A stretch of DNA of 60,375 nucleotides from Vicinamibacteria bacterium (GTDB lineage Bacteria > Acidobacteriota > Vicinamibacteria > Fen-336), in NCBI GenBank assembly GCA_023701125.1, contig JAMPXO010000014.1, positions 1-60,375 of the forward strand. The letters are read 5' to 3'. Below are positions 1 through 60,375 of the stretch, piece by piece. The notes beneath the pieces were generated by a model. That model was not told the DNA's origin. It saw only the letters and a list, made by a program, of their open reading frames with translations, and searched no databases. The position numbers and the translations under genes were made by a program. Position 1 is the first letter of the stretch. Each line of letters opens with the position of its first letter.

Positions 1-693
1 GGAACAGGACGGGCCTTCGCGGGGCACCAGGAGGAGCGTGATCGCCACGCCCGAGAGGTCAGCACTCCAGCGGCGGGTGTTGGCGCCGAGCGTCGCCTCG
101 GGATCGGCACACCCCGAGGCGTACATCGAATACGTCGGGCTGTGCTGCATCAGGTCGGAGACCACGGTCAACCTGCGGGGTGGCTCGAAGGCGGGCTCCA
201 GGCCCGCGTTCACGCTGGCGCGCTGGATCGCTTCGACCAGCGGACTCGCCGGCTGCGTGGAGTCCTCGAGCGGCAGTGCCTCGCGGAGCGGGCGCGCGAA
301 GGCCTCGTCCCAACGCTTGCGGAGCCGATCCGGGTTCGACGTGAGCCAGCTCTCGCTCCGGCCGTCGCCGGGGTTGCACCGGTCGAAGTCCCGCTCGAGC
401 GGCACGTTCACGTCCCCCAGGGTGAACACCCGGGCACGTCCGCCTCGTGGCACGTCCGCGGCCCAGCGATCCAGCTTGCCGCGGACCCAGTCCCGCTGGA
501 GGTCCGAGAGGCGGTCGCTGGCGTCGAGCAGCAGCACGTCGTTCGACGAGGGGCCCGCAGGGGTCGGGCAGTCGAGTTCGTCCAGCGCCCCGCTGGGCGT
601 GCGGACGAACCATGCCACCAGGCCGCCAAGGGCCCCGAGGCAAGCCAGACCCAGAACGATCGCGAGCAGGTCGTCGCGGTGCCTCTTCTTCAC
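1..693 (-). CDS. Membrane-anchored protein with a vWA-like start (partial)
   Basis: The gene runs off the left edge, so 231 codons of its N-terminal part are visible. It begins at GTG 693, which overlaps the stop of the upstream gene in a GTGA arrangement, implying translational coupling. Residues about 9-28 form one transmembrane helix, after a basic KKRHR start. The rest should be extracytoplasmic. Near residues 52-62 the sequence NDVLLLDASDRLSD looks like the first strand and metal site of a vWA-type fold, and a later strand ends in VVSDLMQHS. Bacterial proteins with this layout occur beside multi-helix coiled-coil membrane proteins, as here. The function is unknown to me; a substrate-binding or signalling role is only inference. 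I am confident it is a real gene from codon use and the coupled start. Confidence 0.75.
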   Translation of the reverse strand, partial: MKKRHRDDLLAIVLGLACLGALGGLVAWFVRTPSGALDELDCPTPAGPSSNDVLLLDASDRLSDLQRDWVRGKLDRWAADVPRGGRARVFTLGDVNVPLERDFDRCNPGDGRSESWLTSNPDRLRKRWDEAFARPLREALPLEDSTQPASPLVEAIQRASVNAGLEPAFEPPRRLTVVSDLMQHSPTYSMYASGCADPEATLGANTRRWSADLSGVAITLLLVPREGPSCS

Positions 694-2081
694 CGCCGCT
701 CTTCCGCTACGGCTCCGACCCGGGCCATCTGCTGTTCCATCTCCGCGAAGGCGGAGGTCGCCGCCGCTGCCCGCGCCCGCAGTACCTCGGCCGCAGGGGG
801 CTCGATCAACTCGGGGATCTCGGCCAGAGCGTTGCCGGGCGGGGTATCGCTTCGATCGAAGTACGCGGGCGGCGGTGTCTTCCGCGCGGCCAGGTTGGCG
901 TTGCGATAGAGCTTGAGCAGGGCGGTGGTCGATTCCGAGACCTGGTTGACGAAGAGGCGGATCGTCTTCTGCTTTGCCGTTGCCGTCGCCACTGTGGCCG
1001 CCAGGCCCCCGATCACGGCGTCATAGGAGCTGAGGGCCTCGCGCATCGCCTGGCGTCCCTTCTCGGTCAGCCTCCGGATCTCCTGCGAGAGCTGCTCCGC
1101 ATTGTCCTCTTCCTCCTCGCGGGCGTCGGCTGCCTGCCGAGCGACGGGCCCATAACCGGGGTACGTGTCGTCGAGCCGCCGACCCGAGAGGAAGCCGGCC
1201 ACCGAGAGGATGGCGCCCAGACCCACCAGGGCCCAGGTGTCCAGGCGCTCGAAGCCGAGCGGCGACGAGATGAAGGTCTGCTGCGCGAGAGTGAAGGCCC
1301 GATCGATATCCCTGGTGTTGCCGAGGGCCTCCCGCAGGTGGCCGCTGATCAAGGCCCACAGGGGGATCCAGGTCACCGCGACCAGCGCGGCCAGCGCACC
1401 GGCGGCCTTGTGCAGGACACCGCGATGGTGAAGATGGGTGGCCCAGCGTCCGGTCGTGGCGCTGATCACGAGGTCGATCGCCGCGAAGACCAGGGAGATC
1501 ACGACCCCGCCCAGGATGCCGCGATCGCTGCCCATCGCGAAGAAGTAGACGTTGAGCATCGACTCCAGGGTCGTCAGCAGGACCAGGACCATGAAGGCGA
1601 GCAGGCGCGAGCGCGGATACTCGGCCGGTCGATCGAGCGCATGTTCCTGGCGGAAGCGGCGCAAGCGCTCCTCCGCTTCCTCCGTGACCGCTCTGGCCCG
1701 CTTCAGGCCGAGCCGCGCATCGTGCTTCGCGGTTTCGATCGCCCGCAGCGTGTCCTCGCCGAGGGCCCGGACTCGGGCCGCCGGATCTTCTTCGGCGGCG
1801 CGGTGGATCCGGCGCCCGAGCTCGCCGAGCTCGGCGACTTCACGGGCCAGATTGGTCGCGATGTGCTTGCGGACCTCCTGGACGATCTCCTCCTGGGGTC
1901 CGTCGAGCGTCGAGGTGTCGGAGGCCGGCAGCTCGCGGCGCCCCGATTCGCGGCCCTTCTCGCGAAGCCTCAGGCGCGCTGCCGTGGCCTCGACGTCGAG
2001 CGGCCGGAACCCTCCCGGGACGATCCGGGGCGGGGCCGGTAGAAGGAGACCCGTCATCCGGCGCCAGATCTGAACGAACAC
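690..2081 (-). CDS. Coiled-coil membrane protein with about four helices, function unknown
   Basis: This 463-residue protein starts at GTG 2081 with a GGAGG four bases upstream. The first 160 residues are charged and helical (AEEAEERLRRFRQE-type stretches), probably coiled coil. Hydrophobic segments follow near residues 165-188, 192-214, 228-250 and 283-303. Between helices 3 and 4 lies a soluble stretch carrying LREALGNTRDIDRAF. After helix 4 comes a second charged helical region (REEEEDNAEQLSQEIRRL) and a proline-rich tail. No enzymatic motif is visible. It is translationally coupled to the downstream membrane-anchored vWA-like protein, so the two probably form one envelope complex. I do not recognise a named family. 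Confidence 0.8.
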   Translation of the reverse strand: MFVQIWRRMTGLLLPAPPRIVPGGFRPLDVEATAARLRLREKGRESGRRELPASDTSTLDGPQEEIVQEVRKHIATNLAREVAELGELGRRIHRAAEEDPAARVRALGEDTLRAIETAKHDARLGLKRARAVTEEAEERLRRFRQEHALDRPAEYPRSRLLAFMVLVLLTTLESMLNVYFFAMGSDRGILGGVVISLVFAAIDLVISATTGRWATHLHHRGVLHKAAGALAALVAVTWIPLWALISGHLREALGNTRDIDRAFTLAQQTFISSPLGFERLDTWALVGLGAILSVAGFLSGRRLDDTYPGYGPVARQAADAREEEEDNAEQLSQEIRRLTEKGRQAMREALSSYDAVIGGLAATVATATAKQKTIRLFVNQVSESTTALLKLYRNANLAARKTPPPAYFDRSDTPPGNALAEIPELIEPPAAEVLRARAAAATSAFAEMEQQMARVGAVAEERR

Positions 2082-2145
2082 GGAGCCTCCGGTCCGATGC
2101 TACAGCCACTCTTCTACAACGAGCGTCAGCCGCGCAGTGTTCCTG

Positions 2146-4101
2146 CTATTGCTTCGCCGGGACCACCGTGACCGTGACGCTCGACGGGTACTCCGTCGAG
2201 TGGTGCAACGTGTTGCGGGCGACCACGCCCTTCGTCTCGTCGTAGTTGTTGCCGCCCGTGTTCAGGTTGCGGTCGAAGCGGGGGAAGTTGCTGCTCGACA
2301 CCTCGATCCGCAGCCGGTGGCCGGGGGCGAAGTAGTTGCTCGTGTTGAGCGGCTGCAGCGTGACCTTGTAGACCTTGCCCTTCTCCATCCAGGCCAGCGG
2401 CTTGTCGTAGCCGTCGCGGTAGCGCATGCGCTGGATCGACTCGTCCAGGTTGAAGGCGCGGCCGTCGGGGTCGACGTCGAGCACCTTGACCGTGAAGTCG
2501 GTGTCCTTCGCGTCGGACGAGACGTACAGCGTGGGCGTGATCGGGCCCGACAACTCCGTGCCCTCCGTGAAGGGCGCCGAGGTGAAGACGAGGACGTCGG
2601 CGCGCGACTCCATCTTGCGCTGGTCAAACGCGCCGGCCTGCACCGCGTTGCCGGTGCAGCAGACGTTGCCGCCGTAGGAGGGGACCGGGTTGGCCGGGTC
2701 GTAGACGAACGTGTCGGGCTGGTCGACGCGAGGTGGTTTCGTCGTCAGCACGCCATCGCCATGGAGCGAGTTCGCCTTCCCGCCGCTCGCCAGGTACCAG
2801 GTCGTCGCCGCGGCCCCCGTGGGCGGCCAGGTGTCCGAGGTCTGCCACTTGTTGAGGCCCATCGTGTAGTACGTGACCCGCGGCATGGCGTCGATGCGGG
2901 TGTCCTTTTCGCCCTTCAGGAACTTGTCGAAGAAGCCGTAGACGATCTTGTCGTAGTCGAGCCGGGCGTCGCCCATGCTGCGCTCGCCAACCACGGTGTC
3001 GGCCCTCGCCCGGGTGTACGAGCAATGCCCCACCGGGGCGATCACCGCCCACTGCTGGTCCCTGATCGCGCCGGTCGCGTTGCGGCGGACGTGGTCGAAC
3101 GCGGCCAGGTTGGGGCCGACCGACACGTCGTACCAGGACATGAACCACAGCCCCGGCACGTCGAGCTTCATGTCGTCGTGCCAGAGGCCGCCCTTGTACC
3201 AGGCGGGGTCGTTCGGCGTGCGCTGGATCATGCGGCCGCCCGTGTCCACCGGCATCACGTCGGCGAAGATGCCGCCCGGGCCGTCGACCGCCTTCAGGAT
3301 GTCCTGGACGGGCAGGTGGCGCAGCGCCTTGTCCCAGTCGACCGGCGGCATCTGCGGCGCCAGGTCGAACAGCCGCGACGCGCGGATCAGTTCCTCGCGC
3401 GGGGTGTCGGCCGGAAACGTCGGCCGCACCTGGTTCTGCTCGCCGTACAGCCAGGTGATGAAGAGCATCTGCACCGCGCCGCCGCGGTACCAGTTGCCCT
3501 GCTCGTAGTAGGGGCCCACGCGGCCCACGCCGGCGCCGAAGCCCTGCACGTTCATCGCGCCCAGGGCGGGATGGCCCTGGGCCGCCACCGCCAGTTGCCA
3601 CTCGGCGGTGGACGAGCAGCCGGTGGTGCCGACCTTGCCGTTCGACCACGGCTGGCCTTTCAGCCACTCCAGCGTGTCGGGCCCGTCCGTGACCGGGGCG
3701 CCGAGGATGTCGTAGTGGCCCTCGGAGAAGAAGTGGCCGCGCTCGTTCTGGACGACGTAGGCGTAGCCGCGCTTGACCGCCTCGAGGGCCGTGCTCATGT
3801 CCCGCGGCACGCCGTTGCGGACGTCCCAGAAGTTGAAGTTGTACGGCGTGCGGGAAAAGACGATCGGCACCGGGCCCGCCGCGTTCTTCGGCCGATAGAT
3901 GTCGGTGGCGAGGCGCACGCCGTCGCGCATCGGCACCAGCACCTTGCGCTCGACGATCGCGATCGACTGGAGTTCCTGCTCGGTGTCGAGGCGCTTCTGC
4001 CTCTCGCCGGCGGACATCGAGGTCGGCTGGGCGGAAGCGCTGTTCGCCGCGAGGGCCGACAGCAGGCACAGGGTGGAGAACACGCGGCCGGGGTTGCGCA
4101 T
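2146..4101 (-). CDS. CocE/NonD-family secreted serine hydrolase (peptidase S15-like)
   Basis: This is a 651-residue alpha/beta hydrolase with a signal peptide (about residues 1-24, ending SASA-QP), so it acts in the periplasm or outside. Family hallmarks are the [14 protein letters not shown] start of the catalytic domain, [12 protein letters not shown], the nucleophile elbow [11 protein letters not shown] with Ser near residue 163, the acid region [11 protein letters not shown], and the catalytic His in APVGHCSY. The C-terminal jelly-roll domain typical of the family follows ([20 protein letters not shown] to the end). Members hydrolyse acyl esters or amides, including X-Pro dipeptidyl peptidase and cocaine-esterase types; the substrate here cannot be told. 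The length is normal. It stands alone, ending 64 bp before the membrane-protein pair. Confidence 0.9.
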
Positions 4102-4131
4102 GGGCCGGAAGTCTAGACCCTGCGGGACTCG

Positions 4132-5079
4132 CTACAGCTCGATCTCCAGGCCGTCGTGGGCGAGGTCGATGCGCAGCGGGCTGTTCGCGTCCGTCAGCTC
4201 GGCGTAGCGGCGGGAGTCCTTCAGGAACTTCTCGAGTTGCGCGTCGTCCAGCGTGTGCTCGTTGTGGAACAGGCACAGCCGCTTCACGCCCGAGCGCATC
4301 GCCAGCTCGACCGCCATCATGTTGCTGGAGTGGCCCCAGGTCGCCTTGGTGTGGAAGTGGTCGGCGAGGTTGTACTGGGCGTCGAAGATCAGCAGGTCGG
4401 CGTCCTTGAAGAAGTCCAGGAACCGGTAGTCGGGGTCGTCGGATTCCGCCAGGTGCTCCGAGTCGGTCGAGTAGACGACCGCGCGGCCGTCCTTTTCGAA
4501 GCGGTAGCCGTAGGAGTCGCCCGGGTGGTTCTGGGCGATGCCGCTGACCTGCAGGCCCGCCACCTCGATGCGCTGGCCCGGCTCCAGCCCGTGGAAGTGA
4601 ATCTTCGCGCCCATCTGGTCGAGCCGCAGCGGGAACGAGATCGGGTCCTGCTGGCGGGTCAGCGCTTCCTCCACCCGCGCGTGGCCGGCGTAGACGTGGA
4701 TCGTGTTGCCGGGCAGGAAGGCCGGGACGAAGAACGGGAAGCCGTGGATGTGGTCCCAGTGCAGGTGGGACAGGAACAGGTGGAAGGTCTGCGGCGGCTT
4801 GAGGCCGCTGCGCATCGCGTGGGTGCCGTAGTCGCGCAGGCCGCTGCCGGCGTCGCACAGCACGGGCTCCGTGCCACCCTGGATCTCGACGCACGACGTG
4901 TTGCAGCCGTAGCTGCCCGCGACGTCGAACGGCAGGCGCGCGACGAAATCGTCGACCCCGTCTGCGCTGACTCCTTCGGCGATCGCCTGGCGCAGCGCGC
5001 GTGAGATCTTCTCCGCCACCTGCTCCTTGCGCACCGTGGCCGGCAGCGAGCCCCGCGTTCCCCAGAAGTGCACGAGCAT
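4132..5079 (-). CDS. Metallo-beta-lactamase-fold hydrolase
   Basis: I take ATG 5079 as the start (MLVHFWGTRGSLP, the usual opening of this family), giving 315 residues. The frame stays open upstream only because it lies antisense to the next gene. Metal-binding motifs are present: SHLHWDHIHG (HxHxDH), a central QNHPGDSYGYR with a His, YSTDSEH, and LIFDAQY, ending with FHNEH. The protein has no signal peptide and should be cytoplasmic. It belongs to the Lactamase_B_2 group that includes cyclic-nucleotide and RNA phosphodiesterases; the exact substrate is unknown. It is divergent from a SpoIIE-type phosphatase gene 70 bp away, so a shared signalling role is possible but unproven. Confidence 0.88.
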   Translation of the reverse strand: MLVHFWGTRGSLPATVRKEQVAEKISRALRQAIAEGVSADGVDDFVARLPFDVAGSYGCNTSCVEIQGGTEPVLCDAGSGLRDYGTHAMRSGLKPPQTFHLFLSHLHWDHIHGFPFFVPAFLPGNTIHVYAGHARVEEALTRQQDPISFPLRLDQMGAKIHFHGLEPGQRIEVAGLQVSGIAQNHPGDSYGYRFEKDGRAVVYSTDSEHLAESDDPDYRFLDFFKDADLLIFDAQYNLADHFHTKATWGHSSNMMAVELAMRSGVKRLCLFHNEHTLDDAQLEKFLKDSRRYAELTDANSPLRIDLAHDGLEIEL

Positions 5080-5149
5080 GCGGTAAGCCTCCACGATCCG
5101 CAGCCCGTCCCGCAAGGGCCCGCCCCCCAGGGCTATCATCCGCGATCCC

Positions 5150-7384
5150 GTGAAGAGGCTCTTCGGCTCGCTGGTCTTCAAGCTCGCGCTGGTGCTGGTG
5201 GTCGCGGGGTTGCTGCCGCTCGGCATCAGCGTCTGGCAGTTGCGCACCAACCGCGATGCCCTGCTCGAGCAGGTGCTGCGTACCCACCTCGTCGCCGCGG
5301 CGGCCGCCGCGGCCCGCGTCGACGCCTTCCTCGACCCGTTCCTCGCCACCGCCGGCGCGCTGGCCGAGAACCCGGTGGTGTTCGAGAGCCCGCGCTCGAC
5401 CGAGGCCCAGGAGCTGCTGCGCGGCACGCTGCTGGCGCTGCCTGCTGCCGGCGCGATCGGGCTGTTCGACGAGCACGGCGAGTCCGTGATCCTGCTGCAG
5501 ACGAAGGCCGTGCCCGCCGACGGCGTGAAGCTGCCGGGGCTCGGGCCCGAGGGCCTGGCGCTGCTGCGTGGCAAGCAGGTCCAGTGGCTGCTCGTGCGGC
5601 GGCCGTTCCCGGACGGCGTCGGCTCGCTGGTGATGCTGGTGGACGCGACGTCGCTGCAGGCGGCTGTCGACGGCCGCGAGCTGGGCGAAGAGGCGCACCT
5701 GGTGCTGGCCAGCCGCGACGGCCAGGTCGTCGCGGGCGCGGACGAGCTCGCCACCTTCCCGCCGGCCGCCGTGCAGGCCGCCCAGACCGGGATGCTGGCC
5801 GGCGGCAGCAAGCGCTACGAGACCGACATCGTCGGCTACGCGGCTGTGGAGCGCGCGCCCTGGTTCGTCCTCGCCCGCCAGCCGGCCGAGGTGGCCGAGG
5901 TGGCCGAGCGGCGGATCGTGCAGGCGACCGGCCTGTCCGCGATCGGCGTGCTGGTGCTGTCGCTGGTGCTGCTGCGCGGCGGCTCGCTGCTGACCCGCTC
6001 GCTCGCCCACCTCGCGGAGTTCGCGCGGGCCTTCTCCCGCCACGGCTTCGAGCGCGAGGAGGGGCCGGCGGCCAGCGACGAGCTGATTCAGATCGGTCGC
6101 CGCAACGACGAGGTGGGCACCCTCGCGCGGGCGTTCGACCGCATGCGTTCCGACCTGTTCGCCTCCGTCGCCCGGCTGAAGGAGACGACCGCGGTCAAGG
6201 AGCGGATGGCGAGCGAGCTGGCGATCGGCCGCGACATCCAGTTCGCGATGGTGCCGAAGGACTTCGCACCGGCGGCGCTCGGCGACCAGGTCCAGGTCTA
6301 CGCGGCGCTGCGGCCCACCCGCGAGGTCGGCGGCGACTTCTACGACTTCTTCGCCCTCGACGGCGGCCGGCTCGGCTTCTGCGTGGGCGACGTCTCGGGC
6401 AAGGGCGTGCCCGCGGCGCTGCTGATGGCGGTCGGCAAGACGCTGGTCAAGGCCAGCGCCGGCTCCGACCCGTCGCCCGCCAGCGTGCTGACCCAGGTCA
6501 ACCACGAGCTGTCGGCCGACGACGAGTCCGGCATGTTCATCACCATCTTCCTGGGCGTGCTGAACCTGAAGACGGGCGACCTCACCTACTCGAACGCGGG
6601 TCACAACCCGCCGTTCCTGCGCCGCGCCTCGGGCGAGGTGGTGGCGCTCGACGCCCGCCACGGCCCGGTGGTCGGCGGCATGCCCGGCGTCGCCTACCGC
6701 GAGTCGCGGATGACGCTGGCCGCCGGCGAGCAACTGCTGCTCTACACCGACGGCGTGACCGAGGCCCGCGACGCGCAGCGCGGCTTTTTCGGCGAAGCCC
6801 GACTGCGCGGACTGATCGAGCGCGGTGGAGCGCTGACGGCGCGCCAGGCGGTCGAGGCGGTGATCGCGGACGTCGAGGCCTTCGAGCAGGGCGTCGAGCA
6901 GGCCGACGACATCACGGTGCTGGTCGTCTCCTACGCCGGCCACGCGGCGCGCGAGGCGGTCCACCGCGTGGATCTGCGGATCGCCAACGCGCTGCCCGAG
7001 ATCGCCCACGTCACCACGGCGATCAAGACCTTCGCCCGCGAGAAGGACCTGCCGACCAGCCTGCGGCGCCGGCTGAGCCTGGCGCTCGACGAGCTGCTCA
7101 ACAACATCATCTCGTATGCGTACGAGGATGCCGGCCGCCACGAGATCGAGGTGCAACTGGAGCTCGAGGGCGACCGCTTCCGGGTCACGGTCGTGGACGA
7201 CGGCCGGCCGTTCAACCCCTTCGACGGCCCGCCCGCGGCCACCGACGTGCCGCTCGACGAGCGCGGCGAAGGCGGGCTCGGCATCCACCTCGTGCGCGCC
7301 GTGATGGACGAGATCTCCTACGTGCGGCGCAGCAACCGCAACGTCGTCACGCTGGCCAAGCAGGTGCTGCGCGACCCCGCCTGA
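5150..7384 (+). CDS. Membrane SpoIIE-type serine phosphatase fused to an anti-sigma-like ATPase
   Basis: This 744-residue signalling protein starts at GTG 5150. Order of parts: TM helix at about 8-28; an extracytoplasmic sensor region of about 230 residues; a second helix (ATGLSAIGVLVLSLVLL, near 265-285); a HAMP linker with NDEVGTLARAFDRM; a PP2C/SpoIIE phosphatase with GGDFYDFF, GDVSGKGVPAAL, NAGHNPP, YTDGVTEA and DDITVLV; then a GHKL ATPase of the RsbW type with LALDELLNNIISYAY and GGLGIHLV. Known relatives dephosphorylate a STAS antagonist to release a sigma factor or other target, while the ATPase part can phosphorylate it. The STAS gene that could be its substrate lies directly opposite, ending 10 bp away. 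Confidence 0.93.
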   Translation: MKRLFGSLVFKLALVLVVAGLLPLGISVWQLRTNRDALLEQVLRTHLVAAAAAAARVDAFLDPFLATAGALAENPVVFESPRSTEAQELLRGTLLALPAAGAIGLFDEHGESVILLQTKAVPADGVKLPGLGPEGLALLRGKQVQWLLVRRPFPDGVGSLVMLVDATSLQAAVDGRELGEEAHLVLASRDGQVVAGADELATFPPAAVQAAQTGMLAGGSKRYETDIVGYAAVERAPWFVLARQPAEVAEVAERRIVQATGLSAIGVLVLSLVLLRGGSLLTRSLAHLAEFARAFSRHGFEREEGPAASDELIQIGRRNDEVGTLARAFDRMRSDLFASVARLKETTAVKERMASELAIGRDIQFAMVPKDFAPAALGDQVQVYAALRPTREVGGDFYDFFALDGGRLGFCVGDVSGKGVPAALLMAVGKTLVKASAGSDPSPASVLTQVNHELSADDESGMFITIFLGVLNLKTGDLTYSNAGHNPPFLRRASGEVVALDARHGPVVGGMPGVAYRESRMTLAAGEQLLLYTDGVTEARDAQRGFFGEARLRGLIERGGALTARQAVEAVIADVEAFEQGVEQADDITVLVVSYAGHAAREAVHRVDLRIANALPEIAHVTTAIKTFAREKDLPTSLRRRLSLALDELLNNIISYAYEDAGRHEIEVQLELEGDRFRVTVVDDGRPFNPFDGPPAATDVPLDERGEGGLGIHLVRAVMDEISYVRRSNRNVVTLAKQVLRDPA

Positions 7385-7394
7385 GCGGCGTGGG

Positions 7395-7727
7395 TCAGAG
7401 GCCGGAGAGCGCCTCCGCGCGGGTCGCGAACACCCGCAGCAGCGTCTGGAAGCCGGAGATCTCGAAGACCTCGGCGACCGCTTCGTTCGGGGCGCACACC
7501 CGCAACTCGCCACCGCGGCCCTTCAGCTTCTTGGTGGTGGCCAGCAGCACGCGCAGACCGGCGCTGGTGATGAAGTCGAGCGTCGAGAAGTCGAGCACGA
7601 GCTTCAGCCGGCCCTCCTCGAGCAGGGCCGTGATCCGCTTCTGGACGTCCTCCGCGTTCGTCGAGTCGAGTTCGCCCGTGAGGGCGACCACGGTCGCGCC
7701 GCCCTGCTCGGTGACCTCGAGGTCCAC
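7395..7727 (-). CDS. STAS-domain anti-sigma factor antagonist
   Basis: The protein has 110 residues and begins at GTG 7727, overlapping the TAG of the gene before it by one base. The whole length is a STAS domain. The phospho-acceptor region reads LVLDFSTLDFITSAGLRVLL, in which the DFITSAG serine is the site normally phosphorylated by RsbW-type kinases. Such proteins switch partner proteins on and off according to phosphorylation. The convergent SpoIIE/ATPase fusion next door is the obvious candidate regulator. The protein is soluble and cytoplasmic. The assignment to the family is firm; the downstream target (sigma factor or another output) is not visible in the window. Confidence 0.92.
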   Translation of the reverse strand: MDLEVTEQGGATVVALTGELDSTNAEDVQKRITALLEEGRLKLVLDFSTLDFITSAGLRVLLATTKKLKGRGGELRVCAPNEAVAEVFEISGFQTLLRVFATRAEALSGL

Positions 7728-8050
7728 TACTCTTCTTCTTCTTCGACCGAGATCTTCAGCGAGCGCAGGAACTTGCGGTCGAGCGGCGTCATCTTCAGGC
7801 GGGCCGGCTCGCCCTTCTCGACGCGGATGTCGAAGCGGGCGACCTCCTCCGGCTCGCCCTCGCGGGCGCCGGTCTTGTTGAACCCGATCGTGGCCTCGAG
7901 CGCGACGGACACCTCGTAGCCCTCGGCCTGGATGCGGGCCAGGCAGTGGGCGACCTGCGGCGACTCGGCGAGCGTGCGCTGCAGCGTGCTGGCCAGATCG
8001 TTGACGAGGCGGTTGACGTCTTCGCCCTTGGTTGCGTCCGCTTTTTCCAT
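7727..8050 (-). CDS. Small acidic protein coupled to the STAS gene, function unknown
   Basis: The 107-residue protein starts MEKADATKGEDV and ends in a run of glutamates (SVEEEEE). There is no signal peptide or helix long enough to span a membrane. The centre contains a likely alpha/beta segment (YEVSVALEATIGFNKTG and ARLKMTPLDRKFLRSL). It is cotranscribed with the STAS gene: the TAG and GTG share a base. I do not recognise a named family. Its position suggests a partner or client of the SpoIIE/STAS switch, which is inference only. Confidence 0.75.
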   Translation of the reverse strand: MEKADATKGEDVNRLVNDLASTLQRTLAESPQVAHCLARIQAEGYEVSVALEATIGFNKTGAREGEPEEVARFDIRVEKGEPARLKMTPLDRKFLRSLKISVEEEEE

Positions 8051-8126
8051 TTTCCTGTTTCGACCTGCGTCGATTATCCGGACCGGCCGCTTTCGCTGTC
8101 AAGGATGGCGCGCACAGCGCACCGTG

Positions 8127-8990
8127 TCATGGGCGGCCCACGCGGCGCTCGACCGCCGCCACCAGGCGCTCCGCCGAGCCGGGTCCCTGGGCGAAGAACA
8201 GCGACGGCTCGACCAGCTCCAGCTCCAGGACCCGCGGCGTCCCGGCCTCGTCGCGCAGCAGGTCGACCCGCGCGTACAGCGGGGCCTCCACGAACGGAAG
8301 CGCGGCCAGCGCCCGGGCGACCGCCGCCCGCTCGTCGTCGGCGATCTCCACGGCCACGCCCTCCGGCCCCGCGTGGCGCCCGCCCAGCCACAGCGAGCGC
8401 TTGCGGATCGCGTGCGAGTGGACGCCGTCGACCACGACGTGGGAGCGTTCTCCCGGCTCGACCACGGTCGGCAGGTAGCGCTGGACCAGCATGTCGCGGC
8501 GTTCGAGCAGTTCGTCGAGGTGCGGCTGTTGCTCGGCCTCGGCGCCGCGCTCCACCCGGTAGGTGCCGAACGAGTCGGCAGAGACCGCGGGCTTGATCAC
8601 GGCCGCTTCCCAGCCGCGGGCGGCCAGCTCGCGAACCAGGTCGAGCCCGGAGCCGCGGGGCAGGAACAGGGTGGGCAGGATCGGCACGCCGCGCGCCTCG
8701 AGGTCGCGCAGGTAGAACTTGTGGGTGCTCCAGCGCACGATCTCGGGCGGGTTCAGCAGCCTCGTCACCGCGGCGGTCGCCTCGCACCAGGCGAGGAATG
8801 CGTCCCGACGGTGGAAGTAGTCCCACGTGGCGCGCAGCACCGCGGCGTCGAAGCCGCCCCAGGCCACGGCGGGGTCGTCCCACGCCGCGTCGACCGCCTC
8901 GTGTCCGCGCGCCGCGAACGCCGCCCGCAGCGGCTCGAAGTCGTGGTCCGGCTGGTCCAGGTTCAGGCACGACACCAGCGCGACGCGCAT
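8127..8990 (-). CDS. ATP-grasp family enzyme
   Basis: The start MRVALVSCLNLDQPDHD is set at ATG 8990 (287 residues); another in-frame ATG at 8999 would add three residues, and neither has a clear ribosome-binding site. The N-terminal domain has a glutathione-synthase-like layout (LRATWDYFHRRDAFLAW). The middle shows ATP-grasp signatures: STHKFYLRDLEARGVPILPT, VIKPAVSADSFGTYRV (phosphate-gripping lysine), YLPTVVEPGERS, and the C-terminal metal motif VLELELVEPSLFF with EPS in place of the more usual ExN. RimK/glutathione-synthetase-like members ligate a carboxylate to an amine. The substrate is unknown. The gene stands alone and is divergent from the vapB remnant. Confidence 0.85.
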   Translation of the reverse strand: MRVALVSCLNLDQPDHDFEPLRAAFAARGHEAVDAAWDDPAVAWGGFDAAVLRATWDYFHRRDAFLAWCEATAAVTRLLNPPEIVRWSTHKFYLRDLEARGVPILPTLFLPRGSGLDLVRELAARGWEAAVIKPAVSADSFGTYRVERGAEAEQQPHLDELLERRDMLVQRYLPTVVEPGERSHVVVDGVHSHAIRKRSLWLGGRHAGPEGVAVEIADDERAAVARALAALPFVEAPLYARVDLLRDEAGTPRVLELELVEPSLFFAQGPGSAERLVAAVERRVGRP

Positions 8991-9055
8991 GCGGACCATT
9001 CTAGCGGCCCGCTTCGGCGAGCCCCGGAGCCTCGCGTCGTGGTAGACCTTCTGCC

Positions 9056-9268
9056 ATGAAGACGACCCTCGACGCTGCCGGCCGGATCGTCGTGCCGAAG
9101 GTGCGCCTGGTCGGGAGCCAGCCCGAGCTGGAGCCCACCGCGGCATCCGTTCGCCTGGAACGCCGTGGCGGGCTCACCGTGGCGGTGCCGGTCGAGCCGA
9201 AGGCGACGGTGACGGGCGCCGAGGTGAACGCAGTCCTGCAGTCGATCCGCACGGGACGCGCGCGCTGA
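9056..9268 (+). pseudogene. AbrB/VapB-type antitoxin with internal deletion
   Basis: The 70-codon frame opens MKTTLDAAGRIVVPK, the classic SpoVT/AbrB swapped-hairpin start of VapB antitoxins. It ends with the usual partner-binding tail (EPTAASVRLERRGG, then a helical end). Between them, VPKV runs straight into RLVGSQPELEP. Family members normally have about 12-20 more residues there (the LRxxLGLxPGxELE segment), so part of the DNA-binding domain seems to be missing. The stop shares a base with the ATG of the vapC remnant, the normal arrangement of the operon. It may still be translated, but binding as a normal AbrB dimer is doubtful. The deletion is judged from memory of the family. Confidence 0.6.
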
Positions 9269-9533
9269 TGGCATCCGTCATGCTCGACCCGGGCTGCCTC
9301 GTGGCGGCGGTGTCGTCGGCGGGCAGCTCTACGACGGGCTGATCGCCGCCTGCGCCCGCAAGGCGGGGGTCGAGCTGCTGCTCACCTGGAACGACGCCCA
9401 CTTCCGCCGTTTCGCTGGTGGGGGTTTGGGGGCGGAGGAGCTCCGTTCGCGACGGAGCCCCCATGGGACCGGCGCTGGGCTCCGCCCGGCGCCGGAACCC
9501 GATAGCTTCGACGTGCGGCAGCCCCGGGAGTAG
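9268..9533 (+). pseudogene. VapC PIN-domain toxin remnant carrying repeat copy A
   Basis: The remnant starts MASVMLDPGCLVAAV at ATG 9268, the first strand of a PIN domain with its Asp. Within 50 bases the frame changes, and the C-terminal PIN piece GGQLYDGLIAACARKAGVE and LLLTWNDAHFRRF follows in another frame. The central part of the domain, some 60-80 residues including acidic catalytic residues, is absent. Directly after HFRRF the structured repeat at 9419-9503 continues in the same open frame, and the frame then closes after SFDVRQPRE at TAG 9531-9533. This is a non-functional toxin next to a damaged antitoxin. Confidence 0.7.
9419..9503 (+). repeat. Structured 84-bp repeat, copy A
   Basis: Best-preserved copy of a dispersed element found five times in the window. 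Landmarks: GGGGGTTTGGGGGCGGAGG at the left, GAGCCCCCATGGGACC in the centre, and GGAACCC at the right. It can fold as an outer stem (GGGTT with AACCC) holding two hairpins. H1 closes with GGGGGC/GCCCCC and has an inner TCCGT/ACGGA stem. H2 is CCGGCGCTGGGC, loop TCC, GCCCGGCGCCGG, with 11 Watson-Crick pairs and one wobble. It lies near the 3' end of the vapC remnant and is open in that gene's frame. Confidence 0.8.
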
Positions 9534-9540
9534 CGCCGCA

Positions 9541-11424
9541 TCACCAGGCGATGCCGTAGTCCTCGCCGTGGTCCGAGGAGCCGCCCCAGAACGTGCCGTG
9601 CGTGCGGTCGAAGAAGATGGCGTTGATCGGGCCCGAGGTCCGCGCCTCGACCCGCAGGTCGTAGCCCATCCGCTTCAACTGGTCGCGCACGTAGTAGGGC
9701 GTGCTGTCGTGGATCACCAACCGGCCCGGCCGCGCCTCGTGCTGGCCGAACGAGGCCCGCATCTGCTCGGAGTTGACGTTCGGGCCCTCGGCCGCCTCCT
9801 GCACCGTCATCCCGAACTCGACCATGTTCAGGAAGAACTGCAGCAGGTTCTGGTCCTGGGTGTCGCCGCCCTGGACCGCGAAGGCGAGGTGGGGCTGGCC
9901 GTCCTTCAACGACAGCGACGGCGTCAGCGTCACCCGCGGTCGCTGGCCGGGGCGGATCACGTTGTACGGCCCGTCCGCCGGGTCGGTGACGAAGCTCTGC
10001 GCGCGCTGCGAGAGGCCGATGCCCGTGCTGCCGGCGACCACCGCGGGCACCCAGCCGCCCGACGGCGTCATCGAGACCACCCAGCCCTCGGCGTCCGCGG
10101 TGACCACGGACGTGGTCCCGGCGCGGAAGCTCTCCTCGAACGGGGAGGCGTCGGCGACCGGCGGCCCGCTCGGCGTGCCCGGTACCAGCGTCCAGGCGTC
10201 GAGCAGGCCCTTGAACGGGTTGCTGCCGCCCTGGAACGGGTACGGGTCGCCCGGCCGGGTCGCCGGGTCGTTGCGGTCCCAGCGCACCGTCGCCGCCCGC
10301 GCCTTGGCGTAATCCTTCGACAGCAGGCCCGCGACCGGCTCGGCGGGCGCCACGTCGGGGTCGCCGTAGTAGAAGTCGCGGTCGGCGAAGGCCATGTGCA
10401 TCGCCTGCGACACCGCGTGGATGTAGCGGGCGGAGTTGAGGCCCATCGCCTGCACGTCCATCGTCTCCAGGATGTTGAGCGCCTGCAGCATCGCGGGCCC
10501 CTGGGTCCAGACCGTCAGCTTGTAGACGTCGATGCCCTTGTACGAGACGCGGACGGGCTCCTCGAACTTCGGCTGCCAGCCGGCCAGGTCGGCCTTCGTG
10601 ATCAGGCCGCCCTGCTCCTGCGTCGAGCGCGCGATCTCGTCGGCGATGTCGCCGCGGTAGAAGCGCTCGTGGGCCGCGAGGATCGCCTCGCGGCGGCTGC
10701 GCCCGGACTTCAGCGCGGCCTGCTCGGCGGTGACCAGCTTGCGCAGCGTCGTCGCCAGGTCCTTCTGGACGAACACCTCGCCCGGCTTCGCCGCCTCGCG
10801 CTCCTGGCCGAGGTGGGGCAGGAACACGAGCTTCGAATACGGCCAGTCCTTGATCCGCTTCTTCTGGCGCTCGATGTTGTCGGCCTGCTGGGCCTCGATC
10901 GGGTAACCGTCGGCCATCGCGATCGCCGGCGCCAGCACGTCGCCCAGCGACAGCTTGCCGTACTCGGCGAGCATCAGGAACAGCGCTCCGGGCGTGCCCG
11001 GAACGACGGCGGCGAGCGGCCCGTACTCGGGCGGGTACTTCATGTCCTTGCCGCGGAAGTGCTCGGGCGTGGCGCCGGTCGGCGCGGTGCCCAGCCCGTT
11101 GAGGCCGATCACCTTCTTCGTGCGCGGGTCGTAGATGAGGGCCTGGGTCTCGCCGCCCCAGCCCAGCGTGTCCCACATCGTGCAGGTCGCGGCCAGCATC
11201 GCGGCCGCGGCGTCGACGGCGTTGCCGCCCTTCGCGAACATCATCGCGCCGGCCGTGGCCGCCAGCGGCTTGCCGGTGATCGCCATCCAGTGCCGCCCGT
11301 GCAGCGGCGGCTTGGCGGTGCGCGCCGCGCGAGCGGGCTCGGGCCGCAGCAGGTGCAGCGACCCGAGCCCGACCAGGGCGGCGACGGCGACGACGACGAG
11401 GCGGGACCGACGCGCGCGCAACAT
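9541..11424 (-). CDS. ggt: Gamma-glutamyltransferase (Ntn hydrolase)
   Basis: This 627-residue exported enzyme (TM or signal helix at about 8-26) makes or breaks gamma-glutamyl bonds, as in glutathione use, in the periplasm. Family features: GGNAVDAAAAMLAA near residue 66, PGTPGALFLMLAEYGKL, RGDIADEIARS, LTVWTQGPAMLQALNIL, and the self-cleavage site AGTTSVVTADAEG, where Thr 437 would become the N-terminal nucleophile of the small subunit. It is followed by SMTPSGGWVPAVV and a C-terminal GAIN-like end. The usual TTHFS motif is shortened to TTS, so the assignment to the superfamily is firm but substrate and activity are less so. It starts three bases after the LysM gene stop, so the two form an operon. 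Confidence 0.9.
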   Translation of the reverse strand: MLRARRSRLVVVAVAALVGLGSLHLLRPEPARAARTAKPPLHGRHWMAITGKPLAATAGAMMFAKGGNAVDAAAAMLAATCTMWDTLGWGGETQALIYDPRTKKVIGLNGLGTAPTGATPEHFRGKDMKYPPEYGPLAAVVPGTPGALFLMLAEYGKLSLGDVLAPAIAMADGYPIEAQQADNIERQKKRIKDWPYSKLVFLPHLGQEREAAKPGEVFVQKDLATTLRKLVTAEQAALKSGRSRREAILAAHERFYRGDIADEIARSTQEQGGLITKADLAGWQPKFEEPVRVSYKGIDVYKLTVWTQGPAMLQALNILETMDVQAMGLNSARYIHAVSQAMHMAFADRDFYYGDPDVAPAEPVAGLLSKDYAKARAATVRWDRNDPATRPGDPYPFQGGSNPFKGLLDAWTLVPGTPSGPPVADASPFEESFRAGTTSVVTADAEGWVVSMTPSGGWVPAVVAGSTGIGLSQRAQSFVTDPADGPYNVIRPGQRPRVTLTPSLSLKDGQPHLAFAVQGGDTQDQNLLQFFLNMVEFGMTVQEAAEGPNVNSEQMRASFGQHEARPGRLVIHDSTPYYVRDQLKRMGYDLRVEARTSGPINAIFFDRTHGTFWGGSSDHGEDYGIAW

Positions 11425-11427
11425 GGC

Positions 11428-11838
11428 TTACTTGTTCGGGATGGTGAGCTTCTGGCCGACCTGGATCTTGTCGGGGTCCTTGAGCAGGCCCTTGTTGGCC
11501 TCGAAGATCTTCATGTACATCTTGCCGTCGTCGTAGGCGCTCTTGGCGATCTTGGACAGCGTGTCGCCGGACTTCACGGTCCACACGCCGTAGATGTCGG
11601 TCTTCGCGACCTTGATGTCGGCCGCGAGCTCGGTCTCCCAGCCGGAGTGGGTCTTGATGTTGTCCCACATCGCGTCCTTCTCGAGCTGGTACTCGACGGT
11701 GCCCCAGACCTTGAGCTTGCCGCCCTCTTCCTTCCAGCCGCCGTCCTTCGCGCCCAGCTTCTCGCCGAGCTTGAGCAGGTCGTCGTACTTGGCCTTGAGC
11801 GGGCCCGCGGCGGGAGCGGCGGGGGTGTTCTGTGTCAT
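11428..11838 (-). CDS. LysM-domain protein
   Basis: I place the start at ATG 11838 ([12 protein letters not shown]), which has GGAGGG seven bases upstream, giving 136 residues. The central region [20 protein letters not shown] resembles the BON-like part of YgaU proteins. The C-terminal 50 residues are a LysM domain ([17 protein letters not shown] to [10 protein letters not shown]), which binds N-acetylglucosamine in peptidoglycan. There is no clear signal peptide, like YgaU/LysM-BON proteins. It forms an operon with the gamma-glutamyltransferase. The family is clear; the physiological role is not. Confidence 0.9.
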
Positions 11839-11963
11839 GGGAACCCTCCAGGTGGGATCACGGATCGCCCCATTGCGGGACGACACTGCACACAAGCCTA
11901 GGCCGAAGCGGTGACGAAGCCAAGGCGATAAACTGGGCCGCGCGCGAGGAGGGCTCCACGGAC

Positions 11964-13121
11964 ATGCCGTACTACCAGAAGCGCGGGAAGCTGCCCCGCA
12001 AGCGCCACGTCGTGTTCCGCGGCGACAGCGGCCAGTTGCTGCCGGAAGAGCTGGTCGGCAACAAGGGCTTCAGCGGGCCGTCGTCGCTGCTGCACCACCT
12101 GCACATGCCGACCGAGCTCAAGCAGGTGCGCGCGTTCCGTGCGCTGGCGTGGCAGCCGGAGGCCGAGCGGCTGGTCAAGCACCGCCACTTCTTCTCCCAC
12201 CGGATCGCGACCGGCCCCTCGCCCGTGCTCGACCGCGTGCCGCTGCTGTTCAACTCCGACGTGGCGATGCAGGTCGTCGCGCCGACGGTCGAGGACGACT
12301 TCTTCTTCCGCAACGCGGAGGGCGACGAGGTCGTCTACGTGGTGGAAGGGGCGGGCTGCCTCGACTCGCCGTTCGGTGCGCTGGCCTTCCGTCCCGGCGA
12401 CTACGTCGTGATCCCGCGCGGCATCGTCCACCGCTGGCGGCTGGGGACGGGCCCGTTCCGCTTCGTCGTGATCGAGAGCCGCGGCGAGGTGCGCCACCCG
12501 AAGCGCTATCTGAACGAGGCCGGCCAGCTCACCGAGAACGCGCCGTTCTCGGAGCGCGACCTGCGGCTGCCGGAGTGGGTGGAGCCGGTGGACGAGAAGG
12601 GCGACTTCCGGGTGCTGGTCAAGCACGGCGACCGGCTCACCGAGCTGGTCTACGCCTGGCACCCGTTCGACGTCGTCGGCTGGGACGGCTACTACTACCC
12701 GCACGCGTTCTCGATCCACGACTTCGAGCCGCGGGTCGCCCGCATCCACCTGCCGCCGCCGGTGCATCAGACCTACGAAGGCGACGGCTGGGTGATCTGC
12801 TCGTTCTGCCCGCGCCCGTTCGACTTCGACCCGGACGCCGTGCCCGCGCCGTACGCGCACCAGAACGTGATGTCGGACGAGGTGCTCTATTACGCGAGTT
12901 CCGAGTTCATGAGCCGCAAGGGCATCGAGCTGGGCTCGGTGACGCTGCACCCCGACGGCCTGCCGCACGGCCCGCAGCCGGGCAGGACCGAGGCTTCGAT
13001 CGGCGCCAGGTGGACGAACGAACTGGCCGTCATGCTCGACACGTTCCGCCCGCTGCACGTGAGCCAGGCCGCGCTCCAGGCGGAGGACGAGGGCTACTGG
13101 CGCTCGTGGCTGGCAGAGTGA
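11964..13121 (+). CDS. hmgA: Homogentisate 1,2-dioxygenase
   Basis: The start ATG 11964 ([11 protein letters not shown]) has GAGGAGGG upstream, and the protein has 385 residues, the size of the bacterial family. It opens the ring of homogentisate to maleylacetoacetate, using Fe(II). The cupin motifs are visible: [26 protein letters not shown], then the metal-binding stretch [18 protein letters not shown] (His and Glu ligands) and the His in [25 protein letters not shown] is typical of the active-site region. It is the first gene of a tyrosine/phenylalanine breakdown operon that continues with an unknown protein and fahA. Confidence 0.93.
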
Positions 13122-13128
13122 GCGTGGC

Positions 13129-13215
13129 GGGGGATTGGGGGCGGAGGAGGCCGGAGTCGTCCGACGGAACCCCCATGGGACCAGCAGCGGGCTCCGCCCG
13201 GTGCTGGAACCCGAT
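13129..13215 (+). repeat. Structured 84-bp repeat, copy B
   Basis: This copy fills nearly the whole gap between hmgA and the next gene. It carries GGGGGATTGGGGGCGGAGGA, AACCCCCATGGGACC and GGAACCC. Hairpin H2 is CCAGCAGCGGGC, loop TCC, GCCCGGTGCTGG. Compared with copy A, G-C pairs 3 and 6 have become A-T on both arms, which is compensatory change. The element contains an ATG (13175) in frame with the downstream gene and stops one base before the likelier start at 13214. Confidence 0.75.
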
Positions 13216-14125
13216 GGTCCCCGCCGCTGCCCAGGCGCTGCTCGCGCGGCTCGTGGACTACGCGGGCCTGTTCCCGCCCGCGGCCCTGGGCATGGCCGAG
13301 GCCGTCGCCGAGTACGCGACGCAGCGGACCTCGGGAGAGTCCTGGATGCTGGGCCGCTTCGTCGTGCCGGCCGCGCGCCTGGCGGAACTGACGGCCGCGT
13401 GCACGTCGCTTTCCACCGTCGCCGGCGCGCCGTCGGAGGCCGACCCCTGGGAGCTCTCGGTACTCGCGGGCGCGGACCTGGTTGCCGATCTCGCCGCGGT
13501 CGCGGCGCTGCCGCCGTGGCTGAAGCTCGACGCGGTGGAGGCCAGGGCCGCGGGGGCCGCCGAGGTCGACGCCGTGCTCGCTGCCTGGTCGTCGGCGCGG
13601 GTGCCCGTCTACGTCGAACTGCCGCTCGGGGGCGACCTCGACGCGGCCCTGATCGCGCTGAAGCGCGGCGGCGGTCGCGCCAAGGTCCGCACCGGCGGCC
13701 TCACCGCCGAGGCGATTCCGCGGCCCGAGGATCTCGCGCGCTTTCTCCGCGCCTGCGCCGCGCACGGCGTCGCGCACAAGGCCACCGCCGGCCTGCACCA
13801 CCCGCTGCGTTCCGAGCGTCCGCTCACCTACGCGCCCGACGCGCCGGTCGGCGTCATGCACGGCTTCGTCAACGTCTTCGCCGCGGCCGCCCTGGCCCGC
13901 ACGGGCGCGCCCGAGGCAGACCTGCTGAGCGTGCTGCACGAGGCGGCCGAGGACGCGTTCGTCTTCGAGGGCGACGCATTGCGGGTCGGCGAGCACCGGC
14001 TCGACGCCGCGACGCTGGCCGCGTCGCGCGCGGAGTTCGCCCTCGGCTTCGGCTCGTGCTCGTTCCGCGAGCCGGTCGCCGACCTGCGCGCCCTCGGCGT
14101 GCTGCCGCGGGTCGTGCCCGCCTGA
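13214..14125 (+). CDS. Unknown protein between hmgA and fahA
   Basis: The protein has 303 residues from ATG 13214 (MVPAAAQALLARLVDYAGLF). An alternative ATG at 13175 inside repeat copy B would add 13 residues. There is no signal peptide. Visible features are an alpha/beta pattern, with strands such as LPPWLKLDAVEAR, VPVYVELPLGGD, RAKVRTGGLTAEAIP and VAHKATAGLHHPLR, an order that suggests a TIM barrel. GLHHPLR and FGSCSFREP near the C-terminus look like active-site loops. I do not recognise a named family. It sits where maleylacetoacetate isomerase, the missing step between HmgA and FahA, is often encoded. It lies 13 bp before fahA, so it is surely cotranscribed. Confidence 0.8.
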   Translation: MVPAAAQALLARLVDYAGLFPPAALGMAEAVAEYATQRTSGESWMLGRFVVPAARLAELTAACTSLSTVAGAPSEADPWELSVLAGADLVADLAAVAALPPWLKLDAVEARAAGAAEVDAVLAAWSSARVPVYVELPLGGDLDAALIALKRGGGRAKVRTGGLTAEAIPRPEDLARFLRACAAHGVAHKATAGLHHPLRSERPLTYAPDAPVGVMHGFVNVFAAAALARTGAPEADLLSVLHEAAEDAFVFEGDALRVGEHRLDAATLAASRAEFALGFGSCSFREPVADLRALGVLPRVVPA

Positions 14126-14138
14126 TTCGGAGGACTGC

Positions 14139-15470
14139 TTGACCGCGCACGTCGACGAGACCCACGACCCGAAGATCCACTCCTTCGTCGAGTCCGCCCA
14201 GGACCCGGCCACCGACTTCCCGCTGCAGAACCTGCCGCTCGGCGTCTTCCGCCGCGCCGGAACGGCCGAGCCTCCGCGGATCGGCATCGCGATCGGGGAC
14301 CGCATCCTCGACCTGCGCGCCTGCCACGAGCGAGGCCTGCTGCGCGGCATGGGCGACCCGGTGCTGGAGGCGGCGCTGGCGCCGAACCTCAACGCCTACC
14401 TGGCGCTGGACGCGCGGCTGCGGCGCACGCTGCGCCACCGCGCGTGGCACCTGCTGCGCGCCGAGGGCGCCCAGGTCACCGCCCGCCCGCACGCGGCCGA
14501 CGTGCTCGTGGCGCAGGCGGACGCGGAGTTGCTGCTGCCGGCGGCGATCGGCGACTACACCGACTTCTACGCCTCGCTGCACCACGCGACCAACGTCGGC
14601 AAGATGCTGCGGCCCGACAACCCGCTGCTGCCGAACTGGAAGTGGATCCCGATCGGCTATCACGGCCGCACCTCGTCGATCGTGCCGTCGGGCGCGCCGG
14701 TGCGCCGGCCGTCGGGACAGACCGAGCCGAAGGACGGCGGCGCCCCGGGCTTCGGGCCGTCGCGCAACCTGGACTACGAGCTGGAGGTCGGCGCCTTCCT
14801 CGGCCCGGGCAACCCGCTCGGCGCGACGATCCCACTGGCTGACGCCGAGCAACACCTCGCGGGGTTGTGCCTGGTCAACGACTGGTCCGCGCGCGACGTG
14901 CAGAAGTGGGAGTACGCGCCGCTCGGCCCGTTCCTGGCCAAGAACTTCGCCACCACGATCAGCCCGTGGCTGGTGACGCTGGAGGCGCTGGCGCCTTTCC
15001 GCGTCGCGCCGGAGCCGCGGGCCGACGGCGACCCGCAGCCGCTGCCGTACCTCGCCGACGAGCGCGACCGCGAGCGCGGCGGCTTCGACGTGGCGTTGCG
15101 AGTCGAGCTGCGCACGAAGGCGATGCGCGAGCGCGGCCTTGTACCGTTCGTCGTCTCGACCTCCAACCTGCGCGACCTGTACTGGACGCTCGGCCAGATG
15201 GTCGCCCACCACGCGAGCGGCGGCTGCAACCTGCGGCCGGGCGACCTGATCGCGACCGGCACCGTGTCGGGCCCGGCGCCGGAGAACCGCGCCTGCCTGC
15301 TCGAGCGCACCTGGCGCGGCTCGGAGCCGCTGACCCTGCCCTCGGGCGAGGTGCGCCGCTTCCTCGAAGACGGCGACGAGATCAACCTGCGCGGGCGTTG
15401 CCTTCGCGACGGCTTCCGCGCCATCGGCTTCGGCGAGTGCCGGGGCGAGATCCTGCCGGTGCAACCATGA
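14139..15470 (+). CDS. fahA: Fumarylacetoacetase
   Basis: The gene starts at TTG 14139, chosen because TCGGAGGA lies just upstream, and encodes 443 residues. It hydrolyses fumarylacetoacetate to fumarate and acetoacetate, the last step of tyrosine degradation. The N-terminal SH3-like domain is followed by the catalytic domain with [17 protein letters not shown] (calcium ligand Asp and catalytic His), [21 protein letters not shown] (Glu ligands), [22 protein letters not shown] and GTVSGPAP. Length and motifs match the animal-type FAH family. The TGA overlaps the ATG of the next gene (ATGA), so the mutase large subunit is translated from the same message. Confidence 0.95.
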
Positions 15471-17071
15471 GCGACAAGAAGGACACCAAGAAGGAAGCCC
15501 CGCGCGCCGCGCACTCGGCGTCGAACCTGCCCCGCGAGGTCGTCTACGGTCCCGCGACCCCGGACGAGGCGCTGGGCCTGCCGGGCCAGTACCCGTTCAC
15601 CCGCGGGCTGCACCCGACCGGCTACCGCGGGCGGCTGTGGACGATGCGACAGTACGCCGGCTTCGGCACGGCCGCAGAGTCCAACCGTCGCTACCGCTAC
15701 CTGCTCGAGCGGGGGACGTCGGGCCTGTCCGTCGCCTTCGACCTGCCGACCCAGATCGGCTACGACTCCGACGACCCGCACGCGGTCGGCGAGGTCGGCC
15801 GGGTCGGCGTGGCGATCGACAGCCTGGAGGACATGGAGACGCTGTTCGCGGAGATCCCGCTCGACCAGGTCTCGACGTCGATGACGATCAACGCCACGGC
15901 GGCGATCCTGCTGGCGTTGTACATCGCCGTCGCGCGCCGCCGTGGCATCGCGGAGACGGCGCTCTCGGGCACGGTCCAGAACGACATCCTCAAGGAGTAC
16001 GTCGCGCGCGGGACCTACATCTACCCGCCGGCGCCGTCGATGCGGCTGGTGACGGACATCTTCGGCTACTGCCACCAGCACGTGCCGAAGTGGAACACGA
16101 TCAGCATCTCCGGCTACCACATCCGCGAGGCGGGCTCGACCGCGCCGCAGGAGCTGGCGTTCACGTTCCTGCACGGCCTCGAGTACGTGCGCGCCGCGCA
16201 GCGCGCCGGGCTCGATCCCAACCAGTTCGGCGAGCGGCTGTCGTTCTTCTTCGCCTGCCACTCGGACTTCGTCGAAGAGGTCGCCAAGTTCCGCGCCGCG
16301 CGCCGGATCTGGGCGCGGCTGATGAAGGAGCGCTTCGGCGTCACCAACGCCAAGGCCCAGCAGTGCCGCTTCCACGTGCAGACGGGCGGCGTGACGCTGA
16401 CCGCGCAGCAGCCCGACAACAACGTGGTGCGGGTCGCGCTGCAGGCGCTGGCCGCGGTGATGGGCGGCTGCCAGAGCCTGCACACCAACTCGCGCGACGA
16501 GGCGCTGGCGCTGCCGACCGAGGCCTCGGCCCGACTCGCGCTGCGTACCCAGCAGGTGATCGCGTTCGAGTCCGGCGTCACCGACACGGTCGACCCGCTG
16601 GGCGGCAGTTGGGCGATCGAGGCCGCGACCGACGCGCTGGAACGCGAGGCGCTGAAGCTGATCGACGACGCCGAGCGCAAGGGTGGCGCGCTGAAGGCGA
16701 TCGAGCGCGGCGACACCCAGCAGCAGATCCAGGACGCGGCCTACCGCTTCCAGCGCGAGGTGGACGCGGGGGAGCGGGTGATCGTCGGCATCAACCGCTT
16801 CGCCGAGCAGAGCGAGGACCTGCCGATGGAGCTGCTGCGGATCGACCCGGCGCTGGAGAAGGAGCAGGTCGAGCGCCTGCGCGCGCTGCGCGCGAAGCGG
16901 CCCGCGGGGCCGTGGAAGGCGTCGCTCGCGGCGCTCGCCGACCGCGCCCGCGGCGGCGACAACGTCGTGCCCGCGATCGTCGAGGCGGTGCTGGCGTGGG
17001 CCACGGTCGGCGAGGTGGCGAACACGCTGCGCGAGGTGTTCGGCGAGCACCGCGAGACCCTCGTCCTGTGA
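15467..17071 (+). CDS. Methylmalonyl-CoA mutase, large (catalytic) subunit
   Basis: The protein has 534 residues from ATG 15467, which overlaps the fahA stop. It is the alpha-type TIM-barrel subunit only; the C-terminal B12-binding domain (DxHxxG) is absent, so a separate small subunit is needed and is not in this window. Substrate residues agree with methylmalonyl-CoA: Tyr in [10 protein letters not shown] and Arg in [12 protein letters not shown], which isobutyryl-type mutases replace. The catalytic His is in [10 protein letters not shown]. Other marks are [15 protein letters not shown] and [16 protein letters not shown]. It interconverts methylmalonyl-CoA and succinyl-CoA. meaB and the epimerase are 35 kb away. 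Cotranscription with tyrosine breakdown genes makes sense for amino-acid catabolism. Confidence 0.92.
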
Positions 17072-18072
17072 GCACGCCCGCGCCGGCAGGCGCGGTCCCT
17101 CCGTCGTCGCCGCTCCTCCGGCTGCTGTTCCGGCTGCGGCCCGAGGAGGCGGCTGCGCTCGTGTTCCTGGTCCCGACCTTCTACCTGACGATCGCCGCGG
17201 ACGCCTACGCCCGCAGCGTCGGCAGCATCACCGCGCGCCACTCGGGCGGCATCCCGCGGCTGGCGGCGGCGGTCACGCTGCTGATGCTGCTCTTCGCGCT
17301 GCTGAAGTTGCTGCCGCGAGCGCCGTGGGTGAAGGCGCTGCGCGAGACGCTGCCGTTCCTGTCGTGCGTGTTCATCTACACCAACCTGCACGACACGATC
17401 GGGATGGTGAACCCGCACGACGTCCACCACTTCCTCGACGGCCTCGACCGCGCGATCTTCGGCGTGCAGCCGGTGCTGTGGTCCGAGCAGTTCATCACGC
17501 CGGCGCGCACGTGGTGGATGCAGCTCTTCTACCTGAGCTTCGGCCTGATCGCGCCGTCGTGCTCGCTCTGGCTGCTGGCGAAGCGCGACTGGAAGCACTT
17601 CCGCGAGGTGACGCTCGGCATCATCACCTGCTTCTTCATGGGCTACGCGCTGTACGTCCTTTTCCCGGCGGCGCCGCCGCGGCTGGTGCTGGTCCACGAG
17701 TTCACGGTGAACCTGATGGGCTACCCGAGCGTCGTCAGCTCGCTCTCGGCCAGCGCATTCGAGCTGCTGCCGGTCGACTCCCGGGCGGCGTTCCCGTCGC
17801 TGCATGGCGCGATCTCGCTGCTGGCGATGATCTACGCGTGGCGCCACCTGCGGCCGTGGTTCTGGGTGCTGCTGCCGACCAGCCTCGGCCTGTGGGCGTC
17901 GACGGTCTACCTGCGCCACCACTACACGGTCGACCTGTTCGCCGGCTGGCTGCTGGCCCCGGTCGCGTACTGGGTCGCACCGCGCCTCGACGGGTGGTGG
18001 GCGGCCCGCCAGCGCGCCCTCGGCTACGAACCGGCCCGTGGCGCCGGGCGCCAGGCCGACGTCGATGGCTGA
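17068..18072 (+). CDS. PAP2-superfamily membrane phosphatase/transferase
   Basis: The protein has 334 residues from GTG 17068, overlapping the mutase stop (GTGA). It has about six or seven membrane helices, for example [32 protein letters not shown] and [17 protein letters not shown]. The PAP2 motifs are [16 protein letters not shown] (PSLH) and [15 protein letters not shown] (RxxxTVD with His). The N-terminal KxxxxxxRP motif is not obvious. This resembles inositolphosphotransferase/Aur1-like or lipid phosphate phosphatases acting on polar-lipid head groups. The link to amino-acid catabolism is unclear; it may simply be carried in the operon. Confidence 0.85.
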
Positions 18073-18511
18073 GCCGGCCTGCCCGGACGAGGCGCGGCTG
18101 CGGGCAATCTTCGACCAGGTCGAAGCCCACCTCGAGCGCCGCTACGGCATCCCGGTGGTGATCACCGACGTCGTCGCGCCGTTCACGGGAGACCGCGACG
18201 GCCGCGAGATCCAGATCGACCACGACCAGGACGTGGCCAGCGCCGTCTTCGTGCTGATCCACGTGTTCGGTCACACGGTGCAGTGGAACCTCTCCGCCCG
18301 CGCCCGCGAGATCGGCACGGTCGCCCAGCAGCAGCCGACGCCCGAGCTGCTGGAAGAGCTCCGCGCCGGCCTCGCGCACTTCTACGCGACCGGGGAGAAG
18401 GCGCCGTTCTTCAGCTTCTGGCGGCGCGCCACGCCGCTCCTGAACCCGCTCCCGATCCCGCCCTTCACGCCCACGCGCTGGACCTCGCGCTGGTCCGGCA
18501 CGGTGGTGTGA
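18065..18511 (+). CDS. Short protein with HxxxH metalloprotease-like motif, apparently internally shortened
   Basis: The 148-residue frame starts at ATG 18065, overlapping the PAP2 gene. Visible: DVVAPFTGDRDGREIQID, then LIHVFGHTVQWNLSARAREIG, whose HVFGH could be part of a metal site as in IrrE/ImmA-like proteins. The end is FYATGEKAPFFSFWRR, then PIPPFTPTRWTSRW. From memory, relatives have about 40-50 more residues between ELLEELRA and the FYxTGEK block (a YEREAxRYGLxLLHEAG helix and a WxxDWWAADW segment), absent here. The reading frame is intact, so it may be a shortened but expressed form. Function is unknown. Confidence 0.6.
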   Translation: MAEPACPDEARLRAIFDQVEAHLERRYGIPVVITDVVAPFTGDRDGREIQIDHDQDVASAVFVLIHVFGHTVQWNLSARAREIGTVAQQQPTPELLEELRAGLAHFYATGEKAPFFSFWRRATPLLNPLPIPPFTPTRWTSRWSGTVV

Positions 18512-18546
18512 CCGTCGGCCGCAGCCGCCCCGGCCTACAATCGAGC

Positions 18547-18822
18547 ATGGCGCCGTGGAGTCACCTGCCCGGGGGCGACCTGGTCTCCCGGGGCCTCGAG
18601 GATCTGGCGGCTTCGCGCGAGACGATCGAGGCCCTGCTGGCGTCGGTGGCGGCTCCGCGTCTGCGCGCCCGGGGATTCGAGGTCGTCGCTCCGCTGCCCG
18701 ACCCGGAGCATCGCCTGTACGCGCGGCTGGCCCAGAGCGACCCGGACTCGGCCCACTCGCGCTACAACGCCCTGCTCCGACGCCTGACCAGCTTCGAGAG
18801 CGCGCTCGAGTGCGTGCGCTAG
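18547..18822 (+). CDS. Small partner of a nucleotidyltransferase, possible antitoxin
   Basis: The protein has 91 residues from ATG 18547 (MAPWSHLPGGDLVSRGLEDL). It is mostly helical with no signal peptide. SRETIEALLASVAAPRL and SRYNALLRRLTSFESAL are the clearest helices. Its 3' end overlaps the next gene by 13 bases, a typical toxin-antitoxin layout. I have seen this pair in other genomes as hypothetical protein plus nucleotidyltransferase-fold protein, but I cannot name the small family. An antitoxin or adaptor role is inference. Confidence 0.65.
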   Translation: MAPWSHLPGGDLVSRGLEDLAASRETIEALLASVAAPRLRARGFEVVAPLPDPEHRLYARLAQSDPDSAHSRYNALLRRLTSFESALECVR

Positions 18823-19334
18823 CGGACGCGGTTCGTCTCCGGCGCTTCCTCCAGGAACTCGCGCGGGAAGCCGACGCCGAGGTGACCGTGTACCTCACGG
18901 GGGGAGCGACCGCGGTCCTCCTCGGTTGGCGCGACAGCACGATCGATGCCGACATCCTGTTCGAACCCGAGCGCGACGTCCTGTATCGCGCTCTGCCACG
19001 CCTCAAGGACGAACTGCAGCTCAACGTCGAAATCGTGAGCCCGGCACACTTCATTCCGGAGTTGCCGGATTGGCGCGAACGGAGCTTGCCGATCGAGCGC
19101 GTGGGCCGCGTCGGCTTCTACCACTACGACCCGTACTCCCAGGCCTTGTCCAAGATCGAGCGGGGGCACCCGCAGGACCTGGGCGACGTGGAGCAGTTCA
19201 TCGCCCGCCAGCTCGTCGAGCCGGGACGGCTGCGCGAGTTGTTCGAGGCCATCGCGCCCCGGCTGCACCGCTACCCTGCGGTCGACCCGCCTTCGTTCCG
19301 GAAGCGATTGGACGAAGCGCTGCGCGGCCGCTGA
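18810..19334 (+). CDS. Nucleotidyltransferase-fold protein (DUF6036/AbiEii-like)
   Basis: The frame starts at GTG 18810, giving 174 residues and a 13-base overlap with the small upstream gene. The core VYLTGGATAVLLGWRDSTID followed by ADILFE carries the GG...DxD signature of minimal nucleotidyltransferases, as in AbiEii and DUF6036 proteins. YDPYSQALSKIERGHPQDLGD further on matches the second conserved block (lysine, then xDLxD). Members are toxins or phage-defence effectors that modify tRNA or other RNA, or are uncharacterised. With its overlapping partner it looks like a two-gene toxin-antitoxin or defence unit. Confidence 0.75.
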   Translation: MRALADAVRLRRFLQELAREADAEVTVYLTGGATAVLLGWRDSTIDADILFEPERDVLYRALPRLKDELQLNVEIVSPAHFIPELPDWRERSLPIERVGRVGFYHYDPYSQALSKIERGHPQDLGDVEQFIARQLVEPGRLRELFEAIAPRLHRYPAVDPPSFRKRLDEALRGR

Positions 19335-19338
19335 CCCC

Positions 19339-19734
19339 TCAGGCGCAGCCGCCGCAGCCGCCGGCTTCCGGGCCCGCGCCGTGGGTGTGGCTGCCGCAGG
19401 CGTGGTTCGCGCGCAGCCGCCACAGCTCGCCGTTGCGGGCCGCGATCAGCGCCTCGCGCACGTTCGTCGCCTGGGTCATCAGCACCTGGATGCCCGCGGC
19501 CTCGAGCTTGGAGACCGCCCCGACGCCCGCGCCGAGGCAGATCACCGCTTCGACCTGATGGCCGACCAGTGGCTCGGCCGGCGAGCAGCCGCTCTCGCCG
19601 TGCGGGGCGTTGGCGACGACCTCGATCGCGCCGGTCTCGGTGTCGATCAGGGTCAGGAACGGGGAGCGGCCGACGTTGGGCGCCAGCTCCGCGAGCAGCC
19701 CGGCCGGAGTCTCGGTCGGCAAGCAGATCTTCAT
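19339..19734 (-). CDS. NifX/NifB-type metal-cluster-binding protein
   Basis: The protein has 131 residues from ATG 19734 (MKICLPTETPAGLLAEL). It is one dinitrogenase iron-molybdenum-cofactor-binding domain, with TLIDTETGAIEVV and AVICLGAGVGAVSKLEAAGI as hallmarks. A His/Cys/Gly-rich tail (NHACGSHTHGAG, then GGCGGCA) could bind metal. No nif genes are near, so nitrogen fixation is not implied; free-standing members of this family handle iron-sulphur or other metal clusters. It is a close paralogue of the protein at 24569-24955. Its 5' region carries repeat copy E. Confidence 0.88.
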   Translation of the reverse strand: MKICLPTETPAGLLAELAPNVGRSPFLTLIDTETGAIEVVANAPHGESGCSPAEPLVGHQVEAVICLGAGVGAVSKLEAAGIQVLMTQATNVREALIAARNGELWRLRANHACGSHTHGAGPEAGGCGGCA

Positions 19735-19778
19735 CAGGTCCTCACTCCTCGAGCGGTCACGACCGCAGGCTCTTCGCT

Positions 19779-19861
19779 GGGTTCCGACGCCGAGATGAAC
19801 TCGGCGTCGGTCCCGCGGGGGCTCGCGCCGCCGAACCGATGGCGGCTTCGCCCCGCACCCC
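19779..19861 (-). repeat. Structured 84-bp repeat, copy E (divergent)
   Basis: Copy on the minus strand, upstream of the NifX-like gene. Primary sequence has drifted, but the layout holds: GAGCCCCCGCGGGACC in the centre and GGAACCC at the right end. H2 is CCGACGCCGAG, loop TTCAT, CTCGGCGTCGG, an unbroken 11-bp stem. H1 closes with GGGGC/GCCCCC and has an inner GCCGCC/GGCGGC stem. The outer GGGT/ACCC pairing remains. It supports the idea that structure, not sequence, is conserved. Confidence 0.6.
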
Positions 19862-19938
19862 GTGCCTCGCCAGCCTATGCTCGATCCGTGCCAGGTGCCC
19901 GGACGAAGCCCCTGTAGCATCCGACCCGAGGAGGCCGC

Positions 19939-21255
19939 ATGGGTTTCGGGCTGACGTCACGGCGGGCCTTCCTGGGAGCCGCCGGTGGGGCTGGCGCTGC
20001 AACGGCTTCCGGCTGGCCCGCGCTGGCCGCCGCCGACGAGGCACCGCCGCCGCTGGCGCGGCCCACGACGGCTCCCGAGCTCGCCGCGCGCGACGAGGCT
20101 TATTGGGCGCGGGTGGCGGCCCACTATCGGGTGTCGAAGCACTTCACCAACCTGGAGGCCGGCTACTGGGGGATGATGGCGGCGCCCGTGCTCGCCGAGT
20201 TCCAGCGCCACACCGAGCGCGTCAACCTCGAGAGCTCGTTCTATGCGCGGCGCAGCGCCGGCGCGGATTTCAGCGCCGTGCGCACCCGCGTGGCCGCGGC
20301 CCTCGGCGCCCGGGTGGACGAGATCGCGCTGACCCGCGGCGCGACCGAGTCGTTGCAGCTCCTGATCGCCGGCTACAACCGGCTGCGGCCCGGCGACGTC
20401 GTGATGTATGCCGACCTCGACTACCCCGCGATGCAGGACGCGATGGACTGGCTCCAGGAGCGCCGCGGCGTGCGGCTCGCGCGGCTGACGATCCCCGAGC
20501 CGGCCTCGCGCGAGAACGTGCTGGCCGCGTACGAGCAGGCGATGGATGCCCACCCGGGCCTGCGCCTGCTGTTGCTGACCCACGTCAACAACAAGACGGG
20601 CCTGGTGGCGCCCGTGCGCGAGATCGTCGCCTCGGCTCGCCGCCGCGGCGCCGACGTGATCGTGGACGCGGCTCACGGCTTCGGCCAGCTCGACGTCACG
20701 ATCGCCGACCTCGGCGCCGACTTCGTCGGCTTCAACCTGCACAAGTGGATCGGCGCCCCGATCGGCGTCGGTGTGATGTACGTGCGCGACGGGCGCCTGT
20801 CGGACCTCGATCGGGCCTTCGCCGACAGGAGCATGCCCGCCGACAGCATCCTGAGCCGGGTCCACACCGGGACCACGAACTTCGCCACGCTGCTGACGGT
20901 GCCCGCGGCGCTCGACTTCCACACCGCGGTCGGCCCGGCCCACAAGGCGGCGCGCCTGCGCTTCCTGCGCGACCGCTGGGTCGGCCCGGTGCGGGGGCGG
21001 TCGGGGATCGACGTGCTGACGCCCGACGAGCCCGGCAGCGTCGGCGCAATCACGTCGTTCCGGTTGCGCGGCGGCACCACGAAGGCGGAGAACCAGCAGG
21101 TCGTCGACAGCCTGCTCTCTCACTACGGCCTGTTCTCGACCTGGCGCACGGGCCTCGACCGCGGCGACTGCGTGCGGATCACACCGGCCCTGTACAACAC
21201 CCCGGCCGACGCCGACCGCCTCGCCGCGGCCCTGCTCGAGTTGGCTGCCGGCTGA
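19939..21255 (+). CDS. Exported PLP-dependent aminotransferase class V (isopenicillin N epimerase-like)
   Basis: The 438-residue protein opens MGFGLTSRRAFLGAAGGAGA, a twin-arginine signal (SRRAFL), so the folded enzyme with its cofactor is sent to the periplasm. The fold is class V: LTRGATESLQLLIAGY, VVMYADLDYPAMQDAM, DVIVDAAHGFGQLDV (the Asp that holds the PLP nitrogen), and NLHKWIGAPIGVGVMYV with the Schiff-base lysine. VHTGTTNFATLL is also typical. Relatives include isopenicillin N epimerases and cysteine desulfurase-like proteins; the substrate is unknown. Exported members are less common than cytoplasmic ones. Confidence 0.88.
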   Translation: MGFGLTSRRAFLGAAGGAGAATASGWPALAAADEAPPPLARPTTAPELAARDEAYWARVAAHYRVSKHFTNLEAGYWGMMAAPVLAEFQRHTERVNLESSFYARRSAGADFSAVRTRVAAALGARVDEIALTRGATESLQLLIAGYNRLRPGDVVMYADLDYPAMQDAMDWLQERRGVRLARLTIPEPASRENVLAAYEQAMDAHPGLRLLLLTHVNNKTGLVAPVREIVASARRRGADVIVDAAHGFGQLDVTIADLGADFVGFNLHKWIGAPIGVGVMYVRDGRLSDLDRAFADRSMPADSILSRVHTGTTNFATLLTVPAALDFHTAVGPAHKAARLRFLRDRWVGPVRGRSGIDVLTPDEPGSVGAITSFRLRGGTTKAENQQVVDSLLSHYGLFSTWRTGLDRGDCVRITPALYNTPADADRLAAALLELAAG

Positions 21256-21272
21256 GCCCCGAGGGGGCTCAG
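21252..21272. terminator. Bidirectional hairpin shared by two convergent stop codons
   Basis: CTGAGCCCC, loop GAG, GGGGCTCAG is a perfect 9-bp inverted repeat. One arm holds the TGA of the aminotransferase gene; the other holds the TGA of the convergent DUF368 gene. There is no U-tract, so it may be a processing or stabilising hairpin rather than a classical intrinsic terminator. Confidence 0.55.
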
Positions 21273-22216
21273 GCCTCTTCGACGATCTTCTTCAGCGGGT
21301 TCGCCTTCGACTGCAGGTTGTCGAGCACCGTGATGATCACGAAGCCGAGCACGCACAGCCCGAGCGAGAGCCAGAACTGCGCGCCACTCGGATCCGGCCA
21401 GACCACGGCCTCGCGGATCGGGATCACGTGGCCCTTCGGGTTGACGGTCGTCTCCAGCACCTCCCGGAACGGCCAGATCTTCCACAGCGAGCCGATCATG
21501 AAGCCGACCAGCAGCGTGATCGTGACCCGGCGGTAGTGGTGCAGCAGCCAGGTCAGCACGCGCGAGAAGGCCATGATGCCGATCGCGATGCCCAGCACGA
21601 ACGGGATCAGGGTCAGCACGTCGAAGCGCTTGACCGCCTCCAGCACGAACCGGTACTGGCCGAGGATGAACAGCAGGAACGAGCCGGAGATGCCGGGCAG
21701 GATCATCGCCATGATCGCGATCGCGCCGCTCCAGAACAGGGTGAAGGCATCGTTCGGCATGTCCATCGGCACCAGGCGCACGATCCGGTAGGCGCCCCAG
21801 GCGCCCAGCGCGCAGGTCGCGAACATCGCCGGGTTCCAGTGCACGTGGGTGCTGACCGAGACGATCGAGGCCAGCACCAGGCCGAAGAAGAAGGCGAACA
21901 GCGGCACGGGATGGTGGTCGAGCAGCCAGGTGATGACGTGGGCCAGCGACAGCAGCGTGGTGCCGAGCCCGGTGCCCAGCGCGATCAGGAATCGGAAGTT
22001 GACGTGCTCCAGGGCGTCCCGCAGGCGCCCGCGCAGCAGCAGCCGGACCAGGTCCAGGTTGAAGGACTTGATCGCGTCCAGCAACTCGTCGTAGATGCCG
22101 AGGATGAAGGCCATCGTGCCGCCGGAGACGCCGGGCACCACGTCGGCCGCGCCCATCGCGACGCCCACCCCGGCGATCCCGACGTAGTCCGACAGCGTCC
22201 GCTTCTGCTTTTCCAT
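21269..22216 (-). CDS. popT: DUF368 (PopT-type) polyprenyl-phosphate transporter
   Basis: The start is ATG 22216 (MEKQKRTLSDYVGIAGVGVA), giving 315 residues and about eight helices. The two family signatures are inverted halves: MGAADVVPGVSGGTMAFILGIY near residue 20 and MAMILPGISGSFLLFILGQY in the second half. DUF368 proteins were recently linked to recycling undecaprenyl phosphate across the cytoplasmic membrane for cell-wall and glycan synthesis. Here Gly-Val-Ser-Gly-Gly and Gly-Ile-Ser-Gly-Ser are intact. A run of small genes is not evident; it is convergent with the aminotransferase. Confidence 0.9.
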   Translation of the reverse strand: MEKQKRTLSDYVGIAGVGVAMGAADVVPGVSGGTMAFILGIYDELLDAIKSFNLDLVRLLLRGRLRDALEHVNFRFLIALGTGLGTTLLSLAHVITWLLDHHPVPLFAFFFGLVLASIVSVSTHVHWNPAMFATCALGAWGAYRIVRLVPMDMPNDAFTLFWSGAIAIMAMILPGISGSFLLFILGQYRFVLEAVKRFDVLTLIPFVLGIAIGIMAFSRVLTWLLHHYRRVTITLLVGFMIGSLWKIWPFREVLETTVNPKGHVIPIREAVVWPDPSGAQFWLSLGLCVLGFVIITVLDNLQSKANPLKKIVEEA

Positions 22217-22330
22217 GATTCCCCTGGCGCGACCGCGCCCCGCGGCGCAGCGGCGCCGATTCAAGGCGCGAATGGTAGCCCACGACCCTCGCCGGGGCCG
22301 TAGCGGCGCGGCGCCCGCGACGGAACGCCG

Positions 22331-23446
22331 TCACCAGGCCGAGGCGCCCTCCGCGGCCACCGGGATCGCCGCCGCGCGCTGGCGGTAGTGCTCGACCAGG
22401 CGGGTCAGCGGCGCCGCCGGCCGCACCCCCCTGTGCTCGACGAGCTGGTTGCGCGCGACCACCACGCGGACGTCGCGGCTACGGCGGTCGAGTGTCAGGT
22501 CGACGCTGGTCAGCACCCGACCGTACGAGCCGGCACCCGTGACCGGGACGTCGCGCCCCGCCGCGTTCGGCAGCCGGCAGTTGTAGGCGGCGTGGGTGCG
22601 GCCCGTGAGCACCAGGTCGATCTCGTCGTCGAGCGCAGCGACGACCCGCGCCACCGGGCCGTCGAAGTCGAGGCACTGGTCGACGCTGCCTCGCGCGGGC
22701 CTGCCGCCGTCGTTGAGCAGGACGACCATCGATTCGACGCCCTTCTCGCGCAGCGTCGGCACCAGGGCGTTGACCGTGCCCGCCTCGTCGAGGAAGCGCA
22801 GACCCTCGAGCGGCGTGCCCGCGGGTGGTGGCCCGGCGAGGGTGACGCCGACGAACGCCACCGGGATGCCGTCGAACTTGCGGATCGCGTACGGCGACAC
22901 CAGCGCGCGGCCCGTCTCCGCAGCGACCACGTTGGCGGCAAGGTAGCGGAACCTGGCCCCCGTGAAGCGCCCTGCGGCGCCCTGGCAGGAGCGATCCGGG
23001 TCGTCGGCCGCACAGCCGCCGTGCTGCAGCCGCAGCAACTCGCGCGGGCCGGCGGCGAGTTCGTGGCGACCGACCGCTGCGTAGGAGAGACCGACCTGGT
23101 TCATCGCCTCGATCGTCGGCTCGTCGTGGAACAGGGCCGACAGCCGCGGGCTGGCGCCGACCAGGTCGCCGGCCGACACCAGCACGTGGTGGTGCTGGCG
23201 GGCGGCGAGCGCCTCGACGTGGGCGGCCATCCAGTCGATGCCGCCCGCGGGCACGCCTTCCCAGGTCAGCTCGCGGCCGTCGAGCTGACCGTGGAAGTCG
23301 TTGAACGCGATCAGCGTCACGTCGAGCGGCAACGGGTTGGTCCAGCGCTCGAGCAGGGCGGACCCGCCGACGCCGATGCCGATCCCGAAGCAGACGACAG
23401 CCAGACAGGTGATGTCGAAACGCAGCCAGCGCGGTCGGGTGTCCAT
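22331..23446 (-). CDS. 5'-nucleotidase-like metallophosphatase with replaced metal ligands
   Basis: The 371-residue protein has a signal-anchor helix (about 11-30) and only the calcineurin-like domain; the C-terminal nucleotide-binding domain of UshA-type enzymes is missing. NDFHGQLD and SAGDLVGASPRL are intact. However, the GNHE motif reads GRHELAAG, the usual IHEGG reads LLNDGGRP, and GHTH reads TGRTHAAYNC. Thus the Asn and two His that normally ligate the metals are Arg, Asn and Arg. The frame is open and otherwise well conserved, so I call it a gene for a probable pseudoenzyme or strongly altered phosphatase. Cys pairs (GGCAADDPDRSC and DQC/YNC) are kept, suggesting a folded periplasmic domain. 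Confidence 0.8.
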   Translation of the reverse strand: MDTRPRWLRFDITCLAVVCFGIGIGVGGSALLERWTNPLPLDVTLIAFNDFHGQLDGRELTWEGVPAGGIDWMAAHVEALAARQHHHVLVSAGDLVGASPRLSALFHDEPTIEAMNQVGLSYAAVGRHELAAGPRELLRLQHGGCAADDPDRSCQGAAGRFTGARFRYLAANVVAAETGRALVSPYAIRKFDGIPVAFVGVTLAGPPPAGTPLEGLRFLDEAGTVNALVPTLREKGVESMVVLLNDGGRPARGSVDQCLDFDGPVARVVAALDDEIDLVLTGRTHAAYNCRLPNAAGRDVPVTGAGSYGRVLTSVDLTLDRRSRDVRVVVARNQLVEHRGVRPAAPLTRLVEHYRQRAAAIPVAAEGASAW

Positions 23447-23664
23447 GAAGCCCTCCTCGCGGGTTCGCGCTCCGGGGGGCAGACCCGCGCCCGGGCGGGG
23501 CCCGCGGGGGGACAGACGCCGCCGACGCTGCGACCGCCGCGGCTCCCGTCGTCACGTTCAACATGGGCGCCGGTCTGCCCGGCGTCAAGCGAATTCCGGG
23601 CGAATCGTGTGGCTTGCGCCGGCACCGGGCCGAACACCAGGGCGAGCTCGGGCCGGGCCACGCG

Positions 23665-24125
23665 TCACCTCCCGACCAGGCGGATCGCCGCCAGCAGGAC
23701 GACGCCCGCCACGAACGCCCAGAAGTGGACGACGTTGGTCTTCATCTCGCGATGCCGGTTGACCTCGGGGACCAGGTCGGAGGCGCCGCTGTAGACGAAG
23801 TTGCGGGCGGCGAACGCCAGCAACACGGTCGTGTCGAAGCGCGCGGCCGCCGCCCACGCCACCAGGCCACCGACCAGGAAGGTGAGTGCCGAGAGGAAGT
23901 TGAACAGCGAAGTCGCCCAGCTCCTGCGGGACCTCGTGGGCGGCGGCCGCCAGCCAGGTCGTCAGCCCCAGCCGGATGTCGGCGAGGACACCCCGCCGCC
24001 ACTCCGCTCGGCCGCCGCGGGGATCATGTGCAGCAGCGCACCGCCGAGCTGCAGGGTGGCCGACCCGACCAGGCCAGCGCGCTCATCAGCAGGCCGCCCA
24101 GCACGATGTAGCCGAGCGCGCTCAC
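23665..24125 (-). pseudogene. ZIP-family metal transporter, degenerate
   Basis: Four pieces of a ZIP transporter lie in order but in different frames. They are [19 protein letters not shown] from GTG 24125; VGSATLQLGGALLHMIPAAA; IRLGLTTWLAAAAHEVPQEL with GDFAV; and FNFLSALTFLVGGLVAWAAA continuing through NFVYSGASDLVPEVNRH to the stop at 23665. AAHEVPQELGDF is the metal-binding helix of the family. Loops and one or two helices between the pieces are gone, so the protein cannot be made intact. The start overlaps the DUF134 stop (GTGA), showing it was once the last gene of that operon. Confidence 0.75.
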
Positions 24126-24562
24126 GGTGCCGGCCTCTCCGCCCCGCGCGGCCCACCATCGACGCGGTGGAACGCCTGGCTGCCACAGCCGGGACACGCC
24201 TCCGGTCGCCCGCTGCCCAGCGGCAGCGACCAGCGGTGACCGCCCGCGTCGCACACGAACTGTCGGTCCTGGCTCCAGGCCACCGCACCGCCGGAGATCG
24301 ACAGCGCCTTGCCCAGCACCAGTGCCTCGGCGACCTTGTGTCGCGCACTGCCGACGATGCGGCCGAACGTGGTGCGCGAGACGCCGAGGCGCTCCGCGGC
24401 GGCCTCCTGGTAGAGGCCCTCGAGGTCGGCCAGGCGCAGCGCCTCCAGCTCGTCGACGCTGAGCGTCACCTCCTCGAGCGCCGTCATCGGCACGCCGCGG
24501 GGCTTGAAGTAGTCGCAGGCGGGCGGCCGGGCGACGCGGCGCGGGCAAGTGGGACGCGGCAT
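24122..24562 (-). CDS. DUF134 (UPF0251) DNA-binding protein with C-terminal zinc ribbon
   Basis: The 146-residue protein begins [20 protein letters not shown]. The N-terminal two thirds are the UPF0251/DUF134 domain: [39 protein letters not shown] and a sigma-region-4-like helix-turn-helix ([20 protein letters not shown]). A C-terminal ribbon has FVCDAGGH and [10 protein letters not shown]. These proteins are commonly found with NifX-type proteins, as here, and are probable regulators or handlers of metal clusters. It is seven bases after the NifX-like gene stop, in the same operon, and its own stop overlaps the ruined ZIP gene. Confidence 0.88.
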
Positions 24563-24568
24563 GGCGGC

Positions 24569-24955
24569 TCAGGAGTGGTTGTGGCAGCCGCCCGAGGTGC
24601 CGCCGCCGTGGTGTCCGGCGCAGGCATCGGCCACCGACAGCGTGTCGAGTGCGCTGGCCTGCACCGCCTGCACGGCGGCGTCGACGCGGGTCGCCGCGGT
24701 CACCAGCACGGGGATGCCCGCCGCTCCCAGCTTCGCCACCGCGCCACGGCCGGCGCCGCCGCAGACCACGGCCGCCACCCGACCGATCAACAGGTCGACC
24801 GGCGCGCAGGTGTGGGGTGCGTTCGGGTCCTTGCGCACCACCTCGCACTCGCCGGTCTCGGTGTCGACCAGGGTCAGGTACGGGGCGCGGCCGAGGTGGT
24901 CGGCGATCGGCGCGAACAGCCCATGCTCGGTCTCGGTCGGGATGCAGATCCTCAT
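24569..24955 (-). CDS. NifX/NifB-type metal-cluster-binding protein
   Basis: The start is ATG 24955 (MRICIPTETEHGLFAPIADH), preceded by GGAGCAAGACG; the protein has 128 residues. It holds one iron-molybdenum-cofactor-binding fold with TLVDTETGECEVVRK and AVVCGGAGRGAVAKLGAAG. The tail AGHHGGGTSGGCHNHS is rich in His and Cys and may bind metal. It is a paralogue of the protein at 19339-19734. It lies between the CGGC protein and DUF134, a combination known from several anaerobes and metal-reducing bacteria. Confidence 0.88.
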   Translation of the reverse strand: MRICIPTETEHGLFAPIADHLGRAPYLTLVDTETGECEVVRKDPNAPHTCAPVDLLIGRVAAVVCGGAGRGAVAKLGAAGIPVLVTAATRVDAAVQAVQASALDTLSVADACAGHHGGGTSGGCHNHS

Positions 24956-24978
24956 CGTCTTGCTCCTCGGTGTTTCGA

Positions 24979-25425
24979 CTAGTTGTAGGCCTTGCGCGTC
25001 GCTTCGTCGGCCAGCGTCGGGGCCAGCAGCGGCTGCCACGACGGGTCGCTCCAGGTGCCGAGCTGCTCGTGGGTCGCGAAGTACTTCTCGGGGATCGGGT
25101 GGGTGCCGACGACCACCTCCAGCCCGAACTTCTCGGGCACGAAGCGCGTGAAGTACTCGAGGTGCGGGCACGGCGGGTAGCCCACCACCATCCCGGTGGC
25201 GAGGTGGACGACCTCGGCGCCGTTCTTCTTCATCTCCTCGGGGGCGTACTCGACGTTGCCACCCGGGCAGCCCCCGCAGCTCGTGAACCCGACCAGCTCG
25301 ACCTCGCGGCCGGCGTAGCGGGCGAAGGCGCCCTCGCGCTCGCGCAGGGCCCGCAGGCACTTGCCCCCGGCGCAGGAGCGGTAGCGGTCGCAGATGATGA
25401 TTCCGACCTTGAGCGGGGACGCCAT
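24979..25425 (-). CDS. CGGC-domain protein
   Basis: The protein has 148 residues from ATG 25425 (MASPLKVGIIICDRYRSCAG), after AGGAGGACCGCC. Conserved cysteines are CDRYRSCAGGKCLRAL near the N-terminus, FTSCGGCPGGN in the middle (the CGGC motif), and YPPCPHLEYF later. The domain is predicted to bind metal or carry out redox chemistry; no firm activity is known. It heads the CGGC-NifX-DUF134-(ZIP) operon and has a clear promoter at 25471-25499. The final 30 residues (HEQLGTWSDPSWQPLLAPT and the tail) look like an extension. Confidence 0.88.
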   Translation of the reverse strand: MASPLKVGIIICDRYRSCAGGKCLRALREREGAFARYAGREVELVGFTSCGGCPGGNVEYAPEEMKKNGAEVVHLATGMVVGYPPCPHLEYFTRFVPEKFGLEVVVGTHPIPEKYFATHEQLGTWSDPSWQPLLAPTLADEATRKAYN

Positions 25426-25470
25426 GGCGGTCCTCCTGGTGGGTGGGGAATTCGGAGACTTCCTCGTTTC

Positions 25471-25499
25471 AATATGGGCATATGACCGTAATCCGTCAA
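25471..25499 (-). promoter_or_regulatory. Sigma-70-type promoter with overlapping palindrome, CGGC operon
   Basis: On the minus strand TTGACG (25499-25494) is followed after 17 bases by CATATT (25476-25471), a good -35 and a fair -10. The -10 overlaps the inverted repeat ATATG-CC-CATAT (25472-25483), a likely operator. The ATG of the CGGC gene is about 46 bases downstream. This A+T-rich patch stands out from the surrounding G+C-rich sequence. Confidence 0.6.
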
Positions 25500-25533
25500 G
25501 GGCGAATCGCCGCGTCGCGAGACCGGCGGCGGA

Positions 25534-26343
25534 CTACCGGCCGGTGGGCGTGGGTGCGCCGAGGGTGGTCAGGATCTCGTCCACCTCGGCCGGCTGCAGG
25601 ATCGGCCGCGGCATCGGCGTCGCCGGCCGCACCGCTCGCGGGTTGTCGAGCCAGCGCCGCAGCTCCTCTGGCCTCCAGGCGCGATCGTGCGCGGCGGTCT
25701 TCGGGTGGAACGGCGAGAACAGCCCGGAGAGATTGGGGCCGGCCGCGGAGACCCCGAGCGGACCGTCCGCGGTCAGCAGCCGGTGGCAGCCACCGCAGTG
25801 CCTCTCGAACGCGCCGGGCTCGCCCTCGGCGTCGGCGGTGAACCACACCCGGTACGACGGGTCGGCGGTCGCGGGCGGGGCCAGCGACAGCAGCGCGGCG
25901 ATCACGGTGTCGGCCTCGCGCGCGGCGAAGCCGAAGTCGGGCATGTTGTCGACCGGCTCGCGGATCGAGGCCCGCAGCGCGGCCGGATCGCGCGACCAGG
26001 CGACGCGGTCGAGCGCCGCCGCCACCGTCTGCCCCTCCCCGCCGATCGTGTGGCAGCGGCGGCAGGCGGCCAGCGCGATCAACGCCCGGCCGCGGGTCAC
26101 GACCTCGCCCTGCGGCCAGGCGTGGGCGGCGAGCGCTCCGTTCAACAGGCCGCGGTGAGCGAGCGCGGGCCGCGTCGCGCCCGCGTCGCCGCGATGACAC
26201 GAGACACAGCTCCCCGCCTCCGCGTGGTGGACCGCGTGGCAGTCGAGGCAGCGCGTCGCGCCCGTGGCCCGCCGCTGCGGAGCGCCGCACGCGGCGAGCG
26301 CCAGCGCCACGCCCAGCAGCAGCGGCGCGCGGATGCGGATCAC
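25534..26343 (-). CDS. Tetrahaem cytochrome c lipoprotein
   Basis: The protein has 269 residues from GTG 26343, which overlaps the stop of the preceding gene. The N-terminus (LLLGVALALAACGAP) is a lipoprotein signal with the Cys near residue 19. Haem motifs CLDCH and CVSCH come early, then CRRCH before a cytochrome-c-like domain with NMPDFGFAAREAD (Met ligand), and CGGCH before a second such domain ending PMPRPILQPAEVDEIL. So two bis-haem-like sites and two class-I cytochrome c domains are present. It is the last gene of the Rieske/cytochrome b operon and probably accepts electrons from it at the membrane surface. Confidence 0.88.
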   Translation of the reverse strand: MIRIRAPLLLGVALALAACGAPQRRATGATRCLDCHAVHHAEAGSCVSCHRGDAGATRPALAHRGLLNGALAAHAWPQGEVVTRGRALIALAACRRCHTIGGEGQTVAAALDRVAWSRDPAALRASIREPVDNMPDFGFAAREADTVIAALLSLAPPATADPSYRVWFTADAEGEPGAFERHCGGCHRLLTADGPLGVSAAGPNLSGLFSPFHPKTAAHDRAWRPEELRRWLDNPRAVRPATPMPRPILQPAEVDEILTTLGAPTPTGR

Positions 26344-26795
26344 GGGGGCCACACGAGCCGCCAGTCGGGACCGCGCAAGTACAGGCCGACGAGCGTCAGT
26401 GCCAGGATGCCGAGCGCGGTCAGGAGCACGACCAGCCCGAGCGGGCGCTGCTCGCGCTGCAGCCACGCGGCGTGCTCGACGGGTTTCCAGGGCAGGAAGG
26501 GCAGTGCGACGAGCAGCCCGAACAACACGACGACGAGCGACGCGAACAGCGTGTCGTGGCTGACCAGCTCCTGGATCCAGAGCAGGAACCACGCCGACTT
26601 GGCGGGGTTGGGAGCGTGGGCCGGGTCGGCGGGCGCCTCCAGCGGGGCCGGGAAGAAGGCCGCGGCGACGGCCAGCGCGAGGACGGCGGCGACGAAGGTC
26701 CGCCCCACGGGCCGCAGGAAGTGGGGCGACGAGTCGACGTGGCGCCCGCGACTCGGGGCGGCCGGGCGATCGGCGGTCGCGGGCTCGGGTGTCAT
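26340..26795 (-). CDS. Cytochrome b C-terminal (subunit IV-like) protein
   Basis: This 151-residue membrane protein has three helices (about 32-50, 83-102 and 120-140). The segment PADPAHAPNPAKSAWFLLWI, then QELV, corresponds to the Qo-site region in which most cytochrome bc complexes have PEWY; here it reads SAWF. Helix 2 (LVVVLFGLLVALPFLPW) and helix 3 (LVVLLTALGILALTLVGLYLRG) match the family. It forms the second half of a split cytochrome b and starts five bases after the N-terminal half ends. Its own stop overlaps the tetrahaem gene start. Confidence 0.88.
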   Translation of the reverse strand: MTPEPATADRPAAPSRGRHVDSSPHFLRPVGRTFVAAVLALAVAAAFFPAPLEAPADPAHAPNPAKSAWFLLWIQELVSHDTLFASLVVVLFGLLVALPFLPWKPVEHAAWLQREQRPLGLVVLLTALGILALTLVGLYLRGPDWRLVWPP

Positions 26796-26799
26796 CTCG

Positions 26800-27420
26800 T
26801 CACAGCCACGGCAGCAGCCCGCGCTGCCGCCGGATCACGAAGAAGTGGAGCATGGTCAGCGCCAGCACCGCCATCGGCACGAGCGCCACGTGCAGCGCGT
26901 AGAAGCGCAGCAGCGTCAGCGGGCCGCCGACCTGGTCGGGAACCAGCAGCGCCCGCGCGCTTTCGCCCAGCGGCATCTGCCGCAGCAGCTCCATCCCGGT
27001 CTGGGTGGCCCAGAACGCGAGCTGGTCGAACGGCAGCAGGTAGCCGGTGTAGGCCTCGAACACGCACAGTGCGAGCAGCGTGCAGCCGACCAGCCAGTTG
27101 AGCTTGCGCGGGCGCAGGAAGGCGCCGGTCAGGATCACCCGCAGCGTGTGCAGCGCGAGCAGCACCAGCAGCGCGTGCGAGGCGAAGCGGTGCAGGCTGC
27201 GCAGGAAGGCGCCGCCGGGCACCTCCTGCTCGAGGAACACGATCGAGGCGTACGCGGTGCCCGGCGCGGGCGAGTAGTAGAAGAGCAGCAGCAGGCCGGT
27301 CGTCGCCAGCACCAGGAACGACGTGAAGGCGAGGCCGCCGAGGCAGAACGTGTAGGTGAGGCTCAGGTCCGCCTCGCGGACCCGGCGCGGGAACAGGTGC
27401 CGGACCAGGTCGCCGATCAT
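26800..27420 (-). CDS. Cytochrome b N-terminal (b6-like) protein
   Basis: The protein has 206 residues from ATG 27420, overlapping the Rieske stop (ATGA). Four membrane helices carry two pairs of haem-ligand His: SLHRFASHALLVLLALHTLR (H-x13-H) and ALHVALVPMAVLALTMLHFF (H-x14-H). The second spacing is that of b6f- and Firmicutes-type proteins. GYLLPFDQLAFWATQTG matches the family GYLLPWDQLAYWA block, with Trp to Phe. It should carry two b haems and take electrons from a quinol. With the Rieske and C-terminal subunits it forms a complete quinol-oxidising core. Confidence 0.93.
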   Translation of the reverse strand: MIGDLVRHLFPRRVREADLSLTYTFCLGGLAFTSFLVLATTGLLLLFYYSPAPGTAYASIVFLEQEVPGGAFLRSLHRFASHALLVLLALHTLRVILTGAFLRPRKLNWLVGCTLLALCVFEAYTGYLLPFDQLAFWATQTGMELLRQMPLGESARALLVPDQVGGPLTLLRFYALHVALVPMAVLALTMLHFFVIRRQRGLLPWL

Positions 27421-27830
27421 GCGCGCGCCCCCGGTTCGCGCAGCACGCGCACCTGGCCGCCTTCGACCCGCGCCTCGAGCGCCCGCAGGGAAGACGGCGC
27501 GGGACCGGACAGCACGCGACCGCGCCGGTCGAAGCGGCTGCCGTGGCAGGGGCAGGCGAAGCCCGCCCGGGTGCCGACCACGGCGCAGCCGAGGTGGGTG
27601 CAGGTGAGGTCGATCGCGCTGACCTCGTCGCGGGTGCGCAGGATCGCGCAGCGGTGCTGCGGCAGCACCAGCGCCCCGCCGACGGGCACGTCGGCCAGCG
27701 GCACGCGGACGAGCGTCTCCGCCGCCCCGCGCGAGCGCGGCGACAGGTAGCGCCACACGGCGAAGCCCCCCAGCAGGGAGGCGATCAGCGTGCGGAGGGC
27801 GGCTCGGCGCGTCGCAGCAGGTTCTGCCAT
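27417..27830 (-). CDS. Rieske iron-sulphur protein
   Basis: The protein has 137 residues from ATG 27830 (MAEPAATRRAALRTLIASLL). TRRAALR plus the helix forms a Tat-like signal-anchor, as usual for Rieske subunits. The [2Fe-2S] cluster ligands are in DLTCTHLGCAV and FACPCHGSRFD, with the usual disulphide cysteines. The stretch AETLVRVPLADVPVGGALVL opens the soluble domain. It is shorter than mitochondrial versions but normal for b6f-like bacterial ones. It overlaps the octahaem gene by 46 bases and leads straight into the cytochrome b gene. Confidence 0.93.
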   Translation of the reverse strand: MAEPAATRRAALRTLIASLLGGFAVWRYLSPRSRGAAETLVRVPLADVPVGGALVLPQHRCAILRTRDEVSAIDLTCTHLGCAVVGTRAGFACPCHGSRFDRRGRVLSGPAPSSLRALEARVEGGQVRVLREPGARA

Positions 27831-28954
27831 TGCCTCAGGGACTCGCGGACGTAGGTGTCCGTCTTGCGGTTCATCGCGGCGTGGCGCGGGCCGGGCAGGA
27901 ACGCGCCGCCGCGCACGGTCTGGCCCGCGCGGTTCCAGAACGAGCGCAGCGCCAGGCCGTCGAGGTCGGGGCGCAGGACGCGGTCGGCGTCCGCCTCCAG
28001 CACGAAGCGCCGCGGCTGGTCGTGGCAGCCGCCGCAGGCGACGCTGCCGCGGCGCACGGTGTGGGGCTCGAACGGCGCCCACTCGGCGGCCAGCAGCCGG
28101 TTCTCCCAGCCGCGCGCGGGGTCGGTCGCGAACAGCACGAGCTTCGGTCGAATCGGCGCGACGAGGCCGTCGGCGTCGAGGCCCAGCGGCGGCGCGTCCT
28201 GCCGCTTGTGGACCGCGCTCTTGCGCCAGTCGCCCTGCTGCGGCAGCACCGAGAACGCCTCGCGCTGCTCCGGGGTCTGCGGCCTGACCAGGAACGTGCC
28301 GTACTCCTGCGCCGCCCAGGCGGCATGGCAGGCGGAGCAGCGCATTTTCTCGAGGTGGGCGCCGATCGCGTGCTCGGGCACGTCGGGCCGCGGCGCCCTG
28401 TGGCAGTCGCGGCAGGTACGGGTGCTCTTCGCGGCGTCGTGGCCGTGCGCGCCCATGCGGTGGCAGTCGGCGCACGTCATGCCGCGCTCCTGGTGCACGT
28501 CCGGCAGCATCGACAGGTAGTGCTCGCCCGACTCGCCCTTCGGTCCGCGCTGGTAGCGTGGGTGGTCTTCTCGAGGAGCACGGCCGTGGTAGGCGGCGCC
28601 GACGGAGTCCTCGCGGTGGCAGCGCAGGCAGGCTTCGTCGCGCGGGCGGCCGACGGGATGCGTTGCCGCACCGTGGCAGTCGGAGCACGAGGTGACGTGG
28701 CAGCCCGCGCACGACTGGGTGAAGAAGCGCTCGCCTTCCACGGGCCCGAAGGCGCGGTGGGTAAACGCGCGCTCGTCCGCGCGGGTCGCCATCGGCCCCG
28801 TCAGCGCGGCTGCGGCCGAGGCGTGGCACGTCAGGCAGGCCGTCGAGACGGACGCAGGCGCTGCCGCCACCGCCGCAGCCGGCGGCGGTGCGGAGCAGAG
28901 CGCCAGCGCCAGCGCGCTAGCGCAGGCGAGCCAGAGCGCGGCGATGCGTCGCAT
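27785..28954 (-). CDS. Octahaem cytochrome c
   Basis: This 389-residue exported protein has a signal peptide at about 1-27. I count eight CxxCH motifs: CLTCH, CAGCH, CSDCH, CLRCH, CADCH, CRDCH, CSACH and CGGCH. Additional His-rich stretches (PDVHQERGMTC, GAHGHDAAKS) could supply the second axial ligands. After the seventh haem a 130-residue region without haems (VLPQQGDWRKSAVHKRQDA) separates the last one. It has no C-terminal anchor. It overlaps both neighbours, so it belongs to the same message as the dodecahaem and Rieske genes. It most likely moves electrons between the inner-membrane complex and the outer cytochromes. Confidence 0.9.
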   Translation of the reverse strand: MRRIAALWLACASALALALCSAPPPAAAVAAAPASVSTACLTCHASAAAALTGPMATRADERAFTHRAFGPVEGERFFTQSCAGCHVTSCSDCHGAATHPVGRPRDEACLRCHREDSVGAAYHGRAPREDHPRYQRGPKGESGEHYLSMLPDVHQERGMTCADCHRMGAHGHDAAKSTRTCRDCHRAPRPDVPEHAIGAHLEKMRCSACHAAWAAQEYGTFLVRPQTPEQREAFSVLPQQGDWRKSAVHKRQDAPPLGLDADGLVAPIRPKLVLFATDPARGWENRLLAAEWAPFEPHTVRRGSVACGGCHDQPRRFVLEADADRVLRPDLDGLALRSFWNRAGQTVRGGAFLPGPRHAAMNRKTDTYVRESLRQWQNLLRRAEPPSAR

Positions 28955-30800
28955 CGTCCAGGTCCTCGAATCGGAGCGGCTTGCGGTACACGGGATCGTC
29001 CGCCCGCGAGTGGCAGGGCAGGCAGAGGTTCACGGACAGCACGGCGCGCACCTCGTCGTGGTCGAGCGGGCGCGCGCCCTCGCGGGTGATCGCCGCGTGC
29101 GACACGACGCGGCCCTGCTCCATCGCCAGGAAGCCGTCGAGCGGCTTCTTCGGGTTCTTCTCGCACAGCAGCGTGCCGCGCACGGCACCGTCCTCGATCA
29201 CGTGCTGGCCGAAGCCGAAGAACTGCGGGTTGCCGTGGCACTCGACGCAGCCGATCGCCTTCGTGCCCGTGTTGTGGCCGAAGAAGGCGGCGAAGCGGAG
29301 CTGCGGCTTGCCCTTGTAGCGCAGCACCTGATCGTCCAGGGAGACAGTGCCGTCGGCTTCGATGGCGGTGACGAAGGTCTGGCAACCCGGGGTCACGGGC
29401 GCGATCCGGCCGCTGCGGTCGAGGGCCAGCGGGAATGGGTAGAGCGAGCGCACGTCTTCGGTCTCGCTGAAGAAGCCGACCGTGTCCTGGTTGTTGACGA
29501 AATCGAAGCCGGTGCCGCGCTTGTCGTAGGTCGTGTGACAGCCGTAGCACTGGACGACGCTGCGCGAGTGGCAGGCCGCGCAGGTCAACCGCTCGTGGCC
29601 GGCCAGGTGGTGCTCCGGGCTGCCGGTGACGACGGGGCTCACCAGCCGCCGGCCGGTGCGCTTGGTGAACAGCACGACCTCGCCGTCGCGCAGGACCACG
29701 TTCGAGAACGGCCGCCCGCGAGAAGTGAGCGCGGCGCGGTCGCCGACGCTGATCCGCACCGCGTACTGCTTCGACTCGACGACCGGCGGATCGCTCTCGC
29801 GGGCGACCTCGGCGAAGCGCGGCCGCTGCGTGCCGTCGCCGTGGCAGTCCTCGCAGCGGACCTCGAGTTGTGCGGCCATGTCGGGCGCCAGGTAGCCGTC
29901 GCCCATCACCTCGCGCGCGGTGTGGCAGTCGATGCACTCCATGCCCGCCGCGAAGTGCACGTCGGGGGCGATGTGGCTGAACGAGCGATCGTCGCTGCCG
30001 GGAATCGGGCCGGGTCCGCCGCCCTTCGTGGGCACCAGCCCGTTGTTGCCGTCCATCAGGCCCTGGTAGGAGAGCGCGTGGCGGCCGCTGCGCTGGTGGC
30101 AGGCGAGGCAGGCCTCCATCGGCGGCAGGCCCCGCATCTCGTGGCTGGCGCTGAACGGGCTCTTGCCCTGCATCGTCGGGTCGCCGCCGCGATAGGTCGC
30201 GCCCTCCGAGTACGGGAAGTGGCAGGCCGCGCAGCCCGCAGGATGCCCGGCGCCGTCCATGGCGTCGTTCTGGCGGGCGACGTGGCAGCGTGCGCAGAAC
30301 TTCCGGTACAGCTCGCCGGAGAGGTTGTCGAGCTGGCCCACGCTGCGGTGCTCGATCGGGCCCCCGCGCGGATCGAAGCTCTTGCCGGCGACGGAGGCGA
30401 AATCGACGCCCGGCGCCTCGCCTTCCCACGTGGCCTGGATCTGGCGGATCATGCCGGCGTTCGTGTACATCGGGCTGCTCCGCACCCGCTCCACCTGGTG
30501 CCGGTGGCAGCCGCCGCAGCCCTTCTCCCAGCGGCCGGCGAAGGACGGGTTGGAGAGGCCGTAGATGCCGCGATGGGCGGCGTCCTTCGTCGCGGCCACC
30601 GGGTCGCCCCCGTGGCACGACACGCAGCCGGAGTGGGTCGCCGAGGCGTGCTCGAGGCCCCGGTGGCAGGAGAGGCAGGCCTCTTGGCTGGCGCCACCGT
30701 CGCCCGACGTGGGCGGCGCCGCACAGGCCGTGGCCAGAAGCGCCACCAGGCTGGCTGCACACCGAAGTCGCCGCGCTGTGTTCACCACGTTGGAAAACAC
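28917..30800 (-). CDS. Dodecahaem cytochrome c, probable lipoprotein
   Basis: The 627-residue protein starts at GTG 30800. The leader (SLVALLATACAAPP) has a lipobox with Cys near residue 26. I count twelve CxxCH motifs: CLSCH, CVSCH, CGGCH, CARCH, CAACH, CLACH, CIDCH, CEDCH, CAACH, CYGCH, CVECH and CLPCH. A segment without haems in the second half (ESKQYAVRISVGDRAALTSR) looks like a beta domain. GMECIDCHTAREVMGDGY and MYTNAGMIRQIQ blocks recall cytochromes of metal-reducing bacteria. It begins 42 bases after the porin gene, so porin and cytochrome may form an outer-membrane conduit. Exact location (inner or outer leaflet) cannot be told. Confidence 0.88.
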   Translation of the reverse strand: MFSNVVNTARRLRCAASLVALLATACAAPPTSGDGGASQEACLSCHRGLEHASATHSGCVSCHGGDPVAATKDAAHRGIYGLSNPSFAGRWEKGCGGCHRHQVERVRSSPMYTNAGMIRQIQATWEGEAPGVDFASVAGKSFDPRGGPIEHRSVGQLDNLSGELYRKFCARCHVARQNDAMDGAGHPAGCAACHFPYSEGATYRGGDPTMQGKSPFSASHEMRGLPPMEACLACHQRSGRHALSYQGLMDGNNGLVPTKGGGPGPIPGSDDRSFSHIAPDVHFAAGMECIDCHTAREVMGDGYLAPDMAAQLEVRCEDCHGDGTQRPRFAEVARESDPPVVESKQYAVRISVGDRAALTSRGRPFSNVVLRDGEVVLFTKRTGRRLVSPVVTGSPEHHLAGHERLTCAACHSRSVVQCYGCHTTYDKRGTGFDFVNNQDTVGFFSETEDVRSLYPFPLALDRSGRIAPVTPGCQTFVTAIEADGTVSLDDQVLRYKGKPQLRFAAFFGHNTGTKAIGCVECHGNPQFFGFGQHVIEDGAVRGTLLCEKNPKKPLDGFLAMEQGRVVSHAAITREGARPLDHDEVRAVLSVNLCLPCHSRADDPVYRKPLRFEDLDDATHRRALARLR

Positions 30801-30842
30801 AGCAGGAGCGGTGCCAACGTCGGCGAAACCGTTGCGGGGACG

Positions 30843-31994
30843 TCAGAACGTGACGCTCGCCCGCAGCGTTGCCACGAGCGTATCCCGGCCGGCGCCGCCC
30901 GCGGGCGCGGCGATGAATTGCAGGTCCGGCTTCAGCCTCACGCGCGGGTGGAGTTGCAGACCGTAGAAGGCCTCGATGACGTGCTCGTGACGCCCGATCG
31001 AGCCCAGGCGGACGGTACTGACCAACAGGCCCGCGACGTCGTCCGGGCGGCCGGGGAGCAGGCCCGTCGCGGCCAGTCCCAGCGCCAGGTGCCGATCGAC
31101 GGCGGCGACCTCGCCGTCCGCGGTGCCCAGTTGCGCGAACAGCCCGAGCGTGCCGGAGCGACCCGCGTGCAGCCGCAGCAACTCCTGATCGAGTACGGCA
31201 TGGAAGCCGGAGGTGCCCGTGCGTGAGGTCTCGCCTGGACCGGCGAAGCGACCCGTGTGTCGCCAGGCGCCGACGGCCAGGCGCGTCGTGCGGCCCGCCC
31301 AGCGGAAGCGCGTCCGAGCCTCGCCGATCAGGAAGAGCGCATCGGGAGCGCCCCAGAGCGTGCCGGGGCCGCGGTTGCCCGTGCGGCCGTGGCAGCCCAC
31401 TTGGGTGGCGCCATCGTAGAGCCCGGCGCCCAACTCCAGCCAGCGGCCGGGCCGCACGACGGCGTTCACGCTGGCCGCGGGATCGGGATAGGAGGGGAAG
31501 CCCTGGATCGTGGGGCTGAAGCCGGCGGCGGAGTTGAGGAACTCCGCCCCGTACTCGACGACGGCAAACTCCTCGTTGGCATCGACCTTGCCGAGCTTGA
31601 GGCGCACGCGGTCGCCCCACAGCGTCTGCTCGAGCCAGACGACCGAAACCTGGCGGAACGGCTCGGCGTCGACGTTATCGAACCCGTGCACGTCCCCGAC
31701 CAGGTCGCCCCCGTGGCGCCCGCCGTGGGCCTGTAGCGCCAGGTGCCAGTGTCCGCCCCGCCAGCCGAGCAGGCGTTCGGTGTCGATGTCGAGTGCCGCG
31801 GCCAGCGGCTGGCGGAAGGCGGAGCCACGACGAAGTCCGCCCGCGACGACGCTGGAGTGGTCGACCTGCAGCGTCAGCCCGAACTCGAGGCCGCGCCGGG
31901 CCAGCGCCGACCGGAGGCCGTCGGCTTCCTCTCCGGTGGCTGCGGTTGCGGCCAGCACGCCCAGCGCGACCGCGGCAAGCTCTGCAGTTCGCAT
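30843..31994 (-). CDS. OprB-family carbohydrate-type porin
   Basis: This 383-residue outer-membrane barrel has a signal peptide (about 1-20, ending ATG-EE). OprB-type marks are LEFGLTLQVDHSSVVAGGLR, LWGDRVRLKLGKVDANEEFA, then NSAAGFSPTIQGFPSYPDP, WLELGAGLYDGA and a barrel ending in Phe (ATLRASVTF). The family lets sugars or other small solutes through; here it leads a cytochrome operon, so it may serve as the barrel of an electron conduit or as an iron-responsive pore. A Fur-box-like palindrome lies 15 bases upstream of the start. Confidence 0.88.
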   Translation of the reverse strand: MRTAELAAVALGVLAATAATGEEADGLRSALARRGLEFGLTLQVDHSSVVAGGLRRGSAFRQPLAAALDIDTERLLGWRGGHWHLALQAHGGRHGGDLVGDVHGFDNVDAEPFRQVSVVWLEQTLWGDRVRLKLGKVDANEEFAVVEYGAEFLNSAAGFSPTIQGFPSYPDPAASVNAVVRPGRWLELGAGLYDGATQVGCHGRTGNRGPGTLWGAPDALFLIGEARTRFRWAGRTTRLAVGAWRHTGRFAGPGETSRTGTSGFHAVLDQELLRLHAGRSGTLGLFAQLGTADGEVAAVDRHLALGLAATGLLPGRPDDVAGLLVSTVRLGSIGRHEHVIEAFYGLQLHPRVRLKPDLQFIAAPAGGAGRDTLVATLRASVTF

Positions 31995-32006
31995 GAAGGC
32001 CTCGCA

Positions 32007-32027
32007 AGATGAAAACGACTTTCATTT
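32007..32027 (-). promoter_or_regulatory. Fur-box-like palindrome before the porin/cytochrome operon
   Basis: The core ATGAAAGTCGTTTTCAT at 32025-32009 on the minus strand is an inverted repeat of ATGAAA around five bases and continues with flanking A and T (AAATGAAAGTCGTTTTCATC). It closely resembles Fur sites of the TGAAAATCATTTTCA type. It ends 15 bases before the ATG at 31994, so a bound repressor would block transcription or translation start. A TTGCTT about 14 bases upstream could be the -35. Confidence 0.6.
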
Positions 32028-32223
32028 GCAGCTCTAAGCAACTCCAGGGCCAGCGCCACGACGGGTCTGGTGGGTGGCGTAAGTCATTGTGTGAGTGCTT
32101 GTTATTCTGACTTTGGGAGGTGCCGGGGGCGGGCCTGAGGGCGGCAGTTCTTGCGACCCACGGAGAGCGCTGCACAACTCGCGCGGGGCGAGTTCGACTC
32201 CGGCGCCCAGACCTGAAGACGAA

Positions 32224-32314
32224 GTTGCGGCGCCCGCCGGATCAAGGGACGACCGGTGGGCGCCGCTTTCCGGGCCGGCGGGCCAGGGCCGAATTCACTT
32301 CGGCCCTGGAACCC
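32224..32314. terminator. Two strong hairpins after the pentahaem gene
   Basis: The nearer hairpin is CCAGGGCCGAA, loop TTCAC, TTCGGCCCTGG (32283-32309), an 11-bp perfect stem beginning eight bases after the TAA. The farther one has GCGGCGCCC/GGGCGCCGC arms (32227-32235 and 32258-32266). There is no U-tract. The right flank GGAACCC is the same as in the 84-bp repeats, so it could be a very divergent member of that family serving as a terminator. Confidence 0.45.
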
Positions 32315-32316
32315 GC

Positions 32317-33657
32317 TTAGAGGCCGCTGGTGTCGACCTTGACCGTGCGCTTCTCCTGGCGCCAGAGGACCGCGTCGTCGTCCGGGGTTCCGTACGGCTG
32401 GTACCAGAGCTGGATGTCCAGTTCGAGTTGATCGGTCGAGTACTTGCGGACGGTTTCGCCGTCCTCGTTTTCCGTCTCCTCGACGGGGAAGCGGATCTCC
32501 CAGTTCTGGGTGACCGTGCGCCGCGGCGGCAGGCTGGTGTCGACCAGCAGGCCGCTCTTCTCGTACGGGCCGCGGCCCATGCGATCGCCACGACCGAGTT
32601 GCTGCGGGACCGGCATGAAGATCCGTTCCTGCTCGAAGACCGTCTTCCCGGCGACGTCTTTCGCGATGACCGACAGAACCAGTCGGTTGGGAGTCGGTCA
32701 ACCATCGGGCAGGCCGTGGCCCGCCTTGTTGTGCAGCTCGACCTTGACGGTCGCCATCGGCCGGAAGGTCTGGTTGTCGCGCCAGACGTAGGCACGGGCC
32801 TCGACGTGCATGTCGAGGGCGGCCTTCGCCATCACTTCCGAGCGGAAGCTCTGCATGTCGTGGCCGAGGCCGGAATCGCGCATGTGGCACTGCTGGCAGG
32901 TCTTGTCGCCGCCGTCGGGGATGTAGGCGAACAGGTAGCTGCCGTAGCCGGTCGCGCACTGGGTCGGGTTGTGGAGTTCGAGGTTGGGGCCCAGGCCGTG
33001 GCACTGGCCGCACAGGATCGACTCGCCCATCACGGGGCTCTTCGCCACGCGCGGGAACTTCGGGTCGGGGTGCTCGCCCTCGGCGCTGCCGCCGTAGACG
33101 GTGCCGGGCTGTGGCGACCCGTCCGTCCACTTGTGGATGATCGCGTTGCGGTTGTGGCAGACGAGGCAGTTGATGTTGAGCGACTTCAGCGTCTTCGCCG
33201 CCTTGTCGGTGGCGGCCTCGTCGCCCTCCTCGGCCGCCGCCTGCCAGGCGTCGATGGTGCTCAGGATCTCCTGGGCGACCCCGTCGGCGGCCTCGACGAG
33301 CTGCGGCAGGTGGCATTTCGTGCAGCCCTGCAGGTGCTCGACGCGGACGTCTTTCTGGGACTTGACCCCGGAGTGCTCCCACTTCAGCAGGCCGTTCATC
33401 ACGGCCGTCTTGAACGTCGCGGCCGTGCGGCCGGTGCCGAAGATCGGGCGCGAGTGGGCCGAGCGCTCCCACTGCTCGTGGGCCTCCTGGTGGCACTCCA
33501 CGCAGGAGCTGGAGTCGTAGCGCGCCGCCAGCTCGGCGATCGTGCGCGCCTTGCCAGGCGGTGGCGCGCCTTTGGGCGGTGCCGCCGCGGCGGGCGGCGC
33601 CACCCACGCCAGGACGAGCACTGTGCCGCCCGCCAGGCGGAAAAGACGTTGGATCAT
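32317..33657 (-). CDS. Pentahaem cytochrome c (ExtK-like) with in-frame TGA, selenoprotein candidate
   Basis: The gene starts at ATG 33657, after GGAGAGGAGGTCGCG. A signal peptide covers about 1-25. Haem motifs are CVECH, CTKCH, CLVCH, CGQCH and CQQCH. At codon 320 (32700-32698) the frame meets TGA within HNKAGHGLPDG-TGA-PTPNRLVLSV, then stays open for 126 more codons in the same frame to TAA 32317. The later part is plainly coding (MPVPQQLGRGDRMGRGPYEK, ELDIQLWYQPYG). Read as selenocysteine, the protein has 446 residues. A perfect hairpin starts at the TGA. In related cytochromes I expect Cys or Sec after PDG. It ends an ExtHIJ-like gene set. The alternative is a recent nonsense mutation that leaves a 319-residue protein with all five haems. 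Confidence 0.8.
32667..32700 (-). promoter_or_regulatory. SECIS-like hairpin starting at the in-frame TGA
   Basis: The 34 bases from the TGA form TGACCGAC, an 18-base loop, then GTCGGTCA, a perfect 8-bp stem that includes the TGA itself. Inside the loop AACC-GACT-GGTT makes a second 4-bp stem with a tetraloop starting with G. Bacterial selenocysteine insertion elements lie immediately 3' of UGA and need a short apical loop with an early G, as in E. coli fdhF. The apical loop here is somewhat closer to the UGA (13 bases) than in fdhF. Confidence 0.6.
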
Positions 33658-33685
33658 CGCGACCTCCTCTCCGAACCCGCGGGCT

Positions 33686-34003
33686 TCAACAGCCAGCGGG
33701 AACGCTGGCGCCCTTCTGGATCGCGATCTTGTCGCCGACCTTCAGCGTGGAGGCCTTCTTGGAGTTGAATTTGACGGTGGTCGCCGTGACGTCGACCAGT
33801 TTGCCAACCCCGCCCTCGAACTTGACGCCCGAGCCCTTCTTGACCCAGGCGGGCTTCTCGCCCTCGACCGTGACCTCGACGGCGATGCCGTCGATCGCGG
33901 AGATCGTGCCGTTCAGCACGTTCTTGGCCGGCTCGTCCGCGGCAAACGACGGAGCGGCAAACAGGGCGACCAGGGCGAGCGCGGCGAACATCTTCTTCAG
34001 CAT
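33686..34003 (-). CDS. Small secreted beta-rich protein (ExtJ position)
   Basis: The protein has 105 residues from ATG 34003 (MLKKMFAALALVALFAAPSF), with a signal peptide cut after SFA-AD. The mature part looks like a small beta barrel: NGTISAIDGIAVEVTVEG, KGSGVKFEGGVGKLVDVTAT, TLKVGDKIAIQKG. It ends in Cys. AAAGGAAG precedes the start. It lies 84 bases after the barrel gene and 28 before the pentahaem gene. A role in assembling or bridging the conduit is inference from position; I do not recognise a defined family. Confidence 0.8.
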   Translation of the reverse strand: MLKKMFAALALVALFAAPSFAADEPAKNVLNGTISAIDGIAVEVTVEGEKPAWVKKGSGVKFEGGVGKLVDVTATTVKFNSKKASTLKVGDKIAIQKGASVPAGC

Positions 34004-34087
34004 GTGAACTTCCTTTTCGTCGCGAGGCGGATCACCGATGGCCGGCGAAGGGGGCGACCTCGCGACGCTCCCCCCGCCGGACCGAGT

Positions 34088-35311
34088 TCAGAAGAAGAGC
34101 TGGAGTTCGACGACGAACTGCTTGTAGTCGCAGTCCTCGCGATTTTCGAACTGCGCGTTGGAGAACTCGCCCGTCAGCTTCAGGCTCTGGCCCCAGATGT
34201 AGTAATGGGCGCCGATCGAGTACCAGTCGACCATCTCGTCGTAGACGTCGAGCAGCGATGCGAATCGCCACTTCTCGTAGCGGCCGAAGATCTGGACCGG
34301 AGCACCGGGCAGCAGGTAGCCGGCCTTGGCGTACCAGCCATTTTTCTCGCCGTTCAGCCCGACAGCGCCCGGGTCGGGCGTCGCGCCCGCGTAGGCGTCG
34401 TCCAGGTCGACCTTCTCGTACGCGCCGGAGAGGGTGACCGTGCCCGCCTTCGCGAACGGGTACTCGAAGAAGCCGTCCACCGTCCACGCCTGGTAGTCAC
34501 GCGGCTGCAACTGGTTGACCGTGTCGGTGTACGTGACGTCCTTCTCGAACTGGTACGCGCCGCCGACCGTCAGCACCTTCTTGGTGCCGAGGTAGGTGCC
34601 CTTGTACCCGTACCCGTTCTCGGGATCGAGCAGGGTGACGTGGCCGCGGGCCGAGTAGCGCAGGTTCGACGACGGCGCCGTGTAGCCGCCGACCGCCGGC
34701 CGGCCCTCCATCGCATCGACGCGGTACTGGAAGCGATCGTCGAACAGGTTGCCCCAGACCGCCACGCCCGTGTCGCGGGTGCCCCCGTAGGCGGTGCGGA
34801 TGAACAGCGAGCGGTCGAGGGTCAGCGGGTCCTCGCACGACTCGAGGTTCTCGCGCGACAGGTTGTACTTGAACTTGCCGGCGTTGATCTTGAAGGCGGG
34901 ATTGAAGTCGAACGTCATCCGGGCGTCGAGGACCTGGAAGTCCGAGCCGGTGTTCTGGCCGGCCACTTCGACGGCGCCGATGTTGATGTTCTCGTTGAAC
35001 TCGGTCTGGACGTAGAAGCTGAACTTGTCGCCCCAGCCGCCGCGCAGGGCGATGCGGTTGCGGCGGAAGCCGAAGCTCATCGTGCCGTCGTCGCCGTCGA
35101 TGCCGGATCCGACGTCGCGCGACGTCAGCCGCAGCTGGCCCTTGTAGTTGAAGACGAGCAGGCCCTTGTCCTCCTCGCCGAAGGTGATCTTCGCCACGTC
35201 CTCGCCCCACGGCGGCGCGGTCATCGCGTCGCCGGCCCAGGCGGGAGCCGCGAGCAGCCCGAGCGCCAGGCTCAGGGCCGCGGCGCGGGCGTCAGTGCGG
35301 GATTTCGTCAT
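34088..35311 (-). CDS. Outer-membrane beta-barrel protein (ExtI-like porin)
   Basis: The start is ATG 35311 (MTKSRTDARAAALSLALGLL), after AAGGAGACAGTTCC; the protein has 407 residues with a signal peptide ending WA-GD. It is a phosphate-selective-porin (OprO/P)-like barrel: LLVFNYKGQLRLTSRDVG, FGFRRNRIALRGGWGDKFSF, VLDARMTFDFNPAFKINAGK, SLFIRTAYGGTRDTGVAVWG, and a terminal strand FVVELQLFF ending in Phe, the barrel-insertion signal. It lies between the rhodanese-like lipoprotein and ExtJ/ExtK-like genes. In Geobacter the ExtI barrel forms part of an extracellular electron-transfer conduit and was linked to selenite handling; this is from memory. Confidence 0.88.
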   Translation of the reverse strand: MTKSRTDARAAALSLALGLLAAPAWAGDAMTAPPWGEDVAKITFGEEDKGLLVFNYKGQLRLTSRDVGSGIDGDDGTMSFGFRRNRIALRGGWGDKFSFYVQTEFNENINIGAVEVAGQNTGSDFQVLDARMTFDFNPAFKINAGKFKYNLSRENLESCEDPLTLDRSLFIRTAYGGTRDTGVAVWGNLFDDRFQYRVDAMEGRPAVGGYTAPSSNLRYSARGHVTLLDPENGYGYKGTYLGTKKVLTVGGAYQFEKDVTYTDTVNQLQPRDYQAWTVDGFFEYPFAKAGTVTLSGAYEKVDLDDAYAGATPDPGAVGLNGEKNGWYAKAGYLLPGAPVQIFGRYEKWRFASLLDVYDEMVDWYSIGAHYYIWGQSLKLTGEFSNAQFENREDCDYKQFVVELQLFF

Positions 35312-35367
35312 GGAACTGTCTCCTTGGTCGTTTCGTGGAATCCCTGTCTGGTCCGCGCGGGCCAGGC

Positions 35368-36690
35368 CTAGCAACCGCTGCCGCCGCCGCCGCCCGGTGC
35401 GGGTGTCGACGGGCTGCCACCGCTGCCGGCCATGTGCCGCTTGTCGGCGGTCTCGACCTGGTTGCCCTCAGGCTGGGTCGGCAGGTACACGAAGCTGCCG
35501 GGGACGAAGAGGTTCTCGCCGGGGACCGGCGCCGGCAGCGTGCCGATCGAACGCGGCGACGCGGTGCCCGGCGTGACGCCGTCGAAGGCCCAGGTGGCAG
35601 CCTGCGACGCGGTCGCGCCGGCCTGCAGGATTCGGGCCGTCGAGTAGTTGTTCCACTGCGACGCGGAGGCGTCGTACAGGATCACGTCGCCCTCCGGTAC
35701 CCCCAGCACCGCGTCGAACAGCACGAACGTGGGCGAGGCGCTGGTCGAGGTGAAGCACATGACCAGCAGCTTCTTGCTTGGCGAGAGGAAGGCGGGGGTG
35801 GTGCCGTCCATGACGGGCGAGGCGGCCATCGCTGAGATCAGGGCGTCACGGGAGGGGTAGAGCCGGTTGCGGGTCGCCTCGCCGTTGACGCGCGAGGTCA
35901 GGAACTGGGTGGCGCTGCTGCCCCGGTAGGTGTTGGCGAGGTACGGCGTGGTCGCGAAGCTCCGCACGTCGAGCAGTTGCCAGGTGTTCAGCAGGGTGCG
36001 ATCACGGTTGATGTTGTCGACCATCGTCAGCATCTCGCCGACCGAGTAGCGCACGACGTCCTTCAGGTTCTGGTTGGCGGAAACCGTGTATGTCGACTTC
36101 GGCACCGACACGACCGCGTCGGTCAGGGGCTGGCCGGCGACCTCCCAGGCGTCGTCGCCGCCGTTGAGGATCTTGATCCGATCGCGGGAGAAGCCCCAGT
36201 AGCGGAAGGTCCAGTAGGCAACGGAGACCTGGTACATTTCGAGGTCCGAGGACGCTTTCGGTGCCGTGAGCACGATCGTCGTCTGCCCGTCGATCCCCAG
36301 CCTCTGGACCAAGGCGTCCATCACCGGGCCGCTGAGCATCATCTGGATGGTCGGGCCCAGACCCTCCTCGCGGGTCATCGTGAGTTCGGCCGACTGCAGC
36401 ACCACGGCGTCGGGAATGTGGCGCCGGGCGACGAACGACGCCGGGGTGGTCAAGGCCACGACGACGACGCGGTCGGCGGTGCCGAACGGGGCGTTGATCT
36501 TGCCCTCGTCGGCCCACTTGATCAGCGTCTGGGCGGAGATGATTGCGCCCACGTCGGTGCTGCTGACGGGGTTCTTGTAGCTCGTGGTGCCGGCGGTCTC
36601 GCCGGCGCAGCCGGCGAGGCCCACCAACAGGGCCAGAGCCAGGCTGAGCGCCGCGGCGGGCACACCCAATTTCTTCGAGGACGACGCCAT
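35368..36690 (-). CDS. Tandem rhodanese-like lipoprotein (ExtH-like)
   Basis: I choose ATG 36690 (MASSSKKLGVPAAALSLALA) with CGGAGGC upstream, giving 440 residues. The signal ends at a lipobox (VGLAGC). Two rhodanese domains follow. The first (DRVVVVALTTPASFVARRHI to YWTFRYWGFSRDRIKILNGG) has no cysteine in its active loop (LTAPKASSDL). The second has LLVMCFTSTSASPT, with Cys in the catalytic position, and FDAVLGVPEGDVILYDASAS. The tail is GGGGGSGC with a terminal Cys. Rhodaneses move sulphur (or selenium) as a persulphide. It is the first gene of the conduit set. Confidence 0.85.
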   Translation of the reverse strand: MASSSKKLGVPAAALSLALALLVGLAGCAGETAGTTSYKNPVSSTDVGAIISAQTLIKWADEGKINAPFGTADRVVVVALTTPASFVARRHIPDAVVLQSAELTMTREEGLGPTIQMMLSGPVMDALVQRLGIDGQTTIVLTAPKASSDLEMYQVSVAYWTFRYWGFSRDRIKILNGGDDAWEVAGQPLTDAVVSVPKSTYTVSANQNLKDVVRYSVGEMLTMVDNINRDRTLLNTWQLLDVRSFATTPYLANTYRGSSATQFLTSRVNGEATRNRLYPSRDALISAMAASPVMDGTTPAFLSPSKKLLVMCFTSTSASPTFVLFDAVLGVPEGDVILYDASASQWNNYSTARILQAGATASQAATWAFDGVTPGTASPRSIGTLPAPVPGENLFVPGSFVYLPTQPEGNQVETADKRHMAGSGGSPSTPAPGGGGGSGC

Positions 36691-37066
36691 ACGTGCCTCC
36701 GAAAGGATCGCGTTGTGGGGGAATCCGACACTCGGGAAGTGCGGTGCGCGCGGCCCGGGAGGGGCTGAAGTCGGCCGCGCGCAGAACTCGGGATGCATGG
36801 AATGAAGCCACACGAAGAGCGACTCCGAAGCACGCTCCCGAGTTTTCGGCGTGCTTCAGGGGGGACCTTCAGGCCGCGCAATTGCGGCCAGTGGCGCTCT
36901 TCGCGACACCGCTGTGCAAGAACCGTGCAGCGGCAGAATTGCGCGGCGCGTCAGGCGGCGGGAACCGCAGCAAGTGGCGCCGGACGGGGCGGGGGCGGTC
37001 GCTGGCGGACCGCGGGTCCGGGCTGCGGCGCGGGTCCCCGTCGGGGACCCGCGCCTCACGACGGGA
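36691..37066. other. 376-bp leader region before the rhodanese/conduit operon
   Basis: No gene is seen. Notable pieces are a long hairpin at 36827-36857, an imperfect palindrome GCCGCGCAATTGCGGC at about 36872-36888 that could be an operator, and a G+C-rich stretch at 36990-37060 just after the DUF2911 stop. A promoter for the rhodanese gene should lie here, but I cannot pick one with confidence. Confidence 0.5.
36827..36857. promoter_or_regulatory. Hairpin in the leader of the conduit operon
   Basis: GAAGCACG and CGTGCTTC pair as 8 bp. Inside are CCGA and TCGG around a GTTT loop, with a three-base bulge CTC on one side. It lies 137 bases upstream of the rhodanese start. It could be a terminator for the upstream DUF2911 message or a leader element; no U-tract follows. 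Confidence 0.45.
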
Positions 37067-37657
37067 TTACTTCGTGGGCTTGAGGTCGATCGCCCAGGCG
37101 CGATCGCCCCACGACATCTGCAGCCGGCCGCCCGGCGGCTCGGCCACCAGCTCGATCGTGAACTGCTCGACCGGGGCGGCCGGAGCCGCCAGCAGCTTGA
37201 GCGGCACGCGGGCCGCTTCTTTCGCGCCGATCGTCTTGTCGTAGTCCTGCATCACCGGCCACGGCGCGTTCTTCAGCGCCTCCGGGGCCTTGTCCCAGGT
37301 CTGGCCCAGCGGCACGCCGTGGTCGTGGTTGAACAGCAGCGACCAGTCGCCCGTGGCCGGGGCGTGGACGTAGAGCGAGTACTTGCCGGCCTTCAGCAAC
37401 CTGCCGCCGACCAGCACGTCGGCCTCGGCGGTCAGCGTGGTGACCTGGTTGGCGCCGGCCCGCCACACGCGATCGGCGGCGAGCTGCGAGAGCAACTGGT
37501 CGAGAGTCCGGCCCTTCAGCGATGGCCGGCCGTAGTCGACCGACACCTTCTTGCCGCCGACCAGCACGGACGGGTTGCCGCGCGGGATCGCGTCCTGCGC
37601 GATGGCGGTCGTCGCCGCCAGGGTGAGAGCCGCGAGCGCGGCCAGCATCTTTCGCAT
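37067..37657 (-). CDS. Secreted DUF2911 protein
   Basis: The start is ATG 37657 (MRKMLAALAALTLAATTAIA) with AGGAGAG upstream; 196 residues, signal peptide cut after AIA-QD. The DUF2911 domain is clear: VDYGRPSLKGRTLDQLL, WRAGANQVTTLTAEADVLVG, GKYSLYVHAPATGDWSLLFN, AARVPLKLLAAPAAPVEQFT and LQMSWGDRAWAIDL. The family is widespread in Bacteroidota and Acidobacteriota; its function is unknown. It is 20 bases after gatB and probably cotranscribed with it. Confidence 0.9.
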   Translation of the reverse strand: MRKMLAALAALTLAATTAIAQDAIPRGNPSVLVGGKKVSVDYGRPSLKGRTLDQLLSQLAADRVWRAGANQVTTLTAEADVLVGGRLLKAGKYSLYVHAPATGDWSLLFNHDHGVPLGQTWDKAPEALKNAPWPVMQDYDKTIGAKEAARVPLKLLAAPAAPVEQFTIELVAEPPGGRLQMSWGDRAWAIDLKPTK

Positions 37658-37677
37658 CGTTCCACTCTCTCCTGAGA

Positions 37678-39183
37678 TCACGCCGCCGGCCCGTCGAGCG
37701 CCTTCTTCAAGAGCGCGTTCAGGGTCTGCGGGTTGGCCTTGCCCCCGGTCTTCTTCATCACCTGTCCCACGAACCAGCCGAGCGTGCCGGTCTTGCCCTT
37801 GCGGTAGGTCGCGACCTGCTCGGGGCTCTGCGCGATCACCTCGTCGATCGCCTTCTGCAGCGCGCCCTCGTCGCTGACCTGGACCAGGCCCTCGCGGGCC
37901 ACGATCGCGCCGGGCGCATCGCCCGTCGCCCACATCTTCTCGAACACGTCCTTGGCGATCTTGCCGCTGATGGTGCCGCCATCGAGCAGCTTGACCAGCT
38001 CGGCCAGCGCCTCGGGCGTGACCGGCGAGGCGGCGATCTCGCGGCCGTCCTCGTTCAGCTTGCGCAACACCTCGTTCATCACCCAGTTGGACGTCGCCTT
38101 GGCGTTGCCGGCGGTCTTCGCCGCGGCCTCGTAGTAGTCGGCCACGGCGCGCGAGAGGGTCAGCACCGAGGCGTCGTAGTCGGGGATGGCGTACTGGGCG
38201 ACGAAGCGGCGGCGCTTGTCGGCCGGCAGCTCGGGCAGCGCGGCCGTGACCTCCGCGATCCAGGCCGCACTCACCACCAGCGGCGGCAGGTCGGGCTCGG
38301 GGAAGTAGCGGTAGTCGTGCGACTCCTCCTTGGAGCGCATCGCCACCGTCTCGCCGCGATCGGCGTTCCACAGCCGGGTCTCGAGCGGGATCTTCTGGCC
38401 GGCGTCGAGCAGCGCCGCGTGGCGCAGGATCTCGTGCTCGATCGCGCGGGCGACGTTGCGGAACGAGTTGAGGTTCTTGATCTCGCTGCGGGTGCCGAAC
38501 GCCTCGCTGCCGCGCGGGCGCAGCGAGATGTTGGCGTCGCAGCGCAGCGAACCCTCTTCCATGTTGCCGTCGGAGACGCCCGCGTACAGCAGCACCGCCT
38601 TGAGCGCCGTCAGGTACTCGTAGGCCTCTTCGGCGCTGCGCATGTCGGGCCGGGAGACGATCTCGATCAGCGGCACGCTGGAGCGGTTGAAGTCGACGCC
38701 GCTGCGCTCGGAGGACCACGGCATCCCCTCGTGCAGCATCTTGCCGGCGTCCTCCTCCATGTGGATGCGCTCGAGGCGGACCTGGCGCCAGCCGCCATCG
38801 CCGGCCGGGATCTCGACCGCGCCGTCAGTCGCCAGCGGCTGGTCGTACTGCGAGATCTGGTAGCCCTTGGGCAGGTCCGGGTAGAAGTAGTTCTTGCGGG
38901 CGAAGACCGAGACCTCGTGGACCTGGCAGCGGGTGGCGATCGCGGCTCGCAGCGCGAGCTCGACGGCCTCGCGCGACAACACGGGCAGCGCGCCGGGCAG
39001 GCCCAGGCAGACCGGGCACACCAGCGTGTTGGGCTCGCCCCCGAAGCGGTTGGGGCAGCCGCAGAAGATCTTGGTCCGGGTCAGCAGCTGGCAGTGCACC
39101 TCGAGCCCGATCACGGGCTCGTAGCGCGCCAGCACGTCCTCGCGGGAAGCAGAAACGCCGTCGGCGGGGGGCATGGAAACCAC
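37678..39183 (-). CDS. gatB: Asp-tRNA(Asn)/Glu-tRNA(Gln) amidotransferase subunit B
   Basis: The protein has 501 residues, the normal length. It binds the mischarged tRNA and activates its side chain with ATP while GatA supplies ammonia. Marks: YEPVIGLEVHCQLLTRTKIF, a zinc site CGCPNRFGG...CPVCLGLPG, KNYFYPDLPKGYQISQYDQP, the HMEEDAGKMLHE box, DFNRSSVPLIEIVSRPD and the YqeY-like C-terminal domain (ISGKIAKDVFEKMW). ATG 39183 has no clear ribosome-binding site; ATG 39174 is an alternative. gatA and gatC are not in the window. Confidence 0.96.
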   Translation of the reverse strand: MVSMPPADGVSASREDVLARYEPVIGLEVHCQLLTRTKIFCGCPNRFGGEPNTLVCPVCLGLPGALPVLSREAVELALRAAIATRCQVHEVSVFARKNYFYPDLPKGYQISQYDQPLATDGAVEIPAGDGGWRQVRLERIHMEEDAGKMLHEGMPWSSERSGVDFNRSSVPLIEIVSRPDMRSAEEAYEYLTALKAVLLYAGVSDGNMEEGSLRCDANISLRPRGSEAFGTRSEIKNLNSFRNVARAIEHEILRHAALLDAGQKIPLETRLWNADRGETVAMRSKEESHDYRYFPEPDLPPLVVSAAWIAEVTAALPELPADKRRRFVAQYAIPDYDASVLTLSRAVADYYEAAAKTAGNAKATSNWVMNEVLRKLNEDGREIAASPVTPEALAELVKLLDGGTISGKIAKDVFEKMWATGDAPGAIVAREGLVQVSDEGALQKAIDEVIAQSPEQVATYRKGKTGTLGWFVGQVMKKTGGKANPQTLNALLKKALDGPAA

Positions 39184-39238
39184 ATTGTAGTGGATTGGCT
39201 AGAATCCCCCGTTCCCGCGGCTTGACGAGGAGAAGGCG

Positions 39239-39772
39239 ATGACCAACAAGGACGCGCTGGGCCGCCTGCTCGAGTACACGGTCTGGGCCAACCGGCGCGT
39301 CCTGCGCACGGCGATCCAACTCCCGCCGGCCGAGCTGGTCAAGCCGCTGGGGGGCAGCTTCGGCTCGCTGCGCGGCACCTTCACCCACATGATGGGCGCC
39401 GAGTGGCTGTGGCTCGAGCGGTTCCAGGGGCGCTCGCCGGACAAGGTCTTCGACGAGACGGAGTTCGACGACCTGCTCGCGTTGCGCGAGCGCTGGGGGG
39501 CGATCGAGGATGCGCGCGCGCGCTGGTTCCGCGACATGCCCGACGATTTCGTCTCGCGCCGGGTCGCCTACAAGACGCTCGCCGGCAACCCGGGCGAGGC
39601 GCCGATGTGGCAACTCATCCAGCACGTCGCCAACCACGCGACCTATCACCGCGGCCAGGCCGTGTTCATGCTCAAGCTGCTGGGCGCGACCCCGGCGGCC
39701 ACGGACCTCGTGCTGTGGGACCGCGAGAAGCTCGCGCTCAAGGAGCGCGAGAAGGCCGGGCTCGTCGGCTAG
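39239..39772 (+). CDS. DinB-family protein
   Basis: The 177-residue cytoplasmic protein begins at ATG 39239 after GAGGAGAAGG. It is a four-helix bundle with the three metal-binding His of the family: His 50 in GTFTHMMGAEWLWLERF, and the pair in QHVANHATYHRGQAVFM. DinB/YfiT-like proteins act as thiol-dependent transferases, for example with mycothiol or bacillithiol, or remain uncharacterised; the thiol used here is unknown. It is followed four bases later by the Coa1-like gene. Confidence 0.9.
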   Translation: MTNKDALGRLLEYTVWANRRVLRTAIQLPPAELVKPLGGSFGSLRGTFTHMMGAEWLWLERFQGRSPDKVFDETEFDDLLALRERWGAIEDARARWFRDMPDDFVSRRVAYKTLAGNPGEAPMWQLIQHVANHATYHRGQAVFMLKLLGATPAATDLVLWDREKLALKEREKAGLVG

Positions 39773-39775
39773 GAC

Positions 39776-40174
39776 GTGGCTCCCCGCGGCCGGACCGCGG
39801 CGGTACTGGGTCTCGCCGCGCTGCTCGCCGCGGCCGGCGCCGCGCTGCTGGTCGGCGCCGCGGACCGCACGCTGCGCCGCTCGGAGCCCTATCGGCTCGC
39901 CCTCGAGCGGCTGCGCAGCGACCCCCGCGCCGCGCGCGAGCTGGGCGCGCCGATGGTCGCGCGCGGCTTCGCCACTTCGCGCTCGTTTCGCACCGCAGAC
40001 CTGCGCTCTGCGCGGCTGAGCTTCGGCGTCGCCGGCCCCCGCGGCGAGGCCCGGGTCGAAGCTCACGCCCACCGCCGCGACGGCCGCTGGTCGCTCGACG
40101 CGCTGTGGCTGCACCGCCCGCCGGCGCCGCCGCTGGCGCTGGTCGGCGAGCGTCCCCCCCGACCGGCGCCCTGA
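39776..40174 (+). CDS. Coa1/Tim21-like membrane protein
   Basis: This 132-residue protein starts at GTG 39776. There is one N-terminal helix (about 7-28). The rest matches the cytochrome oxidase assembly factor 1-like domain: [20 protein letters not shown] followed by [14 protein letters not shown] and [20 protein letters not shown], closing with LDALWLH. It is predicted to sit at the membrane and help assemble or stabilise other proteins; in bacteria the role is untested. It directly follows the DinB-family gene. Confidence 0.75.
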
Positions 40175-40214
40175 GCCGGCGTTTCAGGGCCCCGGTGATA
40201 GTCTGATCGGCGCC

Positions 40215-41252
40215 ATGGAGAACTTCGTCGACCTGCGCTCGGACACCGTGACGCGGCCGACGCCCAGCATGCGCCAGGCGATGGCCGAGGCCGAGGTGGG
40301 CGACGACGTGTACGGCGAGGACCCCACCGTCAACCGGCTCGAGGCCGAGGCCGCCGCGCTGCTGGGCTTCGAGGCCGCGTTGTTCGTGCCCACCGGCTCG
40401 ATGGGCAACGAGATCGCGATCGGCCTGCACACGCGGCCCGGCCAGGAAGTGCTGGCCGAGGAGCGCGCGCACGTGATCCGCTACGAGCTGTGCGCGATGG
40501 CCGCGCTGTTCGGCGCGATGCCGAAGCCGGTCCGCGCGGAGGACGGCCACCTGCGCCCCGAGCACGTCCGGGCGTCGGCCGGCCCGCGCCCCTACTACGC
40601 CAACGAGGTCGGCCTGGTCGTGCTCGAGAACAGCGCCAACCTCGCCGGCGGCACCGTGCAGGCGCCGGCCGAGGCCGCTGCCGTGATCGCGGCCGCGCGC
40701 GAGGCCGGCTTCCGCGTCCACGTCGACGGCGCGCGGCTGTGGAACGCCGCGGTCGCCCTGGGCGTCCCTCCCGCGGAGCTGGTGCGCGGCGCCGACTCGG
40801 TGATGGTCTGCCTGTCGAAGGGGCTGTGCGCGCCGGTCGGCTCGCTGATCGCGGGCAGCCGCGGTTTCGTGACCGAGGCCCGCAAGCTGCGCAAGCGGAT
40901 GGGCGGCGGCATGCGCCAGGTCGGCGTGCTGGCCGCCGCGGGCCGCGTCGCGCTGCTCGAGATGCGGGCGCGGCTCGGCGACGACCACGACAACGCGAGG
41001 CGGCTGTTCCAGGCGCTCAGCGACTGCCCGGGCGTCGAACCGGTGCCGCCGCGCACCAACATCGTGGTCGCGCGGCTGACCGACCGCGACGCCCCCGGCG
41101 TCGTCTCGGCGCTGCGCGACGAAGGCGTGCTGGCGTCCGCGATGGACGCCACGACCTTGCGCCTCGTCACCCACCACGACGCGCCGCGGGCCGCCTGCGA
41201 GCGAGCCGCGGAAGCGTTGCGCCGCGCGTTCCGGGGGCCGGCCCCGGCTTGA
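40215..41252 (+). CDS. ltaE: Low-specificity L-threonine aldolase
   Basis: The 345-residue PLP enzyme splits threonine into glycine and acetaldehyde. Marks: [20 protein letters not shown] at the N-terminus, [52 protein letters not shown] (Asp for the PLP ring nitrogen) and [20 protein letters not shown] with the Schiff-base Lys. Length is normal. The stop overlaps the TTG start of the following oxidoreductase (TTGA). Confidence 0.93.
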
Positions 41253-42643
41253 AGCGCGACCTCGCCGCGCTGGCCGCGCGCGAGCACGACCTGCTCGTGG
41301 TCGGCGGCGGCTTCTCGGGCGCGGCCGTGCTGCGGGAAGCGGCCTGCGCGGGCCTCGACGCGGCGCTGGTCGAAGCCCGCGACTTCGCCTCCGGCGCGTC
41401 GTGGCACTCCCTGCGCACCGTGCACGGCGGCTTGCGCCACTTGCAGCGCGCGGACGTGGCGGGCCTGCGCGAGTCGATGCGCGAACGACGCGCCCTGCTG
41501 CGCACGGCGCCGTGGGCCGTGCGGCCGCTGGGCTTTCTGGTGCCCGCGGAGAGCGTGGGCCGGCTGGCGTTCCTCGCAGCCGGGGTCAAGGCCGCGGAGT
41601 GGTTGTGCCCCGACCGCAACGCTGGCCTGGCCGCGGCGGACGTGATGCCGGCCGCCCGCGTGCTGGGCCCCGCCGCCGTCGCGCACGAGGTGCCGGGGCT
41701 GCGCGGCACGGCCGGCGGCGTGGTCTGGTGGGACGCCCAGGCGGTGCACGCCGAGCGTCTGGTGCTGTCGATGCTGGTCGACGCCGGGGAGCAGGGTGCC
41801 GGTTGCGCGAACCACGCCGCGGTCGAGGCGCTGCTCGTGCGCGACGGCGTCGTGCGCGGGGCCCGCGTCCGCGACGCGCGCGGCGGCGACGTGTTCGAGA
41901 TCGCCGCCCGCGCGGTCGTGCTGGCGGCCAACGAGGGCGCCGCGCCGCTGCTCGCCGCTTCCGGGCTCGCCGCGGCCCCCGCCCCCTGGCTGGAGGCGGT
42001 CAACCTCGTGCTCGACCGCGACCTGGGCCCCGCGCACGCGGTCGGGGCGCGGGCCGGCGGCCGCTTCCTGTTCACCGCACCGTGGGCTGGCGGGACCCTG
42101 ATCGGCACCGAGTACGGACCGGCCGGGGTCGACGCCGGGGCGTTCCTGGAGCTGGCCCGCGAAGCGTTCCCGTGGGCCGGGCTCGACGCGCGCGACGTCG
42201 CCTACGTCCACCGCGGCCGGGTGCCCGGCGTGTCCGGCGCCCGGTTGTGGACCCATCACCGGCTGGAGTCGCCGTGCCGCGGGCTGCACGTGCTGACGGC
42301 GGCCAAATTCACGACGGCTCGTGCCGCCGCCGCGCAGACGGTCGACGCCGTGTTGGCCGCCACGGGTCGCACGGGCGGCGCCCGCGACACCGCCGCCCGG
42401 CCGCTGCCCGACCTGAGCCCGCCGCCGGACCTCACGGCCGCGGCGCGCCAGGCCGTCGAAGGCCTGATGGCGCAGACGCTGGCGGACGTGGTGCTGCGCC
42501 GGCTGAGCGCCGTCCCGCGCCGGCCCGACGCCGCGCGGATCGCCGCGGCCGAGGCGGCCCTGCTGGCGGCGGGCGCCAGTTCCCAACAGCTCGCCGCCGA
42601 GCGCGCCGGGCTCCAGCAGGCACTCGGGGAGCCAGGCGGCTAG
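41249..42643 (+). CDS. FAD-dependent oxidoreductase, glycerol-3-phosphate dehydrogenase-like
   Basis: The protein has 464 residues from TTG 41249. The dinucleotide-binding fold is at the start: [20 protein letters not shown], then [20 protein letters not shown] with the HGGLRHLQ motif typical of GlpD/GlpA enzymes. Later parts are [19 protein letters not shown] and [17 protein letters not shown] (FAD-binding end). The C-terminal helical domain of GlpD is short. It probably oxidises glycerol-3-phosphate or a similar hydroxy-acid and passes electrons to quinone. It is translationally coupled to the threonine aldolase gene. Confidence 0.88.
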
Positions 42644-42677
42644 AATCAGGGCTCCCTCGCTGGAGCCCGGAGAGCCT

Positions 42678-44186
42678 GTGCCCGTAGCCGACGCCGATCG
42701 CGGTCTCGCCGCCCTCCTCGCCGTCGCCGAGGCGTTCCCGCCGCAGCGCGGCGTGGCGGAGGCCCTGGCCGACGTCCTGCGCGGCGTGATCGAGGCGATG
42801 GGTGCCGACGGCGGCGCGCTGATGGTGCGCGACGCGGGCGAGCCGTGCCTCGCCGAGCAGGGCCTCACCGCCGAGTCGCGCCGCGAGGAGGTGCTCGACG
42901 CGCTGCGACTGGCGGTGGAGGGCGGCAGTGCCTGGGTCGCCGGCCGCGAGGGCGGCGGCTGGGTGGGCGCGGCGCCGGTGGGCTCCGCCGACGGCCCGTA
43001 CGGGGGTTTGGGGGCGGAAGAGCCCGGTGGCGACGTAGCCCCCATGGGACCGGCGACGGGCTCCGCCCGGCGTCGGAACCCGATGGGCGGCCTGGCGCTG
43101 ACCGGCCCCGTCGGCGTGCCGATGGCCGCACTGCTGCAGGCGCTGGCCCGCCAGCTCGAGCTCTCGCTCGAGGCGGCTCACCGCTTCGCCGAGCTGCGCG
43201 CGGCCGCCTCCCGCATCAACCTCGCCAACCGCATGACGGCCGCCATCACCAGCGGCTCCGACCCGCGCGCCGCGATGCCCGGCTTCGCCCGCGAGCTGAA
43301 GGGCTTCGTCGAGTTCGACCGCCTGGCCTGCGCCTTCGTCAACGACTCGGGCGACTACATCGAGGTCTGCGGCTACCCCGACCAGTCGTCGTGGGGGATC
43401 GGCGACGTGATCCCCGTGGTCGGCAGCGGCCCCGGCTCGGTCGTGATGGAGGACCGCGCCTTCGTGGTCACCGACCTGCTGCACCAGCACCGCTTCATCG
43501 AGGACATGCGGCTGCTGGAAGAGGGGCTGCGCTCGTACATGCTGCTGCCACTCAACGCCCGCGGCCGCACGGTCGGCGCGCTGGCGATCGGCTCCGACAC
43601 GGAGAACGTCTACGGCGAAGACGACGTCGCCCGCCTGCAGCCGCTGGTCGACCACGCGGCGCTGGCCTTCGACAACGTGCGGCTGCTGCAGAAGAGCCGC
43701 GAGCTGTCGATCACCGACGAGCTGACGCCGCTGTACAACGCCCGCTTCTTCCACCAGATCCTCGAACGCGAGATCAAGCTGGTCGACCGCTACAAGTCGG
43801 TGCTGTCGGTGGTGTTCATCGACCTCGACCGTTTCAAGCCGGTCAACGACAAGTGGGGCCACCTGCGCGGCAGCCGCGTGCTGCGCGAGGTCGGCTTCCT
43901 GCTGCGCAGCGCGGTGCGCGAGACCGACTACCCGGTGCGCTACGGTGGCGACGAGTTCTGCGTGATCCTGCCGCAGACCGACGGGCCGGCTGCGCGCGCC
44001 CTGTCGGAGAAGCTGCGCTCGATGGTCGAGGAGCACATCTACCTGCAGGAAGAGGGGATCAACGTCCGCGTCGGCGCCTCGCTGGGCATCGCCTCCTATC
44101 CGGAAGAGGCGAAATCGAAGGAAGCCCTGATCCGGCTGGCCGACGAGCGCATGTACCAGGACAAGGGAGAACGCCACACCCGATGA
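42678..44186 (+). CDS. GAF-GAF-GGDEF diguanylate cyclase, first GAF split by repeat copy C
   Basis: The 502-residue protein starts at GTG 42678. An N-terminal GAF-like domain (about 1-180) is interrupted at residues about 108-136 by the structured repeat. It reads GAAPVGSADG on one side and GGLALTGPVG on the other, which look like neighbouring strands. A second GAF domain spans about 205-345 (FARELKGFVEFDRLACAFV). The GGDEF domain has DELTPLYNARFFHQILE, FIDLDRFKPVNDKWGH and RYGGDEFCVILP, with the active site intact. RETD five residues before it fits the inhibitory I-site. It should make c-di-GMP. The stop overlaps pepE. Confidence 0.92.
   Translation: MPVADADRGLAALLAVAEAFPPQRGVAEALADVLRGVIEAMGADGGALMVRDAGEPCLAEQGLTAESRREEVLDALRLAVEGGSAWVAGREGGGWVGAAPVGSADGPYGGLGAEEPGGDVAPMGPATGSARRRNPMGGLALTGPVGVPMAALLQALARQLELSLEAAHRFAELRAAASRINLANRMTAAITSGSDPRAAMPGFARELKGFVEFDRLACAFVNDSGDYIEVCGYPDQSSWGIGDVIPVVGSGPGSVVMEDRAFVVTDLLHQHRFIEDMRLLEEGLRSYMLLPLNARGRTVGALAIGSDTENVYGEDDVARLQPLVDHAALAFDNVRLLQKSRELSITDELTPLYNARFFHQILEREIKLVDRYKSVLSVVFIDLDRFKPVNDKWGHLRGSRVLREVGFLLRSAVRETDYPVRYGGDEFCVILPQTDGPAARALSEKLRSMVEEHIYLQEEGINVRVGASLGIASYPEEAKSKEALIRLADERMYQDKGERHTR
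43001..43084 (+). repeat. Structured 84-bp repeat, copy C, in frame in a GGDEF gene
   Basis: This copy is exactly 84 bases, so it adds 28 codons without shifting the frame. It has GGGGGTTTGGGGGCGGAAGA, TAGCCCCCATGGGACC and GGAACCC. H2 is CCGGCGACGGGC, loop TCC, GCCCGGCGTCGG. The translation gives a Gly/Ala/Pro-rich insert that does not look like GAF sequence. The TAG in it falls out of frame. Confidence 0.8.
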
Positions 44187-44896
44187 CGAACCCACGCCTG
44201 TTCCTGCTGTCCAACTCCACGCAGAGTGGTCGCGGCCTCTTCGACCATGCGATGCCCGAGCTGCTGGCCTTCCTCGGCGGCCCGCGGCGGCTGGCGTTCG
44301 TGCCGTTCGCGCTGAAGGACCGCCGTGGCTACACGGCGAAGGTGGCCGAGCGCTTCGCGCAGGAGGGCATCGAGGTCGTCGGCCTCGGCACCGACGCCCG
44401 CGCGGCGAAGACGCTGGCGAAAGCCGACGCGGTCTTCGTCGGCGGCGGCAACACCTTCCGCCTGGTCGACGCCCTGCAGCGCTCGGGCCTGCTGGCCGCG
44501 ATCCGCAAGGCGGTGCAGGGTGGCCTGCCCTACGTCGGCTCCTCGGCCGGCACCAACGTCGCGGCGCCGACGATCAGGACCACCAACGACATGCCGATCC
44601 TGCAGCCGCGCCGCTTCGACGCGATCGGCCTGGTGCCGTTCCAGATCAACCCCCACTACGTCGACGTGGACCCGTCCTCGACCCACATGGGCGAGAGCCG
44701 CGAGCAGCGCCTGCGCGAGTACCTGGAGGAGAACGGCGTCCCGGTGCTCGGCCTGCGCGAAGGCGCCTGGCTGTGGCGCGAGGGCAAGGTGCTGCGGCTG
44801 CAGGGCGCGAACGGCGCCCGCCTGTTCCGCCGCGGCAAGGCCCCCCTCGAGTACCCCCCGGGCGCGGACCTCTCCTTCCTGCTGAAGAAGCGCTAG
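44183..44896 (+). CDS. pepE: Dipeptidase E (peptidase S51)
   Basis: The 237-residue cytoplasmic enzyme starts at ATG 44183, overlapping the GGDEF gene stop. It cuts Asp-X dipeptides. Marks: LFLLSNSTQSGRGLFDHAMP, FVGGGNTFRLVDALQRSGL, the nucleophile Ser in YVGSSAGTNVAAPTI, NPHYVDVDPSSTHMGESRE with the His and Glu of the charge relay, and REGAWLWREG. Length and motifs match E. coli PepE. Confidence 0.93.
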   Translation: MTNPRLFLLSNSTQSGRGLFDHAMPELLAFLGGPRRLAFVPFALKDRRGYTAKVAERFAQEGIEVVGLGTDARAAKTLAKADAVFVGGGNTFRLVDALQRSGLLAAIRKAVQGGLPYVGSSAGTNVAAPTIRTTNDMPILQPRRFDAIGLVPFQINPHYVDVDPSSTHMGESREQRLREYLEENGVPVLGLREGAWLWREGKVLRLQGANGARLFRRGKAPLEYPPGADLSFLLKKR

Positions 44897-44912
44897 CGAG
44901 CGCGCGCCACCG

Positions 44913-45677
44913 TCAGACCCTGTCGAAATCCATGAGCAGCATGTAGCCGCTGGCGGGGACCAGGGCGTCGAGGCGGGCCATCGCCCACACGAAGGGGTAG
45001 ACGAACGAGTAGGCGCGGAACAGCTTCGCGTGTTTCGCGACGTCCGTGCCCGTCACCACCAGTCCCTTGCTCGAGCCCTTCTTGCCCAGTCGTTCGACCG
45101 CCGCCTGGATCGCGGTGTCGACCAGCTCCGAGAAGAACTTCGAGTAGGTGCGGTGGGCGCGCGGTGCGAACGCCGGGAACAGCAGCTCCGCGAGCCGCGC
45201 CGGGGTGTAGCCGGGGCGCAGGTGGCCGTGCTTCTCGTCGGTCTGGCCCAGCGCGTGGCGCAGCCGGCGCAGCGCCGTGGCCTTGAAGTGCGGGGTGTTG
45301 ACGATCAGCCGTCCGCCCGGCTTCGTGATCCGCGCCAGCTCCGCGCAGAACGCCGCCTCGTCCACAACGTGCTCCAGCATGTCGACCACCACCACGCGGT
45401 CGAACTCCGCGTCGGCGAACGGCAGCCGGTCGCCGTGGCAGAGATGGACGTCGGTACCGACCAGGCCGCGGATCGAGGCCACCGCTTCCGCGGTGAGATC
45501 GGCCGAGGCCCAGCTCCCGCCACCGCGCCGCAGCAGCAGGCTGACGACGCCGTTGTCGGAGCCGAGGTCGAGGCAGCGCAGCCGGTCGCGAGGCCCCAGC
45601 GAGGCCTCGATCTCGCGCAGCTTGCGTTGCTTGAGAACCGACCTGCGGAACAGCTTCTCCGCCCAGCCAGCGCTCAT
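44913..45677 (-). CDS. SAM-dependent methyltransferase (UbiE/COQ5-like fold)
   Basis: The start is ATG 45677 (MSAGWAEKLFRRSVLKQRKL); 254 residues. SAM-binding motifs: RLRCLDLGSDNGVVSLLLRR (motif I), HLCHGDRLPFADAEFDRVVV, VDMLEHVVDE and ITKPGGRLIVNTPH. A C-terminal hydrophobic part (FRAYSFVYPFVWAMARLD) may touch membranes. The substrate is unknown; lipid or cell-surface glycan modification is possible. It overlaps the next methyltransferase gene (ATGA). Confidence 0.88.
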   Translation of the reverse strand: MSAGWAEKLFRRSVLKQRKLREIEASLGPRDRLRCLDLGSDNGVVSLLLRRGGGSWASADLTAEAVASIRGLVGTDVHLCHGDRLPFADAEFDRVVVVDMLEHVVDEAAFCAELARITKPGGRLIVNTPHFKATALRRLRHALGQTDEKHGHLRPGYTPARLAELLFPAFAPRAHRTYSKFFSELVDTAIQAAVERLGKKGSSKGLVVTGTDVAKHAKLFRAYSFVYPFVWAMARLDALVPASGYMLLMDFDRV

Positions 45678-46399
45678 GCCGCTTCTCTCTCGCAGCGCAG
45701 GATCACGGGCGAGCCCAGCGCCCGGCGCAGGCCCAGGCCGCCCGCGGCGCCCTCGAGTGCGCGCGATGCGCCGGCCCGGCCGAGCCCGCGGTGCAGCGCC
45801 ATCGGGAAGAAGAACTGGGGCCGGCGGCCGGTCTCGCGAAAACGGGCGGCCGCGAAGGCGCCGGCGATCTCGCCCTCGCGGAAGACGAGGAACGGCCGGG
45901 TGTTGCCCTCGACGCCCTTCTTCATCCCGAAGAACGCCTCGGCGACCGCGTTGACCGAGCGCCGCGTGGGGTAGTCGACGATCACCGCGTAGCGGGCGAG
46001 CCGGCACAACTCCGCGACCAGCTCGGGCCAGCGCGCGACGTGGGGCAGCAGCCGGTACGCGAGCACGACGTCGAACGCGCGATCGGGCAGGCCGGTCGCC
46101 AGCAGGTCGGCCGCGACGAACGGGACGCGGCCGGAGTCGACCAGCGGCCGCAGCAGGTCGGAGCAGGCAAGGGCGCTGCTGCCGAGCACCGTCAGCGGGT
46201 GGCCCGCCGCCAGCAGCGCGGGCGCGACCTGGCCGTGGCCGCCGCCGACGTCGAGCACGCTCGCCCGCGGGAACGGCTTCAGCAACTCCAGCGTGGCGCG
46301 GGCCTGGACCTCGAGGAACCACGCCCCGACAGGCCCGGCAAACCGCCGCGCGTAACCGGCCGACGCAGTCTCGACGTCGGCCTCCTCCCGCTCGCTCAC
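45674..46399 (-). CDS. Class I SAM-dependent methyltransferase
   Basis: The protein has 241 residues from GTG 46399. Motif I is ASVLDVGGGHGQVAPALLAA, followed by DRAFDVVLAYRLLPHVARWP and LARYAVIVDYPTRRSVNAVA. C-terminal sequence includes FFGMKKGVEGNTRPFLVFRE. It is the first of two overlapping methyltransferase genes, so the two probably act on the same molecule. The substrate is not evident. Confidence 0.85.
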   Translation of the reverse strand: MSEREEADVETASAGYARRFAGPVGAWFLEVQARATLELLKPFPRASVLDVGGGHGQVAPALLAAGHPLTVLGSSALACSDLLRPLVDSGRVPFVAADLLATGLPDRAFDVVLAYRLLPHVARWPELVAELCRLARYAVIVDYPTRRSVNAVAEAFFGMKKGVEGNTRPFLVFREGEIAGAFAAARFRETGRRPQFFFPMALHRGLGRAGASRALEGAAGGLGLRRALGSPVILRCEREAA

Positions 46400-46470
46400 G
46401 GCACCATTGTCACCGATGCTCCCGGCGCGGGCGGAACTCACGCGGCTGCCCGTCGACGGAGACTCCGCGC

Positions 46471-46716
46471 ATGCCCACGATCTCGGTGTTCTTCGGCATC
46501 ACGGTCCGCATGTACTACCAGGAACACGAACCCGCTCACTTTCACGCGGAGTACCAGGCGCGCGAGCGAGTTTCCTGCTCGACGGCACCTCGCTCGCCGG
46601 CGACCTACGCTCGCGTCGGGCACGGGCCCTCGTCCAGGAATGGGCGCTCGAGCAACGGCGCAGACATCGCGCCCGAGACCCTCTACCGTGCCTCCGAGGT
46701 GGCACGGGCGAGCTGA
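46471..46716 (+). pseudogene. DUF4160 gene with two frameshifts
   Basis: The start MPTISVFFGITVRMYYQEHE, then PAHFHAEYQAR, is the DUF4160 domain, often linked to toxin-antitoxin pairs. After about residue 32 the family sequence continues in another frame (ASFLLDGTSLAGDLRSRRAR and ALVQEWALEQRR), then returns near ADIAPETLYRASEVARAS. The two shifts compensate, so a frame remains open to 46716, but about 40 central residues are scrambled. It overlaps the 3' end of the convergent SGNH gene by 34 bases. Confidence 0.65.
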
Positions 46717-47834
46717 TCCACCGTCACCGAGGGGTCGGTCGTAGCGGACCGCAAGTGGACGCCCTCGAGGAGCCGCTCCCGATCGAGCAGGGCCATCAGG
46801 CGCTCCGTGAGCAGGCGGTGGCCGAGGTGGCTGGGGTGGATCGTTTCGCCGAACAGCCACTGGTTTCCCGGGTGCGCGGCTTCGGTCAGCTCCGGCACCT
46901 CCAGCAGCGGGAAGCGCGCCTCGCGCGCGGCGCCGCGCAGGGCCACGCGCAGCGCCTCGATCCGCGGGGCCTCGCCGGGCAGTGCCACCGCGTCGCCGTA
47001 GACCGGGGCGATCGCGGCGAAGCGCGCGCCGACACCGGCCGCGAGCGCGGCCATGGCGCGGTGGTTGGCTGCGAACGCCGCCGGCTCCACCCGCCAGCGC
47101 GGAGCCGTCGCCGCCCCGCCTCCCTCGCGCGCCCATCCGGCCAGCCGCAGCAGCGCCTGCGAGCGCAGCGCCAGCCCCCGCGCCCAGACGGTGGGGCCGC
47201 CCGCCGGCATCGCGTCCGCGTCGGCGACCGGGCGCAGGTTGGAGTCGTTCCAGCCGTAGAGGGCGACGACCAGGGCGGGCCGCAGGCGGTCGATCTCGCG
47301 CTCCAGCCACAGCCGGCCCTGGTGCGACGTGTAGCCCGGCACCGCCAGCGGCAGCACCTCGATCGCACGGCCCGGGTTGGCGGCGCGAAGGGCCTGCTCG
47401 AGCAGCGCGGGCCAGGGATGCGCGGCGCGGTCGTAGGCCTGCGGGCGCTCGGGCCACACCACCGGCACCCGGTAGCCGAAGGTGACCGAGTCGCCGAGGG
47501 CCAGCACCCGCACCACGTCCGCGACCGCCGCCACGGGCTCGCTCGCGCGGCGTAGCCCCCCGGAGTCGGTCGACACCGGCGTGAAGTCCCAGATCACGTC
47601 GCGCAGCCCGGGTCGCAGCCGCCACAGCAGCAGCGGATCGGCCTCGAAGATCGAAACGGCGCGGCGATCGCCGAAGCCCGCGCGCTGGACCGGGTCGCGC
47701 ACCAGCACCTCGACGCCCGAGAGCGGCGGCAGCGTCGCCCGCACGGCGAACTCGATCGCGAGCAGCAGCCCGACGAACAGCACCCCGGGGGCCGCGAGAC
47801 CGGCCACCCGTAGCCGGCGCGACAACATCGACAT
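46683..47834 (-). CDS. SGNH/GDSL-family hydrolase, membrane-anchored
   Basis: The 383-residue protein has an N-terminal helix (about 12-30). The catalytic core has block I VLALGDSVTFGYRVP (Ser), a Gly-containing VPGYTSHQGRLWLE, block III YGWNDSN and block V ETIHPSHLGHRLLTER with the His. The usual Asp three residues before that His is Thr or nearby Glu, so the catalytic triad may be shifted or reduced to a dyad. Family members remove acyl groups from lipids or polysaccharides. It is the gene following the CBS protein gene. Confidence 0.85.
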   Translation of the reverse strand: MSMLSRRLRVAGLAAPGVLFVGLLLAIEFAVRATLPPLSGVEVLVRDPVQRAGFGDRRAVSIFEADPLLLWRLRPGLRDVIWDFTPVSTDSGGLRRASEPVAAVADVVRVLALGDSVTFGYRVPVVWPERPQAYDRAAHPWPALLEQALRAANPGRAIEVLPLAVPGYTSHQGRLWLEREIDRLRPALVVALYGWNDSNLRPVADADAMPAGGPTVWARGLALRSQALLRLAGWAREGGGAATAPRWRVEPAAFAANHRAMAALAAGVGARFAAIAPVYGDAVALPGEAPRIEALRVALRGAAREARFPLLEVPELTEAAHPGNQWLFGETIHPSHLGHRLLTERLMALLDRERLLEGVHLRSATTDPSVTVDQLARATSEAR

Positions 47835-47844
47835 CAGCTGCGGG

Positions 47845-48333
47845 TCAGCCGCCGAACTCCAGCAGGTCGCCCAGCACCCGCATCAGGTCCGAGTCGGTCA
47901 GGATGCCGACCAGCTTGCCCTCGCGGATCACGGGCAGGGCCCCGAACTTGGTGCCGTGCAGCGTGCGGGCGGCCTCCAGCAGCGACTCGTCCTCGCGGGT
48001 GAAGACCGGGTTGTTGATCATGATTCGGGAGATCGGCGTCTCCTCCATCACCTGGACGAAGTCCTCCTGGGAGGAGATCAGGGTCGAGGGCTGGGCGCGC
48101 TTGAGGTCGCCCTCCGCGAGCAGGCCCACCACCATGTCGCCGATCACGATCGGGATTCGCCGGAAACCGTGGACCCGCATCAGCTCGAGGCCCTTCATCA
48201 GCGAGTCTTCGGGCGAGAGCGTGAACGGCGACGGCGTCATCACCTGGCCGACCGTCAGCCGGCGCACCCAGGCGGGGGTGCCCGCCGGCAGCGGCGTACC
48301 GCACTGCGGGCAGCGCGAATCGATCGAGGGCAT
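47845..48333 (-). CDS. Zinc-ribbon plus paired CBS-domain protein
   Basis: The start is ATG 48333 (MPSIDSRCPQCGTPLPAG), giving 162 residues. CPQCG opens a half ribbon. Two CBS motifs follow: TVGQVMTPSPFTLSPEDSLM with HGFRRIPIVIGDMVVGLLAE, and ISRIMINNPVFTREDESLLE with FGALPVIREGKLVGILTDSD. Paired CBS domains bind adenine nucleotides and sense energy state. No catalytic domain is present, so it is a stand-alone sensor. It ends 10 bases before the SGNH hydrolase gene. Confidence 0.9.
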   Translation of the reverse strand: MPSIDSRCPQCGTPLPAGTPAWVRRLTVGQVMTPSPFTLSPEDSLMKGLELMRVHGFRRIPIVIGDMVVGLLAEGDLKRAQPSTLISSQEDFVQVMEETPISRIMINNPVFTREDESLLEAARTLHGTKFGALPVIREGKLVGILTDSDLMRVLGDLLEFGG

Positions 48334-48381
48334 GGGCCGATGGTAGCCCTGTGACGGTGGAAGCCGATACTCTCTGGCCCG

Positions 48382-49254
48382 ATGCGCCGGCTGCTCCGCC
48401 TCCTGCCCCGCCTGCTGCTCGCCGCCCTGGCCGGCCTGCTCGCCCTCGCGGCGTGGACCTGGGTGGGGCTGCCTGCCCGCGCCGACGTGAAGCGGCTGGC
48501 GAAGCAGCGACCGAAGACCACCGGCGTGATGCAGCAGCGCGAGGCCGAGGCCAGGGCGGCCGGGCGCAAGCCGCGCAAGGAACAGGTCTGGGTCCCGCTG
48601 TCGGCAATCTCCAAGCACCTGATCCACGCGGTCGTCACCGCGGAGGACGACACCTTCTTCGGTCACGCCGGCTTCAACTGGGACCAGGTCAAGCAGTCGA
48701 TGGAGAAGAACCTGGAGAAGGGGCGCTTCGCCCGCGGCGGATCGACGATCAGCCAGCAGCTGGCCAAGAACCTCTTCTTCACGACGCAGAAGAGCCCGCT
48801 GCGCAAGATCCGCGAGCTGTTCGTCACCCGCTGGCTGGAGGACGACCTGACCAAGGCCCGCATCCTCGAGCTGTACCTGAACGTGATCGAGTGGGGCGAC
48901 GGCGTCTACGGCTGCGAGGCGGCGGCGCGGCGCTATCACGGCAAGAGCGCGGCCGCGCTCGACGTGGAGGAGGCCGCGGCGCTGGCGGCGATGATCCCCA
49001 GCCCGCGCCGGATCAACCCGCGGGTCAACCCGAAGCGCCACGCGGCCGCCACCCGGCGGGTGCTGCGGCTGATGAGCCGGGCCGGCTACGTGAAGCACGA
49101 CGCGGCGGGCCTGGGCACGCTGCCGCCCGAGGCGGAAGCCGAGGCCGAGGACGACTCCGGGCCGGACCCGGTGGAGCCCGACGCACCGACCCCAGAGCCC
49201 ACCCCGGAGCCCACCCCGGAGCCGACTCCGACCGCCGGCCCGCCGTCGATGTAA
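48382..49254 (+). CDS. mtgA: Monofunctional peptidoglycan glycosyltransferase (GT51)
   Basis: The 290-residue protein has an N-terminal anchor (about 8-28). GT51 motifs: [20 protein letters not shown] (catalytic Glu), [52 protein letters not shown]. It polymerises lipid II into glycan chains on the periplasmic face. There is no transpeptidase domain. The C-terminus is a low-complexity tail with EAEAEAEDD and repeated PEPT units, encoded by 12-bp tandem repeats near 49195-49240. mtgA is my best symbol; a PBP1-like ancestry is possible. Confidence 0.9.
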
Positions 49255-49321
49255 ACTCCTCCGTTGGCCCGGACCTCGGCTTTCGAGGCGCCCGGGCCGC
49301 CCCTTTCAGGAGGCCCTTCCC

Positions 49322-50467
49322 TTGGATTTCGCCCTCTCCGAGGAGCAGCAGCTCCTCAAGAAGACCGTCCGCGAGTTCGCGGAGAAGGAACTGGCACCCC
49401 ACTCCCGCGAGTGGGACGAGAAGCAGGAGTTCCCGCGCGAGATCTTCACCAAGGCGGGTGAGCTGGGCCTGATGGGGGCCACGTGGCCCGCCCAGTACGG
49501 CGGCGCCGGGCTGTCGACCGCGGAGTACGCGATCGCGATCGAGGAGCTGTCGCGGGTGGACGCCGGCGTCGCGCTGTCGATCGCCGCCCACAACTCGCTG
49601 TGCTCGGGCCACATCTTCCTGGTCGGCACCGAGGAGCAGAAGAAGAAGTACCTGACCCCGCTGGCCAAGGGCGAGTGGGTCGGGGCCTGGGGCCTGACCG
49701 AGAACTCGGCCGGCTCCGACGCCGGCGGCACCAAGACCACGGCCGTGCTGGACGGCGACTCGTGGGTGCTCAACGGCTCCAAGACCTTCATCACCAACGG
49801 CCGCATCGCCGAGGTCGCGGTGGTGATGGCGGTGACCGACAAGACGAAGGGCAAGAAGGGCATCTCCGCCTTCCTCGTCGAGAAGGGCACCAGGGGCTTC
49901 CGCCCCGGCAAGAAGGAAGACAAGCTCGGCGTGCGCGCGTCCGACACCTCCGAGCTGGTGTTCGAGGACTGCCGCATCCCGAAGGAGAACCTGCTCGGCA
50001 AGCCCGGCATGGGCTTCGTCGACACCCTGCGCATCCTCGACCGCGGCCGGATCTCGATCGCCGCGTTCTCGATCGGCATCGCCCAGGGCGCGTTCGAGGC
50101 GGCGCTCAAGTACTCGCAGGGCCGCCGCCAGTTCGAGCAGCCGATCTCCTCGTTCCAGGCCACCCAGTTCAAGCTGGCCGACATGGCGGTGCAGATCGAC
50201 GCCGCGCGGCTGCTGATGCTGCGCGCCGCCTGGCTGCGCGACAACGGCAAGGACCACGGCCTCGAGTCGTCGATGGCCAAGCTGTACGCCAGCGAGATGT
50301 CGGTGCAGGTGGCGCTGGAGGCGATCCAGATCCACGGCGGCTACGGCTACGTCAAGGAGTACCCGGTCGAGCGCGCGCTACGCGACTCCAAGCTCGGCAC
50401 CATCGGCGAGGGCACGAGCGAGGTGCAGCGGCTGGTCATCGCCCGGCACCTGCTGGGCCTCAAGTAG
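49322..50467 (+). CDS. Acyl-CoA dehydrogenase
   Basis: The protein has 381 residues from TTG 49322 ([19 protein letters not shown]), with CAGGAGGC upstream. It is a complete medium/short-chain type enzyme: [20 protein letters not shown] (FAD and substrate), [36 protein letters not shown] and the catalytic Glu region [20 protein letters not shown]. It introduces the 2,3 double bond in acyl-CoA. It heads a string meaB-epimerase, so branched-chain or odd-chain acyl-CoA breakdown to propionyl-CoA is likely. Confidence 0.95.
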
Positions 50468-50482
50468 GAGCGACACCTGAGG

Positions 50483-51430
50483 GTGACGACCGAAGCGCTG
50501 GCGCAGGGCGTCCTGCGCGGCGACGTGCGCGCGCTGGCGCGGGCGATCTCGATCGTGGAGGACGCGCGGCCGGAGGCTGCGGCGCTGCTGAAGGCGCTGT
50601 TCCCCCATTCGGGCCGCGCGCTGCTGGTCGGCGTCACCGGCCCGCCCGGGGCCGGCAAGTCGACGCTCGTCGACCGCCTGACCGCCCACCTGCGCAAGGC
50701 CGGCAAGAGCGTCGGCATCGTCGCCGTCGACCCCACCTCGCCCTACAGCGGCGGCGCCATCCTCGGCGACCGCATCCGGATGCAGGGCCACGCCCTCGAC
50801 GAGGGCGTGTTCATCCGCTCGATGGCCACTCGCGGCCACCTCGGCGGGCTGTCGGCGACCACCGGTCACGTGCTGACGGTGATGTCGGCCTCGGGCAAGG
50901 ACGTGATCCTGGTCGAGACCGTCGGCGTCGGCCAGGACGAGGTGGCGATCGTGGAGGCGGCGGACATCAGCCTGGTGGTGCTGGTGCCGGGCCTCGGCGA
51001 CGAGGTCCAGGCCTTGAAGGCCGGGATCATGGAGATCGCCGACGTGTTCGTGGTCAACAAGGCCGACCGCGACGGCGCCGACCGCGTGGTGTCCGAGATC
51101 GAGTCGATGCTGCAGATCTCCGGGCCCGACGCGCAGCGGCCCGAGATCGTGCGCACGGCGGCTGCGGCCAACCAGGGCATCGCGGAGCTGTGGGAGGCGA
51201 TCGAGCGCTTCCGGGTGGCCGCCGAGGGCTCGGGCCTGATGGCGCAGAAGAAGCGCCAGCACGTCAAGCACCAGTTCGACGACACGCTGCGCGAGCGGCT
51301 GCTGCGCGAGGTGCGCACGCGGGCGCTGCCGGGCGACGCGGGCGAACGATTGCTCGACCGGCTGGCGGCGCGCGAGGTGGACCCGGTCACCGCCGCCGAG
51401 GACGTGCTGCGCCGCGTCGGCCTGGCCTGA
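50483..51430 (+). CDS. meaB: MeaB-type GTPase, methylmalonyl-CoA mutase chaperone
   Basis: The protein has 315 residues from GTG 50483. This G3E GTPase loads adenosylcobalamin into the mutase and protects it. Marks: GVTGPPGAGKSTLVDRLTAH (Walker A), VAVDPTSPYSGGAILGDRIR, MQGHALDEGVFIRSMATRGH, DVILVETVGVGQDEVAIVEA and FVVNKADRDGADR (NKxD). The C-terminal part holds the dimerisation arm. It lies 35 kb from the mutase large subunit, so the pathway is split over two loci. Confidence 0.96.
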   Translation: MTTEALAQGVLRGDVRALARAISIVEDARPEAAALLKALFPHSGRALLVGVTGPPGAGKSTLVDRLTAHLRKAGKSVGIVAVDPTSPYSGGAILGDRIRMQGHALDEGVFIRSMATRGHLGGLSATTGHVLTVMSASGKDVILVETVGVGQDEVAIVEAADISLVVLVPGLGDEVQALKAGIMEIADVFVVNKADRDGADRVVSEIESMLQISGPDAQRPEIVRTAAAANQGIAELWEAIERFRVAAEGSGLMAQKKRQHVKHQFDDTLRERLLREVRTRALPGDAGERLLDRLAAREVDPVTAAEDVLRRVGLA

Positions 51431-51455
51431 CCCCGCCGCGGCAACGGAGAGCGAC

Positions 51456-51851
51456 ATGAAGATCCTCAAGATCGACCACCTGGGCATCGCCGTGAAATCG
51501 ATCGACGAGTCGCTGCGCGCGTTCCAGGCGCTCGGCTTCGAGCTCGAGGCGACCCACGACGTCGCGAGCGAAAAAGTGAAGACGGCGTTCCTGCCGGTCG
51601 GCGAGTCGCACCTCGAGCTGCTGGAGCCGACCGACCCCAGCTCGGTGATCGCGAAGTTCCTGGAGAAGCGCTCCGGCCTGCACCACGTCTGCGTCCAGGT
51701 CGACGACATCCACGAGGCGCTGCGACTGCTGAAGGAACGCGGCGTGCAGTTGCTCGACGAGGCGCCGCGGATCGGCGCCGGCGGCTGCCAGGTTGCCTTC
51801 GTCCACCCCCGCTCGGCCGGTGGGGTGCTGCTGGAGCTGAAGCAGGCGTAA
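51456..51851 (+). CDS. mce: Methylmalonyl-CoA epimerase
   Basis: The 131-residue protein of the vicinal-oxygen-chelate fold starts at ATG 51456 (MKILKIDHLGIAVKSIDESL). Metal ligands are His in KIDHLGIAV, the pair SHLELLEPTD and GLHHVCVQVDDI, and the final Glu in GGVLLELKQA. It turns (S)- into (R)-methylmalonyl-CoA, the mutase substrate. It follows meaB by 25 bases. Confidence 0.95.
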   Translation: MKILKIDHLGIAVKSIDESLRAFQALGFELEATHDVASEKVKTAFLPVGESHLELLEPTDPSSVIAKFLEKRSGLHHVCVQVDDIHEALRLLKERGVQLLDEAPRIGAGGCQVAFVHPRSAGGVLLELKQA

Positions 51852-51869
51852 GGCCTGGCGGGAGACCCC

Positions 51870-52736
51870 ATGGACGACAAGGCGGAGATCGGCATCATCG
51901 GCGGCAGCGGCCTCTACGACATGGAGGGGCTGACCGACGTGCGGGAGGTGGCGGTCGCAACGCCGTTCGGCGACCCCTCGGATACTTTCGTGATCGGCAC
52001 GCTGCACGGCAAGCGGGTCGCGTTCCTGCCGCGCCACGGCCGCGGCCACCGCCTCCTGCCCTCCGAGCTGAACTTCCGCGCCAACCTCTGGGCGCTGAAG
52101 TCGCTGGGCGTGAAGTGGATCCTGTCGGTGTCGGCGGTCGGCTCGCTGCAGGAGCAGTACGTCCCGGGTCACGTCGTGCTGCCCGACCAGTTCGTCGACC
52201 GCACCAGCCAGCGCAAGTCGACCTTCTTCGGCGACGGCCTGGTCGGCCACGTGGCGTTCGCCCGGCCCTTCTGCAAGAACCTCGCGCCGCTGTTCGCGCA
52301 GGCCGCGCGCGACGCGGGCGCCACCGTCCACGAGGGCGGCAGCTACGTCTGCATCGAGGGGCCGCAGTTCTCGACCCTGGCGGAGTCGCGGCTGTACCGC
52401 TCGTGGGGCATGGACCTGGTCGGCATGACCAACCTGCAGGAGGCCAAGCTGGCCCGCGAGGCGGAGATCTGCTACGCGACGCTGGCGCTCGTCACCGACT
52501 ACGACTGCTGGCACCCGGACCACGATGCCGTCACCGTGGACGCGGTGCTGGCGATCCTCAAGCAGAACGCCCTGACCGCGAAGCGCACGCTCGCCAACGC
52601 CGTCGCACGGCTCCCGATCGCGCGCGACTGCGAGTGCGAGAGTGCCTTGCGCTTCGCGCTGATGACGGCGCCCGAGCGGGTGCCGGAAGAGATCAAACGC
52701 AAGCTGGCGCCGATCGTCGGCCGCTACATCCCGTAG
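51870..52736 (+). CDS. mtnP: S-methyl-5'-thioadenosine phosphorylase
   Basis: The 288-residue cytoplasmic enzyme splits methylthioadenosine (or another 6-amino purine nucleoside) with phosphate. Marks: IGIIGGSGLYDMEGLTDVRE, PFGDPSDTFVIGTLHGKRVA, LPRHGRGHRLLPSELNFRAN (phosphate and sugar), VCIEGPQFSTLAESRLYRSW, LVGMTNLQEAKLAREAEICY and LVTDYDCWHPDHD. The last block carries the purine-selective Asp. It is followed 16 bases later by a PfkB-type kinase, which may act on the released sugar or on the same salvage route. Confidence 0.94.
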   Translation: MDDKAEIGIIGGSGLYDMEGLTDVREVAVATPFGDPSDTFVIGTLHGKRVAFLPRHGRGHRLLPSELNFRANLWALKSLGVKWILSVSAVGSLQEQYVPGHVVLPDQFVDRTSQRKSTFFGDGLVGHVAFARPFCKNLAPLFAQAARDAGATVHEGGSYVCIEGPQFSTLAESRLYRSWGMDLVGMTNLQEAKLAREAEICYATLALVTDYDCWHPDHDAVTVDAVLAILKQNALTAKRTLANAVARLPIARDCECESALRFALMTAPERVPEEIKRKLAPIVGRYIP

Positions 52737-52752
52737 GAGATCGAGGCTTCCC

Positions 52753-53661
52753 ATGTCCATCGTCGTCGTCGGCAGCGTTGCGTTCGACACCGTCGAAACC
52801 CCGTTCGGCAAGGCCGAGAAGGTGCTGGGTGGCAGCGCCTCGTTCTTCTCGATCGCCGCCTCGTTCTTCACCCGCGTCCACCTCGTCGGCGTGGTCGGCT
52901 CCGACTTCGGCGCCAAGGAGCTGGCCGCCTTCGACGGCCGCCCGATCGACCTCGAGGGCCTCGAGAAGCAGGACGGCCTGACCTTCCACTGGCAGGGCAA
53001 GTACTCCTACGACCTCAACTCGCGCGACACGATCTGCACCGACCTCAACGTGTTCGAGAGCTTCAAGCCGAAGCTGCCGGAGTCGTACCGCAAGGCGTCG
53101 CACGCCTTCCTCGGCAACATCGACCCCGTCCTCCAGCGCGAGGTGCTGGCGCAGATGGACGGGCCGCGGCTGGTCGCCTGCGACACGATGAACTTCTGGA
53201 TCTCGGGCAAGCCCGAGGAGCTGAAGCAGACGCTGAAGCAGGTCGACGTGCTGCTGGTCAACGACGGCGAGGCCCGCGAGCTGTCCGGCGAGTGGAACCT
53301 GGTCAAGGCCGCGCGCGCGATCCGCGCGATGGGCCCGCGCACGCTCGTCATCAAGAAGGGCGAGCACGGCGTGATCATGTTCTCCGACCACGGCAGCTTC
53401 GCCGCGCCCGCCTACCCGCTGGAGGACGTGTTCGACCCGACCGGAGCGGGCGACACCTTCGCCGGCGGCTTCCTCGGCTACCTGGCGACCGCCGAGCGGG
53501 TCGACGAGACGGCGCTGCGGCGCGCGATCGTGATGGGCAGCACGCTGGCCTCGTTCAGCGTCGAGGCCTTCAGCGTCGACCGCCTGCTGCGGCTGACCCG
53601 GCCCGAGATCGACGAGCGCTTCCGCCTGTTCAAGCACCTGACCCACTTCGAGCCGCTGTAG
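52753..53661 (+). CDS. PfkB-family sugar kinase
   Basis: The 302-residue protein opens MSIVVVGSVAFDTVETPFGK and GGSASFFSIAASFFTRVHLV, as in ribokinase/adenosine-kinase enzymes. The second signature is VFDPTGAGDTFAGGFLGYLA with the catalytic Asp. The lid is short. Sequence around NIDPVLQREVLAQMDGPRL and VLLVNDGEARELSGEW is usual. The substrate is unknown; beside mtnP it may handle a ribose derivative from methylthioadenosine salvage. Confidence 0.9.
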   Translation: MSIVVVGSVAFDTVETPFGKAEKVLGGSASFFSIAASFFTRVHLVGVVGSDFGAKELAAFDGRPIDLEGLEKQDGLTFHWQGKYSYDLNSRDTICTDLNVFESFKPKLPESYRKASHAFLGNIDPVLQREVLAQMDGPRLVACDTMNFWISGKPEELKQTLKQVDVLLVNDGEARELSGEWNLVKAARAIRAMGPRTLVIKKGEHGVIMFSDHGSFAAPAYPLEDVFDPTGAGDTFAGGFLGYLATAERVDETALRRAIVMGSTLASFSVEAFSVDRLLRLTRPEIDERFRLFKHLTHFEPL

Positions 53662-53702
53662 GCGATCGCCGGCGGCCCGTGTACGGCCTACAAAGGGATG
53701 CC

Positions 53703-54215
53703 CTAGAACCAGGCCGGGGAACACGTGGCGCGGTAGGACCCGATGCCCCAGCGGCTGAAGCCCGACGAGGTCAGCACGTGGTACTGGTCGCTGAACTCGT
53801 TGCTGTTCTTGATCGCGATCTCTTCGCCGTCGAAGATCGCGCACAGCTCCTGGTGTCGCAGGTTCTGCAGCATCTGCTGGATGTAGCGGGGCCCGTCGAG
53901 CACGATGCACGACAGGTCGGAGTTGCAGCGCGTGAAGTCGAACAGCTCGGGGTGCTCAAGCTGGGTGCGCGCGATGGCGGAGTTCACGGCATCGACGAAC
54001 GACGCCCCGTTGTAGGGGCACCTCACGCCATCGCCCGCCCCGGGCGGCAGCCGGCAGCCGAGCCGTCCCTCCGCGATCGGAGTCGGCGACGGAGTCGGAG
54101 TCGGAGCCGCCGCCACCGGAGTGGGCGGATCGGGCTGGGTGGGCGCCCTGCTCTGACAGGCCGATACCGAGACCAGGATGCCGAGTGCGATGGTCCACGC
54201 GCCGGGTCTCTGCAT
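53703..54215 (-). CDS. Small lipoprotein, function unknown
   Basis: The start is ATG 54215 (MQRPGAWTIALGILVSVSAC) with GAGGGAGC directly before; 170 residues. The lipobox is SVSAC-QS near residue 20. A Pro/Thr/Ala-rich linker follows (PPTPVAAAPTPTPSPTPIAE), encoded by near-repeats. The mature domain has cysteines at LGCRLPPG, VRCPYNGAS, FTRCNSDLSC, ELCAIFDG and ATCSPAWF, suggesting disulphides. Helical stretches YIQQMLQNLRHQEL are clear. I do not recognise the family. Confidence 0.75.
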   Translation of the reverse strand: MQRPGAWTIALGILVSVSACQSRAPTQPDPPTPVAAAPTPTPSPTPIAEGRLGCRLPPGAGDGVRCPYNGASFVDAVNSAIARTQLEHPELFDFTRCNSDLSCIVLDGPRYIQQMLQNLRHQELCAIFDGEEIAIKNSNEFSDQYHVLTSSGFSRWGIGSYRATCSPAWF

Positions 54216-54276
54216 GCTCCCTCCGCCGGGTAGACACGCAAGTCCGGTGCCGCAGGAGCGTCTGCCGCCGGGGGGC

Positions 54277-54996
54277 TCAGGCGCTCCGACGGCACAGGTC
54301 CGCGCAGAGCAGGGCGACACCGGCCCGCGAGGCGAGGAAGTCGAACATCTCGTGGTCGAGCGAGCTGTAGGCCCCGCATTTCTGCGGTAGCAGACGGAAC
54401 AGGGCGAGGGCGCCGGTGGCGTTGCCGTCGACCAGCAGAGGGATGCAGGCCGTCAGGCCCGCTTCCCACGGCTCGGGCGTGGCCGGCGCCTCGTCGCGTC
54501 CACGGACCCAGGTCGATCCGCCGCGCAGGCACTGGCCGAGCACGCCGCGGGTCGGGTCCACGGCCTGCAGCGGCGCGGGGTCGAGGCCGAAGAAGGTGGT
54601 CACGGCCAGCCGCGTGTCGGAGCGCTGGAGGAGCGCCATCTCCTCGCAGCCGATCAGGTTGGCGACGATCTCCTGGATGCCGGCCAGCACCGCCTCGCGG
54701 TCGACGCTGGCGTGCAGGCTGAAGCTGGCCACGTACAGGTTGGCCATGCTGTTCTGCTGCTCGTCGATCTCCGCCTGGCGCTGCATCAGCGCCTCGTTCT
54801 CGCGGGCGATCGCATCGAGCTGGTCCTGGAGCTGGGTCGCCACGCTGCGGTGGCGGGTCAGCTCGTCGCGCAGCCCGCCCAGCTCCGCGCTGAGCCGCTC
54901 CCGCTCCTGGCGCAGGCTGGCCAACTGGACGCGCAGGGTTTCCGCCTCGGCGGCCGGGTCGCGCGGGGCGCGCCCGGTCGCCGCCTCGGCAGTCAT
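54277..54996 (-). CDS. Coiled-coil plus GAF-domain protein
   Basis: The 239-residue cytoplasmic protein has residues about 15-85 as coiled coil (ETLRVQLASLRQERERLSAE, DQLDAIARENEALMQRQAEI). A GAF-like domain covers about 88-235 (LYVASFSLHASVDREAVLAG to MFDFLASRAGVALLCADLCR). Small-molecule binding is possible; no output domain is attached. It overlaps the response-regulator gene upstream (ATGA), so it is likely a partner, as seen in gliding or chemosensory systems. Confidence 0.82.
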   Translation of the reverse strand: MTAEAATGRAPRDPAAEAETLRVQLASLRQERERLSAELGGLRDELTRHRSVATQLQDQLDAIARENEALMQRQAEIDEQQNSMANLYVASFSLHASVDREAVLAGIQEIVANLIGCEEMALLQRSDTRLAVTTFFGLDPAPLQAVDPTRGVLGQCLRGGSTWVRGRDEAPATPEPWEAGLTACIPLLVDGNATGALALFRLLPQKCGAYSSLDHEMFDFLASRAGVALLCADLCRRSA

Positions 54997-55370
54997 GCGC
55001 CGGTGCCGAGCACGTTGCGCACCTTGGCGATCAGCTCGGCGCCGTTGACGGGCTTGGTGATGTAGTCCGTGCAGCCGGCCTCGAAGCCGCGCTCCACGTT
55101 CTCGCCTTCGCCGCGGGTGGTCACCAACAGCACCGGCAGGGTGCGGGTGGCCGCGTTGGCGCGCAACGCCGCGCAGGCCTCGAAGCCCGTCATCCGCGGC
55201 ATCACCACGTCCATCACTACCAGGTCGGGGTGCTCGGAGAGCGCCTTCTCGACCGCCTCGGCGCCGTCGCGGGCGGTGACGACGTCGTAGGGCTCCTTGC
55301 TGAGGAGCATGCGGTTCATCATCAGCGCCGTGCTCGAGTCGTCTACGAGCAGGATCTTCTTGCGCGCCAT
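54993..55370 (-). CDS. Single-domain response regulator
   Basis: The protein has 125 residues from ATG 55370 (MARKKILLVDDSSTALMMNR). It is a receiver domain only: acidic pair DD, phospho-acceptor Asp in DLVVMDVVMPRMTGFEACAA, Thr in VLLVTTRGEGENVERGFEAG and Lys in DYITKPVNGAEL. It is CheY-like, with no output domain. It overlaps the coiled-coil/GAF gene, a likely partner. Confidence 0.93.
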   Translation of the reverse strand: MARKKILLVDDSSTALMMNRMLLSKEPYDVVTARDGAEAVEKALSEHPDLVVMDVVMPRMTGFEACAALRANAATRTLPVLLVTTRGEGENVERGFEAGCTDYITKPVNGAELIAKVRNVLGTGA

Positions 55371-55627
55371 TCCCGGGCCTCCCAGTGACGCCAGGCCGCC
55401 GCTCGGCCCAGGCGCTCTTGCCACGAGATGAAGCAGACGACGTGCCACCCGGGCGGCGATGGAAAGGTCTCGAGGATCAGCGGCTTCCGGGGATGGCCGG
55501 GGTGGATGCCGGATTCCGGACTTCCGGTTTCGGGAACTCCGCGGGTCTCTGGAGGAGCCGCGCAAACGGCGAAGGGCCCGGCCGCCAGCGGCGGCTCGGG
55601 CCCTCGACGCGACGATGCGGAAGCTCG

Positions 55628-56779
55628 CTAGATCGCGTTCCCGCAGTTGCCGCAGAACTTGGAGCCGGGCGTCGCCGGCGTGTTGCACTTCGAGCACGCC
55701 GCCGGAGCCGTGGCGATCGCGTTGCCGCAGTTGCCGCAGAACTTCGCGCCGGGGGCGGCCGGCGTGTTGCACTTGCCGCACACCGCTGCCGCCGGCAGGC
55801 CGTTGCCGCAGTTGGCGCAGAACTTCGCGCCGGGCGCGTTGGCCGTGTTGCACTTCGCGCAGGTGGCGCCACCGACGGCGACGGCCACCGGCACGGCGCC
55901 GAGCGGAGCCGCAGGCGCCGCGGGACGCGCGACGCCGGCCATGGCGCCCGCCATCATCTGCGGCATCATCATGCCGATGCCGGCGCCGAGGCCGAGGCTG
56001 GCCGCCGAGCCGGCCTCGCCGGGGTTGGAGGCCGCGGCCTCGATGCCCTTGGCGGTCTTGAACGCCAGGTACTTCTGCATGTCGCCGATCGCGCCCATGC
56101 CGGCGCGCTCGTCGATCATCTTCTGGACTTCTTCGGGCGGCGTGATGGCGCCGATCAGGAAGTCGACCAGCTCCAGCCCGTACTTGCCGAAGTCGTCGGC
56201 GACCCGGCCCTTGAGCCCGCCCGACAGCTCGTCGTAGTAGCGAGGCAGGTCGAGGATGGTCTTGAGCGTCTCGCCCAGCAGGTCGTTGAGGCGCGCGACG
56301 CACATGTCGCGCAGGAAGTCCTCGATCTCGTCGGTCCGGTACTTGCCCTTGGAGCCGACGATCTGCTGCAGGAACACGTTGGGGTCGGCGACCCTGACCG
56401 AGAAGCGGCCGAACGCGCGCAGCCGCACCATCGACAGCTCGGCGTCGCGGAAGACGATCGGCTCCTTGGTGCCCCACTTGAGGTCGGTGAAGGTCTGGCG
56501 GTTGACGAAGTAGACCTGGGCCTGGAACGGCTGCTCGCCGCCGAACGGCATGCCGACCAGCTTGCCGACGAGAGGCAGGTTCAGCGTGGTCAGCGTGTGG
56601 CGGCCGCCAGTGAAGGCGTCGAGCGCCTTGCCGTCGCGGAAGAACACCGCCCACTGGTTGTCCTGGACGATCAGCTGGGCGCCGAGCTTGATGTCGGCGG
56701 AGCCCGACGGCGGCTCGCGGTGGACGATGTCGCGACCGGTCTCGTCGAAGTACTTGATGATCTCGAGGGCGAAAGCCAT
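55628..56779 (-). CDS. SPFH-domain protein with three zinc ribbons
   Basis: The 383-residue protein resembles the YdjI/virion-core-like SPFH group. The SPFH domain spans about 20-230: [61 protein letters not shown] Gly/Met-rich stretch ([20 protein letters not shown]) follows. The C-terminus has three tandem zinc ribbons of the type [20 protein letters not shown]; the repeats are nearly identical at the DNA level. It probably organises membrane microdomains or stress assemblies. It is 9 bases after its coiled-coil partner gene. Confidence 0.9.
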
Positions 56780-56788
56780 GGTGCCTCC

Positions 56789-57283
56789 TTACTTCGTGCC
56801 CGAGAGCAGCGCGTCGCGCTCGTCGAGCTGGGCGCCCACCGCGTCGATCGCCGCGATCAGCGCGACCAGCGACTGGCGGTCCGTCAGGGCGCCCGCGCGG
56901 GCGCGGATCGCGTCGACGTTCTCGATCAGCCCGAGGTCGAACTGGTAGACCCGCTCCAGCATCGCCTCGTCGACCTTGACCGCGTCGAAGAAGCCGGCGT
57001 AGCCGCGGTCGGCGTGGCGGATGCGGGCGATCGCCTTGTCCAGCCGCTTCTTCGCCGTCTCGACGTCGTTGATCGCGTCGAGGTCCGTGCGCGAGAGCGC
57101 CGCCGCCGCGTCGTTGAGCGGGCGCTTGCACTGCTCGAGCAGCTTGGCCAGGTGCTCGCGCTGGAGCGCGTCGGCGTCGCGGCGCAGCTCCTTGTCGCGG
57201 TACCCGGAGAAGCCCGGGATCATGTTGGCGATCTTCTCGAGCCAGTTCTGGCCCGCGCGCGCCTTGTCGAGGATCGGATCCAT
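56789..57283 (-). CDS. Helical partner of the SPFH protein
   Basis: The 164-residue protein is all helical (MDPILDKARAGQNWLEKIAN, VETAKKRLDKAIARIRHADR, LTDRQSLVALIAAIDAVGAQ). MIPGFSGYRDKELRRDADAL is a recognisable block of a family found next to SPFH/zinc-ribbon proteins. There is no signal peptide. It is cotranscribed with the SPFH gene, and the pair recurs in other bacteria. Function unknown; a phage-shock-like membrane role is a guess. Confidence 0.8.
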   Translation of the reverse strand: MDPILDKARAGQNWLEKIANMIPGFSGYRDKELRRDADALQREHLAKLLEQCKRPLNDAAAALSRTDLDAINDVETAKKRLDKAIARIRHADRGYAGFFDAVKVDEAMLERVYQFDLGLIENVDAIRARAGALTDRQSLVALIAAIDAVGAQLDERDALLSGTK

Positions 57284-57355
57284 CGCTTTAGCCCTCCAGG
57301 AGCCGCACGGAAACGAGGCGGGCTCCGCGCCTAGAGGAGGAAGTACGAGAACGGG

Positions 57356-57739
57356 CTACGAGAGGTTCGTGCCCGACTCCAGCATCGTGTTGACGATGGT
57401 GAGGAGCTTGTTGGCCGTGAAGGGCTTGTTGATGTACATCACGGCGCCCGACTCGAAGCCTTCGGCCAGCGCCTCGCCGCCGCCCTTGGCGGTCAGGAAG
57501 ATGACCGGGACGTCCTTCAGCTTCGGGTCTTCCTTGATCTTGCGGCAGACCGTGAAGCCGTCGACCTCCGGCATCATCACGTCGAGCAGCACCAGGTCGA
57601 AGGCCTGTTCTGCGAGCAGCTTCAGGGCCTCGGCTCCGCCGTTGGCGCCGGTGACGTCGAAGCCCTTCTGCTCGAGAATCGTCTTCTCGAGGTTCAGGAT
57701 GTTCTCATCGTCGTCGACGACGAGGATGCGCTTGCCCAT
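57356..57739 (-). CDS. Single-domain response regulator
   Basis: I set the start at ATG 57739 (MGKRILVVDDDENILNLEKT) with GGGAGGCCGGG upstream; 127 residues. Acidic site DDD, phospho-acceptor Asp in DLVLLDVMMPEVDGFTVCRK, Thr in VIFLTAKGGGEALAEGFES and Lys in MYINKPFTANKLL. No output domain. It is a separate gene from the regulator at 54993-55370 and has no sensor kinase nearby. Confidence 0.93.
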   Translation of the reverse strand: MGKRILVVDDDENILNLEKTILEQKGFDVTGANGGAEALKLLAEQAFDLVLLDVMMPEVDGFTVCRKIKEDPKLKDVPVIFLTAKGGGEALAEGFESGAVMYINKPFTANKLLTIVNTMLESGTNLS

Positions 57740-57790
57740 CGTCCCGGCCTCCCGCAAAACGCTACGGCTCAATGACGAAGCGAGGCGGAA

Positions 57791-58933
57791 TCATATCAGG
57801 GCGGCGGGGGGCAGCAACCGCGCCACCGCCTCCGCCGCCCGCCGCGACGCCCCCGGACCGCCCAGCCGCGTCCGCACTTCCGCCAGCCCCGTCCGCATCC
57901 GTGCCCGCGCCGACGGGTCGTCCAGCAGCCGCGCCACCTCGGTCGCCACCGTTTCGCCCGTGAACCCGTCCTGGATCAACTCGGGCAGCACGTCGCGGCC
58001 GGCCACCAGGTTGGGCATCGCGAAGCGGGACACCTTGACGAACGGGCGCCCCAGCAGGTAGCTGAGCGCGGACAGGCGATAGACGACCACGGTCGGCGCG
58101 TCGAGCAGCGCCGCTTCCACGGTGGCGGTGCCGCTCGCCACCACGGCCGCGTCGCACGCCGAGAGGATCGCGTGGGCGCCGCCACGCACCATTCGCACGG
58201 GTAGCTCGCGGAAGGCGTGCTCGATCGGCGCCGCGTCCAGCGCCGGCGCCAGCGCCAGCAGGAACTGGGCGTCGCGGCCCGAGCGCAGCAACTGGCCGAC
58301 CGCGTCCACGATCGGCGGCAGGTTGTGGGCGACCTCCTGCTTGCGCGAGCCGGGCAGCAGACCGACCAGCGGCCGCGCCGGGTCGAGGCGATGGGTGCGC
58401 AGGAAGCCGGCGCGGTCTTCGTCGCGGCGCAGCAGCTCGACCAGCGGATGGCCGACGAAGGTCACCGGCACCTGGGCCTGGTGGTAGACCGCCTCTTCGA
58501 ACGGGAAGATGACGAGCATGTGGGCGACGTCGCGGCGAATCTGCTTCAGGCGGCCGGGGCGCCAGGCCCAGACCTGCGGCGAGATGTAGTAGACGACCGG
58601 GATGCCGCGCTTCGCGAGCTCGCGGGCCAGGCGCAGGTTGAAGTCGGGGTAGTCGACCAGCACCGCGACGTCGGGCCGCTCGCGGTCGGCGCGGGCCAGC
58701 ACCTCCGCGAAGATGCGGCGCAGGCGGGGCAGGTGCTTGACCACCTCGACCAGTCCGATCACCGCCAGGTCGCGGACGTGGGCGACCAGCGAAGCCCCTT
58801 GCTCGGCGAGGTGATCGCCACCGAGGCCGAAGGCGGTGGTCCCCGGGACGCGCTCCTTCAGGTGGCGCAGCAGCTCCGCGGCGTAGAGATCGCCGGACGG
58901 CTCACCGCTGCTGATCAGCACCCGCGCAGGCAC
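57791..58933 (-). CDS. lpxB: Lipid-A-disaccharide synthase
   Basis: The 380-residue glycosyltransferase joins UDP-2,3-diacylglucosamine and lipid X at the inner membrane, showing a lipid-A-bearing outer membrane. Marks: LISSGEPSGDLYAAELLRHL, AVIGLVEVVKHLPRLRRIFA, VLVDYPDFNLRLARELAKRG, VVYYISPQVWAWRPGRLKQI, FVGHPLVELL, GLLPGSRKQEVAHNLPPIVD and VVASGTATVEAALLDAPTVV. Other lpx genes are not in the window. Confidence 0.95.
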   Translation of the reverse strand: MPARVLISSGEPSGDLYAAELLRHLKERVPGTTAFGLGGDHLAEQGASLVAHVRDLAVIGLVEVVKHLPRLRRIFAEVLARADRERPDVAVLVDYPDFNLRLARELAKRGIPVVYYISPQVWAWRPGRLKQIRRDVAHMLVIFPFEEAVYHQAQVPVTFVGHPLVELLRRDEDRAGFLRTHRLDPARPLVGLLPGSRKQEVAHNLPPIVDAVGQLLRSGRDAQFLLALAPALDAAPIEHAFRELPVRMVRGGAHAILSACDAAVVASGTATVEAALLDAPTVVVYRLSALSYLLGRPFVKVSRFAMPNLVAGRDVLPELIQDGFTGETVATEVARLLDDPSARARMRTGLAEVRTRLGGPGASRRAAEAVARLLPPAALI

Positions 58934-59139
58934 GCAGCAGTATAGGTGTGTGTGGGAAGCCTGGAGCGGCCCCAGGGCGGCTCCGGGACCCAGAAACGGA
59001 GGACAGTTCGCCGGCGCTGTCCTCGGGGGGTGACGTGGGTCACATCGTGGCGATCTCGCTATCGCTCTGATTCGAGGGCTGTTGGTCCCGCGGGCTGGCC
59101 CGGCACGTCGGTTGCTTGAGAGAAGTCCGGAGGACGTCC
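58934..59139. other. Divergent gap between lpxB and the PEGA gene
   Basis: No gene is seen. It must hold promoters for both genes. The sequence GGTGACGTGGGTCACATC near 59030-59047 contains the imperfect palindrome GTGAC-GTGG-GTCAC, a possible operator. I cannot assign -35/-10 boxes firmly. Confidence 0.4.
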
Positions 59140-60333
59140 ATGAGGATCACGAGAACGCTGGCGGCGGGGCTCGCCGTCGCCCTGTGCGCACCGACGGTCT
59201 GGGCGGACGGCGACCGCGATCGCGGCGGCAGCGCCGCGCAGAACCGTAGCGGCAGCACCAGCAGCAGCGGGTCGAGCGCGAGCGCAGCCGGCGCGCGTCA
59301 TCACGGCGGCGGTAACGGCGGTGGCTCCGCGACGGCTCACCCCGGCGGCGGCGGTGGCAACCCGAGCGGTGGGAACCGCGCCTATCCGCGCGGCGGAGGC
59401 TCGACCAGTGCGGGCACTCGCGGCGCGGCGATGCGTCACCCGCGCGCGGGCACCGGCAGCGGCGGGTACCGCGGGGGCTATTACGGCGGGTACTACGGCG
59501 GCTACTACCCGTACTCCGGGTGGGGCTACTGGGGCTACCCGTACTACGGCTGGTACGGCGACTGGGGCTGGGGCTGGGGCGGCTACGCGTGGTCGACGCC
59601 CTACTACCGCACCGGCTACTACACGCGCTCGAGCCACAAGGCGGCCGGCGCGATGCGGGTGATCGTCAAGCCGTCGAAGACCCGCGTCTACGTCGACGGT
59701 TATTACTCCGGCACGGCCGACGACTTCGACGGCATGTTCCAGCGCCTCGACCTCGTGGCCGGTCGCCACGAGATCGCCTTCAAGCTCGAGGGTTACCGCA
59801 CCCACCGCGTCCAGGTCTACGTCGACGCGGACGAGACGCTCAAGCTGCGCCACGAGATGGTGGCCGGCGAAGGCGAGAGCGCCGAGGACCTGGTGCCGCC
59901 CGAGGCCGTGTTGCGCGAGCGCGAGGAGAAAGAAGAGCTGGAGCGGATCAAGCGCGAGCCGCATCGCGAGCGTGAGGCCGCGCCCGCCCCGCACGCGGAG
60001 GCCGACGCCCCGACGGGCGGCTCGCGCCAGGCAGAGCCTGGCGCTCGGGCCCTCGGGGGCTCCGTCGCGAACGGAAGCTCCTCCGCCCCCGAACCCCCGA
60101 CGGGCACCGCGGCCCCGGCCGGCACCGCGGTGGTGCTCGACGTCGAGCCCGCGGATGCGTCCGTCTACGTGGACGGCGAGTTCCGCGGCACCGTCGGCGA
60201 GCTGCGCCAGGTGTGGCTCGCGCCCGGCAAGCATCGGCTGGAGATCGTGCGCCCCGGCTTCGTGACCCTCGACCGCGAGATCGAGGTCGGCACCGAGGCG
60301 GTGCCCCTCAACCTGCGGCTCGAGAAGCGTTAG
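59140..60333 (+). CDS. Secreted Gly/Tyr-rich protein with two PEGA domains
   Basis: The start is ATG 59140 (MRITRTLAAGLAVALCAPTV) with CCGGAGGAC upstream; 397 residues and a signal peptide ending WA-DG. Residues about 30-120 are Gly/Ser-rich; about 108-150 are Gly/Tyr/Trp-rich (GGYYGGYYGGYYPYSGWGYW). A first PEGA domain follows (GAMRVIVKPSKTRVYVDGYY), then a charged helix (EKEELERIKREPHREREA). A linker contains repeat copy D, and a second PEGA domain (VLDVEPADASVYVDGEFRGT) closes the protein. PEGA domains bind cell-surface glycans or act as adhesion modules. The two domains could hold the protein on the envelope. Confidence 0.88.
   Translation: MRITRTLAAGLAVALCAPTVWADGDRDRGGSAAQNRSGSTSSSGSSASAAGARHHGGGNGGGSATAHPGGGGGNPSGGNRAYPRGGGSTSAGTRGAAMRHPRAGTGSGGYRGGYYGGYYGGYYPYSGWGYWGYPYYGWYGDWGWGWGGYAWSTPYYRTGYYTRSSHKAAGAMRVIVKPSKTRVYVDGYYSGTADDFDGMFQRLDLVAGRHEIAFKLEGYRTHRVQVYVDADETLKLRHEMVAGEGESAEDLVPPEAVLREREEKEELERIKREPHREREAAPAPHAEADAPTGGSRQAEPGARALGGSVANGSSSAPEPPTGTAAPAGTAVVLDVEPADASVYVDGEFRGTVGELRQVWLAPGKHRLEIVRPGFVTLDREIEVGTEAVPLNLRLEKR
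60017..60098 (-). repeat. Structured 84-bp repeat, copy D, in frame in the PEGA gene
   Basis: This copy lies in the opposite direction to the host gene. On the minus strand it reads GGGGGTTCGGGGGCGGAGGA, then GTTCGCGACGGAGCCCCC. H2 is GCGCCAGGC, loop TCT, GCCTGGCGC. It encodes about 28 residues (SRQAEPGARALGGSVANGSS) in the linker between the two PEGA domains, without a stop in the host frame. Confidence 0.75.
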
Positions 60334-60351
60334 CTCGAGGTCTAGGGTCGA

Positions 60352-60374
60352 GCGCCGGGACCCGGTCCCGGCGC
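60352..60374 (+). terminator. Hairpin after the PEGA gene
   Basis: GCGCCGGGA, loop CCCGG, TCCCGGCGC is a perfect 9-bp stem, beginning 19 bases after the stop. It lies at the window edge, so any U-tract cannot be seen. Confidence 0.55.
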
Positions 60375-60375
60375 C

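Follow-up and report, generated by a model that had tools for sequence, protein, structure and literature searches.

We propose that the 303-residue protein encoded between hmgA and fahA in this stretch of DNA, here called X, is a maleylacetoacetate isomerase that works without glutathione and is unrelated to the zeta-class glutathione transferase MaiA; we put the probability of this reading at roughly 0.7. The assignment of the reaction draws on genomic context: X would turn the cis product of homogentisate dioxygenase (HGD) into fumarylacetoacetate for FahA. An earlier note on this DNA had taken X as a candidate non-homologous isomerase, and we find support for that idea in the co-occurrence of X with fahA, without maiA, in several phyla, the reaction itself still being one that context suggests. 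How X would carry out the reaction we infer with less confidence than the reaction.

The locus and the family of X

In the window, meaning the whole 60,375-nucleotide stretch analysed here, hmgA, X and fahA follow one another on the same strand (Table 1). The protein that the earlier note placed between the two pathway genes is confirmed as an open reading frame of 303 codons and a stop; its G+C content at the three codon positions (0.81/0.55/0.94) has a coding-like pattern and resembles that of the neighbour genes, and the frame is preserved in homologs at 66% identity and below. The spacing to fahA is as tight as had been claimed, with 13 nt between the X stop and the fahA start if the latter is the TTG at 14139. 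The product of fahA is a regular fumarylacetoacetase (521.7 bits against TIGR01266, cut-off 375.3). For hmgA, the reading frame 11832-13121 matches Pfam HgmA_N (1.3e-12), and the ATG at 11964 is its likely start by comparison with a 385-residue Bacillus protein; against TIGR01015 it scores E 3.9e-18 and 65 bits, where the cut-off is 511. This divergent HGD, far under the NCBI hmgA cut-off, is of a type common to the X operons of Bacillaceae and archaea, whose HGDs are 47-56% identical to it. A tblastn search found no HPPD in the window. The next gene downstream, a methylmalonyl-CoA mutase gene (PF01642, 15467-17071), begins at the end of fahA.

Table 1. Positions of the pathway genes and of candidate catalytic codons of X in the window
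Feature	Position	Strand	Remark
hmgA, homogentisate 1,2-dioxygenase, divergent 385-residue type	11964..13121	+	frame open from 11832; start inferred
X, proposed glutathione-independent maleylacetoacetate isomerase, 303 aa, predicted DERA-like TIM barrel	13214..14125	+	
Codon of invariant Lys157, candidate Schiff-base lysine	13682..13684	+	
Codon of invariant Lys189, candidate second catalytic lysine	13778..13780	+	
Codon of invariant Cys282, candidate nucleophile, directly after the last predicted strand	14057..14059	+	
fahA, fumarylacetoacetase, canonical two-domain	14139..15470	+	

The 92 nt from the hmgA stop to the X start are occupied by one copy (13131-13217) of a dispersed repeat of about 86 bp, and this copy includes the X ATG. 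Two more copies of the repeat lie on the + strand of the window, at 9419-9505 and 43002-43086; their core differs by at most three mismatches between copies, against 0.00 such cases expected by chance. The repeat strand folds into hairpins (z -2.6, -4.6 and -0.9), the last of which carries paired changes between copies. There is no Rfam match to the repeat, and its core is absent from all other fetched loci except a duplicate of the window (L079).

Searches with X itself found nothing in Pfam at E<=10, in NCBIfam at E<=1 or among PDB sequences at E<=1, and a viral library gave nothing at E<=0.001. A PDB sequence search with the X profile returned one chance-like 4-alpha-glucanotransferase (E 0.14), which we dropped. 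Relatives were found in 77 cases by one scan of species genomes; they span several bacterial phyla and the archaea and belong, by record title, to Acidobacteriota, planctomycetes, Bacillaceae and other Firmicutes, Chloroflexi, Bacteroidetes, Ignavibacteria, two euryarchaeal bins and others, the best named relative being an acidobacterial bin locus (L002) at 66% identity. From the relatives we assembled a family of 83 sequences, leaving out one duplicate of the window (L079), one of L002 (L080) and four loci that are cut off (L066, L070, L050 and L042); L001 and L080 were left out of the clustering. Scanned singly, the 83 members gave scattered weak matches only in Pfam (E<=1) and NCBIfam (E<=10). 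Plasmids add 23 records by tblastn (Streptomyces 11, Priestia 6, Pseudonocardia 2, Rhodococcus 2, Kovacikia 1, Nonomuraea 1); in the best 20 of these, X is named 'hypothetical protein' in 18, and the other two have no listed gene. The family thus carries no Pfam or NCBIfam name and is 'hypothetical' in public records, so that the known unrelated function which the earlier note said would refute its idea was not found. The literature on an alternative maleylacetoacetate isomerase and on the mycothiol-dependent enzyme, as far as it was covered, names the X family nowhere; subscription journals and preprints fall mostly outside this scope, and prior work may exist.

Genomic company of X and the absence of maiA

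When neighbours are labelled by blastp with queries from the window, the Bacillus group and Acidobacteriota, at least one of fahA, HGD and HPPD accompanies X in 64 of the 77 loci, as in an operon of the homogentisate pathway. Individually, fahA is present in 63/77, HGD in 38/77 and HPPD in 27/77, and all three in 26/77. None of them is seen in 13 loci, nine of which are planctomycete; for 12 of these we searched the whole genome and found fumarylacetoacetase elsewhere in 11, the exception being G282 (L070). The order of the genes varies: hpd-X-fahA-hmgA in Bacillaceae, and hpd-hmgA-X-fahA in archaeal, Chloroflexi and many Acidobacteriota loci. On plasmids we find hppD-X-fahA-hisC-HGD-permease in a Priestia record, HGD-X-fahA-CoA transferase A/B in one Streptomyces record, X-fahA in another, and HGD-X-fahA in Pseudonocardia. 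Partners that stay the same while gene order changes from phylum to phylum are strong evidence that a single pathway is at work.

Co-occurrence at the level of whole genomes, a check proposed in the earlier note, gives the same answer: in several phyla the X family goes with fumarylacetoacetase in genomes lacking maiA. Among 199 Acidobacteriota genomes, X is found in 34, fumarylacetoacetase in 42 and both in 33, so that fumarylacetoacetase accompanies 33/34 X genomes versus 9/165 others (Fisher p 3e-28). In the sole X genome that lacks it (G234), X sits on a contig of 3 kb and His195, Ser283 and Pro287 are altered. In a Bacteroidetes sample of 198 genomes (the phylum of L065, named by record title), fumarylacetoacetase is present in 75 and X in 30, all of them inside the 75 (30/30 X genomes versus 45/168 others, Fisher p 3e-15). 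Both p values overstate the association because shared ancestry is ignored; the repetition of the pattern in separate phyla is independent of them. In addition, among 50 X-bearing genomes taken from those behind the 77 loci, 49 have fumarylacetoacetase (47 over cut-off).

A regular maiA elsewhere in the genome, which the earlier note had suggested looking for, did not turn up: in the whole genome of the organism (5.4 Mb, 95.2% complete, 254 contigs) the best match to TIGR01262 reaches only E 0.27 and 12 bits. The same holds more widely. One of the 199 Acidobacteriota genomes (G239) has maiA over cut-off, and it has neither X nor fumarylacetoacetase; below cut-off, at E<=1e-10, 30 more have a match, three of them X-bearing (G089, G123, G198). 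No maiA is found in the 198 Bacteroidetes genomes at E<=1e-20, nor in the 50 X-bearing genomes behind the loci at E<=1e-10. A 298-genome sample of the class of L043, titled Alphaproteobacteria and also including the planctomycete genomes of L028 and L063, has X in 68 genomes and maiA over cut-off in none, the one weak match being in a genome that lacks X. Taken over all the X-bearing genomes tested (the organism's own and those of the Acidobacteriota, Bacteroidetes, L043-class and locus sets), none has maiA over cut-off. Run as a control on 14 genomes, the same search puts one of them, Caulobacter, over the maiA cut-off.

The X family is not universal among fumarylacetoacetase genomes that lack maiA. 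Fumarylacetoacetase occurs with neither X nor over-cut-off maiA in 9/42 Acidobacteriota and 45/75 genomes of the Bacteroidetes sample, from which it follows that the pathway may run without a dedicated isomerase or with a third one. In the X-less fahA regions we examined (all nine in Acidobacteriota and 20 of the 45 in Bacteroidetes) no obvious isomerase lies near fahA; HPPD or HGD is nearby in several of them (L090, L092-L098, L113, L128). Four kinds of fahA neighbour in X-less genomes were considered as isomerase candidates and dropped: phenylalanine hydroxylase, a dimethylargininase-like protein, an AraC-type regulator and a protein read from its sequence as serine hydroxymethyltransferase. 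Separately, a flavin-reductase-like protein of about 290 aa lies near fahA in 4 of the 20 Bacteroidetes loci without X or maiA (L113, L123, L127, L128), and the three of these proteins that were scanned have PF01613. This protein may point to yet another variant of the route.

These genomes bear on the question of whether X acts on the same intermediates in another job, such as the keto-enol tautomerisation of maleyl- or fumarylacetoacetate or the removal of a damaging side product, with the cis-trans step occurring spontaneously or by cellular thiols. The existence of genomes with neither isomerase would fit such a scheme, and a Schiff-base barrel could serve tautomerisation. Against it, only the isomerase lacks a gene in operons that are otherwise complete, and to our knowledge the classical pathway needs no tautomerisation or side-product removal. 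We consider this combined scheme unlikely, and keep to isomerisation as the probable role of X.

Predicted barrel, conserved residues and a possible mechanism

The earlier guess that X is a TIM barrel finds support in an AlphaFold2 model built on the 83-row alignment (mean pLDDT 97.5, pTM 0.94), with the strands and helices predicted in the order of such a barrel. Comparison of the model by VIA-align places entries of the deoxyribose-phosphate aldolase (DERA) type, including designed enzymes on a DERA scaffold, in the first 47 of the best 50 matches, with Z from 14.8 down to 12.5 and the first other family at 11.9; the best DERA match has an rmsd of 3.4 A over 213 aligned residues. For the model of a Neobacillus (Bacillus-group) homolog, built on a 50-row alignment (mean pLDDT 92.7), DERA takes the first 11 matches at Z 13.1 to 11.3 (top match 3.7 A, 218 aligned), and the first non-DERA match also has Z 11.3, so that the lead of DERA is smaller than for X. 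Foldseek gives weak matches to the X model, with IMP dehydrogenase at the top (E 1.4e-4, TM 0.32) and DERA not ranked first. On the Z scores, X is predicted to have a DERA-type barrel, DERA being the closest solved fold to both models, and X and E. coli DeoC each have an Asp at the barrel start (D15 and D16). The differences are that X exceeds the 259 aa of E. coli DeoC by about 45 residues, that it has GSCS where DERA has GASS, which we take to be the phosphate site, and that its companions in genomes are tyrosine breakdown genes. Membership of the DeoC family is ruled out: none of the 83 members is listed there at the Pfam and NCBIfam thresholds given above, and a profile-profile alignment of X with nine DeoC sequences (hhalign) is not significant, at probability 1.1% and E 0.048. 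The one segment of this non-significant alignment pairs Lys157 and Lys189 with K167 and K201 of E. coli DeoC, presumably its Schiff-base lysine and second lysine.

X is likewise not a member of two families of known isomerases. With MaiA/GSTZ1 (zeta-class, TIGR01262) it shares the proposed reaction and the place in pathway and operon; none of the 83 members matches TIGR01262 at E<=10, and X is a predicted barrel of about 300 residues, whereas MaiA has about 210 (TIGR01262 model length 211) and the fold of a glutathione transferase. The mycothiol-dependent maleylpyruvate isomerase of the gentisate pathway is a non-MaiA cis-trans isomerase, and X resembles it in being non-MaiA and in the proposed cis-trans isomerisation of a ring-cleavage product. 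No match to the Pfam family of that enzyme is found for X at E<=10 or for the 83 members at E<=1, which rules out this membership as well. At one locus (L148) a protein with the mycothiol-dependent isomerase domain is encoded by a separate gene, a few genes from X.

Glu135, Lys157, Arg159, Lys189, His195, Asn220 and Cys282 are invariant in 83/83 members and are also present in 11/11 further members, down to about 25% identity. In all, 18 positions are invariant, and these seven are the charged, His, Asn or Cys residues among them. In the model, Lys157 lies in strand 155-159, Lys189 in strand 188-191 and Glu109 in strand 103-111, with Glu135 at the end of strand 132-135 and Cys282 directly after strand 276-281; these are predicted positions at which the active site of a barrel would be expected. 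Such a set of residues at or next to the predicted strands argues against a purely supporting role, in which X would assist or stabilise FahA or HmgA without catalysis, as does an intact copy that is unlinked to fahA (L108). We regard that role as most improbable, even with the tight spacing and near-constant adjacency to fahA that speak for it.

The Bacteroidetes, for which 13 of the 30 X loci were fetched, hold a distinct set of copies. In six of the 30 (L100-L105), which show no linkage to fahA, both lysines are retained but Arg159, His195 and Cys282 are gone; at His195, five have other residues, two of these Ile. We read these six as a subfamily that has changed or is decaying, and setting them aside leaves X in 24/75 fumarylacetoacetase genomes of the sample. 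The other fetched copies (L106-L112) have Lys157, Arg159, Lys189, His195 and Cys282 in 7/7, and five of them lie beside or near fahA.

That both lysines persist in copies that have lost the remainder of the site, together with a predicted fold closest to DERA, would suit an aldolase-type carbon-carbon lyase acting in a side branch of aromatic breakdown and not on maleylacetoacetate. Its constant partners in several phyla, however, are fumarylacetoacetase, HGD and HPPD, the final cleavage of the tyrosine pathway is already done by FahA, and the GASS of DERA is GSCS in X. A lyase of this kind therefore seems very unlikely to us.

For X as an isomerase, the form that we hold most likely overall, and still only tentatively, is a DERA-like lysine-plus-cysteine mechanism. 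In it, Lys157 would form a Schiff base with a ketone of maleylacetoacetate, giving an iminium at C4 or C6; Cys282 would add reversibly to the conjugated iminium at C2, the former double bond would turn, and elimination would yield the trans isomer. Lys189, Glu109, Glu135 and His195/His196 may move protons, and Arg159 and Arg199 may hold the carboxylates. MaiA uses glutathione as the nucleophile, and the addition of the cysteine to C2 would stand in for it in X. This cysteine/iminium step is chemically plausible; Michael addition via an iminium has been engineered into DERA, judging by the titles of entries 7p75 and 7p76.

The nucleophile might instead be a low-molecular-weight thiol (bacillithiol, mycothiol or another), with Cys282 and the lysines only shaping the site. 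Members of the family do occur in Bacillaceae and Actinomycetes, groups known for bacillithiol and mycothiol. Cys282, however, is kept invariant in archaea, Acidobacteriota, planctomycetes, Bacillaceae and Actinomycetes alike, and we know of no single thiol that these groups share. An isomerase with such a free thiol is in our view improbable.

Significance for tyrosine breakdown without MaiA

The gap that X would fill appears in work on Bacillus. In the consulted part of PMC4457819, the maleylacetoacetate isomerase gene of Bacillus anthracis is said to be one that cannot be identified, and a maleylacetoacetate hydrolase is reported in some Bacillus. The consulted part of PMC6193087 likewise describes the isomerase gene of B. 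thuringiensis as not identifiable, and gives its operon hppD-fahA-hmgA as about 3.9 kb; by the named sizes in that excerpt, this would accommodate a short FahA at most and no X, and the cereus group thus seems unlike the Bacillaceae with X. Perhaps the short hydrolase of the cereus group takes the cis substrate directly. X would then explain not the gap in B. anthracis and B. thuringiensis but the same gap in their relatives. For Rhodococcus, the consulted part of PMC11889516 names no isomerase gene in the organism.

It is conceivable, if somewhat doubtful, that X represents an enzyme family new to a long-known step, a barrel working through a Schiff base whose own cysteine replaces glutathione in bacteria and archaea without MaiA. 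If the mechanism is true, X would be a natural case in which a lysine iminium and a cysteine together catalyse a cis-trans isomerisation. If the reaction is true, X would fill a gap that the Bacillus papers state openly and would assign a function to a widely distributed family that Pfam and NCBIfam leave unnamed. Reading X as this isomerase makes it testable how organisms without MaiA complete the breakdown of tyrosine.
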